A DNA stretch of 64,000 nucleotides from Crossiella cryophila (lineage in GTDB: Bacteria > Actinomycetota > Actinomycetes > Mycobacteriales > Pseudonocardiaceae): assembly GCF_014204915.1 (NCBI RefSeq), contig NZ_JACHMH010000001.1:9585501-9649500 (forward strand), in the 5' to 3' direction. Position 1 is the stretch's first letter, and every line of letters starts with the position of its first letter. Below the pieces are notes generated by a model that worked only from the letters and a program-made list of their open reading frames with translations, had not been told where the DNA came from and did not search any database. Below, piece after piece: positions 1 to 64,000 of the stretch. The position numbers and the translations under genes were made by a program.

Positions 1-29
1 AAGGTCAGCCGGGAGAAGTCGCCGTGCAT
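1..29 (-). CDS. DUF6519-type eCIS protein, N-terminal fragment (runs off the window)
   Basis: An ATG at 29-27 opens a frame reading MHGDFSRLT before the window ends. It is preceded by a purine-rich ribosome binding site (GAGGGGG, about 8 nt upstream) and starts 15 nt after the stop of the gpI-like gene. The opening 'M-x-GDFSR-x-T' is, from memory of actinobacterial eCIS loci, the typical start of DUF6519 proteins that follow the gpI-like gene. Only nine codons are visible, so the family call rests on this short match plus gene order. It shows that the operon continues to the left of the window. Confidence 0.5.
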
Positions 30-43
30 GTTCTGGTCCCCCT

Positions 44-2179
44 CTACGAGACGAAGATGGTCGCGGCGGTCAGGCCGGCAGGCAGGAACTCGGTGAGCCG
101 GGCGCGCAGGTTGTCCAGGCGCTGCGGCTGGAACAGGTCGTGGAAGGCGCCCAGTTCACTGCCGTCCTCGGCGCCGCGGCTGATCTCCACGGCGCAGTCG
201 GCGGCGAGTTGGGCGTAGCCGGGGGTGCCGTAGCGGGTGCTGGTGAACCGGGGCCGCACGCGCAGCTGCTCGACCTCGCCGCGCACGCCGTCGGGCTGGC
301 ACCGGTATCGCCGCGGGGTGCGCGAACCCGGTGTGCTGTAACAGAACCGGAGGCAGCCGAGGCCGCGCCGGGCCACGTGCACCCGGCCGTGGAAGATCGA
401 GTTCTCGCCGAGCCGGATGGCGTGCGTGTGCACCTCGCCGATGATGGTGCTGCGCCGCACGGACAGGATCGCGTGCGCGTGCCTGCACTCCGGTGCGGAC
501 AGCGCCTCGCGGTCGGTGGCGGTGGCGTCCAGGACGCTGTCGGTGAGGTGGATGGGCAGCGGGTCGGTGTCGACCTCGTTGGCGATGACCAGGATGGTGC
601 CCAGGATGCTGCGTTCGATCTGCACGCAGGCGGTGGTGTCCTCCAGCACCAGGCTGGGTTCCTCGGGGTGCGAGGGCTCGCAGTGCGGTTCCAGGGACCA
701 GCCGGGCACGAGCGTGCAGTGCCGCAGCACCACCGCGCCGAGCGGTCCGGTGACGTGCACGCCGCGGCCGGCGATGAGCAGGCCGTCGAGCACCAGCCTG
801 GCCCTGGGCGGACAACAGCCGTCCTCGGACTCGGTTTCGGCCTCGGTGGCTGGGCCGCGGACGAGCAGTGCGTCCGGGCGGTTGCTGTACCAGTCGAGCA
901 GCCGGATCACCGGCCGGGTGCCTTCGGCGGCGCGGACCTCGAGGCGTTCGCCGGGTTCCAGGGCGAATTCGATCTGCTCCTGGTAGGCGCCGCTGTCGGT
1001 GATCTCGATGACCGCCTCGGGACCCGCCTGGCCCTGCTGCTGGTCGGCCCGCCACTGCCGGAAGGCGGCCATGATCCCGCCGTGCTCGCCAGGCCCGACC
1101 AGGTATTTGTCCACAGTGGACTGATGTGGGCGCGGGTACTCGCCGCCGCCGGTGTCGTCGCTGAAGGCGTGGTGGTAGGTGACCCAGACGCCGGTGCGTG
1201 GTGCGGTGCGCGGGCTGAACGCGATCCGGCCGAGCACCGGGTCCACCGCGACCTGCCTGCCGCGCGGGCGGTAGGCCCACCGGGTCAGGTCGGCCACCAC
1301 CAGATCGGCCAGTGGCACCGGCTCTTCCTCGCCGTCCCGCCAGATCTGGAAGCTCTTGCCCGGTCCGTAGTAGTCGGGCAGGGCGTCGGCGAGGGCGCGG
1401 CGGCGGATGAAGGCGGGCACGTTGGCCGCGCCTGCCAGGTGCGCGGGTCCCGGTTCGGGTTCGGGGTTGGCCACCAGGGGCTGGTTGTTGCCGAGGATGG
1501 AGAAGGTGAACAGGTTGCGCGCGCGGTCGATGCAGTAGGCCGGGGCGCGGGTGATGGAGTAGGGCTTGAGCCGCCACAGGAACACGCCGACCGCCGGCGG
1601 TCCGTGCGCGCCGGCGGAGCCGCGGGCGGTGCTGTCGAAGGGCGAGCCGAGCAGGTCGAGGTCGGCGCCGCGGCGCACGTCGACGTAGCCGCCGCCGTAC
1701 CCGGTGCGCGCGTTGGCCGCGGCCCGGCTGTTGGGGTAGAGCCGGATCGGCTGGTGTGCGGCCAGCAGCGGCAGGATCTCGACCGCGCGGGCGGGCCAGT
1801 CGGCGACGGTGCGGGCGAGTTCCTCCAGCAGTGGCAGGGTTCCCTTGCGGCGGCGGTTGGCCACCGTGTCGGCGACGTCGGCGCGTGGGGCCAGCCTGGC
1901 GGCCAATCGTTGCGCTGCTTGGTCTCCGCGGCTTACGGCTTCTTCGTAGCCGCGCAGCATCCGGTAGCCGACGAGGTCGCCGAGGTAGGGCACGGCCCAG
2001 TCGGCCGCGGTCTCGATGAACCAGTCCTCGTAGAGCGCCTGGACATCGGCGTCGACCAGTTCGACCTGTTCGGCGAGCACTGCCAGCAGTGCGCGCAGCG
2101 GGCCGCCGGTCTCGGCGTCGCGCAACCGGTGGAACTGCGGCAGCAGGTCGTAGAGGCGGTCGGGATCGGGTGCGGGCAT
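44..2179 (-). CDS. gpI-like baseplate/tail protein of the eCIS (711 aa)
   Basis: The N-terminal ~150 residues (YDLLPQFHRLRDAE, then LLAVLAEQVELVDADVQALY) resemble the phage P2 gpI / eCIS baseplate family that joins wedge to fibre. The remaining ~550 residues are rich in short beta-type segments, with repeated hydrophobic and Gly/Asn positions suggesting a beta-helix or fibre-adaptor domain. The start is the ATG at 2179, which shares one base with the TGA of the upstream gene (TGATG), so translation is probably coupled. A longer open frame that continues upstream is only an overlap with the preceding gene in another frame. The place at the end of the baseplate block, after the gpJ-like proteins, is the usual gpI slot. 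Confidence 0.75.
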   Translation of the reverse strand: MPAPDPDRLYDLLPQFHRLRDAETGGPLRALLAVLAEQVELVDADVQALYEDWFIETAADWAVPYLGDLVGYRMLRGYEEAVSRGDQAAQRLAARLAPRADVADTVANRRRKGTLPLLEELARTVADWPARAVEILPLLAAHQPIRLYPNSRAAANARTGYGGGYVDVRRGADLDLLGSPFDSTARGSAGAHGPPAVGVFLWRLKPYSITRAPAYCIDRARNLFTFSILGNNQPLVANPEPEPGPAHLAGAANVPAFIRRRALADALPDYYGPGKSFQIWRDGEEEPVPLADLVVADLTRWAYRPRGRQVAVDPVLGRIAFSPRTAPRTGVWVTYHHAFSDDTGGGEYPRPHQSTVDKYLVGPGEHGGIMAAFRQWRADQQQGQAGPEAVIEITDSGAYQEQIEFALEPGERLEVRAAEGTRPVIRLLDWYSNRPDALLVRGPATEAETESEDGCCPPRARLVLDGLLIAGRGVHVTGPLGAVVLRHCTLVPGWSLEPHCEPSHPEEPSLVLEDTTACVQIERSILGTILVIANEVDTDPLPIHLTDSVLDATATDREALSAPECRHAHAILSVRRSTIIGEVHTHAIRLGENSIFHGRVHVARRGLGCLRFCYSTPGSRTPRRYRCQPDGVRGEVEQLRVRPRFTSTRYGTPGYAQLAADCAVEISRGAEDGSELGAFHDLFQPQRLDNLRARLTEFLPAGLTAATIFVS

Positions 2180-5100
2180 CACCGCACCTCCTTCAGGATC
2201 AACGTGTCCGGCAGGGTGGGCGACAGCAGCACGAACTGGGCGGGCCGCACGCCGCGGAAGACCACGACCACCCGGCCGCGCGGCAGTGGCGTGGCGTCGG
2301 TGATGTCGGGGTTGAGCCGCACCAGTTCGGCCACGGTGATGCCGTGTTTGGCCGCGACCGCGGTGAGGGTCTCGTCCTGCTCCCCGCTGGCCGGGGTCAC
2401 CGTGTACCGGTCCACCGTGTACTGGGCGAGCCGGGCAGGCACGACCGGGTTCGGCCTGGCCAGATCGGTGGCGAGCTGTTGCAGGCCAAGGGGTGTGATG
2501 CTGCCGGGCACCCCGGCGAAGGAGTCCACGTCCACGTGGTCCACGCCGGGCACGGCCTGTGCGGTGGCCAGCACCTCGGACAGGTAGGCGGGCTGGCCGA
2601 GTTCCCGGCCGGCGAAGCCAAGGCGGCCAAGCAGCGCGGCCCGCACCGCGGGTTCGACCAGGTCCCAGGAGTGGTCGGGGTGCACCCGGATGTCGGCCGC
2701 GATGACCAGCAGCACCGGTTCCCGCACCGCGACCTCGGCCGGCAGCCCGGCGTCGCCGTGCGCGGTGAAGGCGGCCCGCAGGGTGGTGACGATGTCGGAG
2801 TCGGGGTGCAGCGGGATGTCGTCGGTGCCCGCCACCGTGACGTGCACGACCTGGCGGGAGCCGTTGTGGAGCTGCCGGGCCTCGGCGCGGCCGATGCCCG
2901 CCCTGGCACGGGCGAAATCGGCGTAGTCGGGCACCGAGACCAGGCGGTCCAGCGCGGTGACCCGCAACGGGATGTTGCGGCGGAGCTGGCCCGCGTCGTC
3001 CCGGTTGGCGCCGCCGTCGGCGGGCAGCGGGTTGGTGACCGCGGAGACGCCGAGCGGGCGGGTGGTGAGCTGGGTGAGCTGGCCCGCGGTGACATTGCCC
3101 GCCTTGCCGAGGCCGACCCGGTAGCTCGCCCGCACGTTCTCCACGCCGGTGGGCAGCCGGGCGCCGTGCCTGCCGTCGCCGAAGGTGATCTTGAGTGCGC
3201 CGGCGTCGGTCAGCGCGGTCACGTACACGCGTTCGGTGGGGCCGCGCCCGGCCAGGCTGTCCACCTCCTGCCAGCGCACCCCGTCGACGCGGATCTCCAG
3301 GGTGCTTTCCGCGCCAAGGGGATTGTCCGCGGCCAGCCAGGTGAGCGGGCCCTGGCGGAGCAGGAAGGACTGACCCGGTTTGCCGGCGTCGCCGCTGCCG
3401 ATCGGCTCGTTGCGGGTGGCGCCGTGGGTGGCCCGCACCACGTTGCCGTGCACCCGCACGCTGGTGCGCAGGTAGCGGTGGGCCAGTGGGGCGGCCAGGG
3501 TGATCTCGGTGTGCACCCGCTCGCCCGGCCTGGCGGGGTCGACCTTCTGGGTCACCCCGGCGATCATGGCCAGTTCGGTGCCGCGCACGCCGGTGGTGCC
3601 GCCGGGCAGGTCGGCTCGTTCGCCGGTGACGATCACCCAGCGGCCAGGGGTGAGGCCGTCGTACAGCTCGGCCAGCTCGATCACGTTGCCCGCCACCGGT
3701 TCCGGCACCGGCTCCTCGGCCAGTTCCAGCCGGTCGCCGCGGGCGTAGACGGTGGCGTCGCGCAGGTGCGAGAGCAGGGTGTCCTGCTTGTCCAGCCAGG
3801 GCCGGTCCAGGGTCAGTTCGGTGACCTTGGCGCTGATCCCGAATGCCTGCTTGGCGATGGTGCGGGCGGTGGTGACCCTGGCGGTGACGGTGGACAGCTT
3901 CTCGTCGCCGCCGATCTCCCTGCCCTTGCGCGGCCTGGTGATCACCACCCAGCTGCCGGGGCCGATGCCCTCGTACACGCCGTCCAGGGCCAGGATCCGG
4001 CTCGGGGTGAGCGCGTAGGTCTGGATGGTGAAGTCCACGTGCTCCACGGTTCTCGGCGGTCCGACGGTGGCCGCGATGCGCTGGAAGCGGGCCAGGAAAC
4101 CCTCGCCGTGCTCCTGCCACCAGGGTTCGTCGCCGACGGCCAGGTTGTGCTCGATCACCGGCAGCGCCTCGCCGGTGAGCCGGACCCTGATCTTGCTCTC
4201 CGCGTTCTGCTCGAACACCTCGACCTTGCGTTCGGGCAGTTCCTTGCTGAAGGTGAAGGTGATCTTGCCGGTGGCCGGGGTGAAGGTGAACTGGCCGGGG
4301 CCGAGGTCGACGGTGACCTCCTCGGTGAGGTCGGTGAGGATGTGTTCCCAGGCCCCGTTGCCCGCGATGAAGTGCAGCACCACCCTGGTGGTGTGCACCT
4401 CGGCGTCGTAGTCCACCCGCAGCCGCAGTGTTTGCAGCGAGCGCAGCGACCATTCCTGCGGGGTGGCCACGCCGCCGGAGACCCGGAGTTCGGGCGGGGC
4501 GGTGGCGCCGAAGGGGGTGGCGACCACCCGCATCGCGTGCAGTTCCTGCAGGGCGAGCGGTGCGCTGAGGTCGGTCTGCCGCCAGGCCGGGTAGAGGCTG
4601 TCCCGGAGTCGATCGTCCAAAGCGGACAGCAGCTGGGCGCCGAGGTCCGAGCCCGGCGCGTAGATCCGGGCCAGTTCCCTTGCCAGGTAACGGGATCCGG
4701 CGGGTGGCCGGGCGGCGCTGGTGCGTAGTGCGCCGAGCAGGGCACCCAGGCCGAGCACGGCGTCACTGCGCCCGGGGACCGGGGCGTCCAGGGCTAGGGC
4801 GTGGTACAGGCGTTCCTGCTCGGGTTCCCAGTCCTGCGCGGGTTCCAGCTTGCGGGCGGTGGTCTCCAGCGTGCCCAGGGTCTGGTCGAAGGATTTCAGC
4901 CAGGTGGCGATGTGCACGTAGTGCTCGGCCAGGGCGGTGGTCTCGGCCACGCGTTCGCGCAGCACGGCCACCTCCTTGACGAAGCGGGTCGGCGTGGTGA
5001 GGGTGTCCCTGATCCGCCACAGCCCGGTCACCGGGCCCTCGACCAGGCGGCGCAGGATCGCGCTGCGCCGCACCACCTCCGGCGGTTGTTCCGGGTCGGC

Positions 5101-5916
5101 CGGGTCCGGGTCGACGAGCTTCTTCAACTCGGCGACGAGGTCCTTGTGCAGCTCGGCCAGGGTGGGCAGCGCGGGCTGGGGCAGGCCGATGGTGGTGACG
5201 TCGCGGTCCCGGTCCAGGGTGACGCCCGGCACCACGGTGTGTTGCTGGCGGCCGGGTTCGGCGCCGAAGACGAACAGCAGCTGGTCGCCGGGTTTGAGGT
5301 TGGCCGAGACCCCGGCGATGTGCACGGATCGGCGCTTGCCCAGGTCGTCCATGGTGAACTGGTAGGGCCGGGTCTGCCGGACCCGCAGGTCGTTCCAGGA
5401 CCAGCGGGCGAGCAGGTCCTCGATGGTCTCGAAGGACTGCGGCTCCTCCCCCGGCCCCGGCACGCTCTGGGTGCGCGCGCCACGCGGGATGCGGACCTGG
5501 AAGTCCCTGCCCTGCCTGGGATCGGCGTCCAGGGTGTAGGCCAGGAACGCGCCCGCGGCCACCCCGGGGCGCGGGGTGTGGCCGACCAGACGGCCGAGCA
5601 GGGTGAGTGAGCGCTCCTCGGTGGCGGTGCGCAGGTAGCCCTCGTTGGCGATCCGCTCGGTGTAGAAGGTGAGCAGGTCGCCGAGCACCGCGCCCGCGTC
5701 CAGCAGGCCGATCGCCGGATCCTCGGTGCCGCGCACGGTGAGCGCGGCCAGCGCAGGGTAGGCGGGGCTGGACAGCCGGGCGCGCATGCCGGCCAGGAAC
5801 TCCGCGTGGGTGCCGACCCGGTGCGTGATCTCGGTGCGGGACGGCGGGTTGATCACCTCGACCGGGGTCCGCACCGCGATCCCGGCACAGCAGTCGGCGC
5901 AACAGTCGTTCGTCAC
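2179..5916 (-). CDS. Second gpJ-like baseplate wedge protein with C-terminal LysM-like segment (1245 aa)
   Basis: Large baseplate protein of the gpJ/gp6 type. Residues ~70-100 contain the family signature (GLLDAGAVLGDLLTFYTERI followed by ANEGYLRTA). The C-terminal third holds the second conserved block, where GVENVRASYRVGLGKAGNV introduces the wedge core. Near the C-terminus (about residues 1175-1215) the segment DETLTAVAAKHGITVAELVR followed by LNPDI looks like a LysM repeat, unusual for a wedge protein. A short Cys-rich start (CCADCC) is also visible. It follows the 1056-aa gpJ paralogue with a 4-nt overlap (ATGA) and precedes the gpI-like gene. The pair probably supplies two different wedge subunits, like Afp11 and Afp12 of the antifeeding prophage. 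Confidence 0.8.
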   Translation of the reverse strand: MTNDCCADCCAGIAVRTPVEVINPPSRTEITHRVGTHAEFLAGMRARLSSPAYPALAALTVRGTEDPAIGLLDAGAVLGDLLTFYTERIANEGYLRTATEERSLTLLGRLVGHTPRPGVAAGAFLAYTLDADPRQGRDFQVRIPRGARTQSVPGPGEEPQSFETIEDLLARWSWNDLRVRQTRPYQFTMDDLGKRRSVHIAGVSANLKPGDQLLFVFGAEPGRQQHTVVPGVTLDRDRDVTTIGLPQPALPTLAELHKDLVAELKKLVDPDPADPEQPPEVVRRSAILRRLVEGPVTGLWRIRDTLTTPTRFVKEVAVLRERVAETTALAEHYVHIATWLKSFDQTLGTLETTARKLEPAQDWEPEQERLYHALALDAPVPGRSDAVLGLGALLGALRTSAARPPAGSRYLARELARIYAPGSDLGAQLLSALDDRLRDSLYPAWRQTDLSAPLALQELHAMRVVATPFGATAPPELRVSGGVATPQEWSLRSLQTLRLRVDYDAEVHTTRVVLHFIAGNGAWEHILTDLTEEVTVDLGPGQFTFTPATGKITFTFSKELPERKVEVFEQNAESKIRVRLTGEALPVIEHNLAVGDEPWWQEHGEGFLARFQRIAATVGPPRTVEHVDFTIQTYALTPSRILALDGVYEGIGPGSWVVITRPRKGREIGGDEKLSTVTARVTTARTIAKQAFGISAKVTELTLDRPWLDKQDTLLSHLRDATVYARGDRLELAEEPVPEPVAGNVIELAELYDGLTPGRWVIVTGERADLPGGTTGVRGTELAMIAGVTQKVDPARPGERVHTEITLAAPLAHRYLRTSVRVHGNVVRATHGATRNEPIGSGDAGKPGQSFLLRQGPLTWLAADNPLGAESTLEIRVDGVRWQEVDSLAGRGPTERVYVTALTDAGALKITFGDGRHGARLPTGVENVRASYRVGLGKAGNVTAGQLTQLTTRPLGVSAVTNPLPADGGANRDDAGQLRRNIPLRVTALDRLVSVPDYADFARARAGIGRAEARQLHNGSRQVVHVTVAGTDDIPLHPDSDIVTTLRAAFTAHGDAGLPAEVAVREPVLLVIAADIRVHPDHSWDLVEPAVRAALLGRLGFAGRELGQPAYLSEVLATAQAVPGVDHVDVDSFAGVPGSITPLGLQQLATDLARPNPVVPARLAQYTVDRYTVTPASGEQDETLTAVAAKHGITVAELVRLNPDITDATPLPRGRVVVVFRGVRPAQFVLLSPTLPDTLILKEVR

Positions 5917-8900
5917 CGGGCACCTCCGAGCACGAAGGTCAGGCGGCCGTTCTCCGGCCGGTCGGGGTCGTTGTCGAGCTGGCCGATCTCCAAGGGCCCC
6001 AAGGGCAGCAGCCCGGCGGCGAGTTCGCCGTTGTCCTGGCCGAAGCGGCGGCGCAGGCGGCGGACCTGGGCGGTGACCACGCCGGGGATGGCGGCGGCGC
6101 GGGCGACGAGCCGGGAGACCCGGACCGGTTCGCCGAAGCTGAGCGCGTCGGGGTGGAAGAAGCCGAGTGCGCCATCCGGCAATCGCCGGGTGCCGAAGGC
6201 CGCGCGCAGGGCGGCGAGCACGTGTCCGCGCTGGTAGCCGTGGTCAACGCAGACGAACAGCTCGATGTCCAGTGGCACCAGCGCGGCCGGGTTGACGAAG
6301 AGGCGGTGGCCGATCCGGCGGGCGGGTTCCAGTGCGGCGGCGACCGCGGCGAGCAACGCCGGGCTGGGCACGCCGGCGCCGAGCGGGTCGACGGCCACGT
6401 GCGCCTCCTTGCCACTGCCGTTCCAGCGCAGTTGGGCCGCGGCCCGTTGCACGCCAGGCACTTCACCGGCCAGGCGGGCGTAGTCGGCGGCGGTGACCGC
6501 GCGCACCAGACTGCGCCGGGGTGCGAGCGGGGCCAGTTGCCGGACTTCGTCGATGGGCTCGGGTTCGACACCACCGACCGCGGCGAGCGGGTTGCGGACT
6601 CTCGTCACGCCGTCGGTCATGGCCCCACAGCACAGGGCGAGGTGGGTGATGGCCTCCGCGCCGACGTTGCCCGCGACCCCGGTGCCGACCCGGTAGGCGA
6701 TCTCCACCGTGCTGCCCGGCCGGGGCGCCAGGCCGCGTTTGCCGTCGCCGAAGCGGAGTTGCAGCCGGGCCGGGTTGTCCTCGGTCAGCTCGCCGACGAA
6801 GTGCCGGTCCCGCGGTCCGCTGGCCAGCAGCTCGCGCCGGGGTGTCCACTGTGGACCTGGTGGATCGCCCTGGTCCTCGGCCTGTTCGGTGACCAGCACC
6901 GCGGGCAGTGCGCTGCGCGGGTCGGTGCGGAGTGCGGAGCGGGCGGATCCGGCCAGTGCCTGCGATCCGGGGTGCAGGCCCTCGGCGTGTTCGCGGCCCC
7001 AGCTCTGCCTGATCTCCCAGGCGATCCCGTCGTCCAGGACCACTCCGGCGGCGGCCCGGCCGGACAGCACGCGCAGCCGGTCGAGTTTGGGCTTGAGCAG
7101 TTCCTCCTGGCGGGCCAGCAGTTCGCGCAGTGCGGGTTCGGGGCGTTCGCCGATGTCGAGCTGGGCCAGGAGTTTCTCGGTGAACAGCACGGCCAGCGCG
7201 GCGAGTTCGCGGCGGTCCGGCGGGGTGCCGTCGCGGGCGTCCCGCCACAGTGCGGTGAGCCAGTCGTGCACCCGGCCGGGGATCTCGCGCAGCCGTTCGG
7301 CCTGGGCCGTGGCCACGATGCGCGGCAACGGGAACACCACCCGCTGGGTGACCGGGGTGTTGCGCAGGATCGGCCGGAACGGGCGGGGCAGCGGCGGGTA
7401 GGTGACCTGGGCGAGCAGGGTGCGCAACGCGGTGTGCTGGTCGGCGATCACCTCCGGCCGCACCACCTCGTGCTCGGTGCTGTCGCGGGAGAGCGAGATG
7501 CCCAGGCCGGCCCTGGCCACCGCGGCCGCGCCGAAGACCGCGTTGAGACGGCGGACGTCGTCGGGGTCCAGTGGTTCGTGCTCGGCGGTCTGGCTGATCA
7601 GGGATTGCAGGTGGCCGATGGTGGGATCGGCGGCGGCGCGGTCCGGGCAGCCGAACTCCGGTGGCGCACAGCTCGGCGGATCGACCGGGCCCGGTGGCAC
7701 CAGGACCTCCTCGGGGCCTGCACCGCAGAAGGTGAGCGAGCGGCCGTGGTCGACCAGCAACACGTTGCCGCGCACCACACTCAGGTCGGTGAGCAGGCAG
7801 CAGTCCGGGCCGCCGACCGCGGACAGGCAGACGCTGAAGGTGAGCGCGTCCTCGGCGGACCAGGTGACCTCCAGGACCGGCTGGTCGTAGAGGTCGTCGC
7901 AGCCGGGGGTCACCGAGGTGAGCCGGACGGCCTGGCGGTGGGTGGGATCAGCGTCGGCGGCCGCGCCGGTGACCGGGCCGCGGACCTCCTCGATGATGAT
8001 CACGTCACCGGGTTTGAGGTGCAGGGCCCGTTGCCGGGTGCGCGCGGTCTCCCCGCCCTGCCAGGCATCGCGCAGGGTGGCCGCGGTGGCGCCCAGTGGC
8101 AGGCAGCATTCCGCATCGCCCCAGGTCCAGAAGCGGATCAGGTTGTGCTCGGGGCGAACGGTGAGCGGGCAGCGCCGGACCGGCTCGAAGACCTCGACCA
8201 CCGCGCCGGGCGGCAGGGTTTCCAGCTCCTCGTCGGAGAGCACGGTGCTGATCTCGGGGCGTTCGCCGGGTGGCAGGTGGCTGAGGTCGATGCTGACGAA
8301 CCGGTAGTCCCCGGCCTCCAGGGTGTGCGTGCGCGCGGTCTCCAGGGCCACCCAGGCGCGGGCGTTGCAGCCGTCGTGCATGGCGTAGTCGACCAGCCGG
8401 GCGTGGCGGCGGACGGAGGTGCGGCGGCGGGCGGTGTCCAGGTATGCCTCGGTGGCGACCGCGTCCTGGCGGTAACCGAGCTGGTCACCGGCGTAGGCGA
8501 GCAGTTCGACCAGGGTCACGCCGAGGTCGGGCACATGCCGTTCCAGCCAGGTCGGCACGGTCAGCGTCATCCGGTCCAGCAGCAGGCGGCGCAGTGTGTC
8601 GTAGTCCCTGGCCAGGTAGTTGATCTCCGGCGCCGGACCGGCCGCCGACGGCGGGCAGGGTTCCTGGCGACAGTCCACATCGGACGGACAGGTGCGCCGG
8701 AAGTCGAAGCTCGCGCTCGCGTAGCGCGGGTCGAAGCCGGGGTAGGGCTCCACCCCGGGGCGGCCGTAGGCGTTGGGGCGCACCAGGTGCAGTGTGTAGG
8801 TGGAGGCGTCGCCTGGCCGGTCCAGGCTCAGGTGCACCCGGTCGTCCAGCTCCGGGTCCGCCTGGGCCTCCAGCCGCACCTCGACCACCCGCAACCCGGT

Positions 8901-9083
8901 GATCCGCCGCCCGCCGTCGATGCGGAAGTTGTTCCGGGCCAGGTCCTTGGGCGCCTTGCCGAGGAAGGTGACTGTGAGCGTGCGGCCGTCGTCGGCGACC
9001 TCCACCCCGTCGATCCCGTTCCACCGCTGCGTCCTGATCCGGCGTCGTCGCCCGTCGACCCGGCACTGTTGTTCGGCCGTCAC
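5913..9083 (-). CDS. gpJ-like putative baseplate assembly protein (Afp11-like, 1056 aa)
   Basis: Baseplate wedge component of the contractile particle. An N-terminal ~110-residue beta domain (RWNGIDGVEVADDGRTLTV) is followed by INYLARDYDTLRRLLLDRM and, near residues 180-205, VTLVELLAYAGDQLGYRQDA, which is the strongest signature of this family. The C-terminal half carries the typical gpJ fold region (GNVGAEAITHLALC, AVTAADYARLAGEVPGV). It starts with ATG at 9083 and overlaps the stop of the gp25-like gene by 4 nt. Length and position between gp25 and the second wedge protein match other eCIS loci. No transmembrane segment or signal peptide is seen, as expected for a cytoplasmically assembled particle. 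Confidence 0.85.
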   Translation of the reverse strand: MTAEQQCRVDGRRRRIRTQRWNGIDGVEVADDGRTLTVTFLGKAPKDLARNNFRIDGGRRITGLRVVEVRLEAQADPELDDRVHLSLDRPGDASTYTLHLVRPNAYGRPGVEPYPGFDPRYASASFDFRRTCPSDVDCRQEPCPPSAAGPAPEINYLARDYDTLRRLLLDRMTLTVPTWLERHVPDLGVTLVELLAYAGDQLGYRQDAVATEAYLDTARRRTSVRRHARLVDYAMHDGCNARAWVALETARTHTLEAGDYRFVSIDLSHLPPGERPEISTVLSDEELETLPPGAVVEVFEPVRRCPLTVRPEHNLIRFWTWGDAECCLPLGATAATLRDAWQGGETARTRQRALHLKPGDVIIIEEVRGPVTGAAADADPTHRQAVRLTSVTPGCDDLYDQPVLEVTWSAEDALTFSVCLSAVGGPDCCLLTDLSVVRGNVLLVDHGRSLTFCGAGPEEVLVPPGPVDPPSCAPPEFGCPDRAAADPTIGHLQSLISQTAEHEPLDPDDVRRLNAVFGAAAVARAGLGISLSRDSTEHEVVRPEVIADQHTALRTLLAQVTYPPLPRPFRPILRNTPVTQRVVFPLPRIVATAQAERLREIPGRVHDWLTALWRDARDGTPPDRRELAALAVLFTEKLLAQLDIGERPEPALRELLARQEELLKPKLDRLRVLSGRAAAGVVLDDGIAWEIRQSWGREHAEGLHPGSQALAGSARSALRTDPRSALPAVLVTEQAEDQGDPPGPQWTPRRELLASGPRDRHFVGELTEDNPARLQLRFGDGKRGLAPRPGSTVEIAYRVGTGVAGNVGAEAITHLALCCGAMTDGVTRVRNPLAAVGGVEPEPIDEVRQLAPLAPRRSLVRAVTAADYARLAGEVPGVQRAAAQLRWNGSGKEAHVAVDPLGAGVPSPALLAAVAAALEPARRIGHRLFVNPAALVPLDIELFVCVDHGYQRGHVLAALRAAFGTRRLPDGALGFFHPDALSFGEPVRVSRLVARAAAIPGVVTAQVRRLRRRFGQDNGELAAGLLPLGPLEIGQLDNDPDRPENGRLTFVLGGAR

Positions 9084-9505
9084 TGGGTCCCCCTCCGCTC
9101 GAACACGTCGGTGCGCTGGGTGCCGGTGGGCCGGACCAGGTAGACCAGGTGCACGCGCAGCACGTTCTCCTCGCTGAGCACCTCAAGCGAGTAGATGTCG
9201 ATCACGTCGCCGAGCCAGCGCTGCAACCCGGCCTGCACGGAGAGCTGGAGCGCGGAGGCGAATTCGGGGCTGTTCGGCGCGAACACCAGGTCCAGCAGCC
9301 CGCAGCCGAAGTCCGGTCGCATCACCCGTTCGCCGGGGCTGGTGAACAGCAGCTCCTCGATCATGTCCCGCACGTGGTCGTCGTACCCGCGGTCGGCGGT
9401 GCGGCCGCGGCTGTCGATCCGGAACGGGAACGCCCAGTCCAGCCGGCCCACCCTGGTCCGCGCGGCCGGTAACTCCACGATCCGCTTGTCTGCTCTGGCA
9501 CCCAT
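9080..9505 (-). CDS. gp25/gpW-like baseplate wedge protein (Afp9-like, 141 aa)
   Basis: Small wedge protein of the T4 gp25 / P2 gpW family. Visible signatures are the N-terminal DWAFPFRID, YDDHVRDMIEELLFTSPGER in the first helix and the RPDFGCGLLDLVF block, all standard for the family. About 140 residues is the usual length. ATG at 9505, only 1 nt after the spike-tip stop; its own stop overlaps the next start by 4 nt. In contractile tails this protein connects the hub to the sheath-initiating wedge. Confidence 0.9.
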   Translation of the reverse strand: MGARADKRIVELPAARTRVGRLDWAFPFRIDSRGRTADRGYDDHVRDMIEELLFTSPGERVMRPDFGCGLLDLVFAPNSPEFASALQLSVQAGLQRWLGDVIDIYSLEVLSEENVLRVHLVYLVRPTGTQRTDVFERRGTQ

Positions 9506-9506
9506 C

Positions 9507-9839
9507 TCAGCGTCCCCCCGCCCTGCGCTGCACGGTGACGATCCGCGGTGGCCCCTGCGGGATCTGCTCGGCGCTCAGGCACAGCCCGACCGAGTCCTCC
9601 AGCAGCGCTGGCACCCCGTTGACCTTGATCGACACCGACGGCCGGACCCAGCGGATCGTCAAGCAGGGCTGGGGTTTCGAGCCGACGGTGAACGGGCAGC
9701 CGCTGATCGTGTAGATGTCGGACTGGACCGCGACCAGCTGGCTGCTCACCGCCACCCGGTTCTGTCCTGGCGACACGGTGGCCTGGCCGCCGTGCGGACA
9801 GGTGACGGTCGCGTTGACGTGCAACAGGTTCATCGACAT
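9507..9839 (-). CDS. PAAR-like spike-tip protein (Afp10-like, 110 aa)
   Basis: Encodes the conical tip expected to cap the spike. The order LLHVNATVTCPHGG, then SGCPFTV, then PCLTIRW fits the actinobacterial eCIS spike-tip family: Cys and His residues spaced for metal binding (C-P-H near the start, then two later Cys). The first ATG at 9839 is preferred because GGGGG lies about 10 nt upstream; a second ATG two codons later (9833) is possible. It sits between the gpV-like spike and the gp25-like wedge, the canonical position. Confidence 0.8.
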   Translation of the reverse strand: MSMNLLHVNATVTCPHGGQATVSPGQNRVAVSSQLVAVQSDIYTISGCPFTVGSKPQPCLTIRWVRPSVSIKVNGVPALLEDSVGLCLSAEQIPQGPPRIVTVQRRAGGR

Positions 9840-9853
9840 GCCTTGACCCCCAT

Positions 9854-10372
9854 TCAGGTGCTGACGGTGAGCGCTCCCTGGTTCACCGTGACGGTCGCGC
9901 CGACCATCGAGATCACCGCGCCCTGCCCGTTGTCGAGCACGATTCCCCGGTCGGTGACGGACAGGCTGGCGCCGGTGCTGGTGCGCAGGGTGATCCCGGC
10001 GTTGCCGGGCTGGTCGGAGAGCAGGACGTGATGCCCGGCAACGGTCTGCAGCACCATGTTCGGTGTGATCGGCGGTCCCAGCAGGGCCACCGCGGGCACC
10101 TCGGCCTGGGAGCCGTACCAGCAGCCGGTCCAGATCGGGAAGCTCGGATCGCCCTGCTCGAACTCCACCCACACCCCCGCGCCGACCGGCGGCACCACGT
10201 ACTGCCCCATCTGCGGCCCGGCCACCGGCAGGCAGGGCATGGCCCAGGACGAGGGCACGCTGCCGAGCACATCCGGCACCTGGACCTGGATCCGGCCCTG
10301 GCGCAGCGGATCCACGTTGACCACCACCGTGCCCCGGAACTTGCCGAGGTACCGGTTGGGCTCAGGACTCAT
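9854..10372 (-). CDS. gpV/gp5-like central spike protein (172 aa)
   Basis: Matches the C-terminal half of VgrG/Afp8: an OB-fold (GKFRGTVVVNVDPLRQGRIQ then VQVPDVLG) with PPVGAGVWVEFEQGD, followed by a repetitive beta-strand C-terminus rich in Val, Thr and Gly that should form the needle beta-helix. In many systems this half is fused to the gp27-like hub; here it is a separate gene directly after the hub gene (19-nt gap). ATG at 10372. It presumably trimerises on the hub and carries the spike-tip protein encoded next. Confidence 0.85.
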   Translation of the reverse strand: MSPEPNRYLGKFRGTVVVNVDPLRQGRIQVQVPDVLGSVPSSWAMPCLPVAGPQMGQYVVPPVGAGVWVEFEQGDPSFPIWTGCWYGSQAEVPAVALLGPPITPNMVLQTVAGHHVLLSDQPGNAGITLRTSTGASLSVTDRGIVLDNGQGAVISMVGATVTVNQGALTVST

Positions 10373-10391
10373 CGGCGTTCTCCTGGCGGGT

Positions 10392-11525
10392 TCACGGGAT
10401 CACCCTGGGCTGCAGGGCGATCAGGCCTTCGCGGGCGAGGGTGAAGTTCTGCGTGTAGCTGCCGCGCTGGAGGTTGTGCGTGACGCTCTTGACGTAGTAG
10501 AGGCCGTCGTAGGTGATGCCGGCGCCGCGCACGCCGACCAGTTCCCGCGGCCGGAGCACATGCCCGTACCGCACCACGTCCAGCTGCCCGGACCCGGTGA
10601 CCGCGTCCGCGGACTCGGCCGCCTTGGCCAGGGTCTCGGCCAGTGCCATCGGGGTGTCCTTCTTGGCGGTGTGCGCGATGACCTTCTTCTTCAGCGCCGG
10701 CGCGGGCCGGGCCGCCAACGGCGGTCGCAGCACGCTCACCTGGGGGACCGGCACCGGCGCGGAGATCCGGGTGAACGGGATCTGCACCATGGCCACGGGT
10801 TGTTCGCGGGCGGCCCCGTCGAAGCTGAAGGTGAGTTGGTCCACTGTGGACGATCCGTCCGAGTTGACGGTGAGCGCGTGCTGCGGCACCCCCAGCCGCA
10901 CCTCGGGCCCCCAGTACCCCTTGCTGACACCCGGCGCGGGTCCCGGATCGAGGTAGAAGACGTACCCGTTGGCCTTGGCCAGCTCGTTGAGGTAACCGAG
11001 ATCGGTGCCCTTCTGGAAGTCGATCCGCTGGGTGGGCATGGCCGCCTGCGGGAACAACTCCGGGACGACCACCGGCACGATGCCGTAGCTCGCGTACTGC
11101 GCGATGATCGCGGCCACCCGGGCCGAGGGCGGCATCGCCGGGAACGGCACACCCTCCCGCTCCTCCAGGTCCATCAGCACGGTCAGGTCCTCGCCGGTGA
11201 CGGTCAGCGTCGACTGCCCCGGCTGGTTGCTGATCCCCACCTCCTGCCGGATGCACACCCCGTCCATCAGCACCGTCGGCGTCCCGCGCACGGTGGCCAT
11301 CAGCACCACCCGCACCTTCGGGTCGAAGAACCCGGCGGGCAGCAACACGTTGTGGATGAGCCCCTTCTTGGCCAGGTCGAAGGAGAGCTGGAACCCGCTG
11401 CGCTGCCCCGCGGTGACGGTGACCTGCGCGGAGAGCAGGGCCTCGGTCACCTCGCGCGGCGCGGGCACCGGAATCCGCCTGCCCAGCAACAGGGTCAGGT
11501 GAATGGGTGTGCGATCGGCGGCCAT
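10392..11525 (-). CDS. gpD/gp27-like baseplate hub protein (377 aa)
   Basis: Phage late-control gene D family: the N-terminal half of the VgrG hub. The N-terminus (APREVTEALLSAQVTVTAGQ then RSGFQLSFDL), the VTGEDLTVLMDLEER block and the C-terminal YDGLYYVKSVTHNL segment are typical of hub proteins. The start ATG at 11525 is 2 nt after the LysM gene stop. A longer frame upstream lies over the LysM gene and is rejected. Separation of hub and spike into two genes resembles tailed phages (gpD plus gpV) more than T6SS VgrG. Confidence 0.85.
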   Translation of the reverse strand: MAADRTPIHLTLLLGRRIPVPAPREVTEALLSAQVTVTAGQRSGFQLSFDLAKKGLIHNVLLPAGFFDPKVRVVLMATVRGTPTVLMDGVCIRQEVGISNQPGQSTLTVTGEDLTVLMDLEEREGVPFPAMPPSARVAAIIAQYASYGIVPVVVPELFPQAAMPTQRIDFQKGTDLGYLNELAKANGYVFYLDPGPAPGVSKGYWGPEVRLGVPQHALTVNSDGSSTVDQLTFSFDGAAREQPVAMVQIPFTRISAPVPVPQVSVLRPPLAARPAPALKKKVIAHTAKKDTPMALAETLAKAAESADAVTGSGQLDVVRYGHVLRPRELVGVRGAGITYDGLYYVKSVTHNLQRGSYTQNFTLAREGLIALQPRVIP

Positions 11526-11527
11526 GG

Positions 11528-11872
11528 CTAGTCCAGCACCGGCCCGGGAACCCCGGCCGGCAACGTGATCCGCAACCGCCGCCCCGGCTCGGCCAGCTCC
11601 CTCGGGTCCAGCACCGGATTCGCGTCCGCGATCCGCCACCACTGCCCAGCGTCGCCGAACTGCCGGGCCGCGATCAGCTCGGCCCGCTCCCCCTCCCGCA
11701 CCACGTGCTCCCCGATCTCGGCGAACCCGGCCGGATCCGGCAACAACCGCCGGGTCAGATACGGAACCCGCCGCCCATCCCCGGAAACCAGCTCCGCGGT
11801 CGGGATCCCGTAGTACCGGCTGGTCCGCGGATAAGCCGTCGGATCAGGCAGGAACTCAAGCGGATCAGTCAT
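11528..11872 (-). CDS. Small LysM-domain tail protein (Afp7 C-terminal-like, 114 aa)
   Basis: A LysM-type segment spans roughly residues 55-100 (HVVREGERAELIAARQFGD then WWRIADANPVLDP). This is the same pattern found in the X/LysM tail proteins of Myoviridae and in the C-terminal part of Afp7/Pvc7. The upstream gene carries only the N-terminal CIS_tube part, so the usual two-domain adaptor is split into two adjacent genes with a 14-nt gap. ATG at 11872. A longer open frame upstream runs over the CIS_tube gene and is a shadow. Likely role: link the inner tube to the hub encoded immediately downstream. Confidence 0.8.
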   Translation of the reverse strand: MTDPLEFLPDPTAYPRTSRYYGIPTAELVSGDGRRVPYLTRRLLPDPAGFAEIGEHVVREGERAELIAARQFGDAGQWWRIADANPVLDPRELAEPGRRLRITLPAGVPGPVLD

Positions 11873-11886
11873 CCTCAACCCCTCCC

Positions 11887-12525
11887 CTAGATGCTCGGCA
11901 ACCCAAGCTGCGCCAACCGCCCAGCCCCACCGGCCGCCCCCAACCGCTCCTTCTGCGCCAGATGCGCCAGGTACAACTCGGCCCCCCGATGCCCAGCGGG
12001 CAAATCGTTGACCGACAACACTCGTAGCCCCAGGCTCACCGCCGCCCGAATCGGATTCAGCTCCGGGTCGAACGCTTCTTCGGTGATAGCCAGCTCGGTG
12101 ATCCGCACCGGCATGACCCGCCGCGTCCCCCACACGAACAACGTCAACGGGGTCTCCATCGGCGCGATCTCCAACGTGCCGGCGGCGGCCAGTCGCTGGT
12201 TCGCGCGGAGCTGACCGCTGGTGGGGTGCACGAGCATTTCCAGCACGGCGAGCTGGGGGTGGATACCGAAGGGCGCGGGCACGTCGAGCTGATCGGTGGC
12301 GTCGATCTCGGCGGTGAACTTCCAGGTCTCGATCGCGGGGCCCTTGAGGCGTAGGGCTTCGGTGCGGTCGCCTTGTTCGGCACCGGAGGCTTGGGGGGCG
12401 AGGGTGCGTTCGAGGGTGTCTGGGTTGAACTGCATGACGATGACGCGTTGCGGGGTGCCTCGGTCGGGGTCGACGACGACTATGCCGGAGCGGATGGGTT
12501 TGGGGATGTCGAGATATCTGGTCAT
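11887..12525 (-). CDS. CIS_tube-domain adaptor protein (Afp7 N-terminal-like, 212 aa)
   Basis: The segment QRVIVMQFNPDTLERTLAP is the hallmark of the contractile-injection-system tube/adaptor family that starts the inner tube on the hub. It is followed by beta-rich stretches (ETWKFTAEIDATD, LTLFVWGTRRVMPVRI, ELAITEEAFDPELNPIRA). No LysM motif is present in this protein; LysM is encoded by the next gene. ATG at 12525, overlapping the stop of the HEAT-like gene by 4 nt. Confidence 0.8.
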   Translation of the reverse strand: MTRYLDIPKPIRSGIVVVDPDRGTPQRVIVMQFNPDTLERTLAPQASGAEQGDRTEALRLKGPAIETWKFTAEIDATDQLDVPAPFGIHPQLAVLEMLVHPTSGQLRANQRLAAAGTLEIAPMETPLTLFVWGTRRVMPVRITELAITEEAFDPELNPIRAAVSLGLRVLSVNDLPAGHRGAELYLAHLAQKERLGAAGGAGRLAQLGLPSI

Positions 12526-13121
12526 GTGTCGTCCTGCTCCCGTCTCTCCAGGATCTGCAGCGTGGCCTGCGCGAGATCACGCACATCCGGTACTGGCTCG
12601 CCGGTGGCGAGTTCAGCCAGGGGTGCGCGGTACTGCGGCCAGGGGGCGTAGGTCGTGGCCCAGATCGCGGTGCGCCGCAGGTCCGGATCCGGGTCGCGCA
12701 GCCCCGCCGTGATTACCGGCAGGATCCGGTCATCGGCCGTGGGCGGGGAACCGAATCCCAGGCGCAGCAACGCCCGGCCACGTTCCGGCGGCTCGGTCGT
12801 GGTTGTCGCCGCATCGATGAGTTCCTCGACCGAATAGGCGTCCAGCGCGGTGTCCATCTCCGCGGCAAGGTGCTCGGCAAGCTCCGGGTCGTCACCGGCG
12901 AAGAGGAAACAGGCCGAACGGGAAACGTAATCCTGGCGGTAGTGCAGGGTCAGGTTGTCCTCGGTCAGCCAGACCACCTCATAGTTGACCCCCTGTGCCG
13001 GGTCCGCCTGGCGGAAGCTGATCGGATCCCATTCCTGTTCAGCGGCGTAGGCGGCCACCTCGTCCTCGCCGGGCAGCACCCGAAGCACCCGCGGCCGGGA
13101 AATGTCGTCACCGAAGATCAT
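12522..13121 (-). CDS. HEAT-repeat-like protein following the DUF4157 giant (199 aa)
   Basis: No specific family recognised. The N-terminal ~110 residues are acidic (MIFGDDISRPRVLRVLPGED onwards). The C-terminal ~90 residues contain HEAT-like helices (LLRLGFGSPP, ITAGLRDPDPDLRRTAIWAT, ELATGEPVPDVRDLAQATL). The start ATG at 13121 overlaps the stop of the 1944-aa gene by 4 nt (ATGA), so the two products are probably made together. Such a neighbour could be a chaperone that loads the giant protein, or an immunity protein if the giant is a toxin. It could equally be a structural adaptor, since the tube/hub genes follow. The sequence alone does not decide. Confidence 0.7.
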   Translation of the reverse strand: MIFGDDISRPRVLRVLPGEDEVAAYAAEQEWDPISFRQADPAQGVNYEVVWLTEDNLTLHYRQDYVSRSACFLFAGDDPELAEHLAAEMDTALDAYSVEELIDAATTTTEPPERGRALLRLGFGSPPTADDRILPVITAGLRDPDPDLRRTAIWATTYAPWPQYRAPLAELATGEPVPDVRDLAQATLQILERREQDDT

Positions 13122-16100
13122 GATGGAATCCTCACCCGCGCGTTGACAAAGGCTTTCTCCTGGGCGGTGAGATTGTAGATCCGGAAAATATGCGCCCGAA
13201 TCTGTTCGTAGACACGCTTTCTGATGGCTGCCTCGTCCGATCCGGTGCCCGCGAGAATGTCGAGTTGCTGCACCCACAGCCGCACGAGGTTGAACTGCTG
13301 GTTGGCCAGCCGTTGCGCGCCTTCGGTCATCCGCTCGGACGGAGTGCGCTTGTTCTCGATGAACTTGTCGAGTTCACGCGCACGTTGCTGCGCGCCGGCA
13401 CTGGGCTGGTCCGGCCGGTCGGCGTCGCTGCGCATCGGCAGGTCGGCGATCGCGTCGGATAGCCGCGAGTCAGGTGCGCCGCTGCGTGGCTTCCTGGCCG
13501 ACGCCTCCAGGGCCAGGGCCGAGGTGACCATCGCGGCGGGGTTGCGCCGCCCCTCCTGCTGCACGATCCAGGTGGTCAACTGGTCGGCCAGCGGTCCCTG
13601 CGGGCCGATCGGGGTCTGCCCGCCAAGGCGTTGCAGTGCGGCAGCGGCCAGTGTCCGTTGCTGCTTGGGTGTCATTTCGGCGAGCTTCTTGTCCAGTTCC
13701 GCGTAGGACCAGCCCTTCGTTTTCCCGGTCACCGGATCGGTGAGGTGCACAATCTGGTTGGGCGTGTTCCAGCCGACCGGGAAGGTCTTTCCGCTGCCGG
13801 CCGCCTTCACCCAGCGGCCGCCCTGAATACGAGGCGCGTCGGCCCGGTACCGCTGGCTTTGGTCGAGGAAGCGAACGATGTTGAGACTGCCCACGTTTCC
13901 ACGCTTGTCCCTGGTCAACTCGGCCTGCACGTCGTGGCCACGAGCACCGGGCAACACCTCCACGACTGCTCGCCGGCGATCCGCGGGGAGCTGCGCGGCG
14001 GCGGCCGGGCTGAGCATGGACCGGTCCTTGCTCTTGAAGTCGAACTCTCCGCGTCGGACGTCAGGCGAGGCGGTCTGCTCACCCGCGGCGACCACCGCCT
14101 TGCCCAGCGCGTCCAGGTAGGTGACGAACTCGCGGATGTCGAACTTGACGCCATTGATGACGTTGTCGACCGGGTTGAGCCAGGCGCGGATGTTGAAGCT
14201 GTTCGCGCCCTCGGCGGCCAGTCCAGTGAGCCGGTACCAGGCGCGCAACACGGCCAGGGTGGTCCGGAGCACCAGTGAGCCGACACCCCGGTTCAGCAGC
14301 CGGGCCAGTCTGGGCCGGAGCCTGGCCACGATCAGAGCGAGCCGCTGTTGCTTGGCCTGCGGTGAATTGCGCTGGTCCGCCCGCTTCCTCCGCTGTTCCT
14401 GCCGCTGCCGCCTGCGTTCCCGCCACCGGTTCCGGAGCCGGTTGTAGCGTTCGCGCATCCGGCGTGCCCCGTTGGCCAGTGCCCGGCCGACCCGGCTGTT
14501 CCGCAGCCGCGTCCCCAACGCCTTGGCCGCGTTACGAACCCGGTTCAGCCCGGTCCGCACCGCCCCCTTCGCTCTGTCCACCATGGACGGTCGCCGCCCC
14601 GGCACAGCCGGTCGCCGAACACCCCCCGGCCGTCCCCTGGTCCCCGCCACCGGCCCACCCGGCCGCCGCCGCCCCACCGGCGCCGCCCCCCGCCGAGGCG
14701 CCCGCAACGCCTGACTAGCCGACCGAAGCCCCCGCCGAGCCGAGTTGACCGCGTTCCCCGCCACCCGCCGAGTCCCCCGCGCAGCCCGCCCCAGCCCACG
14801 CCCGATCCGGGCCGCGATCCCCTTGAGCGTGCTGCCAACCCCCTTCGCCGCCCCCTTCAACTTCGTCATCAGGAAGTTGGTGATGAACTCCAGCAACGCC
14901 ACCACACCCGCCGCGACCGCCTTCGCGAACAGGGCTGCTGCCGGGCCGGCGCGGACGGCCTTGAGGAAGGCGATGAAGGCGCCGATGGCGGCCAGGATTC
15001 GGCTTACGGTGCCCCAGGCGGCGATGAGGCCCTGGACGATGGCCAGGATGGCGCCGGCGGCGGGGATGATCAGGGAGACCAGGCGTTCGACTACTACCTG
15101 GATGATGATGGTGGGGAGGGCGGCGATGATGCCGTCCCAGGCCATTTTGGCGATCTTGCCGATGGACAGGCAGCCGCGGACCAGGGTGTCCATGATGGCT
15201 TTGCCCAGGCCGAGGACTTCTTCGACCTTGCCGTTGAACCACTCCTTGACGCCGGTCTGGATGGCGCCCCACAAATGGTTCTGCACGCCGTCGCGGGCGC
15301 CGCCGCCGAGTTTGCCGAGCCAGGTGCCGACGCCGTCGGCGGCGATGTCGGCGATGATCGCGGCGAACTCGCCGAGCAGCTGGATGGCAGCTTTGGCGAA
15401 CTCGATGGCGGCGTTGACCGCGCCGCGGACCGCCTCGATCGCCGCCTTGAGCGCGGTTTCCAGCAGGCGGAGCAGGCCGGTGAGGGCCTTGGCGAGCAGG
15501 TCCAGGAGGGCTTTGACGCCTGCCTTGAGGGTGTCGGCCAGTGCGTTGACGGTGGCGATGGCGGCGTCGCGCAGGTCCTCGATGCCCTTGCGGATGCGGG
15601 CGGCCAGTTCGGGGAAGAACACCGCGAGCACGTCGCAGAGCGCGATCAGCACGTCGGCCAGGGTGTTGATCAGGGTGACGATGGCGTCGCGGACGAAGTC
15701 GATGGCCTTGGTGACCAGGTCGGTGAAGGTCCGGACGATGTTGTTGATCGCCTGGATGGCGGCGTTGAAGAAGCCGGTGACCGCGTCGAGCAGGTCGTTG
15801 AAGAAGGAGGTGACCTTGGCGGCCAGCCAGCTGAAGAAGCCGCCGCCCTCGGCCTCCTTCTCCTTGCGCCGCTTCTCCTCCTCGGCCTTGCGCTCGGCGT
15901 CCCGGCGCTCGCGCTGGATCTTGTCGTTCTCCTCGGTCTCCAGGCGCGCGTTGGCCTCGTCGGTCTCGGTCTTGCGCTTGACGACCTCGCCGTTGGCCTT
16001 GCCGTGCTCCTTGACCGCCTGTTCGTTGTTCTCCTCGATCTTCTGGTCCTGCTCGGCCCGCCATTCCTCCCGTTTGGCCGCGGCGTCGGTGGCGACCTTG

Positions 16101-18952
16101 CCCCGTTCGGCGGCCTGGGCCTGCGAGTTCTCCGCGACGGTGCGGGTCACCTCGGACTCGTGCCTGGCGTTCTCCCGCGCCACCGACTGCTGATGCCCCT
16201 GCCGTTCCGCGCCCAGCTGTCCCTGGCCCTGGGACACCGCGGCCTGCACCTGCGGACCGCGTTCCTGTTGCGCGACAACGGCGATGCCCTGGTTCGCCGT
16301 GGGGCCACCGGGACCGGGCGCGGCCTGGCCACCGGCGGGCGCTGGCACCTCGGCGGCCAGGGTTTCCACCGGCACGTTCGGGAAGATCTGGTCCTCGCCA
16401 AGGGGTTTGACCGACTCCGCGCGCCCGTCGTTGTGCAGCTGACCGGACTGCTCGGCGAGCTTGTGCTGCTGCTCGTCGGTGCGCACCGGATCGGCCTGTC
16501 CGGTCAGTTCGACCTTCGGCGGCGGCGCGACCGTGGTGTTCATCGCCGGATCGGTGGTCGGCACATTCCGCACGGCCTGCTGCACGTTCTGCACATCGCC
16601 GGGGGTGACCTTGCCCTGGGTGTCCCCGGCCAGGTGCGGCCGCGGCACCGGCTGCTGCTCGCTGCGGACCTGCTCCGCCTTGACCTGCTGCTGCCGATCC
16701 GCCTCCTCGGCCTGGGCCCGCTCCAGCCTGGCCCGCTCCGGATCACCCTGCGGCGCCACCGTCGGCGGCCCGTCGAGGGTCTGCGGCGCACCGACCGGTC
16801 GCTGCATGCTGGGCGGCGCCGCCTGCAGCGCGGACTGCTCCTCGCCGACGCTGCGGGTGATCGAGGCGTCGACCTGGGACAGCGAGGTCTGCATGCGGTC
16901 GATGGGCAGCGTGCCCACGGCGGCGAGCGCGGCTTCCGGGGGCTGGCCGGAGACGTCGGGGGTGGCGGGTTGCTGTTCGGCCGGGGCTGCGGCGGGGGCC
17001 GGAGCGCCGCCTCCGCCGGCCGGGGCGGATTCGGGGGCGGCGGCCGTGGTTGTGGCTTCGGGGGCTCCGGCGCAGGCGCCGCCGCCGGGTTCGAGCGACG
17101 CCTCGGGACCGGGGGCGGCGGTGGTGTCGGGGCCAGGAGCGCCGAGGCCGGGGGTGTCCGGGCCGGAAGCGTCAGGACCGGCGCCGCCGGGGGCACCCAG
17201 ATCGGGCTGGCTGCCGAGGCCGTCCTGGACACCGCCGCCCGCACCGGACATCGGCTCCTGAGCAGGACCGGATTCCGTTGCGGTGCCGGGCATCCCGGCC
17301 GATTCGGCGGACGGGACGGGGTCAGCGACGCCGAGCGCGGCCGGTTCCGCCGGAGTGGCCTGCGGGGGCGGTGCGGCTTCCGCCGGGGCTGACTCCGGCT
17401 CGACGGCGGTGCCCGATCCGGGGGCGGGGGCCGGTTCGGCGGCGGCCGGGGCCTCGGGTTCCGGGTCGTCCAGCTCCGGCTGTTCCGGGGTCTGCTCGGC
17501 CTTGGTCGGTGGTGGCGCGGGGAAACTCGGCGCCTGCGCCGGAGCCGGTGGCGTGCCCCCTGCTGGCAGCGTCAGCTGATCCGCGGTCGGCACCCGCGAG
17601 ACATCCAGGTCCCCAGCCGGGAGGTGGTCCGCGGCCGTCAGTTCCGGCTGGGCGGGCTGCTCCGGCGGCTCCGGGTCCGGAGTGTCCACTTCGGACTCCG
17701 CGCCGGGCTCCAGGCCGAGTGGCTGCTCCTGTTCCGGGGGTTCCTCGGTGGGTTGCTCGCGTTCCAGCAGGCCGTGGCGGGCCAGTGGGCTTTCCGGGCC
17801 GGTGACGGCGGCCTCGACGCGTTCCGGTTGCACCGCTGGCTCGCGTGGATCAGCCCGTGCGGCAAGTGGTTCCGGGGTCGCACCGGCCGGTGGGCCCGCC
17901 GCGGTGGGCGCGCCCGGCAACTGGGCTGCGGGCTGGGCGACGGGTTCCTGGGCAGCCTGTTCCGGAGCGGGTTGCCCCGGCTCCGGCCGCGGCTGCTCTT
18001 CGGGCTTCTCCTCCTCCGCTTCCTTCTTCTCCGGCTCCGGTTCCTCGGGTTTCTCCGGCTCCGGCTCGGGCTGGGGTTCCGGCGCCTCCGGCTCGGTTTC
18101 CGGTTCCTGCGGCTGTGGCTGGGGTTCCGGCTCGGGCTCGGGTTCCGGTTCGGGTTCCGGCGTGGGCGTTTCCACCACCGGCTCGGGCACGACGGCGTTC
18201 TCCACCTCCGGCGCGGCCGCGGTCTGGTCGACCTCGGCCATCAGCGCCAGCACCCGCAGGTACTCCGCCGACGGCAGCCGTCGCTCCAACCGGGCCAGCA
18301 CCGTCTCCCGCAGCTCCGGCGTGAACCGCCCCAGCTGTAACCGCACCCGCCCGGAGGCATCCGTCGGGTCCCCGCGCAGGCTCCGCAACACCGCCGCCAC
18401 CAGGCGATCCACCAGCGTGGCCGGGTCGAGGCGTTCGGTGCGCAGGTGGTCGGCGGTGACCGTGGCGTAGCGCATCCAGCCGGCCGTCCTGGCCTTCTCC
18501 CTGACCTCGCCCGGTTGTTCGGCCAGTGCCTCGGCCTCGCGTTCGGCCGGCTGCTCTGGGGTGCTGACCGCGCCAGGGTCACGGCCCGCGGCCAGTTCGC
18601 CCATGGGGTGCGGGGTCTGGATGGTGTGCAGCAGTTCGTGGGTCAGCAGGTGGCGGCCGTCGACGGTTTCCGGGCGGTAGCGGCCCTTGGCGAAGAAGAT
18701 GTCCTGGCCGACGGTGACCGCCTCCGCGCCGACCAGCTCGGCAACGGTGGCCGCGTCCTGGTCGGTGTGCACCCGGACCCGGCTGAAATCGTGGCCCAGC
18801 CTGGTTTCCAGCTCCCGGCGCAGGCCGGGGTCGACCGGGTGGCCGGGGGCGGCCAGCACCTCGCGGAGTTCGCGCGGGGCCCTGGCCGCGGTGGCCTCCG
18901 GCTTCTTCCGCTCCGGCGGCCCGGCCGGGCGGCGCTCGACGGATCTGGTCAT
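13118..18952 (-). CDS. Giant DUF4157 (eCIS-core) protein, candidate cargo or tape measure (1944 aa)
   Basis: Order of regions: residues ~30-115 form a DUF4157 domain with HELLH at 105-109, a metallopeptidase-like HExxH. About 235-720 is low-complexity Pro/Glu/Gln/Ala, including long PE repeats. About 950-1035 is charged, coiled-coil-like Glu/Lys/Arg. About 1036-1390 is a long series of amphipathic or hydrophobic helices (FFSWLAAKVTSFFNDLLDA, IIIQVVVERLVSLIIPAAGA). About 1390-1520 is very Arg-rich. About 1520-1944 is an unrecognised globular C-terminus (EFDFKSKDRSMLSP, FPVGWNTPNQIVHLTDP). DUF4157 proteins are common in eCIS loci and are often cargo. The helical length and its place between tube/ATPase genes and the hub genes is, however, the slot of a tape-measure gene, and no other tape-measure candidate is in the window. 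Start ATG at 18952 overlaps the 82-aa gene by 4 nt. Confidence 0.8.
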   Translation of the reverse strand: MTRSVERRPAGPPERKKPEATAARAPRELREVLAAPGHPVDPGLRRELETRLGHDFSRVRVHTDQDAATVAELVGAEAVTVGQDIFFAKGRYRPETVDGRHLLTHELLHTIQTPHPMGELAAGRDPGAVSTPEQPAEREAEALAEQPGEVREKARTAGWMRYATVTADHLRTERLDPATLVDRLVAAVLRSLRGDPTDASGRVRLQLGRFTPELRETVLARLERRLPSAEYLRVLALMAEVDQTAAAPEVENAVVPEPVVETPTPEPEPEPEPEPEPQPQPQEPETEPEAPEPQPEPEPEKPEEPEPEKKEAEEEKPEEQPRPEPGQPAPEQAAQEPVAQPAAQLPGAPTAAGPPAGATPEPLAARADPREPAVQPERVEAAVTGPESPLARHGLLEREQPTEEPPEQEQPLGLEPGAESEVDTPDPEPPEQPAQPELTAADHLPAGDLDVSRVPTADQLTLPAGGTPPAPAQAPSFPAPPPTKAEQTPEQPELDDPEPEAPAAAEPAPAPGSGTAVEPESAPAEAAPPPQATPAEPAALGVADPVPSAESAGMPGTATESGPAQEPMSGAGGGVQDGLGSQPDLGAPGGAGPDASGPDTPGLGAPGPDTTAAPGPEASLEPGGGACAGAPEATTTAAAPESAPAGGGGAPAPAAAPAEQQPATPDVSGQPPEAALAAVGTLPIDRMQTSLSQVDASITRSVGEEQSALQAAPPSMQRPVGAPQTLDGPPTVAPQGDPERARLERAQAEEADRQQQVKAEQVRSEQQPVPRPHLAGDTQGKVTPGDVQNVQQAVRNVPTTDPAMNTTVAPPPKVELTGQADPVRTDEQQHKLAEQSGQLHNDGRAESVKPLGEDQIFPNVPVETLAAEVPAPAGGQAAPGPGGPTANQGIAVVAQQERGPQVQAAVSQGQGQLGAERQGHQQSVARENARHESEVTRTVAENSQAQAAERGKVATDAAAKREEWRAEQDQKIEENNEQAVKEHGKANGEVVKRKTETDEANARLETEENDKIQRERRDAERKAEEEKRRKEKEAEGGGFFSWLAAKVTSFFNDLLDAVTGFFNAAIQAINNIVRTFTDLVTKAIDFVRDAIVTLINTLADVLIALCDVLAVFFPELAARIRKGIEDLRDAAIATVNALADTLKAGVKALLDLLAKALTGLLRLLETALKAAIEAVRGAVNAAIEFAKAAIQLLGEFAAIIADIAADGVGTWLGKLGGGARDGVQNHLWGAIQTGVKEWFNGKVEEVLGLGKAIMDTLVRGCLSIGKIAKMAWDGIIAALPTIIIQVVVERLVSLIIPAAGAILAIVQGLIAAWGTVSRILAAIGAFIAFLKAVRAGPAAALFAKAVAAGVVALLEFITNFLMTKLKGAAKGVGSTLKGIAARIGRGLGRAARGTRRVAGNAVNSARRGLRSASQALRAPRRGAAPVGRRRPGGPVAGTRGRPGGVRRPAVPGRRPSMVDRAKGAVRTGLNRVRNAAKALGTRLRNSRVGRALANGARRMRERYNRLRNRWRERRRQRQEQRRKRADQRNSPQAKQQRLALIVARLRPRLARLLNRGVGSLVLRTTLAVLRAWYRLTGLAAEGANSFNIRAWLNPVDNVINGVKFDIREFVTYLDALGKAVVAAGEQTASPDVRRGEFDFKSKDRSMLSPAAAAQLPADRRRAVVEVLPGARGHDVQAELTRDKRGNVGSLNIVRFLDQSQRYRADAPRIQGGRWVKAAGSGKTFPVGWNTPNQIVHLTDPVTGKTKGWSYAELDKKLAEMTPKQQRTLAAAALQRLGGQTPIGPQGPLADQLTTWIVQQEGRRNPAAMVTSALALEASARKPRSGAPDSRLSDAIADLPMRSDADRPDQPSAGAQQRARELDKFIENKRTPSERMTEGAQRLANQQFNLVRLWVQQLDILAGTGSDEAAIRKRVYEQIRAHIFRIYNLTAQEKAFVNARVRIPS

Positions 18953-19187
18953 GGACCCGCCTCCAGCAGTCCACTGTGGACCGCCCTGGCCAGTGCCTGA
19001 CCGAGCCTGCGGGCCGACCTGGTGGGCGGTAGCGGCGGCGCCCCGCCCACCAGGTCGATTTCCCGTCCGGTGAACGGAACGGGATGTTCGGTGAGCAGCC
19101 GGGTCAGTTCCCGCTGGAAGGACTCGGCCACCCGGTCGGCGTTGATCGAGCCGAAGCCGGTCAGCGCCAGCTCGCCGATCTCGATGT

Positions 19188-19197
<10 letters not shown>
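18949..19197 (-). CDS. Small eCIS-associated protein (82 aa)
   Basis: Encodes MGVNIEIGELALTGFGSI followed by a helical segment (DRVAESFQRELTRLLTEH) and a Pro-rich linker ending in RRLGQALARAVHSGLLEAGP. A small protein of this kind is, from memory, commonly found between the ATPase and the DUF4157 gene of actinobacterial eCIS loci. No enzymatic motif is visible. It starts at ATG 19197, overlapping the ATPase stop by 10 nt, and its TGA overlaps the start of the giant gene, which strongly supports translation. Function unknown; a scaffold or assembly factor is possible. Confidence 0.7.
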
Positions 19198-21080
<1,883 letters not shown>

Positions 21081-21097
21081 CCGCCGACCCCCTCTCC

Positions 21098-22318
21098 TCA
21101 GCCGGTGATCTCCACGCTGGGTCCGGTGAACGCGCCGCCCGCGAAGTCCAGCGGGCTCTGCGCGCCGTCCACCTGCACCCGCACCAGGTAGCGGCCTGCC
21201 ACCACGTTCTTGATCGGCACGATCAGCTCCCGCACCGGCTCGGGCACCCCGACCAGCGGGAACGGCGCGGTGAACTGGTAGCTGCGGGCCCGCGCCCCGG
21301 TGCCGTCAAGCAGCAGCTGGGCGCGCTGGTCGGCCTCGACCGGGATGTCCAGCCGCAGCCACACGCCCTGCCCGCGCCGTTCCGCGCGCAGCACCCTCGG
21401 CCGCCGGACATAGGGCGCGGCCGTGGATTCCAGCAGTGGCCGCGGCTCGCCGGCCGGGTCGAGCTGGACCGGGTAACGCAGCTGCACGGTGTGCACGCCT
21501 GGCGGCAGGTTGGGGGGCTGGCCGAGCACCACCTGGGCGTCGGAGATCCGGCGCACCGGCGCGACCAGCCCGCCGACCAGCGCCACCGGGTCCGGGCGGC
21601 CGAGGTTGAGCCCGATCAGCACCAGATCCCGGTCCGCGGTGATCGGCCCGGTGTCCGGCGGCGTGCCCTGATCCGCGCCCGGCGGCAGCGAGAGCACCTG
21701 CTCCACCACCGGCCGGACGAACGGCTCGACGTGGATGTGCCTGCGCAGCACCGGTTTCCCGGCCTGCGGGGTGCTGCGGCCGTCCACCAGCACCAGCGAG
21801 GCGAGGTAGTGCAGCGACACCGCGTACGGCGTCTGGAACAGCATCGACCACAGCTTCGACTGATCGTCCAGGTCGAGCTGGGCCGGGGTGAACCGGACCT
21901 TGTGCGGACTGGCCGCCAGATCGCTGCCTGCCAGGTGCGGGTGGAACAGCACCGCGTCCTCGATGTCCTTGCGGGCCAGGATCGGGTCCTCGTGCAGCGC
22001 CCGCACCACACTGCCCAGCAGCCGCTGCGGCAGCGCGCTGGCCTCCTCGCCGTAGAAGCTGATCAGGTAGTGCAGGTCCAGCGCGGCCTGCGGTTTGCGC
22101 AGCACCGCGCCGTCCGGGCCGCGGGTGGGCGCGTCCGCGTTGCGCAACGAGCCGTTCGGGGTGACCTGGTAGAGGAACACCGAGATCATCGGGTCCGACG
22201 GCGGATCGGCCGGCGGCTTCTGCGGGTTGACGTTGACCGCGATCCCGACGTCCAGGGACCGGGCCAGGTAGCCGCACAGGGCGTGCGTGACGGTGGCGAT
22301 GGCCAGTGTGTTGCTCAT
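21098..22318 (-). CDS. DUF4255 tail/sheath terminator (Afp16/Pvc16-like, 406 aa)
   Basis: The N-terminal ~190 residues (ATVTHALCGYLARSLD, PPSDPMISVFLYQVTPNGSL then RN, LDLHYLISFYGEE, LGSVVRALHEDPIL) match the DUF4255/Pvc16_N domain that caps the distal end of the tube and sheath. The C-terminal ~200 residues are beta-rich (LVLIGLNLGRPDPVALVGG, VRELIVPIKNV), resembling the IPT/Ig-like extensions found in longer family members. ATG at 22318 overlaps the upstream stop by 4 nt. Confidence 0.85.
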   Translation of the reverse strand: MSNTLAIATVTHALCGYLARSLDVGIAVNVNPQKPPADPPSDPMISVFLYQVTPNGSLRNADAPTRGPDGAVLRKPQAALDLHYLISFYGEEASALPQRLLGSVVRALHEDPILARKDIEDAVLFHPHLAGSDLAASPHKVRFTPAQLDLDDQSKLWSMLFQTPYAVSLHYLASLVLVDGRSTPQAGKPVLRRHIHVEPFVRPVVEQVLSLPPGADQGTPPDTGPITADRDLVLIGLNLGRPDPVALVGGLVAPVRRISDAQVVLGQPPNLPPGVHTVQLRYPVQLDPAGEPRPLLESTAAPYVRRPRVLRAERRGQGVWLRLDIPVEADQRAQLLLDGTGARARSYQFTAPFPLVGVPEPVRELIVPIKNVVAGRYLVRVQVDGAQSPLDFAGGAFTGPSVEITG

Positions 22319-22995
22319 CGGTCACCGCCGAGGTACTCGGCCAGTCCCAGCCCCGGTTCCGCCCGCCGCGACCGATCGCGTTGCCGGGCAACGGGATCCG
22401 GTGCGGTGGCGGTGACCTCGAGCCTGCCGATGCTGACCGTCACCGCCGGCGGCGCGGGTTCCGGCCCGCGCCGCCGCCGGGGAGTCACCGCGGCCTGGGG
22501 TCGAGGCCCAGGCCGCGGTGGGGCTGCGGGGCCGACCGATGCGGCTGGGGATTCCACATCGGCCGGCCCGTGGGGTGGAGCGGCGGTAACCGGGATCCGC
22601 CGCTCCGTGATGGTCTCGTTGACAGAACGGATCTCCTGGCGCACGGGTTCAACCACCGTGCGCACCGGCAGCAGCGCCGGCGTCGACACCGGCTCGGCCC
22701 AGGTGGACGCGGTCACCGGCGGGCCTGCCGTCGGTGAGTGCACCGGAGCCGGTTCCGCCGCTGGTGCGGCGGCCGGTGGTGGGACGGCGCGCGGCGCTGC
22801 CGCCGGGCTCCCCGGACCTGCGACGGCCGGGGTGGTGGCCCGCGGTGCCTCGGCGGAGTCGGGTTCCGCCGCCGCGGGTACGGAGGTCTCGAAGAGCTGG
22901 TTCAGCCTTGGCCGCACCGGGGTGGCGTCGGTGGGCAGGCCCGCGCCGGGCAGGCAGCGGGCGAGCAGGCGGTCGAGGAAGTCGGGTTCAGTCAT
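22315..22995 (-). CDS. Pro/Ala-rich eCIS protein with a conserved-looking C-terminal tail (226 aa)
   Basis: The first ~30 residues (DFLDRLLARCLPG ... RPRLNQLFE) are followed by ~140 residues of low-complexity Pro/Ala/Val, then VTVSIGRLEVTAT, a basic patch and LGLAEYLGGDR at the end. The ordered ends joined by a flexible linker suggest a tether, and a terminal motif of this type is familiar from other eCIS loci at this position. No known catalytic motif. ATG at 22995 overlaps the CxxC protein gene by 8 nt and its stop overlaps the DUF4255 gene by 4 nt. Role unknown. Confidence 0.7.
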   Translation of the reverse strand: MTEPDFLDRLLARCLPGAGLPTDATPVRPRLNQLFETSVPAAAEPDSAEAPRATTPAVAGPGSPAAAPRAVPPPAAAPAAEPAPVHSPTAGPPVTASTWAEPVSTPALLPVRTVVEPVRQEIRSVNETITERRIPVTAAPPHGPADVESPAASVGPAAPPRPGPRPQAAVTPRRRRGPEPAPPAVTVSIGRLEVTATAPDPVARQRDRSRRAEPGLGLAEYLGGDR

Positions 22996-23707
22996 GTCCC
23001 ACCAGCTCCAGGTAGTAGCGGCGGCGGGTGGGGCTCAGCGCGAGCACCTCCGGCTCGGTCCAGCCGTAGGCCCCGGCCAGGGCGTGCACGTCCAGCAGCA
23101 GGCCGCGGGCCCAGGAGTCGAGTTCGGCCCACAGGTAGGCGGCGATGTCCAGCAGTGCCCTGGCCCGGCTGCCGCAGGCCACGCAGGGCACGTCGAGCAG
23201 CACCTCGGCGGCCGGGTCGAGTCCGGCGGCGGCCGCGGCCACCGCGGTCCGCGCCGACGGCGGGAGGTCGTCGGCGCCGACCGGGTGGCCGTCCCAGGTG
23301 GCGGTCAGCACGATCCGCCGCAGCAGCGCGGTCCGCGCGTCCCGGCCGGCCGCGCCGGCGGCGAGCACGTCGGCCGGGGTCGGCGGGCGCACCCGCACCC
23401 GGTAGCCCTCGTGTTCGACCCACACCGGTTCGGCGGTCGAGCCGATGGCCAGCACCGCGCCCGCGGTGAAGTCGAACTCCAGTTCCTCGGCGCAGTCCGG
23501 GCAGGACAGCCGCCCGTTGAGCCGGTCGCCGAAGAGTTCCCGGCGCAGCCCGAACAGCTCGCGGTCCCGCTGCCCCACCGGGGCCGCGAGCAGTTCGGTG
23601 GCACCGGCCGCCGGGCGGGCCAGCCGGTGCAGCAGGAGCGCGCGCTGGGTGTGTCCGGCCGCCAGCCCGCGCTCCCAGGCATCCAGCAGCTCGCTCGCGG
23701 CCGCCAT
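22988..23707 (-). CDS. CxxC/CxxC tail assembly protein (T4 gp26/chaperone-like, 239 aa)
   Basis: Two CxxC pairs are visible: SCPDCAEELEFDF near residue 70 and VPCVACGSRARALLD near residue 175, consistent with one structural zinc site. The C-terminus GWTEPEVLALSPTRRRYYLE resembles the short tail-assembly chaperone segments that follow the tube gene in contractile tails. Actinobacterial eCIS loci usually have a protein of this type right after the tube gene. ATG at 23707, 4 nt after the tube stop. It probably helps tube or hub assembly rather than being a main structural subunit. Confidence 0.65.
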   Translation of the reverse strand: MAAASELLDAWERGLAAGHTQRALLLHRLARPAAGATELLAAPVGQRDRELFGLRRELFGDRLNGRLSCPDCAEELEFDFTAGAVLAIGSTAEPVWVEHEGYRVRVRPPTPADVLAAGAAGRDARTALLRRIVLTATWDGHPVGADDLPPSARTAVAAAAAGLDPAAEVLLDVPCVACGSRARALLDIAAYLWAELDSWARGLLLDVHALAGAYGWTEPEVLALSPTRRRYYLELVGHD

Positions 23708-23711
23708 CGGC

Positions 23712-24236
23712 TCAGGCCGGGTTGCTCAGCGACGGTTCCTCTGGTTCGGCGACCTCGTAGTCCCGTTCCCAGCCCTCGCATTCCAGCTTCAGGCTCTGGA
23801 TGGCGACCGCGTTGGCGTTCGCGTCCAGCTCGCCCAGCACCTGGTACTCACTCGGCCAGGCCCGGTAGACCTTGTAGGCCAGCGCGACCTGCCCGGACTC
23901 GTTGAGCACCTGGATGACGATGTCCTTGCGGAAGTCCCGCAGCGACATCTCCGCGCCGCGGCCCTGCCCGACCAGCCAGACCTTGTTGGCCCAGCGGTCG
24001 AAGTCCGGGTCGTGGGTGACCCCGCGTTCCAGCGTGATCGCCTCGAACTCGGTGCGGCCCGCGGACTTGCGCGGTGAACTGGCGTCGCCGCCGCTGCGGT
24101 GCTTGACCACCTCGGTGGTGCGCTTGAGCGGACTGATCTTGGACACGCCTGCCACCACGCGGCCGTCGCAGACCACCAGGAACTTGAAGTTCTTGTACGG
24201 GTCGAACCGCTGCGGGTTGACGGTGAACTCGGCCAT
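23712..24236 (-). CDS. Inner tube protein (T4 gp19/Afp1-like, 174 aa)
   Basis: Hcp/gp19-fold tube subunit. The motifs FDPYKNFKFLVVCDGRVVAG, RTTEVVKHRSGGD, ITLERGVTHDPDFDRWANKV and LNESGQVALAYKVYRAWPSE are all family hallmarks. Length ~174 is close to the normal 150-170. ATG at 24236, 8 nt after the sheath stop. Only a single tube gene is seen, whereas Afp and PVC have two or more tube paralogues; the CIS_tube protein further along would act as the initiator. Confidence 0.93.
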   Translation of the reverse strand: MAEFTVNPQRFDPYKNFKFLVVCDGRVVAGVSKISPLKRTTEVVKHRSGGDASSPRKSAGRTEFEAITLERGVTHDPDFDRWANKVWLVGQGRGAEMSLRDFRKDIVIQVLNESGQVALAYKVYRAWPSEYQVLGELDANANAVAIQSLKLECEGWERDYEVAEPEEPSLSNPA

Positions 24237-24244
24237 GAGTACCC

Positions 24245-26137
24245 CTAGACCTCGATCTGTCCGGCGAGCTGCTCGATCTTGATGATCACGAACTCCGCCG
24301 GTTTCAACGGGGCGAAGCCGACCAGGACATTCACCACGCCGCTGTTGATGTCGTTCTGCGTCGTGGTGTCCTTGTCACATTTCACGAAGTAGGCGTCCCT
24401 GGCCGAGGTGCCCTGGAATGCGCCGCGTTCGAACAGCGAGTGCATGAATGCGCCGACATTCAGTCGAATTTGCGCCCAGAGCCGTTCGTCGTTGGGTTCG
24501 AAAACCACCCACTTCGTGCCGCGATACAGACTTTCCTCGATCATCAGCGCGGTACGCCGGACCGGCACGTACTTCCACTGCGATGGGGTCGCGTCCGCAC
24601 CGTCGAGGGTGCGCGCGCCCCAGACCACCGGGCCGATCACCGGGAAGGACCGGACGCAGTTCACGGCCAATGGGTTGAGCAGGCCGTTCTCCGGATCGGT
24701 CATCGGCACGGTGAGGCCCTGCACCGAGTTGAGCCTGGTCTCGGTGCCGGCGGGGGCCTTCCACACGCCGCGTTCGGCGTCGGTGCGGGCCATCACGCCT
24801 GCCACCGCGCCCGAGGGCGGGAAGGCACGCAGCCGGCCGCTGAGCGGGTCGAGCAGTTGCAGCCGGGGGAAGTAGAGCGCGGCGTGATCGCTGCGGACCG
24901 AGCCGAGCCGGTGCAGGTTGGCCCGCACCGCGTCCACGCTCGACCACGCGGCCGGGGCGTCCACCAGCAGGAACATCCGTTTGGACCGGCACAGCCTGGT
25001 GGCGTGGCCGAGCACGTCGACCATCCTGGTGAGGTCGGTGTCGCCGGGCAGCGCGGCGGCCTCGGGCAGTGCGAGCAGGCCGACGTCGTCGACATCGCGC
25101 AACGCGTAGAGCCCGGTCTTGGCGCCCTCGTTGCCGATCAGCTCGGTGTGTCCGGGCAGCGCGCCGTCCTCGCCGGGCCTGCCGGGGGCCTGGGCCTCGG
25201 TGTCCACCCCGCCGAAGGCGTAGGCGGTGACGTTGCGGCCGGCGCCGAAGCCGAGGTTGTTGCCGACCGAGCCCTCCAGCTTGAGCACCACCCCGGCGTC
25301 GGAGGTGCCCGCGACGACCTGCAGCCGGTGCCCGCGCACGGTGACGGTGGCCGCGCCGTAGGTGCGATCGCCGGGGGTGTCCGGCAGCGTGCGCAGCTTG
25401 TTCTCCAGCAGCAACGCCAGCTCGATCAGGTTGGCGGGCTTGGGATCGCCGGATTTGAGCAGGGTCAGTTTGTGCACCGTCGACCCGCCGAGCACGGAGA
25501 CCTCCAGCTCACCGGAGGGGTCGGGCACGGTGCCGGCGAACTTGGCCGAGTTGGTGCCGACCGGGTCCGGCCGCTGGATGGGCTCGGGGTCGTTGTCCAC
25601 GGTGAGGGTGACCAGCCGGGAACTGCCGTTGACCACCGCGGCGACGTACCGTTCGTGGTCGGCGTCCATGGACAGGTCGGCGTAGCTCTCCCGCTGCCCA
25701 CTGGGGTGGCTGAGCTGGAGGTTGAAGGTGGCATCCGGCGTCGGAGTACCGTGATCGACACTGACTCGAAGCCCGTTTCCCCAGGTCCCGGGCTCGCGGG
25801 CACGTAAGGTGAGCACCCGTTTCTTCCCGGCGTCGGCCCGGCTGTAGATGCCGGCGGTGGCGTGCCCGGCGCCCTTGGCGACCCGGACGATCACGGCGAC
25901 GGTGCCACCGTTGAGGAAGAACTGCTGTACGGCGTAGCTGACCGCGCTGGCGCCGGCCAGGCCGCCGAAGCGACGCTCGAAGTCGGCGAAGCTGGTGATC
26001 GTGACGGCCTCGTTGACCGGGCCGCGGCTGGTGTAGCCGACAAAGGCGGTCACCGAGGTCGAGACCGCGGCGACCGTGCGGACCCGGCTGGGCAGCTCCT
26101 CGATGTAGACGCCTGGATAGGTCGGCGTGACGGGCAT
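24245..26137 (-). CDS. Contractile tail sheath protein (630 aa)
   Basis: N-terminal YPGVYIEELPSRVRTVAAV, TSVTAFVGYTSRGPVNEA and FADFERRFGGL are the conserved sheath N-terminus. The C-terminal ~150 residues (VWGARTLDGAD, WKYVPVRRTALMIEESLYRG, KWVVFEPND, FERGAFQG, PAEFVIIKIEQL) are the conserved core and the handshake arm. The middle carries a long variable insertion, usual for eCIS sheaths. The ATG at 26137 is chosen because GGAGGTGG sits 5 nt upstream and YPGVYIEE then has the normal spacing from the N-terminus. It is the first gene of the eCIS operon, so the operon promoter should lie in the 26.14-26.65 kb gap. Confidence 0.95.
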   Translation of the reverse strand: MPVTPTYPGVYIEELPSRVRTVAAVSTSVTAFVGYTSRGPVNEAVTITSFADFERRFGGLAGASAVSYAVQQFFLNGGTVAVIVRVAKGAGHATAGIYSRADAGKKRVLTLRAREPGTWGNGLRVSVDHGTPTPDATFNLQLSHPSGQRESYADLSMDADHERYVAAVVNGSSRLVTLTVDNDPEPIQRPDPVGTNSAKFAGTVPDPSGELEVSVLGGSTVHKLTLLKSGDPKPANLIELALLLENKLRTLPDTPGDRTYGAATVTVRGHRLQVVAGTSDAGVVLKLEGSVGNNLGFGAGRNVTAYAFGGVDTEAQAPGRPGEDGALPGHTELIGNEGAKTGLYALRDVDDVGLLALPEAAALPGDTDLTRMVDVLGHATRLCRSKRMFLLVDAPAAWSSVDAVRANLHRLGSVRSDHAALYFPRLQLLDPLSGRLRAFPPSGAVAGVMARTDAERGVWKAPAGTETRLNSVQGLTVPMTDPENGLLNPLAVNCVRSFPVIGPVVWGARTLDGADATPSQWKYVPVRRTALMIEESLYRGTKWVVFEPNDERLWAQIRLNVGAFMHSLFERGAFQGTSARDAYFVKCDKDTTTQNDINSGVVNVLVGFAPLKPAEFVIIKIEQLAGQIEV

Positions 26138-26320
26138 GCCACCTCCATTCCTCGAAACAGCGGCGTTCAAGGAAAAGAGCACATGCCGAATAAGACCCCC
26201 AGAAACCACGCCAACGCCGGACCAACCGCCACGAGCAATTGATCACGTCAGAACGCGGTACGTGCCGGGATCCCCACCCCTTTTCCCCTCACACAACGGC
26301 CACACAAGGACCGTCGCCCA

Positions 26321-26349
26321 GTTTTGTGCCGCCCGCGGACAGGTGTCAA
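26321..26349 (-). promoter_or_regulatory. Candidate eCIS operon promoter
   Basis: Reading the minus strand, a perfect TTGACA (26349-26344) is followed after 17 nt by CAAAAC (26326-26321), a weak -10. It would give a leader of about 180 nt before the sheath ATG. A closer alternative is TTGGCG-16-TATTCG around 26215-26188. Neither is decisive. Confidence 0.3.
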
Positions 26350-26440
26350 CCGCTTCTGTGCTTATGGTGCCCGGAAGAGCAGAGGATGACTCGAACGGCC
26401 CAACCAAGCCACAACCAGGACCATTCGGCCCATTCCCGGG

Positions 26441-26454
26441 TACTTAATCAAGTA
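26441..26454. promoter_or_regulatory. Palindrome TACTTAATCAAGTA, candidate operator
   Basis: TACTT and AAGTA are perfect inverted arms around a 4-nt centre. It is one of the few AT-rich palindromes in this GC-rich window and lies between the two divergent units. It could bind a regulator of either side; no family-specific match is claimed. Confidence 0.35.
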
Positions 26455-26600
26455 AGTCCCGGACAGCCGATCATGCGGTTACCCCGGCGAATTCCCGGCA
26501 GCACACACCAGGCCCGCCGGGCTCAGCCCAGCCCGCGGGCCCGTCCGGCCGAACACCCCCTGGACCGGGCCGGCAGCCGCCCCCACGCCCCCACCCGAGG

Positions 26601-26629
26601 TTGCGTTCACTGCGTTTGTTGCGGATACT
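26601..26629 (+). promoter_or_regulatory. Promoter of the HTH/PIN toxin-antitoxin pair
   Basis: TTGCGT (26601-26606), 17-nt spacer, GATACT (26624-26629). The predicted start near 26636 leaves a ~15-nt leader with GGAGGAGG just before the ATG at 26652. Two direct copies of ACTGCGTTT (26610-26618 and 26627-26635) overlap the promoter and could be the site where the antitoxin represses its own operon. Confidence 0.6.
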
Positions 26630-26651
26630 GCGTTTAGCGGAGGAGGCATCC

Positions 26652-27110
26652 ATGACGACACTGGCGAACGACCAGGTGCAACCGGACGAGGGCGACGTCC
26701 GGACCGCGGACGCCGCCCTGGCCAGGGTCACCGACTACCTGGCCAGTCATCCCGACGGCCCCAACGAGATCCGCCTGCGGGTGGCCGAGGACGGCGAGGA
26801 GCTGATCGTGCCGCGCGCCGCGGTCGAACTGTTCGCCCGGATCCTGGCGCACATGGCCGCGGGCCAGGGCGTCTCAGTGGTGCCCACCAACGCCGAACTG
26901 ACCACCCAGCAGGCCGCCGACCTGCTGAACGTCTCCCGCCCGTACCTGATCGGCCTGCTCGACGCCGGCGAGATCGACTACCGCAAGGTGGGCAAACACC
27001 GCCGGATCCGGGTCACCTCGCTGCTGGGGTACCTGCGGCGTGACGACCAACGTCGACGCGAGGCGGCCGACGAGCTGACCGCGTTGACCCAGGAGATGGG
27101 TTTGACCTGA
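26652..27110 (+). CDS. Excisionase-type HTH antitoxin-like protein (152 aa)
   Basis: The C-terminal ~70 residues contain a MerR/excisionase-like helix-turn-helix: LTTQQAADLLNVSRPYLIGL, then LDAGEIDYRKVGKHRRIRV. The N-terminal half (ADAALARVTDYLASHPD, EIRLRVAEDGEELIVPRAA) may hold the toxin-binding part. GGAGGAGG precedes the ATG at 26652. The downstream PIN gene starts 1 nt after this stop, the usual arrangement of an antitoxin-first operon. Expected role: repress the operon and neutralise the PIN RNase. Not part of the eCIS by sequence, although next to it. Confidence 0.8.
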   Translation: MTTLANDQVQPDEGDVRTADAALARVTDYLASHPDGPNEIRLRVAEDGEELIVPRAAVELFARILAHMAAGQGVSVVPTNAELTTQQAADLLNVSRPYLIGLLDAGEIDYRKVGKHRRIRVTSLLGYLRRDDQRRREAADELTALTQEMGLT

Positions 27111-27111
27111 G

Positions 27112-27666
27112 TTGTCCTTCGTCGTGGTCTACGACGCGTGTGTGCTCTACCCCAGCACACTGCGCGACCTGCTGATCCGCATCGCCCGCGCCGGCCTGGT
27201 GCAGGCGAAGTGGACCAACCGGATCCTGGACGAGGTCTTCGACAGCCTGCGCACGCACCGGCCCGACCTGGCCCCGGACGCGCTCGCCCGCACCCGCAAG
27301 CTCATGGTGTGCGCGGTCAGGGACTGCCTGGTGACCAACTACGAACCGCTCGAAGCCGGACTCGAACTCCCCGATCCCGACGACCGGCACGTGCTGGCCG
27401 CCGCGATCAAGGCCCGCGCGCAGGTGATCGTGACCAACAACCTCAAGGACTTCCCGCCGGGCCAGGTCGGGCAGTGGGACATAGAGGCGAAGTCCGCCGA
27501 CGACTTCGTGCTGGACCAGATCGACCTCGACGCCAAGGTCGTGTGGAACTGCGTCCAGCAGATCGCCGACGCGCGCCGCCGCCCACCGGAACGCCCCGAG
27601 GACACCCTGCTCGCCCTGGAACGCAACGGCCTGATCCGCTCAGTAGCCGCCCTCCACCGCGCCTGA
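27112..27666 (+). CDS. PIN-domain toxin-like ribonuclease (184 aa)
   Basis: N-terminal VVVYDACVLYPSTLRDLLIR supplies the first PIN Asp (YDAC). Further acidic residues follow at WTNRILDEVFDSL and PDPDDRHVLAAAIKARAQ, and VIVTNNLKDFP is the conserved TNNxxDF block. This matches the VapC-like family paired with excisionase-type antitoxins. The TTG at 27112 is preferred because it puts MSFVVVYDA in register with relatives; a GTG four codons later is an alternative. Likely function: metal-dependent endoribonuclease held in check by the preceding gene. Its 3' end is followed by three 22-bp repeat units. Confidence 0.85.
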   Translation: MSFVVVYDACVLYPSTLRDLLIRIARAGLVQAKWTNRILDEVFDSLRTHRPDLAPDALARTRKLMVCAVRDCLVTNYEPLEAGLELPDPDDRHVLAAAIKARAQVIVTNNLKDFPPGQVGQWDIEAKSADDFVLDQIDLDAKVVWNCVQQIADARRRPPERPEDTLLALERNGLIRSVAALHRA

Positions 27667-27677
27667 CCCGACCGCGC

Positions 27678-27743
27678 GTGTTGGCCGTTCTCGTACCCCG
27701 TGTTGGCCGTTCTCGTACGCCGTGTTGGCCGTTATGGGACGCG
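27678..27743 (+). repeat. 22-bp repeat array I (three units)
   Basis: GTGTTGGCCGTT begins at 27678, 27700 and 27722, an exact 22-bp period. Between the cores is (T/A)CTCGTAC-type sequence. The array lies in the 81-nt gap between the convergent stops of the PIN gene and kdpE, in the sense of the PIN gene. No classical terminator is seen in this gap. Confidence 0.9.
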
Positions 27744-27747
27744 CGGC

Positions 27748-28424
<677 letters not shown>

Positions 28425-28428
<4 letters not shown>

Positions 28429-31016
28429 CCGGCGCTCTCCTCTTCGGCCATCCGGTACGCGGGCAGCGAGATCACCACGGTGAGCCCGCCCCCGGGGGTG
28501 TCCTCGGCGTGGATGCTGCCACCCATCGCCTCGGTGAATCCCTTCGCCACGCTCAACCCCAGGCCCACGCCCCGGGTGTCGCGATCGTTCAAACGCTGGA
28601 AGGGCTGGAACACGGTGGCGGCGGCGCCCTTGGGCAGGCCGGCGCCCTGGTCGACGATGCGCAGCTCGACCCGTTCGGCGTGCGCGCTGGCCCGCACCGC
28701 GACCACGAACCCGTCCCGGCCCGGTTTTCGGCCGTGCCGCAGCGCGTTGTCCACCACGTTCGCGATCACCCGCTCCAGCAGGCCGACGTCGGCGCACACC
28801 GGGACCAGGCTCTCGTCCACGTCGACCTCGACCTTCGACGGGTCGTCCACACTGCGCAGCGCCCTGGCCACCACCTCGTAGTAGCCCACCGCGCGCAGCT
28901 GCGGCTGCACCGCGCCGGTGGCCAGCCGGGAGGAGTCGAGCAGGTTGTCCACCAGCCCGACCAGCCGGTCCGCCGATTCCTCCACCGTGGCCAGCAGATC
29001 CGCGGTGTCCACTTCGGACAGACGGAGTTCGGGGTCACGCAGGCTGCTCACCGCGGCCTTGATCGAGGTCAGCGGGGTGCGCAGGTCGTGGCCCACCGCG
29101 GACAGCAGCGCGGTGCGCAACTCGGTGGTGGCCGCCTTCTGCTCGGCGGCCGCGGTCTTCACCGTCAGCCGCTGCTGCCGCAACGCCAGCAACGCCTGCC
29201 CGGCCACCGCCTCCAGCAGCCCCCGGTCCGCCGCGGGCAGCGCCCGGCCCTTGAGCGCCAGGTGCACCTCACTGCTGATCACCACGTCCACATCGGCCTG
29301 GTCCGGATCGGTGGCCGGATCGGGACCGACCGCGGCGACCACGTACCACTCGTCGTCCTCGCGCTCCTCCAGCATGGCCGCGGAGCTGAGCCCGAAGTTC
29401 TCGGTGATCTTCTCCAGCAACCGTTGCAGTGGCTCGCGATGGGTCAGCACGGTGCGCGCGTAGGAAGCCAGCAGCGCCGCCTCGGTCCGCGCCTTGGCCG
29501 CCTGTTCGGCCCGCCGCCCAGCCCGGTCCACCACCAGCGCCACCAGCACCGCGACCAGCACCATCGCGATGATGGTGATCACGTTCTCCTCGTTGGCGAT
29601 GTCCAGGGTGTACAGCGGCGGGCTGAAGAAGAAGTTCAGCAGCAACCCGCTGAGCACCGCGGTCAGCACCGCCGGGCCGAGGCCGCCGATCAGCGCGACC
29701 ACCACCACCGCGAGGAAGTAGCCGACCACGTCGGTGGAGATGCTCAGCGTCTCCTCGGCCAGCAGCCCGATCGCGGTGACCGAGGCGGGCAGCAGCACCG
29801 CGGCGAACCAGCCGAAGGTCTTGCGCCACGGGCTCAGCACGCCCCGCGCTGGCCCGTGGTGCCGCCGCAGCACACCGCCCGCGTGGTCGTGGGTGACCAT
29901 GTGCACGTCGATCGGCCCGGAGTCCTGCACGGTGCGCGAGCCGACGCCCTCGTCGAAGGCGCGGGCCAGCCAGCTGCGCCGGGAGGTGCCCAGCACCAGC
30001 TGGGTCGCGTTGACGCCGCGGGCGAAGTCCAGCAACGCGGTCGGCACGTCGTCGCCGACCACGGTGTGGAAGGTCGCGCCCACGTCGTCGGCGAGCTTGC
30101 GGCAGCGCGCCACCGCCTGCGCGGGCGCGCCGGCCAGCCCGTCACTGCGCAGGATGTGCAGTGCCAGCAGTTCCGCGCCAGCCCGGTTGGCGATCCGGCT
30201 GGCCCGGCGGATCAGCGTCTCGCTCTCCGGTCCGCCGGTCACCGCGACCACCACCCGTTCCCTGGTCTCCCAGGTGTCGGTGATCTCGTGCTCGGCCCGG
30301 TAACGCTGCAACGCCACGTCGACCTGATCGGCCACCCACAACAGCGCCAGCTCGCGCAACGCGGTCAGGTTGCCCGGCCGGAAGTAGTTGCCCAGCGCCG
30401 CGTCGATCTTGTGCGCTGGGTAGATGTTGCCGTGCGCCATCCGCCGCCGCAGTGCCTCCGGGGTGACGTCGACCAGCTCGACCTGTTCGGCCCGCCGCAC
30501 CACCTCATCCGGCACGGTCTCCCGCTGCGGCACCCCGGTGATCCGCTGCACCACGTCGTTGAGGCTCTCCAGGTGCTGCACGTTCACCGTGGAGAGCACA
30601 TCGATCCCGGCGTCCAGGAGTTCCTCGATGTCCTCCCAGCGCTTGGTGTTGCGCGAGCCGGGCACGTTGGTGTGCGCCAGCTCGTCCACCACCGCCACCT
30701 CGGGCGCGCGCGCCAGCAGCCCGTCGATGTCCAGCTCGGTCAGCTCGACCCCACGATGGCTCATCTCCTTGCGTGGCAACACCTCCAGCCCGCGCACGAG
30801 TTCCGCGGTCTTCTCCCGGCCGTGCGTCTCGATGTAGCCGACCACCACATCCGTGCCACGCTCCACCCGCCGGTGCGCCTCGCACAACATGTCGTAGGTC
30901 TTGCCGACGCCCGGCGCGGCGCCGAGGTAGATGCGCAACTCACCTCGGCGCCGCCGCTTGCCGTAGTGCTCGCTCACGTCCTCAGTCTGCACCTGGACCA
31001 GCCTGATCCTGGGCAT
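28425..31016 (-). CDS. kdpD: KdpD osmosensitive K+ channel histidine kinase (863 aa)
   Basis: Full-length KdpD. An N-terminal KdpD domain has Walker A GAAPGVGKT (about residues 32-40). A USP-like domain follows (VVVAVTGGPESETLIRRASR), then four closely spaced transmembrane helices around residues 400-500. A GAF-like linker precedes the kinase core, with the phosphoacceptor His in SAVGHDLRTPLTSIKAAV (~residue 642), the N box RVIANVVDNALRHG and the G box VGLGLSVAKGF. It senses K+ limitation or turgor and phosphorylates KdpE. The ATG at 31016 shares one base with the KdpC stop (TGATG); a TTG one codon earlier is less likely. Confidence 0.95.
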
Positions 31017-31636
31017 CAACGCCGTGCGGCCTGCACGGCGAGGTTGAGCTTGAGCACGTTGACACCGGGCTCGCCGACGCCCTTGACCGTGTTCTCCTCG
31101 ATCAGCCGCCGCACGGTGGCCGGGTCGACCCCGTTCTCCCTGGCCACCCGAGGTGCCTGGAGTCCGGCGTAGGCCGGGCTGATGTGCGGGTCGAGCCCGG
31201 AGGCCGAGGCGGTGACCGCGTCCGCCGGGATCTTGCCCGCGTCCACCTGCTCGCGGGCGGCGATCGCGGTCTTGCGGTCCTGCACGGCCTTGAGCAGGTC
31301 CTCGTTGTCGCCCGCCCGGTTGGAACCGCCGGAGCTGGCGGTGTCGCCGGGGCTCGGCTCGTCCTTGGTCAGCGCCGAGGGCCGGTTGTGGAACCAGCGG
31401 TCCTGGGTCGGATCGTTCTTGGCCCGCTCGTCCACCAGGTCGATGCCGATCAGCTCGGACCCGACCGGCCGGCCGTTCTGGTAGATCAGCGAGCCCTCCG
31501 CGTTGGCCGAGAGGCCAGGCAGCCGCCCGATGCCCCAGATGGCCAGCGGGTAGACCACGCCGAGCAGCACGGTCAGCACGAGCAGGACGCGCAGCCCGGC
31601 CATGGTCTGCTTCCAGAGGGTGGAGATGGTGTGCAC
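31016..31636 (-). CDS. kdpC: KdpC, K+-transporting ATPase subunit C (206 aa)
   Basis: One N-terminal transmembrane helix (GLRVLLVLTVLLGVVYPLAI) is followed by the conserved periplasmic-side domain (GSLIYQNGRPVGSELIG, DRWFHNRPSA, SGLDPHISPAYAGLQAPRVA, ENTVKGVGEPGVNVLKLNLA). KdpC stabilises the KdpFABC complex and increases ATP affinity. GTG start at 31636, 2 nt after the kdpB stop, with a GGGG-type ribosome binding site inside the kdpB end. Length normal. Confidence 0.95.
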   Translation of the reverse strand: MHTISTLWKQTMAGLRVLLVLTVLLGVVYPLAIWGIGRLPGLSANAEGSLIYQNGRPVGSELIGIDLVDERAKNDPTQDRWFHNRPSALTKDEPSPGDTASSGGSNRAGDNEDLLKAVQDRKTAIAAREQVDAGKIPADAVTASASGLDPHISPAYAGLQAPRVARENGVDPATVRRLIEENTVKGVGEPGVNVLKLNLAVQAARR

Positions 31637-31638
31637 GT

Positions 31639-33776
<2,138 letters not shown>

Positions 33777-33780
<4 letters not shown>

Positions 33781-35438
33781 GACAGGGCCTCCGCAATGGG
33801 ACCGAGGGCCAGCGCGGGCAGGAAGGTCAGCGCGGCGACGAGGATGACGGTGCCGGTGAGCATCCCGGCGAACAGCGGTCCGGAGGTGGGCAAGGTGCCC
33901 GCGGTGGCCGGATGCCGCTTCTGCTGGGCCAGCGAGCCGGCCAGCGCGAGCACCGCGAGGATCGGCACGAACCGGCCGAACAGCATCGCGATGCCCAGTG
34001 CGACCTGGAAGAAGTCGCTGGTGGCCGTGAGCCCGCCGAAGGCGCTGCCGTTGTTGTTGGCCGCCGAGGCGAAGGCGTAGAGCACCTCGGAGAGCCCGTG
34101 CGAGCCGGAGTTGGTCAGCGCCACCTTCAGCTCACCCGGCAGCGACAACGCGGTCCCGGCGCCGATCAGCACCATGGTCGGCATGGCCAGCATGGCGATG
34201 GCCGCGGCGGTGATCTCCCGGCGTCCCAGCTTCTTGCCGAGGTACTCCGGGGTGCGGCCGACCATCAGTCCGGCCAGGAAGACCGCGATCACCGCGAGCA
34301 CCAGGATGCCGTACAGGCCGGCGCCGACCCCGCCCGGCGCGACCTCGCCGAGCAGCATGTTCAGCAGGGTCACCCCGCCGCCGAGGCCGGTGAAGCTGTC
34401 GTGCAGCGAGTTGACCGCGCCGGTGGAGGTGCCGGTGGTGGCCACCGCGAACAGCGAGGAGCCGGGGATGCCGAAGCGGACCTCCTTGCCCTCCATGGCC
34501 GCGCCCGCGGCGAGCGAGGCGACCCCGTTGGGGTTGCTCTCCGCCCACCAGGCCACCGTGGTCAGCACCGCGAACAGCAGGCCCATCACGCTGAGCAGCA
34601 CGTAGCCCTGCCGGACGTCCTTGACCAGCTTGCCGAAGGTGCGGGTGAGCGCGACCGGGATGAGCAGGATCAGGAAGATCTGGAACAGGTTGGTCCAGGA
34701 GTTCGGGTTCTCGAACGGGTGGGCGGAGTTGGCGTTGAGGACGCCGCCGCCGTTGGTGCCCAGTTCCTTGATCGCCTCCTGGCTGGCCACCGGGGCCAGC
34801 GCCAGCACGTGCTGCTGGCCGTCCGGGGTGGTCACGGTGACGCCGGAAGACAGGCTCATCACCGCGCCGAAGGCGAGCAGCACGATCGCGGCCACGATGG
34901 ACAGCGGCAGCAGGATGCGCACACTGCCGCGCACCAGGTCCACCCAGAAGTTGCCGAGCCGGTCGGTCTTGGCCCTGGTGAACCCGCGCACCACGGCCAC
35001 CGCGACCGCCATGCCCACCGCGGCGGAGACGAAGTTCTGCACGGTCAGCCCGGCCATCTGCACCGAGTGGCCCATGGTCGCCTCTGGCACGTAGGACTGC
35101 CAGTTCGTGTTGGTCACGAAGCTGACCGCGGTGTTGAACGCGGTGGCCGGGTTGATCTCCCGGTCGAAGCCGAAGGGCAGCCAGCCCTGGAAGCGCTGCA
35201 TCAGGTACAGCACCGCGACCGAGGCGAAGGAGAAGCCGAGCACAGCGGCGGCGTAGGTGGTCCACCGTTGCCCGGCGCCCGGGTCCACCCGAACGATCGC
35301 GTAGATGCCACGCTCAAGGCGCCAGTGCTTCTCGTCCTCGTACACCCGGGCCATGTAGTCGCCCAGCGGGCGGTAGGCGGCCGCCAGCAGCACGAGCAGG
35401 AGCACGACCTGGATCAGGCCGGTCCACAGGGAGGTCAT
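33777..35438 (-). CDS. kdpA: KdpA, potassium-binding/translocating subunit (553 aa)
   Basis: About ten hydrophobic helices spanning the whole protein. Conserved selectivity-filter regions include [40 protein letters not shown] and [13 protein letters not shown]. It forms the K+ channel-like part of KdpFABC. ATG at 35438 shares one base with the kdpF stop (TGATG). Length matches the family. Confidence 0.96.
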
Positions 35439-35536
35439 CAGAACTTCTCCGGTCGGATCAGGGCGACGAACAGGTAGACGAGCAGGAACAGCGCGACCAC
35501 CCCGCCCACCAGGTTGAACACGGCGGCGGTAGTCAC
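35438..35536 (-). CDS. kdpF: KdpF, small membrane subunit (32 aa)
   Basis: Too short for ordinary ORF calling, but clear: GTG start at 35536, then a single transmembrane helix (LVGGVVALFLLVYLFVALI) ending in RPEKF, the typical KdpF C-terminus. The TGA overlaps the kdpA ATG by one base, and the GTG overlaps the stop of the preceding 27-aa ORF by 4 nt. It stabilises the KdpABC complex in the membrane. Confidence 0.85.
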   Translation of the reverse strand: MTTAAVFNLVGGVVALFLLVYLFVALIRPEKF

Positions 35537-35616
35537 AACCGCTCCAATCCGCGCAGCGTCAGCGCCAGCACCAGAAAGCCACCGATCAGCAGCACCGCGA
35601 AGGCCAGGTCGGCCAT
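35533..35616 (-). CDS. 27-aa single-helix membrane micro-protein ahead of kdpF
   Basis: ATG at 35616 with a strong GAGGGGAG ribosome binding site 6 nt upstream. The product is a hydrophobic helix (LAFAVLLIGGFLVLALTL) with a short charged tail RGLERL. Its TGA overlaps the kdpF start by 4 nt, so it appears to be the first translated gene of the kdp operon. It is not a KdpF copy: it lacks the PEKF end. A similar micro-ORF is, from memory, found ahead of kdpF in other actinobacteria. Function unknown, possibly an accessory subunit or a translation-coupling leader. Confidence 0.65.
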   Translation of the reverse strand: MADLAFAVLLIGGFLVLALTLRGLERL

Positions 35617-35935
35617 CTGCGCGCTCCCCTCTCGACTAGGTCGTTCGACATCGGGCGTCAGCGTGCATGCCGGTTTCAGGGCGCTGACCGGGCCTGATGA
35701 CTCCTTGACGCCACCGACGGTCGCATTGACGTGATCTTTACGCGCCCGGTGAGCCACCTCTCGCCCGTTTTCCACCCTTCGAGGGGATCCGATGGTCGGA
35801 TGCGGTTACGTAGCGCATACATGCGAGTGGCCGACTCACTCGTCTGGCAACGGGTCTGCTCGGCGGAACCAACCCGTCTCAGAAGTGGGTAACTTCCCAG
35901 TCCAAGGCTGGGGGACAAGCGCGAGGAGGCGCGTC
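35617..35935. other. 319-nt divergent region between kdp and asnB
   Basis: No gene supported. It must contain the kdp promoter (minus) and the asnB promoter (plus). Two TTGACG hexamers (35706-35711 and 35724-35729, plus strand) lie in its middle. No confident -10 partner or KdpE box could be assigned by eye. A GAGGAGG ribosome binding site for asnB lies at its right end. Confidence 0.6.
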
Positions 35936-37774
35936 ATGTGCGGAGTGACCGGCTGGGTCTCCTACGACCGGGAGCTGACCGCGCACACGGTCACCCTCCG
36001 TGCCATGACCGCGACCCTGGCCGCACGCGGCCCCGACGGCGAAGGCGTATGGACCGCCCGGCACGCCGGGCTGGGCCACCGCCGCCTCGCCGTGATCGAC
36101 CTGCCCGGCGGCGCGCAGCCGATGGTCGCCGAGACCCCGGCCGGCGCGATCGCGCTCTCCTACAGCGGCGAGGTCTACAACCACCGCGAACTGCGCGCCG
36201 AACTCCAGCGCCGCGGCCACCGCTTCCGCACCGCCAGCGACACCGAGGTCGTGCTCACCGCCTACCTGGAGTGGGGCGAGGACCTGGTCGAGCACCTCAA
36301 CGGCATGTACGCCTTCGCCGTCTGGGACGACCGAACCGAACGGTTACTGCTGGTCAGGGACCGGCTCGGGGTCAAACCGATGTTCATCTACCCCACCGCC
36401 GACGGCCTGCTCTTCGGCTCCGAACCCAAGGCCATCCTGGCCAATCCGCTGGCCCGCAAGGCGCTGGGCGAGGACGGGCTGCGGGAGATCTTCGGCTTCG
36501 TCAAGATGCCCGGCTCCGCGATCTGGCACGGCATGCGCGAGCTGAAACCCGGCACGCTGGCCGTGCTCGACCACAACGGACTGCGCGAGCGGGTGTACTG
36601 GCGGGTCGAGGCGATGCCGCACCCGGACAACGCGGCCGAGTCCGTCGAGCACGTGCGCGAGCTGCTGCACGACATCATGCGCCGCCAGCTCGTCGCCGAC
36701 GTGCCGCAGTGCGTGCTGCTCTCCGGCGGCCTGGACTCCAGCGTGCTCACCGCGCTGGCCGCCGAGGTGCTGCACGAGCGCGGCGAGATCCCGCGCACCT
36801 TCGCGGTCTCCTTCGCCGGCGAGCAGGACGGCTTCGTGCCGCACGTGCTGCAGGACAGCCTGGACGCGCCGTTCGTCCGGCAGGTCGCCCGGCACGTGGG
36901 CACCGAGCACACCGACATCGTGCTCGACCACACCGCGCTGGCCGACCCGGACAACCGCGCGGCCGCGGTCACCGCACGCGATCTGCCCACCGGCATGGGC
37001 GAGATGGACGTGTCGCTGCTGCTGCTCTTCCAGGCCGCCAGGGCCCGCTCCACGGTCGCGCTCTCCGGCGAGTCCGCTGACGAGGTCTTCGCCGGGTACT
37101 GGTGGCAGCACGACCCGGCGGCCCAGCAGGCGCCGATCTACCCGTGGATCGCCGGCATCGGCGGCGCGCAGAGCCAGACCCGCCCGATGATCAACGCCGG
37201 ACTGGCCGCGCGGATGGACATCCCGGGCCACCTGGTGGGCGGCTACGCCGACGCGCTGGCCCAGGCCCCGGTGCTGGACACCGACGATCCGCGCGAGCAG
37301 CGGCTGCGCCGGATCTGCCACGTGCACCTGAGCCAGTTCCTGACCAACATGCTCGACCGCAAGGACCGGATGAGCATGGCCGTCGGGCTGGAGGTCCGGG
37401 TGCCCTTCTGCGACCACCGGCTGGTGGAGTACGTCTACAACGCGCCGTGGGCGCTGAAGACCTTTGACGGCAAGGAGAAGAGCCTGCTGCGCGGGGCCGC
37501 GCGGGGCCTGCTGCCCAGCACCGTGCTGGAGCGCCGCAAGAGCCCCTACCCCTCCACCCAGGACGTGAAGTACCTGCTCGCGGTGCAGGACCAGCTGCAC
37601 GAGCTGCTGAGCCGCCGGGACGCCACCGTGTTCGAGATCATCGAGCGGGACTGGGTGCGCGCGGTGGCCACCACCGACCCCGCGCTGATCGACCGCGCTA
37701 CCAGAGCGTTCCTGGAGCGACTGCTCGACATAACGATGTGGCTGGACATATACCGCCCCGAGATGCGACTGTGA
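35936..37774 (+). CDS. asnB: Asparagine synthetase, glutamine-hydrolysing (612 aa)
   Basis: The class II glutamine amidotransferase domain starts right at MCGVTGW, so Cys2 is the catalytic nucleophile after Met removal; this fixes the start at 35936 with GAGGAGG upstream. Further glutaminase motifs: RGPDGEGVW, GHRRLAVIDLPGGAQPM, SYSGEVYNHRELR. The synthetase domain has the ATP pyrophosphatase loop LLSGGLDSSVLTALAAEV (~residue 260) and later ALSGESADEVFAGYWW and LEVRVPFCDHRLVEYVYN. Converts aspartate to asparagine with glutamine and ATP. It is a lone gene here; asnB homologues also occur in peptide antibiotic clusters, but no such genes flank it. Confidence 0.92.
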   Translation: MCGVTGWVSYDRELTAHTVTLRAMTATLAARGPDGEGVWTARHAGLGHRRLAVIDLPGGAQPMVAETPAGAIALSYSGEVYNHRELRAELQRRGHRFRTASDTEVVLTAYLEWGEDLVEHLNGMYAFAVWDDRTERLLLVRDRLGVKPMFIYPTADGLLFGSEPKAILANPLARKALGEDGLREIFGFVKMPGSAIWHGMRELKPGTLAVLDHNGLRERVYWRVEAMPHPDNAAESVEHVRELLHDIMRRQLVADVPQCVLLSGGLDSSVLTALAAEVLHERGEIPRTFAVSFAGEQDGFVPHVLQDSLDAPFVRQVARHVGTEHTDIVLDHTALADPDNRAAAVTARDLPTGMGEMDVSLLLLFQAARARSTVALSGESADEVFAGYWWQHDPAAQQAPIYPWIAGIGGAQSQTRPMINAGLAARMDIPGHLVGGYADALAQAPVLDTDDPREQRLRRICHVHLSQFLTNMLDRKDRMSMAVGLEVRVPFCDHRLVEYVYNAPWALKTFDGKEKSLLRGAARGLLPSTVLERRKSPYPSTQDVKYLLAVQDQLHELLSRRDATVFEIIERDWVRAVATTDPALIDRATRAFLERLLDITMWLDIYRPEMRL

Positions 37775-37842
37775 TGACGTACTAGGCGAACGAGTGTTCG
37801 GCGTTCCCCGCAGCCGGTTGTCCGGTGCTATGCCCGATCTGC

Positions 37843-37879
37843 TCACTACTTAGCGGCGTCTCACGGCGCACAGTAGTGA
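37843..37879. promoter_or_regulatory. Inverted repeat TCACTACT / AGTAGTGA upstream of the LysR-like gene
   Basis: Perfect 8-bp arms at 37843-37850 and 37872-37879, separated by 21 nt. The spacing of about three helical turns between arm centres is compatible with a dimeric regulator. It lies about 160 nt upstream of the HTH-only LysR gene, in a region free of genes. Confidence 0.45.
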
Positions 37880-37883
37880 ACCG

Positions 37884-37901
37884 GGAGTAACTTTGTACTC
37901 C
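37884..37901. promoter_or_regulatory. Palindrome GGAGTA-N6-TACTCC upstream of the LysR-like gene
   Basis: Perfect 6-bp arms around ACTTTG, 5 nt after the preceding inverted repeat. LysR-type proteins bind interrupted dyads of about this size, so autoregulation is plausible. Confidence 0.4.
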
Positions 37902-38033
37902 GCTCGGAGGTACGGGTACCCAAACGGTGGACTTCCACATGAGCCGTTGGTAATGTCCTCATTATGGCGTGATCCGGGGCACTTCTCCCGGGCACGTGGG
38001 GCCCTTAGCGCAGCGCGACACTGGGGAGAAACA

Positions 38034-38360
38034 ATGCACGAGCGGGAGTTCCGGGCTTTCGTCTCGATTGCGGACCTCGGCCGTATGGACCTGGCGGCGA
38101 AGTCCCTCGGGTATTCACAGCCCGCAATCAGTTACCAGATCAAGTCTCTAGAGCAGTCCCTCGGGACCAAGCTGTTCACCCGCGATCCCGCGGGCGCACG
38201 GCTGACCAGGGAGGGTCAGATGATCCTCCCGTCGGTCCGGGCGGTCCTGATGCTGATCGACAGCATCAAGGAGCTGTCGGTTCGCCCAGGTGAGCCCAGC
38301 CCCGCGACCAGCTTCGAGTGGGCGACCAGCCAGCTTCGCAGCCAGTTGAAGTCCGGCTGA
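38034..38360 (+). CDS. HTH-only LysR-type regulator (108 aa)
   Basis: The whole protein is a LysR winged helix: FRAFVSIADLGRMDLAAKSL, then GYSQPAISYQIKSLEQSLGT, then KLFTRDPAGARLTREGQMIL and a linker helix (SVRAVLMLIDSIKELSVR). It ends where the ~200-residue effector domain of a normal LysR protein (~300 aa) would begin. The downstream sequence is not a decayed effector domain but a strong terminator, so this looks like a complete small regulator. GGGGAGA precedes the ATG at 38034. Two dyads in the upstream region may be its targets. It is co-oriented with asnB but has its own upstream region. Confidence 0.8.
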   Translation: MHEREFRAFVSIADLGRMDLAAKSLGYSQPAISYQIKSLEQSLGTKLFTRDPAGARLTREGQMILPSVRAVLMLIDSIKELSVRPGEPSPATSFEWATSQLRSQLKSG

Positions 38361-38384
38361 CAACAAGATCAACTGCACCATCGG

Positions 38385-38421
38385 GTGGGCGGTCCGGCTC
38401 TCGGACTCGCCCACTTTTTTT
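38385..38421 (+). terminator. Rho-independent terminator after the LysR-like gene
   Basis: Stem GTGGGCG/CGCCCAC extended by GTCCG/CGGAC with a small loop, followed by a run of seven T. This is the best classical terminator in the window. Confidence 0.9.
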
Positions 38422-38515
38422 GTTCACGAGACTAAGCAGTTCACAAAATGAAACAGCGTGGCGTAAACTACTTTGGCGTAAGTTGACGTTTCTCCCAGAG
38501 AAACTTGGGATAGAT

Positions 38516-39385
38516 TTAACGTTGACCGCTAACCGGGGGCCGCTGACAAACCCGGCAGAAATACGAAGACCTGTTCATAAACGGCTCACGCGCGATCAGC
38601 GTCCCACAGCGCGGGCACGGCTGCCCAGTCTTTCCGTAAACGGCGAGCGAACGGTCGAAGTATCCCGACTGTCCGTTCACGTTTACGTAGAGTGAATCGA
38701 AGGACGTCCCACCAGCACCCAATGCCTCCGCCATGACTTCGGTGGCGGCGGCCAGGACCAGGCGGGCAGCCGGACGGGTCAGGCCGGCGGTCGGACGGGC
38801 CCAGTGCAGCCGAGATCTCCAGAGAGCCTCGTCCGCGTAGATGTTGCCGATGCCGGACACCAGGGTCTGATCCAGCAGCGCCCGCTTCAGCTCGGTGCGC
38901 TTGGCCCGCAGCGCGGCCACCGCCCGCTCCGGGTCGAAGGCAGGATCCATCGGATCCCGGCCGATGTGGGCCACCGGATCCGGCAACAAGGTGCCGTCCA
39001 CCTCGGCCAGCTCGGTCACCGCGAGCCCGCCGAAGGTGCGCTGGTCGACGAAGCGCAGCTCCGGCCCGCCGTCGGCGAAGCTGATCCGCACCCGCAGGTG
39101 CTTCTCATCCGGCGTCCCCACCGGCTGCACCAGCATCTGCCCGCTCATGCCGAGGTGGGTCAGCAGCGCCTCGGTCCGCCCGTCGAGTTCCAGCCACAGG
39201 TACTTGCCCCTGCGCACCGCCGCGACCAGCCCGCGCCCGGCCAGCCGACCGGCAAAATCCAGCGGACCCGGCTCGTGCCGCCGGATCGCCCTGGGGTGCA
39301 GCACCTCGACCGCGGCCATGGTGCGGCCGACCACATGCCGGTCCAGACCGAGCCGGACAACCTCCACCTCGGGCAACTCAGGCAC
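38516..39385 (-). CDS. mutM/fpg: Formamidopyrimidine-DNA glycosylase (289 aa)
   Basis: Bifunctional glycosylase/AP lyase removing 8-oxoguanine and FaPy lesions. GTG at 39385 is the start because the encoded second residue is then Pro ([13 protein letters not shown]), the catalytic N-terminal proline, and GGAGGG lies 6 nt upstream. Other marks: the helix-two-turn-helix [20 protein letters not shown] and a C-terminal zinc finger with C-P-R-C and C-R-V-C pairs. Gene order fpg-rnc-rpmF-DUF177 is standard for actinobacteria. Confidence 0.95.
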
Positions 39386-39538
39386 GCCGACTCCCTCCGC
39401 ACACTCCGCCAACCGGCCGAGTCGTTGACAACGCTGTTTAGAAACTCACCCGGATGCCACCAGGAAGCCCGTAACGGCCCCTGAGAGGCCCGTGGACGAG
39501 CGAAGTCGGGCGACGGGTTCAGGCACCTAGGGAAAACG

Positions 39539-39574
39539 TCAAAGACGCGTCAAGTGCCCTTGACGCGTCTTTGA
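39539..39574 (-). terminator. Perfect inverted repeat downstream of rnc (terminator candidate)
   Basis: 16-bp arms (TCAAAGACGCGTCAAG and its complement) with a 4-nt loop TGCC, followed on the minus strand by GTTTTCC. It lies in the 239-nt gap between the rnc stop and the fpg start, so it likely ends or attenuates rnc transcription before fpg. The palindromic GACGCGTC core inside each arm makes it look like a mobile or repeated palindrome as well. Confidence 0.7.
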
Positions 39575-39624
39575 GTGAAGTCGATGTGAACTTGGGAGCG
39601 GCAGTGCGAACGACCAGCCGGGAG

Positions 39625-40419
39625 CTAGCCCCCGGCCTTGCCGTTGCCCTCCGCCTTGCCTGCGGACTCGGCGGCGGCCGCCTTCTCCTCGGCGGCCACC
39701 CGAACCTGTTCGGAGAGCGTGCGCCAGGCCGCCTCGGCGGCCTTCTGCTCGGCTTCCTTCTTGGTCCGGCCGTCGCCGTTGCCCAGTCCGCGCCCGCCAA
39801 CGAGCACGGTGGCCACGAACTCCTTGCGGTGGTCCGGCCCTGACTCGTCCACCCGGTACTCGGGCACGCCGAGCGCGGCCGCCGCGGTCAGTTCCTGGAG
39901 GCTGGTCTTCCAGTCCAGACCGGCGCCCCGCAGCGGGGCCTCGGCCAGTGGACGGTCGAACAACCGGTGCACCAGGTCCCGCGCGGGTTCCACCCCGTGT
40001 TGCAGGTAGACCGCGCCGATCACGGCTTCCAGCCCATCGGCCAAGATGCTCGCCTTGTCCCGGCCGCCGGTGAGTTCCTCGCCCTTGCCCAGCAGCAGGT
40101 GCGCACCCAGCCCGCCGGGGCCCAGCTCACGAGCCACCCCGGCCAGCGCGTGCATGTTCACCACGCTGGCCCGGAGCTTCGCGAGCTGGCCCTCCGGCAG
40201 ATCCGGGTGGGTGCGGTACAGGTGATCAGTGATCACCAGTCCGAGCACCGCGTCCCCCAGGAACTCAAGCCGTTCGTTGGGGGGCAACCCGCCGTTCTCG
40301 TACGCGTACGAGCGGTGGGTCAGCGAGAGGGTGAACAGCTCGGCGTCGAGATCGACGCCGAGCGCCTTCAGCAGCAGGCTGCGGTCACTTGGCTGGCCTC
40401 GGGATCCCTTGCTTCCCAT
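39625..40419 (-). CDS. rnc: Ribonuclease III (264 aa)
   Basis: Double-strand-specific endoribonuclease. The signature [20 protein letters not shown] contains catalytic Glu/Asp residues; [15 protein letters not shown] supplies the second acidic cluster. A C-terminal dsRNA-binding domain follows ([40 protein letters not shown]) and then an Ala/Glu/Lys tail. ATG at 40419 lies 14 nt downstream of rpmF; a longer in-frame extension reads over rpmF and is rejected. Processes rRNA and structured transcripts. Confidence 0.93.
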
Positions 40420-40433
40420 GCCTGCCCGCCCGG

Positions 40434-40616
40434 TCAGGCCGGCCGGGCGACCTGGCGGCCGTCGTACTGGCCACAGGTGGGGCATGCGGTGTGCGGGAGC
40501 TTCGGCTTGCGGCACGCACGGTTCTCGCAGGCGACCAGCGTCGGCGCGGTGGCCTTCCACTGGGCCCGCCGCGAACGCGTGTTGGACCGCGACATACGGC
40601 GCTTCGGAGCGGCCAC
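40434..40616 (-). CDS. rpmF: 50S ribosomal protein L32 (60 aa)
   Basis: [19 protein letters not shown] is the conserved L32 N-terminus. Four Cys (ACENRAC ... ACPTCG) form a zinc ribbon, so this is the Zn-binding (C+) form. GTG start at 40616, 2 nt after the DUF177 stop. Translationally linked to the DUF177 gene upstream and rnc downstream. Confidence 0.95.
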
Positions 40617-40618
40617 GA

Positions 40619-41212
40619 CTAGTTCTCCTCCTCGGTCCCGCCGAACCGCTTCTGTAGCGCGGCCCAGCGAGGATCCATCGTCTCATGCGTGTGGTTCGGG
40701 CCGAGATCGGCCCACTTGCCGCCGCACTCCGGACACAATCCCTTGCAGTCCGGCGCGCACAGCGGCGAGGACGGCAGCGCGGTCAACAGGCTGTCGCGCA
40801 CCGCCGGTTCGAGGTCGATCAGGTCGTCGACGACCCGGCTGACCTCGTCTTCGTCCGTGCTCTCGTCCGTGGCGCTGTTCGGGTAGGCGAACAGCTCGGT
40901 GACCCTGATCTCGACCTCGCCGGTGAACGCGTCGAGGCAGCGGGAGCATTCGGCCGTGGTCGGACCGGCCACGCTCCCGGTGATCAGCACACCCTCCACG
41001 ACCGCCTCGGCCAGGATGTCGACCTCGACTTCCTCGCCAGGGGCCAACCGGATCAGGTCCAGGCCGAAATCGCCCTCGGTGGTCACCGTGCGGTGGTACC
41101 TGCGGCTGAGGCCGGCGCGACGGCCAAGGTCCCTGGTGTCGATGACCCAGGGCCCGGACGGGGTGCGCCGAAGTTCGGCTGAGTGGTGCTTGGACATGCT
41201 CACAGTCTTCAT
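40619..41212 (-). CDS. YceD/DUF177 family protein (197 aa)
   Basis: The DUF177 motif [20 protein letters not shown] with two Cys, and the C-terminal [20 protein letters not shown], define this family, which accompanies rpmF in most bacteria and has been linked to 23S rRNA processing/ribosome assembly. Start is ambiguous: ATG 41212 (GGCGAG upstream) or ATG 41197 (MSKHHSAE). I use the first. Confidence 0.85.
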
Positions 41213-41279
41213 ACGAGTCTCGCCACACGTGACTCGTGCAGCCTGAACAGCGTACGGGACAAGCCCGCGCAGACGGAAA

Positions 41280-42035
41280 TCAGCGGCGCGTGCGGCCGCC
41301 GACCTCCTCCTCACGGTAGCCGTCCTGGTAGTCGAATGGCACCGGGGCCGGCCCGCCGATGGGCCCGCGCAGCTGCTGGCGGCCCTTGGTCACGGTGCGC
41401 AGGGTGCGCCCGAGCAGCTCCTCGAAATCGGCCAGCTTGCTGTCCACGTAGGCGTCGCACTCGCTGCGCAGCCGGTCGGACTCGCCGTTGGCGCTGTCGA
41501 CCAGGCGGGAGGCCTCGGCGTGCGCGGCCCGCACCACCTCGGTCTGCTCGATCTGGCGGGCCTGCTCGGCGCGGCCCTCTTCCACGGCCCGCTCGTAGCT
41601 GGTGCGCCCGGCCTGGATCATCCGGTCGGCCTCGTCCTGGGAGCGGCCGACCAGGTCCTCGTACTCGCGGCGGCCAGCGGTGACGGTGCGCTCGGCCTCG
41701 GCCTGGGCCTCGGAGACCATCCGCTCCGCGCGGGCGCGGGCCTCGGCGAGCATGTGCTCGGCCTCGGCCCGCGCCTGCGACACGGTCTGTTCCGCCTCGG
41801 CCCGCGCGGAGCCGACGGACTGCTCGGACTCGGTACGGGCCTTGGTCAGCACCTCGTCCCGGTGGTCCAGCACGTCCTGCGCGTCGTCCAGTTCCGCCGG
41901 AATGGCGTCGCGCACGTCGTCCAACAGCTCAAGGACGTCGCCGCGCGGCACCACGCAACCGGAGGTCATCGGGACTCCCCGTGCCTCCTCGACGATGGTG
42001 ACCAGCTCGTCGAGCGCCTCGAACACCCGGTACAC
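41280..42035 (-). CDS. sepIVA: SepIVA-type DivIVA-like coiled-coil protein (251 aa)
   Basis: The N-terminus YRVFEALDELVTIVEEARGV then PMTSGCVVPRGDVLELLDD matches the mycobacterial SepIVA/Rv2927c family involved in septation and envelope precursor synthesis. Residues ~65-215 are a continuous coiled coil with repeated (A/S)xARAEAEx units. A short disordered C-terminus follows. GTG start at 42035 with GAGGAG upstream. Its place next to DUF177, rpmF and rnc matches the mycobacterial order. Confidence 0.88.
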   Translation of the reverse strand: MYRVFEALDELVTIVEEARGVPMTSGCVVPRGDVLELLDDVRDAIPAELDDAQDVLDHRDEVLTKARTESEQSVGSARAEAEQTVSQARAEAEHMLAEARARAERMVSEAQAEAERTVTAGRREYEDLVGRSQDEADRMIQAGRTSYERAVEEGRAEQARQIEQTEVVRAAHAEASRLVDSANGESDRLRSECDAYVDSKLADFEELLGRTLRTVTKGRQQLRGPIGGPAPVPFDYQDGYREEEVGGRTRR

Positions 42036-42143
42036 GTCGCACTCCTCGCCCCTGGACCACGGTTACCCCTTCAGTGTGCCGTGTCCGGCCTTGCGGGTGA
42101 CGCAGCCGGGGGCGTGTCCACCGAGGTTTGTCCGGGAGGTTGC

Positions 42144-42563
42144 CTAGGCGTTGATGTTGACCAGCACGAACGAGCGGTAGTGATCGGCGGTGTAGAAGAA
42201 CTCGTTGGCGTTGCCCTTGACGATCCGGCGGGCGCCGCGGTGGCTGACGCCGGGGGTCTTCACGGTGTACTCGCGGTAGTACCCGCCCGAGCACAGCGGC
42301 AGCAGCCGCTCCCGGTTCTGGAAGACGGTGTTGTCCTGCGGGTAGGGGTAGGGCCCACCCTTCTTGATCAGGTTCACCGTGTCCCTGGCCTGTGCGGGCA
42401 GGGTGGACAGGTTGGACCGCCGGAACCCGGAGGTGTCCCCGCAGGCCGCGCTCACCGACAGCGTGTCGGCGACGGCGGAACCCGCGACGGGCACGAGCAG
42501 GGAGGCCAGCGTGATCAGGGCGGCGAGCAGGGTTTTCACTGCACGAGATGTGATCTGGCTCAT
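42144..42563 (-). CDS. Secreted guanyl-specific ribonuclease (N1/T1 family, 139 aa)
   Basis: A signal peptide (KTLLAALITLASLLVPVAGS ending AVA) precedes a ~95-residue RNase Sa-like domain. TLPAQARDTVNLIKKGGPYP, DNTVFQNRERLLP, GYYREYTVKTPG, RGARRIV and YTADHYRSF align with the known fold. Catalytic Glu is in YREYTV, Arg in RRI and His in ADHY. Two Cys could form a disulfide. ATG at 42563 has GAGG upstream. No barstar-like inhibitor is next to it; export makes one unnecessary. Confidence 0.9.
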   Translation of the reverse strand: MSQITSRAVKTLLAALITLASLLVPVAGSAVADTLSVSAACGDTSGFRRSNLSTLPAQARDTVNLIKKGGPYPYPQDNTVFQNRERLLPLCSGGYYREYTVKTPGVSHRGARRIVKGNANEFFYTADHYRSFVLVNINA

Positions 42564-42577
42564 GAGCCTCGAAGCTA

Positions 42578-42598
42578 ACGATTGCGAATGATCGTCAA
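42578..42598 (-). promoter_or_regulatory. Candidate promoter/operator of the ribonuclease gene
   Basis: TTGACG (minus, 42598-42593) overlaps an ACGAT-N8-ATCGT dyad (42578-42595). The ATG is only 15 nt downstream of the dyad. Overlap of a -35-like hexamer and a dyad suggests repression. The repressor is unknown. Confidence 0.35.
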
Positions 42599-42637
42599 CA
42601 GACATCGAGTTGAACCTTCGATGGCAGGCTTGGGGCC

Positions 42638-43099
42638 ATGACTTCTGGGGTACAGCCGGAGTTCCGGCGGGCGGTGCAGGCCGACGTGGCCGCCATCGTG
42701 GCCATGCTGGCCGATGACAAGCTGGGCGCCGGCCGGGAACGGCCGGGCGATCCGGCCTACCTGAACGCGTTCAAGGCGATCGATGAGGACCCGCACCAGC
42801 TGCTGCTGGTCGCCGAGGCCGACGGCGAGGTGGTGGGCACCTTGCAGCTCACCTTCATCCCCGGGCTGTCCAGGCTGGGCATGAGCCGGGCGCTGATCGA
42901 GGCGGTCCGGGTGAACAAGCACCAGCGCGGCGGCGGCCTTGGCCAGCGGATGGTGGAGTTCGCCATCGCCGAGGCCCGGCGGCGTGGCTGCGGTCTGGTC
43001 CAGCTGACCACCGACGCCAGTCGCGAGCACGCGCAGCGCTTCTACGAGCGGCTCGGGTTCGTCGGCAGCCACATCGGGATGAAGCTGGCGCTGGACTAG
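42638..43099 (+). CDS. GNAT-family N-acetyltransferase (153 aa)
   Basis: GNAT fold: [19 protein letters not shown] at the N-terminus, [20 protein letters not shown] (beta strands), [20 protein letters not shown] with the Q/R-x-x-G-x-G/A acetyl-CoA loop, and [16 protein letters not shown] at the end. The substrate cannot be read from sequence. ATG at 42638. The stop overlaps that of the convergent coaD gene by 4 nt. Confidence 0.88.
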
Positions 43100-43596
43100 T
43101 CCAGGTCCTTCTCCGCCCGCCGCTCGGCCAGGCGCTTGGTGAGCGCCTCGTTGACCAGCGGCGGGAGCAGGTGGGAGACGTCGCCGCCGTAGGTGGCGAC
43201 CTCCTTGACCAGCGAGCTGGACAGGAAGCTGTAGAGCGGGTTCGTGGAGACGAACAGCGTGTCCACGCCGGAGAGCTGGTGGTTCATCTGGGCCATCTGC
43301 AGCTCGTAGTCGAAGTCGCTGACCGCGCGCAGGCCCTTGACGATCGCCCGGATGTCATGGGTGCGGCAGTAGTCCACGAGCAGGCCGTGGAAGATGTCGA
43401 TCCGCACGTTGGTCAGGTGCGCGGTCGCCTCGGTGAGCATGTCCATCCGCTCTTCGACGGTGAACAGCCCGCGCTTGCTCTTATTGATCATGACCGCGAC
43501 GGTGACCTCGTCGAACTGGCCGGCGGCCCGCTCGATGATGTCCAGATGTCCGTTGGTGGCCGGGTCATAGGAGCCGGGGCACACGGCACGCCTCAT
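43096..43596 (-). CDS. coaD: Phosphopantetheine adenylyltransferase (166 aa)
   Basis: Penultimate step of coenzyme A synthesis: 4'-phosphopantetheine plus ATP gives dephospho-CoA. N-terminal [20 protein letters not shown] contains the nucleotidyltransferase T/HxGH-type motif; [19 protein letters not shown] and [19 protein letters not shown] are conserved CoaD blocks. ATG at 43596. Full length. Confidence 0.96.
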
Positions 43597-43663
43597 AAGG
43601 CCGGACCGTAGCAGCCCACTCGCCGTGTGCCACCGGTCGTGCGGGGGTTGGTGGGAAATGCCA

Positions 43664-43697
43664 CAGGGCCCACCCCGACGATCGGCGGTGGGCCCTG
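43664..43697 (-). terminator. Terminator after the sigma factor gene
   Basis: Perfect 11-bp arms CAGGGCCCACC / GGTGGGCCCTG with a 12-nt loop, 21 nt past the sigma gene stop. There is no long T run, which is common for GC-rich actinobacterial terminators. Confidence 0.75.
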
Positions 43698-43717
43698 CAC
43701 AGGCGATGTGGTGTGCT

Positions 43718-45082
<1,365 letters not shown>

Positions 45083-45214
45083 GTACGCCCTTTCGCAACG
45101 GTCATCACAGTCGGCGGGGGCACGAAGCCACAGCCGTCAGGATTCGGGGGAGAGCCTGAGGCCGGAGGAGCTCGGGGGGTTCAATCCCGGGCCTCGACCC
45201 TTGGCACGCGTTCC

Positions 45215-45220
45215 ATTGTA
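45215..45220 (-). promoter_or_regulatory. Candidate -10 element of the sigma factor gene
   Basis: TACAAT on the minus strand (45220-45215), a near-consensus hexamer that is rare in this GC-rich window. It would give a ~125-nt untranslated leader. The -35 partner (CAACAA, 18-nt spacer) is weak. Confidence 0.45.
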
Positions 45221-45322
45221 GCGACGGTCGGGCCCGGTTGTTGCGCGCCGTCACGACCAAGCCCCGGTTCGCCAGCGTTATCCCTGCTAGATGGCGGATG
45301 ATTCTTCGCACGCCACCCTGCG

Positions 45323-45877
45323 TCAGGCCCACTCCGCCCAGTGCACGGCGGTGTCGCCGTACTTGCGCGTGCGCAGCCCCACCAGCGGCTCCGGCCAGTC
45401 CACGCCGCCGTCCCGAGCCGCCCGCTCGACCAGCACCAGCGCCCCGTTCGTGACCCATCCGTTAGCCACCAGCGCCGCCAGCGCCGCGGTCAGCGCGGCC
45501 CCGTCCACGGCGTAGGGCGGGTCGGCGAAGACCACGTCGTAGGGCGCGCTCGCGGGCAGAGCCAGCGCGGAGCCGACCGCGGTGGCCCTGACCTCGGCGC
45601 CACCCAGCCCGACGGCGGCGACGTTGGCCCGCAGCACGTCCGCGGCCCGCCGATCGGACTCCACGAACAACGCGTGCCCCGCCCCCCGGGAAAGCGCCTC
45701 CAGCCCGAGCGCCCCCGACCCCGCGTAGAGGTCGAGCACCCGCGCCCCGTCCAGGTCCAGCGCCGCCTCCAGCGCACTGAACAACGCCTCCCGCACCCGC
45801 TCGGAGGTCGGCCGCGTCCCCTTGGGCGGCACGGCCAGCCGCCGCCCACCCGCCACCCCAGCCACAATCCGCGTCAC
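45323..45877 (-). CDS. rsmD: 16S rRNA (guanine966-N2)-methyltransferase RsmD (184 aa)
   Basis: IVAGVAGGRRLAVPPKGTRP then TSERVREALFSALEA is the family N-terminus. VLDLYAGSGALGLEALSRGA is the SAM-binding loop, and VVFADPPYAVDG is the catalytic DPPY motif. GTG start at 45877. In mycobacteria rsmD directly follows coaD; here the sigma factor gene lies between them. Full length. Confidence 0.94.
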   Translation of the reverse strand: MTRIVAGVAGGRRLAVPPKGTRPTSERVREALFSALEAALDLDGARVLDLYAGSGALGLEALSRGAGHALFVESDRRAADVLRANVAAVGLGGAEVRATAVGSALALPASAPYDVVFADPPYAVDGAALTAALAALVANGWVTNGALVLVERAARDGGVDWPEPLVGLRTRKYGDTAVHWAEWA

Positions 45878-45959
45878 GGGCCCATCATCGCTGACCAGGC
45901 CGATCAGGCCACACGCGTAACATTTATGGTACGGTCAGGCGGAGATGGAGGTGGTCCGG

Positions 45960-46376
45960 ATGAGTAGACAGTTCTGGGCGGATCTGGCTGAGGACCTGAA
46001 GGATCCGGAGTTCCTGCGCGAATACGTCACCGAGTCCGTGCGGATCGCCACCGTCGACGCGATCATCAACACGGTCGACGAGGCCCTGCGCCGGGAACGC
46101 CTGTCCAAGGCGGACCTCGCCAGGGCGATCGGCACGCAACCCGCGACGGTGCGACGGCTGCTGTCGGCCCGCAACGTCAACCCCACGCTGGGCACGGTCG
46201 CCGAGGTGGCGGCCGTACTCGGCCTACGCCTGACGCTGGAACCCATCCCGGAGTCGGATCGGGAGATCATCACCGACCCGCTGCGCACCGGCGAGGCCAC
46301 GGACGCGCGGCGGGCGGCGCAACGGCTGACCGAGATGCGCACCTGCCGCGCCCAGCAGGACGCGGTCTGCTGCTGA
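45960..46376 (+). CDS. XRE-like HTH protein, antitoxin-type (138 aa)
   Basis: Helix-turn-helix at about residues 50-95: LSKADLARAIGTQPATVRRL then LSARNVNPTLGTVAEVAAVL. The N-terminal helices (FWADLAEDLKDPEFLREYVT) resemble HigA-like antitoxins acting with RelE-type toxins, but no toxin gene is adjacent. ATG 45960 is chosen because GGAGGTGG lies 5 nt upstream; an earlier ATG at 45945 has its purine tract too close. The 3' end is followed directly by three 22-bp repeat units in the same sense. Confidence 0.75.
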   Translation: MSRQFWADLAEDLKDPEFLREYVTESVRIATVDAIINTVDEALRRERLSKADLARAIGTQPATVRRLLSARNVNPTLGTVAEVAAVLGLRLTLEPIPESDREIITDPLRTGEATDARRAAQRLTEMRTCRAQQDAVCC

Positions 46377-46394
46377 CGGGCCACCCCATCCGGC

Positions 46395-46460
46395 GTGTTG
46401 GCCGTTCTGGTACGGCGTGTTGGCCGTTGTTGTACGGGGTGTTGGCCGTTGTGGGCGGGT
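46395..46460 (+). repeat. 22-bp repeat array II (three units)
   Basis: GTGTTGGCCGTT starts at 46395, 46417 and 46439, an exact 22-bp period; inter-core sequence is CTGGTACGGC, then GTTGTACGGG. It begins 19 nt after the stop of the XRE-like gene and is in its sense. Confidence 0.9.
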
Positions 46461-46476
46461 TGGTGCACGAGCGGAA

Positions 46477-46740
46477 GATCAAGATCAAGGGCGTCCTCGC
46501 CGGACGGGCAGAAATCAAAGGATGGGGGGAGAAAATCAAGAGCAGAGAACAGTGCTCAGGTGCGGTTCCCCATCCCCGTCAGCCCTCCGATACCAAACCA
46601 CATCCCAGCCAGCGGCCCCCTGCGGTTGGGAGGCTAGGGCGGCGGCAGGTTGCGGGGCCGCTGGCTGGGATGCGGTGTGTCCTCTCCAGGCTGACGGGGA
46701 TGGGGAACCGCTCGGGTGGGGTTTGAAAAGCCACCCCGGC
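46477..46740 (-). ncRNA. Structured element copy A (candidate 3'-end RNA), sense strand minus
   Basis: Two nested stems. Outer: perfect 23-bp arms at 46562-46584 and 46689-46711. Inner: perfect 19-bp arms at 46601-46619 and 46654-46672. The 34-nt apical loop on the minus strand reads GCAACCTGCCGCCGCCCTAG then CCTCCCAACCGCAG. Just outside the inner stem, an A-C mismatch (46600/46673) becomes a U-G pair if the minus strand is the RNA. Flanks 46493-46529 (37 nt) and 46723-46740 (18 nt) are identical to copy B. It lies downstream of pyc in the pyc sense, beyond the pyc terminator. No reading frame is supported. Confidence 0.7.
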
Positions 46741-46748
46741 TGCTGGTG

Positions 46749-46847
46749 CGGGCTCCGCCCGGTCGCGGCGCGTTCGAACCGCCTAGCCGCAGTGTTCCCG
46801 GGCTTCGCCCGCCTGCCCCCAACGCTCACCGCTCCGGGCTTCGCCCG
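46749..46847. repeat. Three small CGGGC(T/C)YCGCCCG hairpins
   Basis: CGGGCTCCGCCCG at 46749-46761 and CGGGCTTCGCCCG at 46799-46811 and 46835-46847. The same 13-mer recurs at 56079-56091 beside structured copy B. Each would form a tight GGGC/GCCC hairpin. They sit between the structured element and the pyc terminator. Confidence 0.6.
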
Positions 46848-46863
46848 CCCGCCCGGTGTCCAC

Positions 46864-46875
46864 AACGGCCAACAC
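46864..46875 (-). repeat. Single 22-bp-family core on the minus strand
   Basis: AACGGCCAACAC, the exact complement of the core GTGTTGGCCGTT. It lies between the pyc terminator and structured copy A, in the sense of pyc. Confidence 0.8.
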
Positions 46876-46900
46876 TCGGCCTGCGGTGTCCCGGTACAAA

Positions 46901-46949
46901 GCTCTCCCCCGGCCGGACTCCGTCGAGCAGAGCCTGACCGGGGGAGAGC
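46901..46949 (-). terminator. Terminator after pyc
   Basis: Perfect 12-bp arms GCTCTCCCCCGG / CCGGGGGAGAGC with a 25-nt loop, followed on the minus strand by TTTGT. It lies 21 nt past the pyc stop. Confidence 0.75.
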
Positions 46950-46970
46950 AGTCGTTCAGCGGGAGCCGCC

Positions 46971-49900
46971 TCAGCCGAGTTCGATCAGCAGGTCCCCGCC
47001 CTCGACCTGCTGGACCTTGCCGATGGCCAGGCGCTTGACCGTGCCTGCCTTCGGCGAGGTGATGGCGGCCTCCATCTTCATCGCCTCGATGGTGGCCACG
47101 GTCTGGCCGGACTCCACCTCGTCGCCCTCGCCCACGGTCAGCGTGACCACGCCGGCGAAGGGCGCCGGCACGTGGTCGGCGTTGCCGCGGTCGGCCTTCT
47201 CCGCCTGCGGGACGTCCGCGGCGACCGAGCGGTCGCGGACCGCGATCGGGCGGAGCTGGCCGTTGAGGGTGGCCATCACCGTGCGCATGCCGCGGTCGTC
47301 GGCCTCGCCGATGGCCTCCAGGCCGATGAGCAGGCGGACGCCGGGTTCCAGGTCGACCGAGTACTCCTCCCCCGGGCGCAGGCCGTAGAAGAAGTCCTTG
47401 CTGCGGAGCACGCTGGTGTTGCCGTATGCCTCGCGGTGGGTGGTGAACTCCTTGGCGGGGGCCGGGAAGAGCAGCCGGTTCAGGGTCTGCCTGCGGTCGG
47501 TTTCCAGGCCACGGCGGTCGTCGTCGGTCAGCTCGGCTACCCGGCGCGGTTCCTTGCGGCCGGCCAGGGCCTTGGTGCGGAAGGGTTCCGGCCAGCCGCC
47601 GGGCGGGTCGCCCAGTTCGCCGGAGAGGAAGCCGATCACCGAGTCCGGGATGTCGAAACGGCCCGGCTCCTCCTCGAACTCCTCCGGCGCGACCCCGGCG
47701 CCGACCAGGTGCAGCGCCAGGTCGCCGACGACCTTGGAGGACGGGGTCACCTTGACCAGGCGGCCCAGCATCCGGTCGGCGGCGGCGTAGGTGGCCTCGA
47801 TCTGCTCGAACTTCTCGCCGAGGCCCAGTGCGATGGCCTGCTGGCGCAGGTTGGAGAGCTGGCCGCCGGGGATCTCGTGGCTGTACACCCGGCCGGTCGG
47901 CGAGGGCAGGCCGGACTCGAACGGGGTGTAGATCCGCCGCACCGCCTCCCAGTACGGCTCCAGGTCGCACACCGCGCGCAGGTCCAGACCGGTCTCGCGC
48001 TCGGTGTGGTCGGTGGCCGCGACGATCGCGGACAGCGCGGGCTGCGAGGTGGTGCCCGCCATGGACGCGGCCGCGCCGTCCACCGCGTCCACCCCGGCCG
48101 CGATCGCGGCGGTGTAGGTGGCGAGCTGGCCACCGGGGGTGTCGTGGGTGTGCAGGTGCACCGGCAGGTCGAACTCCTTGCGCAGCGCCGAGACCAGGGT
48201 GGCCGCGGCGGGCGGGCGGAGCAGTCCGGCCATGTCCTTGACGCAGAGGATGTGCGCCCCTGCGGTGACCATCTGCTCGGCCAGCCGCAGGTAGTAGTCC
48301 AGCGTGTACAGCTTCTCGTTCGGATCCGACAGGTCCGCGGTGTAGCAGAGCGCGACCTCGGCGATCGCGGTTCCGGTGTCCTGCACCGCGCGGATCGCCG
48401 GGATCATCTGCTCGACGTCGTTGAGCGCGTCGAAGATGCGGAAGATGTCGATGCCGGTGGCGGTGGCCTCCTCCACGAAGGCCTGCGTCACCGCCTCCGG
48501 GTACGGCGTGTAGCCGACCGTGTTGCGCCCGCGCAGCAGCATCTGCAGGCAGATGTTGGGCACCGCCTCGCGCAGCGCGGCCAGCCGCTCCCACGGGTCC
48601 TCGGCCAGGAAGCGCAGCGCCACGTCATAGGTCGCGCCACCCCAGCACTCCAGCGAGAACAGCTCCGGGGTCAGCCGGGCCACGTGCGGGGCCACCGCCA
48701 GCAGGTCCTTGGAGCGGACCCGGGTGGCCAGCAGGGACTGGTGCGCGTCCCGGAAGGTGGTGTCGGTGACGCCGACCGCGGCGTTGCTGCGCAGCCAGCC
48801 GGCGAACCCGCGTGGTCCCAGTTCGATCAACTTCTGCCGGGTGCCAGCGGCCGGGGTGGCGTTGAGGTCGGCGAAGGGCAGCTTCTGCGCCGGGTCCACC
48901 GTGCTCGGCCGGACGCCGTTGGGCTTGTTGACGGTGACGTCGGCGAGGTAGGTGAGCAGCCGGGTGCCGCGGTCGGCGGAGTGCCGGGCGGTCAGCAGGT
49001 GCGGGCGCTGCTCGATGAAGGAGGTGGTGACCCTGCCTTCCTGGAAGTCGACGTCGTCGAGCACCGCCTGCAGGAACGGGATGTTGGTGGACACACCGCG
49101 GATGCGGAACTCGGCCACCGCGCGCCGGGACTTCGCCACCGCGATGGCGAAGTTGCGCCCGCGACAGGTCAGCTTGACCAGCATCGAGTCGAAGTGCGCC
49201 GAGATCGCGGTGCCGGCGAAGGTGGTGCCGCCGTCCAGGCGCACGCCGGAGCCGCCGGGCGAGCGGTAGGCGGTGATCCGGCCGGTGTCCGGGCGGAAGC
49301 CGTTGGCCGGGTCCTCGGTGGTGATCCGGCACTGCAGCGCCGCGCCGTGCAGGACGATCGACTCCTGGGTCAGACCGAGGTCGGCCAGGGTCTCCCCGGA
49401 GGCGATCCGGATCTGGGCCTGCACCAGGTCGACGTCGGTGACCTCCTCGGTCACCGTGTGCTCGACCTGGATGCGCGGGTTCATCTCGATGAAGACGTGC
49501 TTGCCCTGCCGGTCCAGCAGGAACTCGACCGTGCCGGCGTTGACGTAGCCGATCTGGCGGGCGAAGGCGACCGCGTCCGCGCAGATCCTGGCCCGCAGCT
49601 CGGGGTCAAGGTTGGGCGCGGGGGCGATCTCGATGACCTTCTGGTGCCGCCGCTGCACCGAGCAGTCGCGCTCGTAGAGGTGGATCACGTTGCCGGCGGC
49701 GTCGGCGAGGATCTGCACCTCGATGTGCCGTGGTTCGACCACGGCCTGCTCCAGGAACACGGTGGCGTCGCCGAAGGCCGATTCGGCCTCCCGCATCGCC
49801 GCCTCCAGGGCCTCGCGCAGCCCCTCCGGCCGTTCGACCCGGCGCATACCGCGTCCGCCGCCACCGGCGACGGCCTTGACGAAGACCGGGAACCCGACCC

Positions 49901-50348
49901 CCTCTGCCGCGGCCAGCAGCTCCTCGACGTCGGCCGATGGCGCGGACGAGCCGAGCACCGGCAGGCCGGCCGCCTTGGCCGCGGCGATCGCGCGGGCCTT
50001 GTTGCCGGTGAGCTGGAGCACCTCGGGGGTCGGCCCCACGAAGGTGATCCCGGCTTCCCGGCAGGCGTGCGACAGGTCGGGGTTCTCCGAGAGGAAGCCG
50101 TAGCCGGGGTAGATCGCGTCCGCGCCCGCCTTGCGCGCGGCCTTGATCACCTCTTCCACGGACAGGTATGCCCGCACCGGGTGCCCCGGATCACCGATCT
50201 CGTAGGCCTCGTCGGCCTTCAACCGGTGCAGGGAGTTGCGGTCCTCATGGGGGAACACGGCCACAGTGCCAGCGCCGAGTTCGTATGCCGCGCGGAACGC
50301 GCGGATAGCGATCTCGCCGCGGTTGGCGACAAGGACCTTCCGGAACAT
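46971..50348 (-). CDS. pyc: Pyruvate carboxylase (1125 aa)
   Basis: Full-length single-chain enzyme: biotin carboxylase domain (FRKVLVANRGEIAIRAFRAA, the ATP-grasp glycine loop AVAGGGGRGMRRV, FIEMNPRIQVEHTVTEEVTD), carboxyltransferase domain (VTDTTFRDAHQSLLATRVRS, CVKDMAGLLRPPAAATL, HLHTHDTPGGQLATY) and the C-terminal biotin carrier domain with EAMKMEA (~residue 1090). Converts pyruvate to oxaloacetate to refill the TCA cycle. The start at 50348 has GGAGGAG upstream; extra upstream open frame is not supported. Gene order rsmD ... pyc ... recG also occurs in mycobacteria. Confidence 0.97.
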   Translation of the reverse strand: MFRKVLVANRGEIAIRAFRAAYELGAGTVAVFPHEDRNSLHRLKADEAYEIGDPGHPVRAYLSVEEVIKAARKAGADAIYPGYGFLSENPDLSHACREAGITFVGPTPEVLQLTGNKARAIAAAKAAGLPVLGSSAPSADVEELLAAAEGVGFPVFVKAVAGGGGRGMRRVERPEGLREALEAAMREAESAFGDATVFLEQAVVEPRHIEVQILADAAGNVIHLYERDCSVQRRHQKVIEIAPAPNLDPELRARICADAVAFARQIGYVNAGTVEFLLDRQGKHVFIEMNPRIQVEHTVTEEVTDVDLVQAQIRIASGETLADLGLTQESIVLHGAALQCRITTEDPANGFRPDTGRITAYRSPGGSGVRLDGGTTFAGTAISAHFDSMLVKLTCRGRNFAIAVAKSRRAVAEFRIRGVSTNIPFLQAVLDDVDFQEGRVTTSFIEQRPHLLTARHSADRGTRLLTYLADVTVNKPNGVRPSTVDPAQKLPFADLNATPAAGTRQKLIELGPRGFAGWLRSNAAVGVTDTTFRDAHQSLLATRVRSKDLLAVAPHVARLTPELFSLECWGGATYDVALRFLAEDPWERLAALREAVPNICLQMLLRGRNTVGYTPYPEAVTQAFVEEATATGIDIFRIFDALNDVEQMIPAIRAVQDTGTAIAEVALCYTADLSDPNEKLYTLDYYLRLAEQMVTAGAHILCVKDMAGLLRPPAAATLVSALRKEFDLPVHLHTHDTPGGQLATYTAAIAAGVDAVDGAAASMAGTTSQPALSAIVAATDHTERETGLDLRAVCDLEPYWEAVRRIYTPFESGLPSPTGRVYSHEIPGGQLSNLRQQAIALGLGEKFEQIEATYAAADRMLGRLVKVTPSSKVVGDLALHLVGAGVAPEEFEEEPGRFDIPDSVIGFLSGELGDPPGGWPEPFRTKALAGRKEPRRVAELTDDDRRGLETDRRQTLNRLLFPAPAKEFTTHREAYGNTSVLRSKDFFYGLRPGEEYSVDLEPGVRLLIGLEAIGEADDRGMRTVMATLNGQLRPIAVRDRSVAADVPQAEKADRGNADHVPAPFAGVVTLTVGEGDEVESGQTVATIEAMKMEAAITSPKAGTVKRLAIGKVQQVEGGDLLIELG

Positions 50349-50544
50349 AACCAGCTCCTCCTGGTGGCGGACAGGCCAGCCGAAGCACCGTATCGCGGTA
50401 CTCCCGCCAGTCGGGAGAACCATCCCAGGTGACGGGCGTCTCCCCTGATGTGCGCAACCGGCCCCCAACTGGGTCGTTCGATCGCGCAAAACCTCCGGTG
50501 GACGGGTGCGACGTTGACCCGACCAGGTCCGTCGCGCACAGTGA

Positions 50545-50563
50545 CCCCCCGTACGCAGGGGGG
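50545..50563. promoter_or_regulatory. CCCCCC-N7-GGGGGG hairpin upstream of the 150-aa gene
   Basis: Perfect six-base arms around GTACGCA, ending 20 nt before the ATG at 50584. It could mask the ribosome binding site or act as an operator. The 235-nt gap between pyc and this gene holds no other feature I can support. Confidence 0.35.
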
Positions 50564-50583
50564 CCGGACGAGCAGAGGTCGTG

Positions 50584-51036
50584 ATGGCAAGAGTCGTGTC
50601 CAGCATCGCCCAGTCGGTTCTGGTGGAGAACGACCACTTCACGCTGCACGACGACCGCGGCCCGGCGCCCAGCCTGCCACCGGACCCGGTGGACCGCGAC
50701 CTGGTGCACGCCGACCTGGGCCACGCGGTCTTCCGCAGCGCCGCGAGCACGCACTACGCGGCGGTGCGGGTGGAGCTGTGGGACGGCGAGCCGCTGCGCT
50801 CCACCGCCGAGGGCTGGGACGCCAAGGGCGCGGTGGAGGTGCTGGCGGGCAGCGCGGAGCTGGTGCTCGGACCGGTGGTCACGGTGAGCGAGACCGCGCG
50901 GCTGTCGTTGCCGGTGCCGGGGCGGTACCGGATCGACGCGGCCTCCCGCGGGCGGGCGGACATCCAGGCGCTCGGGCCGGGGTCCTACGCGCACGGGGTG
51001 GAGAACTGGGTGATCCGGATCTGGCCGGTGGGTTAG
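50584..51036 (+). CDS. Hypothetical beta-rich protein (150 aa)
   Basis: No family recognised. The protein is beta-strand-like (HFTLHDDRG, RVELWDGEPL, AELVLGPVVTVSE, RLSLPVPGRYRIDA) with no signal peptide or transmembrane segment. Coding bias is normal. AGAGGT 5 nt before the ATG at 50584 supports this start over the adjacent GTG at 50581. Its stop overlaps that of convergent recG by 4 nt. Confidence 0.7.
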   Translation: MARVVSSIAQSVLVENDHFTLHDDRGPAPSLPPDPVDRDLVHADLGHAVFRSAASTHYAAVRVELWDGEPLRSTAEGWDAKGAVEVLAGSAELVLGPVVTVSETARLSLPVPGRYRIDAASRGRADIQALGPGSYAHGVENWVIRIWPVG

Positions 51037-53243
51037 GCCTTCTCGAGGTACTCGGCCTTCTCCGCGTCGACCAGGGACTGCAGCAGCCCGGCCAGGCCGG
51101 GGTAGGCGCGTAGTTCCGGGTCCTCGGTGAGCAGGGCCACCGCCTCGGTGCGGGCGGTGGCGATGACGTCCTCGTCGCGGAGCAGGGACAGCATCTTGAG
51201 GGTGGACTTGGCGCCGGACTGGGTGGTGCCCAGGATGTCGCCCTCGCGGCGGAGTTCCAGGTCCATCTGGGCCAGCTCGAAGCCGTCGGTGGTGGCCGCG
51301 ACCGCGTCCAGGCGTTCCCTGGTCGCGGTGCCGCCGGGGGCCTCGGAGACCAGCAGGCAGAGCCCGGCCGCGCTGCCCCGGCCGACCCGGCCGCGCAGCT
51401 GGTGCAGCTGGCTGACGCCGAAGCGGTCCGCGTCCATGATCGCCATCACGGTGGCGTTGGGCACGTTCACGCCGACCTCGACCACGGTGGTGGCCACCAG
51501 GACCTGGACCTTGCCGTCGGCGAAACCGCGCATCACGGTGTCCTTGTCCTCCGGCGCCAGGCGGCCGTGCAGGATGCCGACGTTGAGGCCGGCCAGGGGT
51601 CCGGCGGCCAGTGCGGGGGCCACGTCCAGCACGGCCAGCGGCGGGCGGCGGTCGCCCTTGCCGCCCTTGTCCTCCTTGGGCGGCTCCAGGCTCGGGTCGT
51701 CGGCGCCGTCGATGTCGTCCTCGGCTTCGGCCTCACCGATCCGCGGGCAGACCACATATGCCTGGTGACCTGCGCGGACCTCCTCGGTGATGCGCTGCCA
51801 GACCCGGTCCAGCCAGGCCGGCTTCTCCGCGGTCGGCACCACGTTGGTGCTGATCGGGGAGCGGCCGCGGGGCAGCTCACGCAGTGCGGAGACCTCCAGG
51901 TCGCCGTAGACGGTCATGGCCACCGTGCGCGGGATCGGGGTGGCGGTCATGACCAGCACGTGCGGGCTGGTGCCCTCGCCGGCCCTGGTGCGCAGCGCGT
52001 CCCGCTGCTCCACGCCGAAGCGGTGCTGTTCGTCCACCACGACCAGGCCCAGGTCGGCGAAGATGACCTTGTCCTGGATCAGCGCGTGCGTGCCGACCAC
52101 GATCCCGGCCGTGCCGGAGGCGATGTCCAGCATCGCCTGCCTGCGTTCCTTGGTGCTCATCGAGCCGGTGAGCAGGGTGAGCCTGGTGGCGTGGCCTGGC
52201 GCGCCGAGTTCGCCAGCGCGGGCCAGGTCGCCGAGCATCTCGGCCAGTGAGCGGGCGTGCTGGGCGGCCAGCACCTCGGTCGGGGCGAGCATGGCCGCCT
52301 GCCTGCCCGCGTCCACCACCTGCAGCATCGCCCGCAGCGCGACGATGGTCTTGCCGGAGCCGACCTCGCCCTGCAGCAGCCGGTTCATCGGGTGCTCACC
52401 GGAGAGGTCGGTCGCGACCGCCTCGCCGACCTCCTGCTGACCGGCGGTGAGCTGGAACGGGAGCTGCTTGTCGAAGTCGGCGAGCACGCCGTCCGGGCGG
52501 GGCGCGCAGCGCGGGGCCGGCCGGGCGCCGGAGACGATCCGGCGCTGGGCCAGCACCAGCTGCACGGCCAGCGCCTCATCCCACTTGAGCCGGTTGCGCG
52601 CGCTGGTCACCTCGGCCCAGTCGGCAGGCCGGTGCACCTTGCGCAGCGAGCCGGACAGGTCGGCCAGGCCGTGCCGGGCGCGCACCACCTCCGGCAGCGG
52701 GTCCTCGGTGCCGTCCCACAGGTCCAGGACCTGGCGCACGCACTTCTCCACCACCCAGGTCTCGATGCCCTTGCTGGCCGGGTAGACCGGGATCAGGCCG
52801 CGGGCGAACTCGTCGGCGACCGAGTCGTCCTCGTCCGCGCCGAGCAGCTTGTAGTCGGGGTGGGCGAGCTGGAGCGCGCCGTTGAAGGAGGTGACCTTGC
52901 CCGCGAACAGCCCGCGCTTGCCGACCACCAGGTCCTTGGCCCGGTGCGGCTGGTTGAAGAAGGCGATGGTCATAGCCCGCTGGCCGTCGGTGATCGTGGA
53001 CTCCACGATCGAGCCGTACTTGGTCTTCATCCGGCGCACCGTGGTGGAGCGGACCTCGGCCAGCACGGTGGCGTGCTCGCCGATCTCCAGTCCGGCGATG
53101 CTGGTCAGCTCGCCGCGCTCGGCGTAGCGGCGCGGGTAGTGCCGGAGCAGGTCGCCGACGGTGCGCAGGTTCAGGCCTTTGTCCAGGGCCTCGGCGGTCT
53201 TGGCCCCGAGCACGTGGTCCAGCCGGTCGTCGAAGGTGGTCAT
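51033..53243 (-). CDS. recG: ATP-dependent DNA helicase RecG (736 aa)
   Basis: Branch-migrating helicase acting on stalled forks and Holliday junctions. N-terminal wedge/OB region (LRTVGDLLRHYPRRYAERGE, KTKYGSIVESTITDGQRAMT), helicase domain 1 with Walker A LLQGEVGSGKTIVALRAML and DEQH motif LVVVDEQHRFGVEQRDALR, and domain 2 with ATTVVEVGVNVPNATVMAIM then HQLRGRVGRGSAAGLCLL. A Glu/Asp/Lys insertion (DDIDGADDPSLEPPKEDKGG) interrupts domain 2. ATG at 53243. The usual recG-DAK2-rpmB neighbourhood is kept. Confidence 0.96.
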   Translation of the reverse strand: MTTFDDRLDHVLGAKTAEALDKGLNLRTVGDLLRHYPRRYAERGELTSIAGLEIGEHATVLAEVRSTTVRRMKTKYGSIVESTITDGQRAMTIAFFNQPHRAKDLVVGKRGLFAGKVTSFNGALQLAHPDYKLLGADEDDSVADEFARGLIPVYPASKGIETWVVEKCVRQVLDLWDGTEDPLPEVVRARHGLADLSGSLRKVHRPADWAEVTSARNRLKWDEALAVQLVLAQRRIVSGARPAPRCAPRPDGVLADFDKQLPFQLTAGQQEVGEAVATDLSGEHPMNRLLQGEVGSGKTIVALRAMLQVVDAGRQAAMLAPTEVLAAQHARSLAEMLGDLARAGELGAPGHATRLTLLTGSMSTKERRQAMLDIASGTAGIVVGTHALIQDKVIFADLGLVVVDEQHRFGVEQRDALRTRAGEGTSPHVLVMTATPIPRTVAMTVYGDLEVSALRELPRGRSPISTNVVPTAEKPAWLDRVWQRITEEVRAGHQAYVVCPRIGEAEAEDDIDGADDPSLEPPKEDKGGKGDRRPPLAVLDVAPALAAGPLAGLNVGILHGRLAPEDKDTVMRGFADGKVQVLVATTVVEVGVNVPNATVMAIMDADRFGVSQLHQLRGRVGRGSAAGLCLLVSEAPGGTATRERLDAVAATTDGFELAQMDLELRREGDILGTTQSGAKSTLKMLSLLRDEDVIATARTEAVALLTEDPELRAYPGLAGLLQSLVDAEKAEYLEKA

Positions 53244-53271
53244 CGCCGTCCATTCAACCGCGTGGCACTGA

Positions 53272-54873
53272 CTATTCGACGCCCAGCAACACCATCGCGC
53301 CGCGCGGACCACCCGAGTACGCGGCCAGGTCGACCTCGGGGTGGGCGCGGCGCAGGTGTTCCTCGACCTCGCCGACCAGCTCCGGCGGCGCGGCCGCGCC
53401 GAGCAGCAGGGTGACCAGTTCGCCGCCCGCGGAGAGCATCCGGTCCAGCAGCTCGCACACGGCAGGGGCCGGATCGGCGCTGATCAGGACGACCTCGCGG
53501 TCGATCATGCCGAGCAGGTCGCCAGGACGGCAGCGCCCGGCCCAGGTGATCGCCTCGGCCTGGGCGACGGCCAGTTCGCCGCGCCGGGTGGCCGCGGCGG
53601 CCTCGGCCATCGCCACCACGTCGTCGCCGTGCCGCCGCTGCGGGTCGTGCACGGCCAGCGCGGCCAGGCCCTGCACCGGGGAGGCGGTGGGCACCACGAC
53701 CACGTCGTAGCCGGAGCGCATGGCGTGCTCGGCGGCGTCCTCGGCGATCATGGTCAGCTCGGGATCGTTGGGCAGCACCACGATGTGCTTGGCGCCGGCA
53801 CCGGTGAGGGTGGCCAGCAGTTCGGCCGCGGCGGGCCGCTGCCCGGTCCACTGGCAGACCACCGCGCCCTCGCCGCGGAACAGCTCGGCCAGCCCGTCCC
53901 CGTCGGCGAGCACCACCACCGCGCGGTCGCGCAGCAGGCCGGTGGGCTCGGTGGGCAGCTGGTCGGCGAAGCGGATCACGGTGATCCGGTGCGGCCTGCC
54001 CGCCTCCACCCCCGCCTCGACGGCCGCGCCCACGTCCTGGCAGTGCACGTGCACGGTCCACAGACCCGCGCCGTCGGAGACCACGGAGACGCAGTCGCCC
54101 AGTTCGCTCAGCCGGGCGCGCAGGGCGGCGCAGCGGGTGTCGTCGGTGCTGTCCAGCAGGTACATGACCTCGTAGTCGTACTCGGCCGAACCCGCCTCGC
54201 GGGTGGCCTGGAGTTCGGCCTTGCCACGCCGGACCAGGGCGTCGAACCGGGCGGATGAGGGCAGAGGCAGGCCGGTGACCACGGCGGTGAGGGTTTCCAG
54301 CAGCACCAGCAACCCGCGGCCACCCGCGTCGACCACGCCCGCGCGGGCCAGTGCGGGGAGCTGGCTGGGGGTGCGGGCCAGGGCGTCGGCCGCGGCGGTG
54401 CTGGCGGCGAAGGCCACCTGGTCCAGGGTCTCGCCCGCCACGGCGGCGGCCTCGGCGGCGGCGTGCATGACGCTGAGCACGGTGCCAGGGGCCGGTTCGC
54501 TGACCGCGGCGGTGGCCAGCCGATCGGCCAGCCGGAGTCCGTCCTTGAGCGCGGGCCCGGTGAGCGTGCCGTCCAGGCGCAACGCCTCGGCCAGCCCACG
54601 CAACACCTGGGACAGGATCACCCCGGAGTTGCCGCGCGCCCCCGCCAGCGCGCCCTTGGCCAGCGCGGCCAGTGCCGACCCGCCGTCCACCGCGATGACC
54701 TGGTCCAGGGCCTCCAGCGCGGCCCGCATGGTGTGCAGCAGATTGCTGCCGGTGTCCCCGTCGGGCACCGGGAAGACGTTGATGCGGTCGATCGCCTCGC
54801 GGTCGGCGGTCAGCGCCTGCACGCAGGCCGCGGCCCACCCCCGCACCGCGACCGCGTCGAGCACCTGCAACAC
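53272..54873 (-). CDS. DAK2/DhaL-domain protein (FakA-like, 533 aa)
   Basis: The N-terminal DhaL domain carries REAIDRINVFPVPDGDTGSN with the Asp residues that bind Mg-ATP, then GARGNSGVILSQVLRGLAEA and AGVVDAGGRGLLVLLETLTA. A central EDD/FakA-middle domain (EYDYEVMYLLDSTDDTRCAA) and a C-terminal region follow. FakA proteins phosphorylate fatty acids held by a DegV/FakB partner; no partner gene is in the window. GTG at 54873 is chosen: AGGGAGG lies 9 nt upstream and LQVLDAVAVRGW gives the normal family start. It sits next to recG and divergent from rpmB, as in mycobacteria. Confidence 0.88.
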   Translation of the reverse strand: MLQVLDAVAVRGWAAACVQALTADREAIDRINVFPVPDGDTGSNLLHTMRAALEALDQVIAVDGGSALAALAKGALAGARGNSGVILSQVLRGLAEALRLDGTLTGPALKDGLRLADRLATAAVSEPAPGTVLSVMHAAAEAAAVAGETLDQVAFAASTAAADALARTPSQLPALARAGVVDAGGRGLLVLLETLTAVVTGLPLPSSARFDALVRRGKAELQATREAGSAEYDYEVMYLLDSTDDTRCAALRARLSELGDCVSVVSDGAGLWTVHVHCQDVGAAVEAGVEAGRPHRITVIRFADQLPTEPTGLLRDRAVVVLADGDGLAELFRGEGAVVCQWTGQRPAAAELLATLTGAGAKHIVVLPNDPELTMIAEDAAEHAMRSGYDVVVVPTASPVQGLAALAVHDPQRRHGDDVVAMAEAAAATRRGELAVAQAEAITWAGRCRPGDLLGMIDREVVLISADPAPAVCELLDRMLSAGGELVTLLLGAAAPPELVGEVEEHLRRAHPEVDLAAYSGGPRGAMVLLGVE

Positions 54874-55073
54874 CTGCGGCCGCCTCCCTCTAGATGTTGC
54901 ACGCGAGACTAGTCGGTAGGGCCGGTTTGGTTGGGCGTGCGTGCACCAGATACGCTGTCGGGGTTGCCCGGCTCGGCCTGGGCTCATGCACGCATCCGCA
55001 CCCGGGTACGTGCGCCCGTTTTTGCCAGCTGGCATCGCGGACTCTGTAGAACAACGTGTAAGGAGTGTCTGAC

Positions 55074-55265
55074 GTGGCTGCCGTTTGCGACGTCTGTAGC
55101 AAGGGGCCGGGCTTCGGCAAGTCGGTCTCGCACTCCCACCGGAGGACCAACCGCCGGTGGAACCCGAACATTCAGACCGTGCGCGCGAAGATCGGCCTGT
55201 CGCAGCGCAAGCGCCTGAACGTGTGCACCTCCTGCCTCAAGGCGGGCAAGGTCGCCCGCGGCTGA
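55074..55265 (+). CDS. rpmB: 50S ribosomal protein L28 (63 aa)
   Basis: [20 protein letters not shown], then [17 protein letters not shown] and [16 protein letters not shown], is L28 with four Cys (C-x-x-C ... C-x-x-C), the zinc-binding form. GTG start at 55074 with AAGGAG 8 nt upstream. Divergent from the DAK2 gene. Its 3' end leads into a repeat-rich region of nearly 1 kb. Confidence 0.95.
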
Positions 55266-55347
55266 GTTCGGCCGCAGCTTCGGCGAGAGGCCCGGATCAC
55301 ATCAGTGGTCCGGGCCTCTCGCTGTCTGCCGAGCAAGATCATCCCGA

Positions 55348-55435
55348 GTGTTGGCCGTTGTCGTACGGAGTGTTGGCCGTTCTTGTACGGAGTGTTGGCC
55401 GTTGTGGGACGGGTCGTTGGCCGTTGTTGTACGGC
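55348..55435 (+). repeat. 22-bp repeat array III (four units)
   Basis: Units begin at 55348, 55370, 55392 and 55414, an exact 22-bp period. The first three have the core GTGTTGGCCGTT; the fourth is TCGTTGGCCGTT. Inter-core sequence is GTCGTACGGA, CTTGTACGGA, GTGGGACGGG and GTTGTACGGC. It lies 83 nt past the rpmB stop and just upstream of copy C. Confidence 0.9.
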
Positions 55436-55481
55436 CGCAGGCCGGGGGTTGGGGTTTGGGGTTGGGGGTAAACCCCCACGA

Positions 55482-55785
55482 CGAGGGTTCTCGCGTGTTC
55501 TCCGTACGGCCTGGAGCTTGCTGACCGCGCCTCGCCGAGTGGCCCCTGCAACCTGCTTCCGCCCTAGCTTCCCATCGTGACGGGGGCCGCTCGGTGAGGT
55601 GTGGTTGGCTTGCGGAAGGCCGTGCGGAGAACACGCGAGCCCTCGGAGCCACGCTGGAACCGGCCCCGGCAGCCCAAACCCCGCCCCGCAACCTGCTCAT
55701 CCCGGTTCTTGATCTGCCCTCCCCCCTCCGGTGGTCTGCCCGGCCGGCGAGGCCATCCTTTGTCTTTTGATCTTGATCTAAAACC
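55482..55785 (+). ncRNA. Structured element copy C (candidate 3'-end RNA), sense strand plus
   Basis: Outer stem: 55482-55512 pairs with 55617-55645 over 29 base pairs, with one U-G wobble (55505/55624) and a 2-nt bulge at 55488-55489. Inner stem: 55524-55546 pairs with 55583-55605 over 23 bp, including four G-U wobbles (55527/55602, 55529/55600, 55534/55595, 55540/55589). All five wobbles are pairs only if the plus strand is the RNA. The loop contains GCAACCTGCTTCCGCCCTAG then CTTCCCA, the same as the minus-strand loops of copies A and B. The stem sequences differ from A and B. Downstream flank 55707-55780 resembles that of A/B (CGGCGAGG, TTGATCTTGATCT). It follows rpmB in the same sense. 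Confidence 0.7.
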
Positions 55786-55793
55786 CAAAGTCA

Positions 55794-56068
55794 AGATCAA
55801 GATCGTCCTCGCCGGACGGGCAGAAATCAAAGGATGGGGGGGAAATCAAGAACAAGGGCAGAGATGAAGAGCAAGAGCAGTGCTCGTACGGTTCCCCCAT
55901 CCCCGTCAGCCCTCCGATACCAAACCACATCCCGGGCACGCAGACCGTTGCGGTTGGGAAGCTAGGGCGGCGGCAGGTTGCGGTCTGCGCACCCGGGATG
56001 TGGTGTGTCCTCTCCAGGCTGACGGGGATGGGGGAACCGCTCGGGGAGTGTTGAAAAGCCACCCCGGC
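55794..56068 (-). ncRNA. Structured element copy B (candidate 3'-end RNA), sense strand minus
   Basis: Outer stem: perfect 23-bp arms at 55889-55911 and 56017-56039. Inner stem: 11 bp (55926-55936 with 55992-56002) plus 9 bp (55939-55947 with 55981-55989). Between these are two plus-strand C-A mismatches (55937/55991 and 55938/55990) that become G-U and U-G pairs on the minus strand. The minus-strand loop has GCCGCCCTAGCTTCCCA. The inner stem differs from copy A at about half its positions yet stays paired. Flanks at 55805-55841 and 56051-56068 are identical to copy A. It lies downstream of ung in the ung sense. Confidence 0.72.
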
Positions 56069-56116
56069 CGCCTGTCCTCGGGCTTCGCCCGGCCGCAATC
56101 GCCCAAGGCGTACAAG

Positions 56117-56222
56117 AACGGCCAACGTGGTGTCCCACAACGGCCAACACTCCGTACAACAACGGCCAACACGCCGGAAGCTCTGCGCGTGTTGGCCGTT
56201 GCGGGACGGTGTGTTGGCCGTT
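56117..56222. repeat. 22-bp repeat array IV (three minus units, two plus units)
   Basis: Minus-strand cores AACGGCCAAC(G/A)(T/C) at 56117, 56139 and 56161 (22-bp period). Plus-strand cores GTGTTGGCCGTT at 56189 and 56211 (22-bp period). The two blocks face each other across GCCGGAAGCTCTGCGC and could fold into one long hairpin. The array ends 5 nt before the ung stop codon and so occupies its 3' end. Confidence 0.9.
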
Positions 56223-56227
56223 GTGGG

Positions 56228-56902
56228 TCAGAGCTTCCAGTCGATGGGGGCCGCGCCCTGTTCTTCGAGCAGGGTGTTGGCGCGGGTGAAGGGGCGGGAG
56301 CCGAAGAAGCCTCGGTCTGCTGACATCGGGGACGGGTGGGCCGACTCGATGCAGGGGACGCCGCCCAGGAGGGGCTTGAGTTCTCGGGCGTCTCGGCCCC
56401 AGAGGATGGCTACCAGGGGGGTGCCTCGGCCTGCCAGGGCGACGATGGCTTGTTCGGTCACCTGTTCCCAGCCCTTGCCTCGGTGGGAGGCGGGGCGGCC
56501 GGGGGCCACCGTGAGAGACCGGTTGAGCAGCAGGACGCCGCGCTCCGTCCAGGGGGACAGGTCGCCGTTGGGGGGTGGGGGGTGGCCCAGGTCCTCGCCG
56601 TACTCGCGGTAGATGTTGATCAAGCTCTTCGGCAGGGGGCGTACGTCGGCGGCCACCGAGAAGGACAGGCCGATGGCGTGGCCGGGGGTCGGGTAGGGGT
56701 CCTGCCCGACGATGAGCACGCGCACCTCGTCGAAGGGTTGCTTGAACGCGCGTAGCACGTTCTCCCCCGCGGGTAGGTATCGCCGGTCAGCGGCGATCTC
56801 CTCCCGGAGGAACTCCCCCATCGAGCCGATCCGGTCGGCAACCGGGTCGAGCGCCTTGGCCCAACCGGCTTCCATGATCTCGTGTAGCGGACGTCCAACC
56901 AC
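56228..56902 (-). CDS. ung: Uracil-DNA glycosylase (224 aa)
   Basis: Family 1 UDG removing uracil from DNA. Motif [21 protein letters not shown] contains the catalytic Asp; [14 protein letters not shown] is the uracil-binding Asn block; [19 protein letters not shown] is the His/leucine loop region. GTG start at 56902; a downstream ATG ([12 protein letters not shown]) is a weaker alternative. The gene lies in the usual place near recG, rpmB and thiL. The repeat array begins only 5 nt after its stop. Confidence 0.96.
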
Positions 56903-56946
56903 GGAACGTGACCCTAGCGACGTACCGCCAGGCGCGGACCAGCGGG

Positions 56947-57603
56947 TCAGGCGCTCACCGTGCGTCGCCGCAGCCGGAGTTGCCGGTGGCGCAACGGCAA
57001 CGGCCGTGGCCAGGCCCGCAGGAACAGCGCGGCGGCGTCCTCGGTGACCGCGCTGATGACGTCGGTGTGCTCGGCCGGGTCGTACCCCACCAGCACCGCC
57101 TCGGCCGCCACCAGCTGCCGGGCCGCCACATCGCAGAGCGCGGCCGCGACCAGCGGGCTGCCGGTCACCGGGTCGCCCAGCACCAGCGAGCGGCCGTGGC
57201 TGCCGATCACCGGCACGGCGTAGGCGGCCTCCCAGCGCCTGCCGTCGGCAGGCGGCCGGGGCGGGTAGCCGGGGTTGAACTCGACCAGCCTGGGCTGGAT
57301 CCGCTTGGGCCGCACCGCGGTACAGGCCGGCAACGACTCGCCGTCGGCCAGCCGCACGCTGATCCGCGCGCCTGCCTCGGGAACGCCGTGCATGGTCACC
57401 GGCACCGCCCGGTGCACCGGCAATGCCTCGTTGACCGCGCCGATCGGCAATGACGCCAGTGGCGCGGCGGTGGTCGGATCGGCCAGCACCACCTCGGCCA
57501 GCACCTGCTCACCGCGAGCGGTGAACCGCTGCAGCGCGAGCGCGGGTCTGGACTCGGTACTCCGTAGTGGCGCGGCACAGCGCGCGTGGAACCTCGACAA
57601 CAT
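56947..57603 (-). CDS. Hypothetical protein (218 aa)
   Basis: No family recognised. It starts [20 protein letters not shown], continues with beta-type segments ([59 protein letters not shown]) and ends with a very basic tail ([19 protein letters not shown]). No signal peptide or membrane helix. The ATG at 57603 has GGGGGCAGG upstream; longer upstream frames overlap the carbonic anhydrase gene and are shadows. Codon bias fits a real gene. It follows the gamma-carbonic anhydrase gene in the same orientation with a 122-nt gap. Confidence 0.65.
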
Positions 57604-57725
57604 GTTCCTGCCCCCAGAAACATCGAACACCTGTGTCCGGGCAGACAACTGCCCGCCCGCGATCAAGCCTACGCCGAGGGCCGACACTCTGGGGGTGACC
57701 GGAGCCGGGGTCACCCGTACGGCTG

Positions 57726-58247
57726 TCAGTCGAGCCTGCGCAGCCCGTCCTTGTAGACCTTGATGTTGGCCACGTACAGCTCGACCCCCGGCTGCACCGC
57801 GTTCTCCGGCACCTCGAAGTTCTCCTTGATCTTCGCGGGCACCCCCACGGCGAGCCTGCGGGCCGGGACGTGGCCGTTGTTGGAGACCACCGCGCCCGCG
57901 CCGACGATCGCGCCTTCCTCGACCACCGAACCGTTGAGCACCACCGAGCCGGAGCCGATCAGGCAGCCGTCGCCGATCACCGCGCCCTCGATGTGCACGT
58001 TGTGCCCGACCACGCAGCCTGCGCCGATCAGGGTCGGGTGGATGTGCGTGCAGTGCACGATCGTGCCGTCCTGCACACTCGTCCGCTCCCCCACCTCGAT
58101 CCGCCCGTAGTCCCCGCGCAGCACGGCGGTGGGCCACACCGAGACGTGCGCGCCGAGCGTCACGTTGCCGATCACCACGGCATCGGGATGCACGTAGGCG
58201 GTCTCGTGGATTACCGGTTCCAGGTCACCGAGGGCGTAGACGGCCAT
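57726..58247 (-). CDS. Gamma-class carbonic anhydrase-like hexapeptide protein (173 aa)
   Basis: Left-handed beta-helix with hexapeptide repeats (VVIGNVTLGAHVSVWPTAVL, CVVGHNVHIEGAVIGDGCL, GSGSVVLNGSVVEEGAIVGA). Metal-binding His residues of the gamma-CA/PaaY family are visible in VHCTHIHPTLIG and GHNVHIEG, and RGDYGRIEVGERTSVQDGT carries the conserved Arg/Asp/Gln. It may hydrate CO2 or be a related metalloenzyme. ATG at 58247. Confidence 0.88.
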   Translation of the reverse strand: MAVYALGDLEPVIHETAYVHPDAVVIGNVTLGAHVSVWPTAVLRGDYGRIEVGERTSVQDGTIVHCTHIHPTLIGAGCVVGHNVHIEGAVIGDGCLIGSGSVVLNGSVVEEGAIVGAGAVVSNNGHVPARRLAVGVPAKIKENFEVPENAVQPGVELYVANIKVYKDGLRRLD

Positions 58248-58262
58248 ACGGAACTCTAACGT

Positions 58263-58763
58263 TCACTCGGCCGTCGCCGGAACGGCGATCCGCTTGCCGA
58301 AACAGCGACTGTTGTCATACCCGGCGTACACGCCGAACTTGGCGATCGGGGCGTATCCGCTGGAGCTGTAGAGGGCGATCGCCTCTGGCTGCTCGGTGCC
58401 GGTCTCCAGCACCATCCGGCGCCGCCCGGCGGCCAGCGCGGTGCGTTCCAGCTCGGCCAGCAGCACCCTGGCCAGGCCCCGGCCACGGGCGGCCTGCACC
58501 ACGAACATCCGCTTCAGCTCGGCGTCGCCGTCGGCGAAGCCGGGCTCGTCGGAATCGTGCGCGCGCCAGCCGCCGCAGATCATCGGCACCCCGTCGAGGT
58601 AGCCGACCAGGAACAGCCCGCGCGGCGGGGCGAACTCGGCCGGGGTGACCGGGGTGATGTCCTCATCGCCGTAACGCACCACGTACTCCTGCTGCACCTC
58701 GGCGATCAGCGCCTTGGCGTCGGGATGGTCGTAGGCGAGGGTGCGCAGTTCCACGGGAAGCAA
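58263..58763 (-). CDS. GNAT-family N-acetyltransferase (166 aa)
   Basis: Conserved GNAT core: LKRMFVVQAARGRGLARVLL, then AELERTALAAGRRRMVLETG, then IALYSSSGYAPIAKFGVYAG. The N-terminus reads VELRTLAYDHPDAKALIAEV. The start is uncertain: TTG 58763 (weak GGGAC upstream) or GTG 58754; the frame stays open to a TTG at 58811, but that stretch is AT-rich and promoter-like. It lies 15 nt upstream of the carbonic anhydrase gene, so the two are probably co-transcribed. Substrate unknown. Confidence 0.82.
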   Translation of the reverse strand: MLPVELRTLAYDHPDAKALIAEVQQEYVVRYGDEDITPVTPAEFAPPRGLFLVGYLDGVPMICGGWRAHDSDEPGFADGDAELKRMFVVQAARGRGLARVLLAELERTALAAGRRRMVLETGTEQPEAIALYSSSGYAPIAKFGVYAGYDNSRCFGKRIAVPATAE

Positions 58764-58786
58764 TTTACGTCCCGCGCGAGTGAATG

Positions 58787-58800
58787 GAAATACATATTTC
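58787..58800. promoter_or_regulatory. AT-rich palindrome GAAATACATATTTC upstream of the GNAT gene
   Basis: Arms GAAATA/TATTTC around CA, partly overlapping ATACA-N6-TGTAT (58790-58805). AT-rich sequence is rare here, so this is probably the promoter/operator for the GNAT-carbonic anhydrase pair, only 24 nt before the chosen start. Confidence 0.4.
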
Positions 58801-58821
58801 TGTATGACCAATCACCGCAGG

Positions 58822-59793
58822 TCAGTCCCGGCGCCAGTGCTCCCAGCCCGCCGCGCCCTCGTACGGCCTGCCGTCCACGGTCACCCCCGGACCGGCCACC
58901 ACCGACCCGATCACCGTCCAGCCCTCGGGCACCGCCTCGGCGCCGGGGAAGGTGGCGGCCAGCGCGTGGTCCTCGCCGCCGGTGAGCATCCAGTGCAGTG
59001 GATCGGCACCCAGCGCGGAGGCCACGTCCAGCAGCCGCTGGTGCACCTCAAGGGATTTGCTGCGCACGTCCAGGCCGACCCCGGATGCCTCGGCCACGTG
59101 CCCGAGGTCGGCGAGCAGGCCGTCGGAGATGTCGATCATCGAGGTGGCCCCGGCCCGCGCGGCCTGCGCCCCGGCCGCGTACGGCGGTTCCGGCACCCGC
59201 TGCGCGCCGACCACGGCCACCGGCGAGCGGAACCCCCTGCCCAGCACGGCCAGTCCGGCGGCGGCCCAGCCGAGCCGTCCGCAGTACGCGAGCAGATCGC
59301 CCTGGCGCGCCCCGGAACGGGTCACCGGGTCCAGTCCGTCCAGGTGTCCGAGCGCGGTGACGGAGATCACCAACTCCTTCGCGGTGACCATGTCGCCACC
59401 CACCACCCCGGCCCCGGCGAGCCGGGCCTCCTCCCACATCCCGGCCATCAGTCCCTCGGCCACCGCGACCGGTGTGCCGGGCGGGCAGGCCAGGCCGACG
59501 AGCACCGCGGTGGGCACCGCGCCCATGGCCACCACATCGGCCAGGTTCACCGCCACCGACTTGCGTCCGACCTGCTCAGGAGTGGACCAGTCCAATCGGA
59601 AGTGCACGCCCTCGACCAACACGTCCGTGGAGGCGACCACCCGTCCGTCGGGCGCCGCCACCACCGCCGCGTCGTCGCCCGGACCGAGCAGGGTGCTGGG
59701 TGGTTGCACACGGCCATCGGTCACTCGGCGGATAAGCCCGAACTCACCCAGATCGGCGACGGTGTCCGCACTCTGCGGCGGCTCCGGGCACAA
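58822..59793 (-). CDS. thiL: Thiamine-monophosphate kinase (323 aa)
   Basis: Phosphorylates thiamine monophosphate to the active diphosphate. LGPGDDAAVVAAPDGRVVAS and TDVLVEGVHFRLDW give the N-terminal Mg-ATP site. KSVAVNLADVVAMGAVPTAV, GGDMVTAKELVISVTALGHL, SMIDISDGLLADLGHVAEAS and TGGEDHALAATFP are the other ThiL/PurM blocks. TTG at 59793 is chosen (CTGGAGG 4 nt upstream, product MCPEPPQSADTVADLGEFG); there is no ATG or GTG in a suitable place. Divergent from the Lrp-like gene. Confidence 0.93.
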   Translation of the reverse strand: MCPEPPQSADTVADLGEFGLIRRVTDGRVQPPSTLLGPGDDAAVVAAPDGRVVASTDVLVEGVHFRLDWSTPEQVGRKSVAVNLADVVAMGAVPTAVLVGLACPPGTPVAVAEGLMAGMWEEARLAGAGVVGGDMVTAKELVISVTALGHLDGLDPVTRSGARQGDLLAYCGRLGWAAAGLAVLGRGFRSPVAVVGAQRVPEPPYAAGAQAARAGATSMIDISDGLLADLGHVAEASGVGLDVRSKSLEVHQRLLDVASALGADPLHWMLTGGEDHALAATFPGAEAVPEGWTVIGSVVAGPGVTVDGRPYEGAAGWEHWRRD

Positions 59794-59889
59794 AGGGACC
59801 TCCAGTTCCGAGCTTTGCTTCCACCTCTGGGGTAAGTTCTGCCCACGATTCCTACCCCGAGCACAGCGGTCGAGACGAAGGGGCACGCC

Positions 59890-60126
59890 GTGGTCCAGGC
59901 TTACATCCTCATCCAGACCGAGGTCGGCAAAGCCGCCGCCGTGGCCGAGCGCATCGGCGGGATACCCGGGGTGATCACATCCGAGGACGTGACCGGGCCC
60001 TACGACGTGATCGTGCGCGCGGAGGCGGACACCGTTGACGACCTCGGCCAGCTCGTGGTCGCCCAGGTGCAGGCGGTTGACGGCATCACCCGCACGCTGA
60101 CCTGCCCTGTGGTGCACATCAAGTAA
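59890..60126 (+). CDS. Stand-alone Lrp/AsnC ligand-binding (RAM) domain protein (78 aa)
   Basis: The entire protein is the alpha/beta RAM domain of Lrp/AsnC regulators (VQAYILIQTEVGKAAAVAER, IPGVITSEDVTGPYDVIVRA, VQAVDGITRTLTCPVVHIK) without an HTH. Such proteins form dimers that may bind amino acids. GTG start at 59890. Followed by a strong hairpin. Common in actinobacteria next to thiL. Confidence 0.9.
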   Translation: MVQAYILIQTEVGKAAAVAERIGGIPGVITSEDVTGPYDVIVRAEADTVDDLGQLVVAQVQAVDGITRTLTCPVVHIK

Positions 60127-60143
60127 GCGCTATACCGAAGGCC

Positions 60144-60186
60144 TGCCACCGCGCCCGTCCCGACCCGGGGGACGGGCGCGGTGGCA
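60144..60186 (+). terminator. Strong hairpin after the RAM-domain gene
   Basis: Perfect 18-bp arms (60144-60161 and 60169-60186) with a 7-nt loop, 17 nt past the stop. No T run. It argues against a start for the next gene inside the stem (ATG at 60186). Confidence 0.85.
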
Positions 60187-60206
60187 TGTCGTGGTTGGCT
60201 AGTTCC

Positions 60207-60794
60207 GTGGCACCGAACGACCGATCCATCCCGCGTCCGCTGTTGATCGCGCTGATCGCGCTGCCGTTGCTGCTGGTGGCAGGGGTCGGCACGCTCGGTC
60301 TGCTCTACGGCTCCGGCAGTTCCGGGGCCGCGCCGACCTCGAGCACGCCCGCGCCGATCCGCACCGGACCGGTCGCGCTGCCGCCGATCCCGGCCGAGCA
60401 GTCCACCTCACCGGCCTGCGGCAGGCTGATCCAGGCACTGCCCAAGGAGCTGACCTCCAGCGGCGAGCAGATCGGCCGCAGGGAGATCGTCGCGCCCGCA
60501 CCGGAGGGCACCATGGTGTGGGGCAACGAGAAACGGGATCCGGTCATCCTGCGCTGCGGCCTCGGCCGTCCGGACGAGCTGAAGCCGGACAGCAGGCTGG
60601 CCGACATCTCCGGCGTGCAGTGGCTGGAGCTGCCGGGCCAGGGCGCCAGCAGCTGGGTCGCGGTGGACCGGGAGATCTACGTGGTGCTCACCGTGCCGTC
60701 CGCCTCTGGCACCGGCCCGCTGCAGGGGGTGTCGGAGTCGATCCGCGCCACGTTGCCGCAGCAGAAGGTCGACACCGGCACCGCCCCGAAGTAG
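60207..60794 (+). CDS. DUF3515 membrane-anchored protein (195 aa)
   Basis: N-terminal transmembrane segment (PLLIALIALPLLLVAGVGTL) and a Ser/Pro/Ala linker are followed by a ~120-residue extracellular domain. ACGRLIQALPKELTSSGEQI, VILRCGLGRPDEL, SGVQWLELPGQG and REIYVVLTVP match the actinobacterial DUF3515 family found beside ddl. GTG 60207 is preferred over ATG 60186, which lies in the preceding hairpin. It ends 4 nt before the convergent ddl stop. Function unknown. Confidence 0.82.
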   Translation: MAPNDRSIPRPLLIALIALPLLLVAGVGTLGLLYGSGSSGAAPTSSTPAPIRTGPVALPPIPAEQSTSPACGRLIQALPKELTSSGEQIGRREIVAPAPEGTMVWGNEKRDPVILRCGLGRPDELKPDSRLADISGVQWLELPGQGASSWVAVDREIYVVLTVPSASGTGPLQGVSESIRATLPQQKVDTGTAPK

Positions 60795-60798
60795 TCGA

Positions 60799-61899
60799 TC
60801 AGCGCAGGCCGGTGCCACGGGCGATCGCGGTGTCGATCAGGGTGCTCAGCAGGGTCGGGTAGTCCACCCCGGTGACCGCCCACATCCGCGGGTACTGCGA
60901 GACCGGTGTGAAGCCCGGCATCGTGTTGACCTCGTTGACGATCAGCTGGTTGTCCTCGGTGAGGAAGAAGTCCACCCGAGCCAGGCCCTGGCAGTCCAGC
61001 GCGTGGAAGGCGGCCACCGCCTGGCGGCGGATCTCCTCGGAGACCTCGTCGTCGACCTTGGCCGGGAAGTCGAACTCGCAGACCTCGTCGGCGTCGAGGT
61101 ACTTGGACTCGAAGTCGTAGAACTCGGTGTCGCCGACCACCCGGATCTCCGAGGGCAGGGACGCCTCGACCCGGCCGTCCGGGAACTCCAGCACGCCGCA
61201 CTCGATCTCCCGGCCCACGATCCCGGCCTCCACCAGCACCTTGGGATCGGTCTGCCTGGCCAGTGCGATGGCCCCGTCGAGCTGGTCCCAGTCGGTGACC
61301 TTGGAGACGCCGATGGAGGAGCCCGCGCGGGCGGGCTTGACGAACACCGGCAGCCCGAGCCGCTCGCGCTGGGCGTCGGTGAGGGTCTTGTCCCCGCGGC
61401 GCAGCACCACGAAGTCGCCGTTGCGCAGGCCTTCGGCGGCGAGCAGCTTCTTGGCGAACTCCTTGTCCATGCCGGTCGCGCTGGCCAGCACGCCTGCGCC
61501 GACGTAGGGCAGCCCGGCCATCTCCAGCAGGCCCTGGATGGTGCCGTCCTCGCCGTAGGCGCCGTGCAGCACCGGGAAGACCACGTCGACCGCGCTGAGC
61601 ACCTCGCCGCCACGGTCCGCGCCCAGGTGCACCAGGTCCGGCCGGGTCGGGTCGGCGGGCAGGGCCAGCGCGCCGGTGGAGCCGTCCACCTCGGGCAGCA
61701 CGCGGTCGCGGATCTCCAGCGCCTTGGGGTCGCTGGCGCCGAGCACCCAGGCGCCGTCCCGGGAGATGCCCACCGGGATGACCTCGAACCGGTCCCGGTC
61801 CAGGTGGGTCAGGATGCTGCCTGCGGACACACAGGAGATGGTGTGCTCAGTGCTGCGACCGCCGAAGACGACCGCCACCCTGGTCTTGCGCTGCGTCAT
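60799..61899 (-). CDS. ddl: D-alanine--D-alanine ligase (366 aa)
   Basis: Makes D-Ala-D-Ala for peptidoglycan. [20 protein letters not shown] is the N-terminal signature. [59 protein letters not shown] and the C-terminal [20 protein letters not shown] then GFT supply ATP-grasp and metal-binding residues. ATG at 61899. A longer in-frame stretch upstream crosses repeat array V and is not coding. Confidence 0.96.
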
Positions 61900-61956
61900 G
61901 GGCCCCGACCCTACCCGCGCACGCACGGCGACCATTCCGCCCCAAACCCGTACGCC

Positions 61957-62080
61957 GTGTTGGCCGATCTCGTACGCCGTGTTGGCCGAACTTGTACGGC
62001 CGTTCGGGCCAACACGGCGTCCACTTCGGCCAACACACCGTCCCATTTCGGCCAACACACGGTACGAGATCGGCCAACAC
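61957..62080. repeat. 22-bp repeat array V, variant core (two plus, four minus units)
   Basis: Plus cores GTGTTGGCCGA(T/A) at 61957 and 61979. Minus cores at 62003 (one base longer, TTCGGGCCAACAC), 62025, 62047 and 62069; all spacings are 22 bp. The core ends in GA instead of GTT, and opposing units carry the matching complement (TCGGCCAACAC). It lies between the ddl start and the MocR stop. The minus units directly follow the MocR gene in its sense. Confidence 0.9.
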
Positions 62081-62084
62081 GCGG

Positions 62085-63479
62085 TCAGGGGGTGAGCAGG
62101 TCGACCAGGGTGGGGAGGGCGGTGGTGAGCTGGGTGCGGGTGCAGTTGGTGTAGCCGACGGCCAGGCCGTGCCAGCGCGGGGTGGCCTGGTGGTGGCGGG
62201 CCAGGCCGTCCACGGACAGGCCGCGGGCGCGGGCGGCGGCGATCACCGCGCGCTCGGTCTCCAGCGAGTCCAGCAGCACCACCACGTGCCCGCCGGCGGA
62301 GTCGCCGAAGACCGGGGCCCCGGCCACGGAGAGTGCGGAGACCACGAGTTCGCGCCGCTCGGCCAGTTCCCGGCGCAGCCGGCGCAGGTGCCTGCCGAGA
62401 TCGCCGTTGCGGGCCAGCTGCACCATGACCTGCTGTCCGGCCGCGGCCGGGCTGACCCCGCAGCGGTGCCGGTGGTCGAGCACGGCGCGGGCGACCTCGG
62501 GCGGGGCCACCATCCAGCCGACGCCGAGGCTGGCGGAGAGGATCTTGCTGGTGGTGCCGAGGTGCACCACCACGTCCGGGGCCAGCGCGGCCAGCAGTGG
62601 CAGCGGGGCCACGTCGTAGCGCAGTTCGCCGTCGTAGTCGTCCTCGATGACCAGCCAGCCCTCGGCCCTGGCCCGCCGGACCAGCTCGACCCGGCGCGCG
62701 GCGGGCAGCCTGCCGCCGAGCGGGTACTGGTGCGCCGGGGAGCAGTAGACCGCGCGGATCCCGCTGGGCAGTGCGTCCACCACCAGGCCGTCGGCGTCGA
62801 TCTCGGCCGGGATGACCCGCATGCCCGCGGCGCGCAGCGCGCCGACCGCGCGCTGGTAGCCGGGTTCCTCGATGGCCACCGTGTCGCCGGGCTGGAACAG
62901 CGCGCCCGCCAGTTCGGTGACCGCGGCCGAGGTGCCAAGGGTGGCCAGCACCGCCTCGGCCGGGGTGGCGCCCGCGCCGACCACCAGGCCGCGGTGCCGG
63001 AGCAGGTGCTCGGCCACGATCTCCCGGTAGGCGGGCAGCCCCGCGCGTTCCGGGCGGGGCATGGCAGGCACGTCACCGGCGGCCCGCCAGGCCCGGCGCC
63101 AGGCCGCCCGGTCCACGCCACCGGCCAGGGATGCGCCCGGGATCAGGTCGATCAGGCCGGTGTCCTCGGACTCGGTGTGCTTGGCCGGTCCGGCGCTGGG
63201 GGTGACCGCGGGCGGGGTGGTGGTGACGTAGGTGCCGGAGCCGCGCCTGCCGCCGATCCAGCCCTCGGCGTGCAGCTGTTCGTAGGCGGCCGCGGTGACG
63301 GTCCGGCTGACCTGGAGCCGCCCGGCCAGCGCGCGGGTGGAGGGCAGCCGGTCGCCGTGCCGGAGCTGACCGCTGGCCGCGGCCCTGCGCAGCGCGTCGG
63401 CGAGCTGAACGGCCAGCGGGGTTCCGTTGCCGCGGTCGAGCAGGATGGGCAGTTCGGCGGGCAGCGCGGCGTCGAGCAC
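62085..63479 (-). CDS. MocR/PdxR-type GntR regulator with aminotransferase domain (464 aa)
   Basis: The N-terminal ~75 residues are a GntR winged helix ([53 protein letters not shown]). The rest is a fold-type I aminotransferase domain with the PLP lysine in [20 protein letters not shown] and [11 protein letters not shown]. MocR proteins sense PLP or related ligands, and PdxR members control pyridoxal genes. The divergent neighbour is a pyridoxamine-phosphate-oxidase-like flavoprotein, consistent with local control. GTG 63479 is chosen (GAGAGG 9 nt upstream); GTGs at 63515 and 63536 are alternatives. Confidence 0.88.
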
Positions 63480-63552
63480 GGTGAGTGGCCTCTCAGGTTC
63501 ACCTGGTATTGGCACTGTGGGAATGCCAGTTGCCACTCGAATACTAGGTGCC

Positions 63553-64000
63553 GTGACCACTGACGCGCTGTCCCCGACCGGCCGCAGCACGATCCGCCGC
63601 GGCAAGGACCGAGCCCGCACCGACCGCGCCGAACTGCACGCGCTGCTGGACAGCGCGATGCTGTGCCACCTCGGCGTGGTGCTCGACGGCGTGCCGCTGG
63701 TGCTGCCCACCGGCTACGGCCGCGACGGGAACACGCTCTACCTGCACGGATCCTCCGGCGCGGCCAGTCTGCGGGCGGCGGCAGGCACCGAGGTGTGTGT
63801 GAGCGTGACCGAGCTGGACGGCATCGTCTACGCCCGCTCGGTGTTCCACTTCTCGGTCAACTACCGCAGCGCGGTGATCCACGGCCGGGCCGTCCCGGTG
63901 GTCGGCGACGAAGCCCGGCTGCACGGCCTGCGCACGCTGACCGAGCACCTCGCCCCCGGTTCCTGGGACCATGCCCGCCGGCCCGACAAGCGGGAACTGG
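63553..64000 (+). CDS. Pyridoxamine 5'-phosphate oxidase-family flavin protein, 5' part (runs off the window)
   Basis: The first 149 codons read TTDALSPTGRSTIRRGKDRA, then LLDSAMLCHLGVVLDGVPLV, LPTGYGRDGNTLYLHGSSGA, VCVSVTELDGIVYARSVFHF and NYRSAVIHGRAVPVVGDEA. This is the split-barrel of the PPOX-type nitroimidazole-resistance/flavin-binding family. GTG start at 63553. An AATACT hexamer at 63540-63545 ends 7 nt before the GTG, so the message may be leaderless. Divergent from the MocR regulator, its likely controller. Confidence 0.85.
   Translation, partial: MTTDALSPTGRSTIRRGKDRARTDRAELHALLDSAMLCHLGVVLDGVPLVLPTGYGRDGNTLYLHGSSGAASLRAAAGTEVCVSVTELDGIVYARSVFHFSVNYRSAVIHGRAVPVVGDEARLHGLRTLTEHLAPGSWDHARRPDKREL

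Follow-up and report, generated by a model that had tools for sequence, protein, structure and literature searches.

Inverted doublets of palindromes are the known arrangement of REPINs, according to the passages of PMC3116915 that describe them. The Correia elements of Neisseria (CREE/NEMIS), as characterized in the relevant part of PMC2649163, exceed 120 copies, contain an inverted repeat and occupy locations that are mostly conserved between strains; RNase III can bind them, with cleavage or protection as the outcome. The Crossiella hairpins described below are a repeat family of the interspersed palindromic kind, unnamed in the resources searched. No account of this family was found in the available portions of the literature on Crossiella repeats and Crossiella non-coding RNA, or in those on intergenic palindromes, terminators, NEMIS, covarying repeats and REP/RAYT.

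The window, the whole stretch of 64,000 nucleotides of Crossiella cryophila DNA that was analysed, had been read as holding three copies (A, B and C) of a candidate structured RNA with a long outer stem, a long inner stem and an invariant apical loop. All three copies share this stem architecture and fold that way. Sense-strand RNA folding gave z scores of −11.4 for A, −10.1 for B (55890-56038) and −13.3 for C (55490-55639), and for each of them none of 200 shuffles was as stable. Antisense folding was also far above chance, with z scores of −10.6 (A), −9.9 (B) and −9.1 (C). Sense and antisense energies were nearly equal for A (−117.7/−117.4) and B (−109.4/−109.4) and unequal for C (−119.2 vs −91.6). 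Within 30 model stem positions the sense strands carry 2 (A), 3 (B) and 5 (C) G·U pairs and no A·C; the earlier counts were 1, 2 and 5. No U-run or T-run was seen 3' of the hairpins in the sequences inspected, so these are not canonical intrinsic (Rho-independent) terminators.

Copies B and C had been treated as separate. A BLAST comparison of the B/C region with 57 loci showed that C (+) and B (−) are the inward-facing left and right ends of one element of about 640 bp. Its limits were taken from the block common to these comparisons, the ends being read by inspection, and the borders fall near 55444-55464 and 56066-56096. At locus A, the element matches over 55791-56096 only. The arms of the central palindrome (55735-55766 and 55793-55824) are 78% complementary, and inspection of sequences from two other Crossiella genomes (G002 and G004) showed a cleaner palindrome there. 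The motif CCCCGCAACCTGCT lies in sense orientation at 55684-55697, in the stretch from C to the centre, and likewise recurs outside the hairpins in inspected G002 and G004 sequences; its opposite strand could pair with the type-1 apical loop.

Features of the element and its surroundings in the window (R1, covariance model built from 18 sequences with 34 pairs; E, E-value)
Feature	Position	Strand	Remarks
22-bp array	46391..46456	+	left of half element A
half element A	46479..46766	-	half of centre and type-1 hairpin alone
hairpin A, type 1	46562..46711	sense -	model core 46580-46693; R1 109.0 bits, E 1.3e-20
pyruvate-carboxylase-like gene	46971..50348	-	biotin carboxylase and PYC_OADA domains; 3' end toward hairpin A
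ribosomal protein L28 gene	55065..55265	+	PF00830, E 1.3e-21; 3' end toward hairpin C
22-bp GTGTTGGCCGTT array	55346..55433	+	left of complete element; separate repeat family
complete element	55458..56096	+	left type-2 hairpin, centre and right type-1 hairpin; ~640 bp
hairpin C, type 2	55482..55645	sense +	model core 55507-55622; R1 126.5 bits, E 2.4e-24
central palindrome between hairpins C and B	55735..55824		inverted repeat
hairpin B, type 1	55889..56039	sense -	model core 55907-56021; R1 95.0 bits, E 1.2e-17
22-bp arrays	56109..56230		right of complete element; minus then plus copies
uracil-DNA glycosylase superfamily gene	56228..56902	-	PF03167, E 2.5e-8; 3' end toward hairpin B

Copy number was assessed in the window genome (G000) and in four other Crossiella genomes (G001-G004). 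Allowing up to three mismatches, the loop pattern gave 56 matches in the 10.06-Mb contig of G000, and a reversed-pattern control gave none. The three copies first recognized thus become 56 loop-pattern places, with at least 89 sense hairpins at the 55 loci fetched from G000. Fetched loci of the other genomes held 10 sense hairpins in 10 loci (G001), 38 in 24 (G002, one counted twice) and 29 in 22 (G004). At locus L146 a single hairpin was counted on both strands in the locus count. G003 gave no match to the loop pattern or to the model, so that R1 matches were present in four of five Crossiella genomes, G000 and three of the four others. The per-genome R1 totals (132, 20, 61 and 71) are not copy numbers, as both strands were counted and up to 150 candidates were scored per genome. 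The region of G000 from 4.8 to 7.4 Mb holds only 3 of the 55 fetched loci.

The loci with two hairpins are uniform. All 54 read + then −, none reads − then +, and the hairpins are spaced by 254-313 nt. The locus count gives 55 of them, the extra one being the single hairpin of L146. Half units and single-hairpin loci also occur besides these inward doublets. A transposon with an internal gene was rejected on account of this spacing, which is all that lies between the hairpins of the 54 doublets.

Outside the genus the search was largely empty. Five of 297 genomes of the family Pseudonocardiaceae matched R1, four being Crossiella, and the 292 genomes of other genera (strict filters, 12 candidates scored per genome) gave one weak match only. 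This lone match (L112) folds into a plain, perfect hairpin that lacks the internal loop, and was put down to chance. With one mismatch allowed, the loop pattern was absent from 36 other-genus genomes; viral contigs held no exact match to it, and phage and plasmid collections held no relative of the element. Carriage by viruses, plasmids or phages was rejected because neither the pattern nor the element matched there. The family was found only in Crossiella in the genomes searched. No Rfam family reached its gathering score in the window, and a lax search of four loci returned 12 matches (E up to 5), all under their gathering scores. A known riboswitch or sRNA was discarded on these results.

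The pairing of the stems was examined in several alignments, of which A4 holds the best 150 of 166 matches and A5 the best 150 of 157. In alignment A3, 98.0% of 612 cells were paired, compared with 84.4% (sd 1.0) in shuffles, and both sides had changed in 16 of 34 pairs. Sliding the partner by 1-3 columns (six controls) left 37-48% paired. On a tree of 88 distinct stems, same-branch double changes numbered 63 in register and 8-18 in six shifted registers. Covariation beyond phylogeny, as looked for in a structured RNA, was found at six facing pairs (E<0.05) and at none of the non-facing pairs under a home-made, R-scape-like version of a tree-based null, which is not R-scape. The covariation proposed from three copies is thus borne out on a far larger sample.

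Strand polarity was counted in a fixed, symmetric register of 30 stem positions, with positions 37-40 beside the loop left out. When the CCTGGA motif decided the strand, the cells of 146 distinct hairpins comprised 3983 Watson-Crick pairs, 290 G·U, 3 A·C and 104 other mismatches. G·U exceeded A·C in 121 hairpins and A·C exceeded G·U in 1; the corresponding numbers of positions were 17 and 2. Position 39 carries A·C 8 times and G·U once, and inclusion of positions 37-40 changed the ratio to 302 to 13. A count free of the motif filter, with the strand set by the score of a model that was itself built on sequences picked partly by CCTGGAG, gave 293 G·U vs 3 A·C in 150 distinct hairpins (176 places, one row per place), and 406 vs 13 over positions 1-40. 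An excess of this size on one strand means that one strand folds. The counts show selection on each hairpin for single-strand folding in one polarity.

The wobble polarity seen in the three copies is therefore upheld. It had been taken to indicate RNA as opposed to a DNA palindrome. The exclusion of duplex DNA largely stands, but single-stranded DNA (ssDNA) fits one-strand folding equally well, so polarity alone does not give RNA, and the new RNA family stands as one reading beside ssDNA. Many copies with random stem mismatches had been named as the pattern that would speak against a selected RNA. The copies are indeed many; their mismatches are not random, the G·U bias being strong.

The outer stem of each hairpin (about 140-165 nt in all) is variable; it is followed by a symmetric GGA/GGA internal loop, an inner stem that varies but stays paired, and an apical loop. 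The 3x3 internal loop, with GGA facing GGA between the outer and inner stem, was present in 146 of 150 distinct hairpins of the unfiltered set and, in the four carrier species aligned, in both hairpin types. The tree test and the 146-hairpin count kept only GGA/GGA rows, and the zero change in the GGA columns of these filtered sets is by construction. The conserved core is this internal loop and not the apical loop, which had been called invariant. Several type-2 loops read GCAACACAA and the type-1 loops of G002 and G004 differ; the apical loop varies among types and species and is partly conserved. In REPs, a short hairpin bears a GTAG or GGAG tag at its 5' foot. GGAG is present here in CCTGGAG, yet it lies inside the structure, between the outer and inner stem.

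Some variants were observed. At locus L129 of G002, toward the left gene, there is a third, shorter class of right-hand hairpin with CCTGGAA for CCTGGAG, in which GGA still faces GGA. A short length class of 110-112 nt accounts for 11 model matches in G001, G002 and G004 loci and none in G000; in two of the 11, GTA replaces the second GGA. In loci of G002 and G004 (e.g. L077, L135 and L137), GCGA or CGA often stands directly 3' of the stop codon at the element edge, possibly as an end motif or a target preference.

The elements sit at the ends of genes. Of 111 loci, 54 lie in convergent, 42 in tandem and 4 in divergent gaps, with 11 unclassified, compared with 37 convergent, 164 tandem and 87 divergent among 288 baseline gaps of at least 60 nt (40 sampled 20-kb stretches). 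Genes were predicted by an in-house codon-usage caller, which was set more permissively for the loci than for the baseline gaps. The convergent excess (Fisher p 2e-15) and the divergent deficit (p 7e-9) take the loci as independent, and some are orthologous. The B/C locus was wrongly scored as tandem because the caller missed rpmB beside C. Hairpin cores lie a median of 167 nt from the stop codon (124 hairpins), a figure that is about 70 nt for G002 and G004. Of 166 hairpins, 124 face a gene lying upstream on the same strand and 42 do not. Hairpins scored as lone in tandem loci, some of which may have an unscored short partner, showed no sense bias, being sense for the upstream gene in 10 of 18. 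The position at gene ends, where a sense hairpin is met first from either side, suits a role at transcript ends.

Flank comparison identified 44 same-site locus pairs across species. Among the loci fetched, 20 of 24 in G002 have a partner in G004, and the B/C element has a same-site partner in G001. At five orthologous G000-G002 sites, type-1 identity was 0.72, compared with 0.716 at random sites, while type-1 paralogues inside G000 were 0.875 alike. For type 2, orthologous and random identities were 0.759 and 0.748 (G000-G002), and orthologues were slightly above random for G002-G004 (0.855 vs 0.821) and G000-G004 (0.787 vs 0.743), all of these values coming from 1-16 orthologous pairs per species pair. 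Since type-1 orthologues are no closer than random and G000 paralogues are closer, concerted evolution is indicated; on these small samples, the copies are probably homogenised within genomes by gene conversion.

Sites lacking an element were also inspected. The site of A carries only a 22-bp array dyad in G001 and no hairpin in G002 and G004. A short hairpin stands at the same gene end in other species at the L068 site (G000 and G003) and the L143 site (G000 and G001). In other cases the element-free species lack a terminator-like hairpin as well: the L129 and L138 sites in G000, G001 and G003, L077 in G000 and G001, and L080 in G000 and G003. A MITE, as a derivative of a DDE transposon, would show a target-site duplication and the terminal inverted repeats of a transposase. 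Inspection of the sequences allowed no target-site duplication to be defined; inverted ends are present and the borders look mosaic.

The 22-bp repeats are arrays of GTGTTGGCCGTTNNNGTACGGN, often as inverted dyads, with further sites in the window at 27678-27722 and 46864. Matches to the 22-bp dimer numbered 609 in G000, 130 in G001, 175 in G002, 15 in G003 and 1 in G004. At three sites, G000 has 22-bp arrays where G002 has a hairpin element.

The orientation of the elements follows replication. With dnaA placed at 1.15 Mb in G000 and, by its PF00308 match, at position 1 of G002, and the terminus taken as opposite dnaA, the type-1 hairpin comes first along the fork direction in 58 of 78 elements (p 2e-5; one of 79 loci was left out). 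The proportions were 38/55 in G000 and 20/23 in G002, and 51/70 with one element per G000-G002 orthologous site. The effect was weaker at convergent loci (29/43, p 0.03). At tandem loci it was 19/22 with the fork and 5/7 against it, and as the head-on tandem class is small (n = 7), gene direction may also cause the bias. A fork-dependent orientation favors an ssDNA step in spread.

No cognate mobilising gene was found for the element. The Y1 transposase domain PF01797 gave no match in G002, G003 and G004, one in G000 (with a stop inside) and three in G001; the same search was positive in 5 of 14 control genomes. Matches to RVT_1 occurred in all five Crossiella genomes. A reverse-transcriptase partner was rejected, as RVT_1 is present in element-free G003 and a hairpin was found at 0 of 10 loci. 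Y1 and reverse-transcriptase loci together had a hairpin at 0 of 14.

The chances appear about even that these hairpins are non-autonomous REPIN/BIME-like intergenic repeats that fold on one strand, spread by ssDNA at the fork and have a role at transcript ends. The full unit is the doublet of two inward hairpins around a central palindrome, with half units besides. On small samples, copies are retained at shared gene 3' ends in different species and are homogenised per genome, probably by gene conversion. Orientation suggests that spread probably involves a single-stranded stage at the replication fork. Whichever side a transcript comes from, it would reach a sense hairpin first, and this hairpin would end the transcript or protect its 3' end. 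The GGA/GGA loop is a putative binding site of a factor. Judging from their position, the hairpins probably also work as RNA at transcript ends.

It is somewhat unlikely that the element is purely selfish, with the hairpins serving as substrates of an enzyme that processes ssDNA at the fork, RNA folding as a by-product and gene 3' ends as tolerated insertion sites. Inverted doublets with half units resemble REPINs, which are thought to be substrates of RAYTs, and the fork orientation (58/78), the avoidance of divergent gaps and the absence of sense bias at single-hairpin tandem loci (10/18) are consistent with this reading, for which the observed polarity is expected just as much. Nevertheless, no Y1 domain was found in copy-rich G002 and G004, although the search was positive in 5 of 14 controls, and none of the 14 Y1 and reverse-transcriptase loci has a hairpin. 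Long residence at the same sites with paired stems also exceeds what a selfish element needs, unless gene conversion alone suffices. A more specific proposal would be a new class of mobile hairpin doublet, spread at the fork by an enzyme unrelated to Y1/RAYT transposases that recognizes the folded strand by its symmetric GGA/GGA loop, and co-opted by the genus as a two-way transcript-end module. This proposal is tentative and, as worded, unlikely.

Binding of the palindromes as duplex or cruciform DNA by a nucleoid, replication or recombination protein is very improbable. The palindromes are very strong and dispersed over the chromosome, with GGA/GGA and loop sequence conserved; a duplex or cruciform is strand-blind, however, so that A·C should be about as frequent as G·U, whereas 3 vs 293 were observed, and the polarity largely refutes this explanation already. 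Least probable of all are neutral old repeats in which gene conversion and a sense-strand C to T bias give pairing and G·U without selection, for although homogenisation within genomes is seen and either arm of a hairpin can serve as template in repairing the other, a mutation bias of about 100-fold would be required and would not yield the same-branch double changes (63 vs 8-18).

With 150 distinct copies, compensatory change inside one genus and about 100 times more G·U than A·C, sequence alone is enough to demonstrate that a dispersed bacterial repeat folds on one strand. GGA/GGA is a testable recognition motif, and the link between repeat orientation and the replication fork can be tested in genomes without a detected RAYT-type enzyme. 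Covariation-based calls of structured RNA in repeats must weigh ssDNA.

Among known systems, IS200/IS605 elements have subterminal secondary structures and target the lagging-strand template, which could give a fork-dependent orientation, as outlined in the pertinent part of PMC6006769. Unlike theirs, the Crossiella hairpins are opposite in polarity and the unit has no transposase. The Bor, Ype and Efa families are likewise repeated stem-loops near the 3' ends of coding sequences (PMC1590033). Bor repeats measure 26-30 bp, Ype and Efa are larger, and their description, in the portion of PMC1590033 concerned, is without inward doublets, a conserved internal loop or a strand-polarity test. CREE can generate promoters according to the same part of PMC2649163, whereas the Crossiella elements, compared by description, are located at 3' ends and shun divergent gaps. 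REPs are 20-40 bp in the account of PMC3733652, compared with about 140-165 nt for the Crossiella hairpins and about 640 bp for the unit. In contrast to REPIN/RAYT systems, the Crossiella element has a conserved internal loop, no Y1 transposase was found in two of four carrier genomes (G002 and G004), and no cognate Y1 (RAYT) transposase was found, the existing PF01797 loci being without hairpin. Palindromic inverted doublets and singlets, as in REPINs, are both present (54 doublets and the single-hairpin loci). REPINs and REP-BIMEs are likewise intergenic and of high copy number, with doublets and singlets and a predicted folding of ssDNA or mRNA, as far as the corresponding passages of PMC3116915 and PMC2817692 describe them. 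Taken together, its folding on one strand, its inverted doublets and half units, and its fork-dependent orientation make the Crossiella element resemble REPINs and other ssDNA elements.
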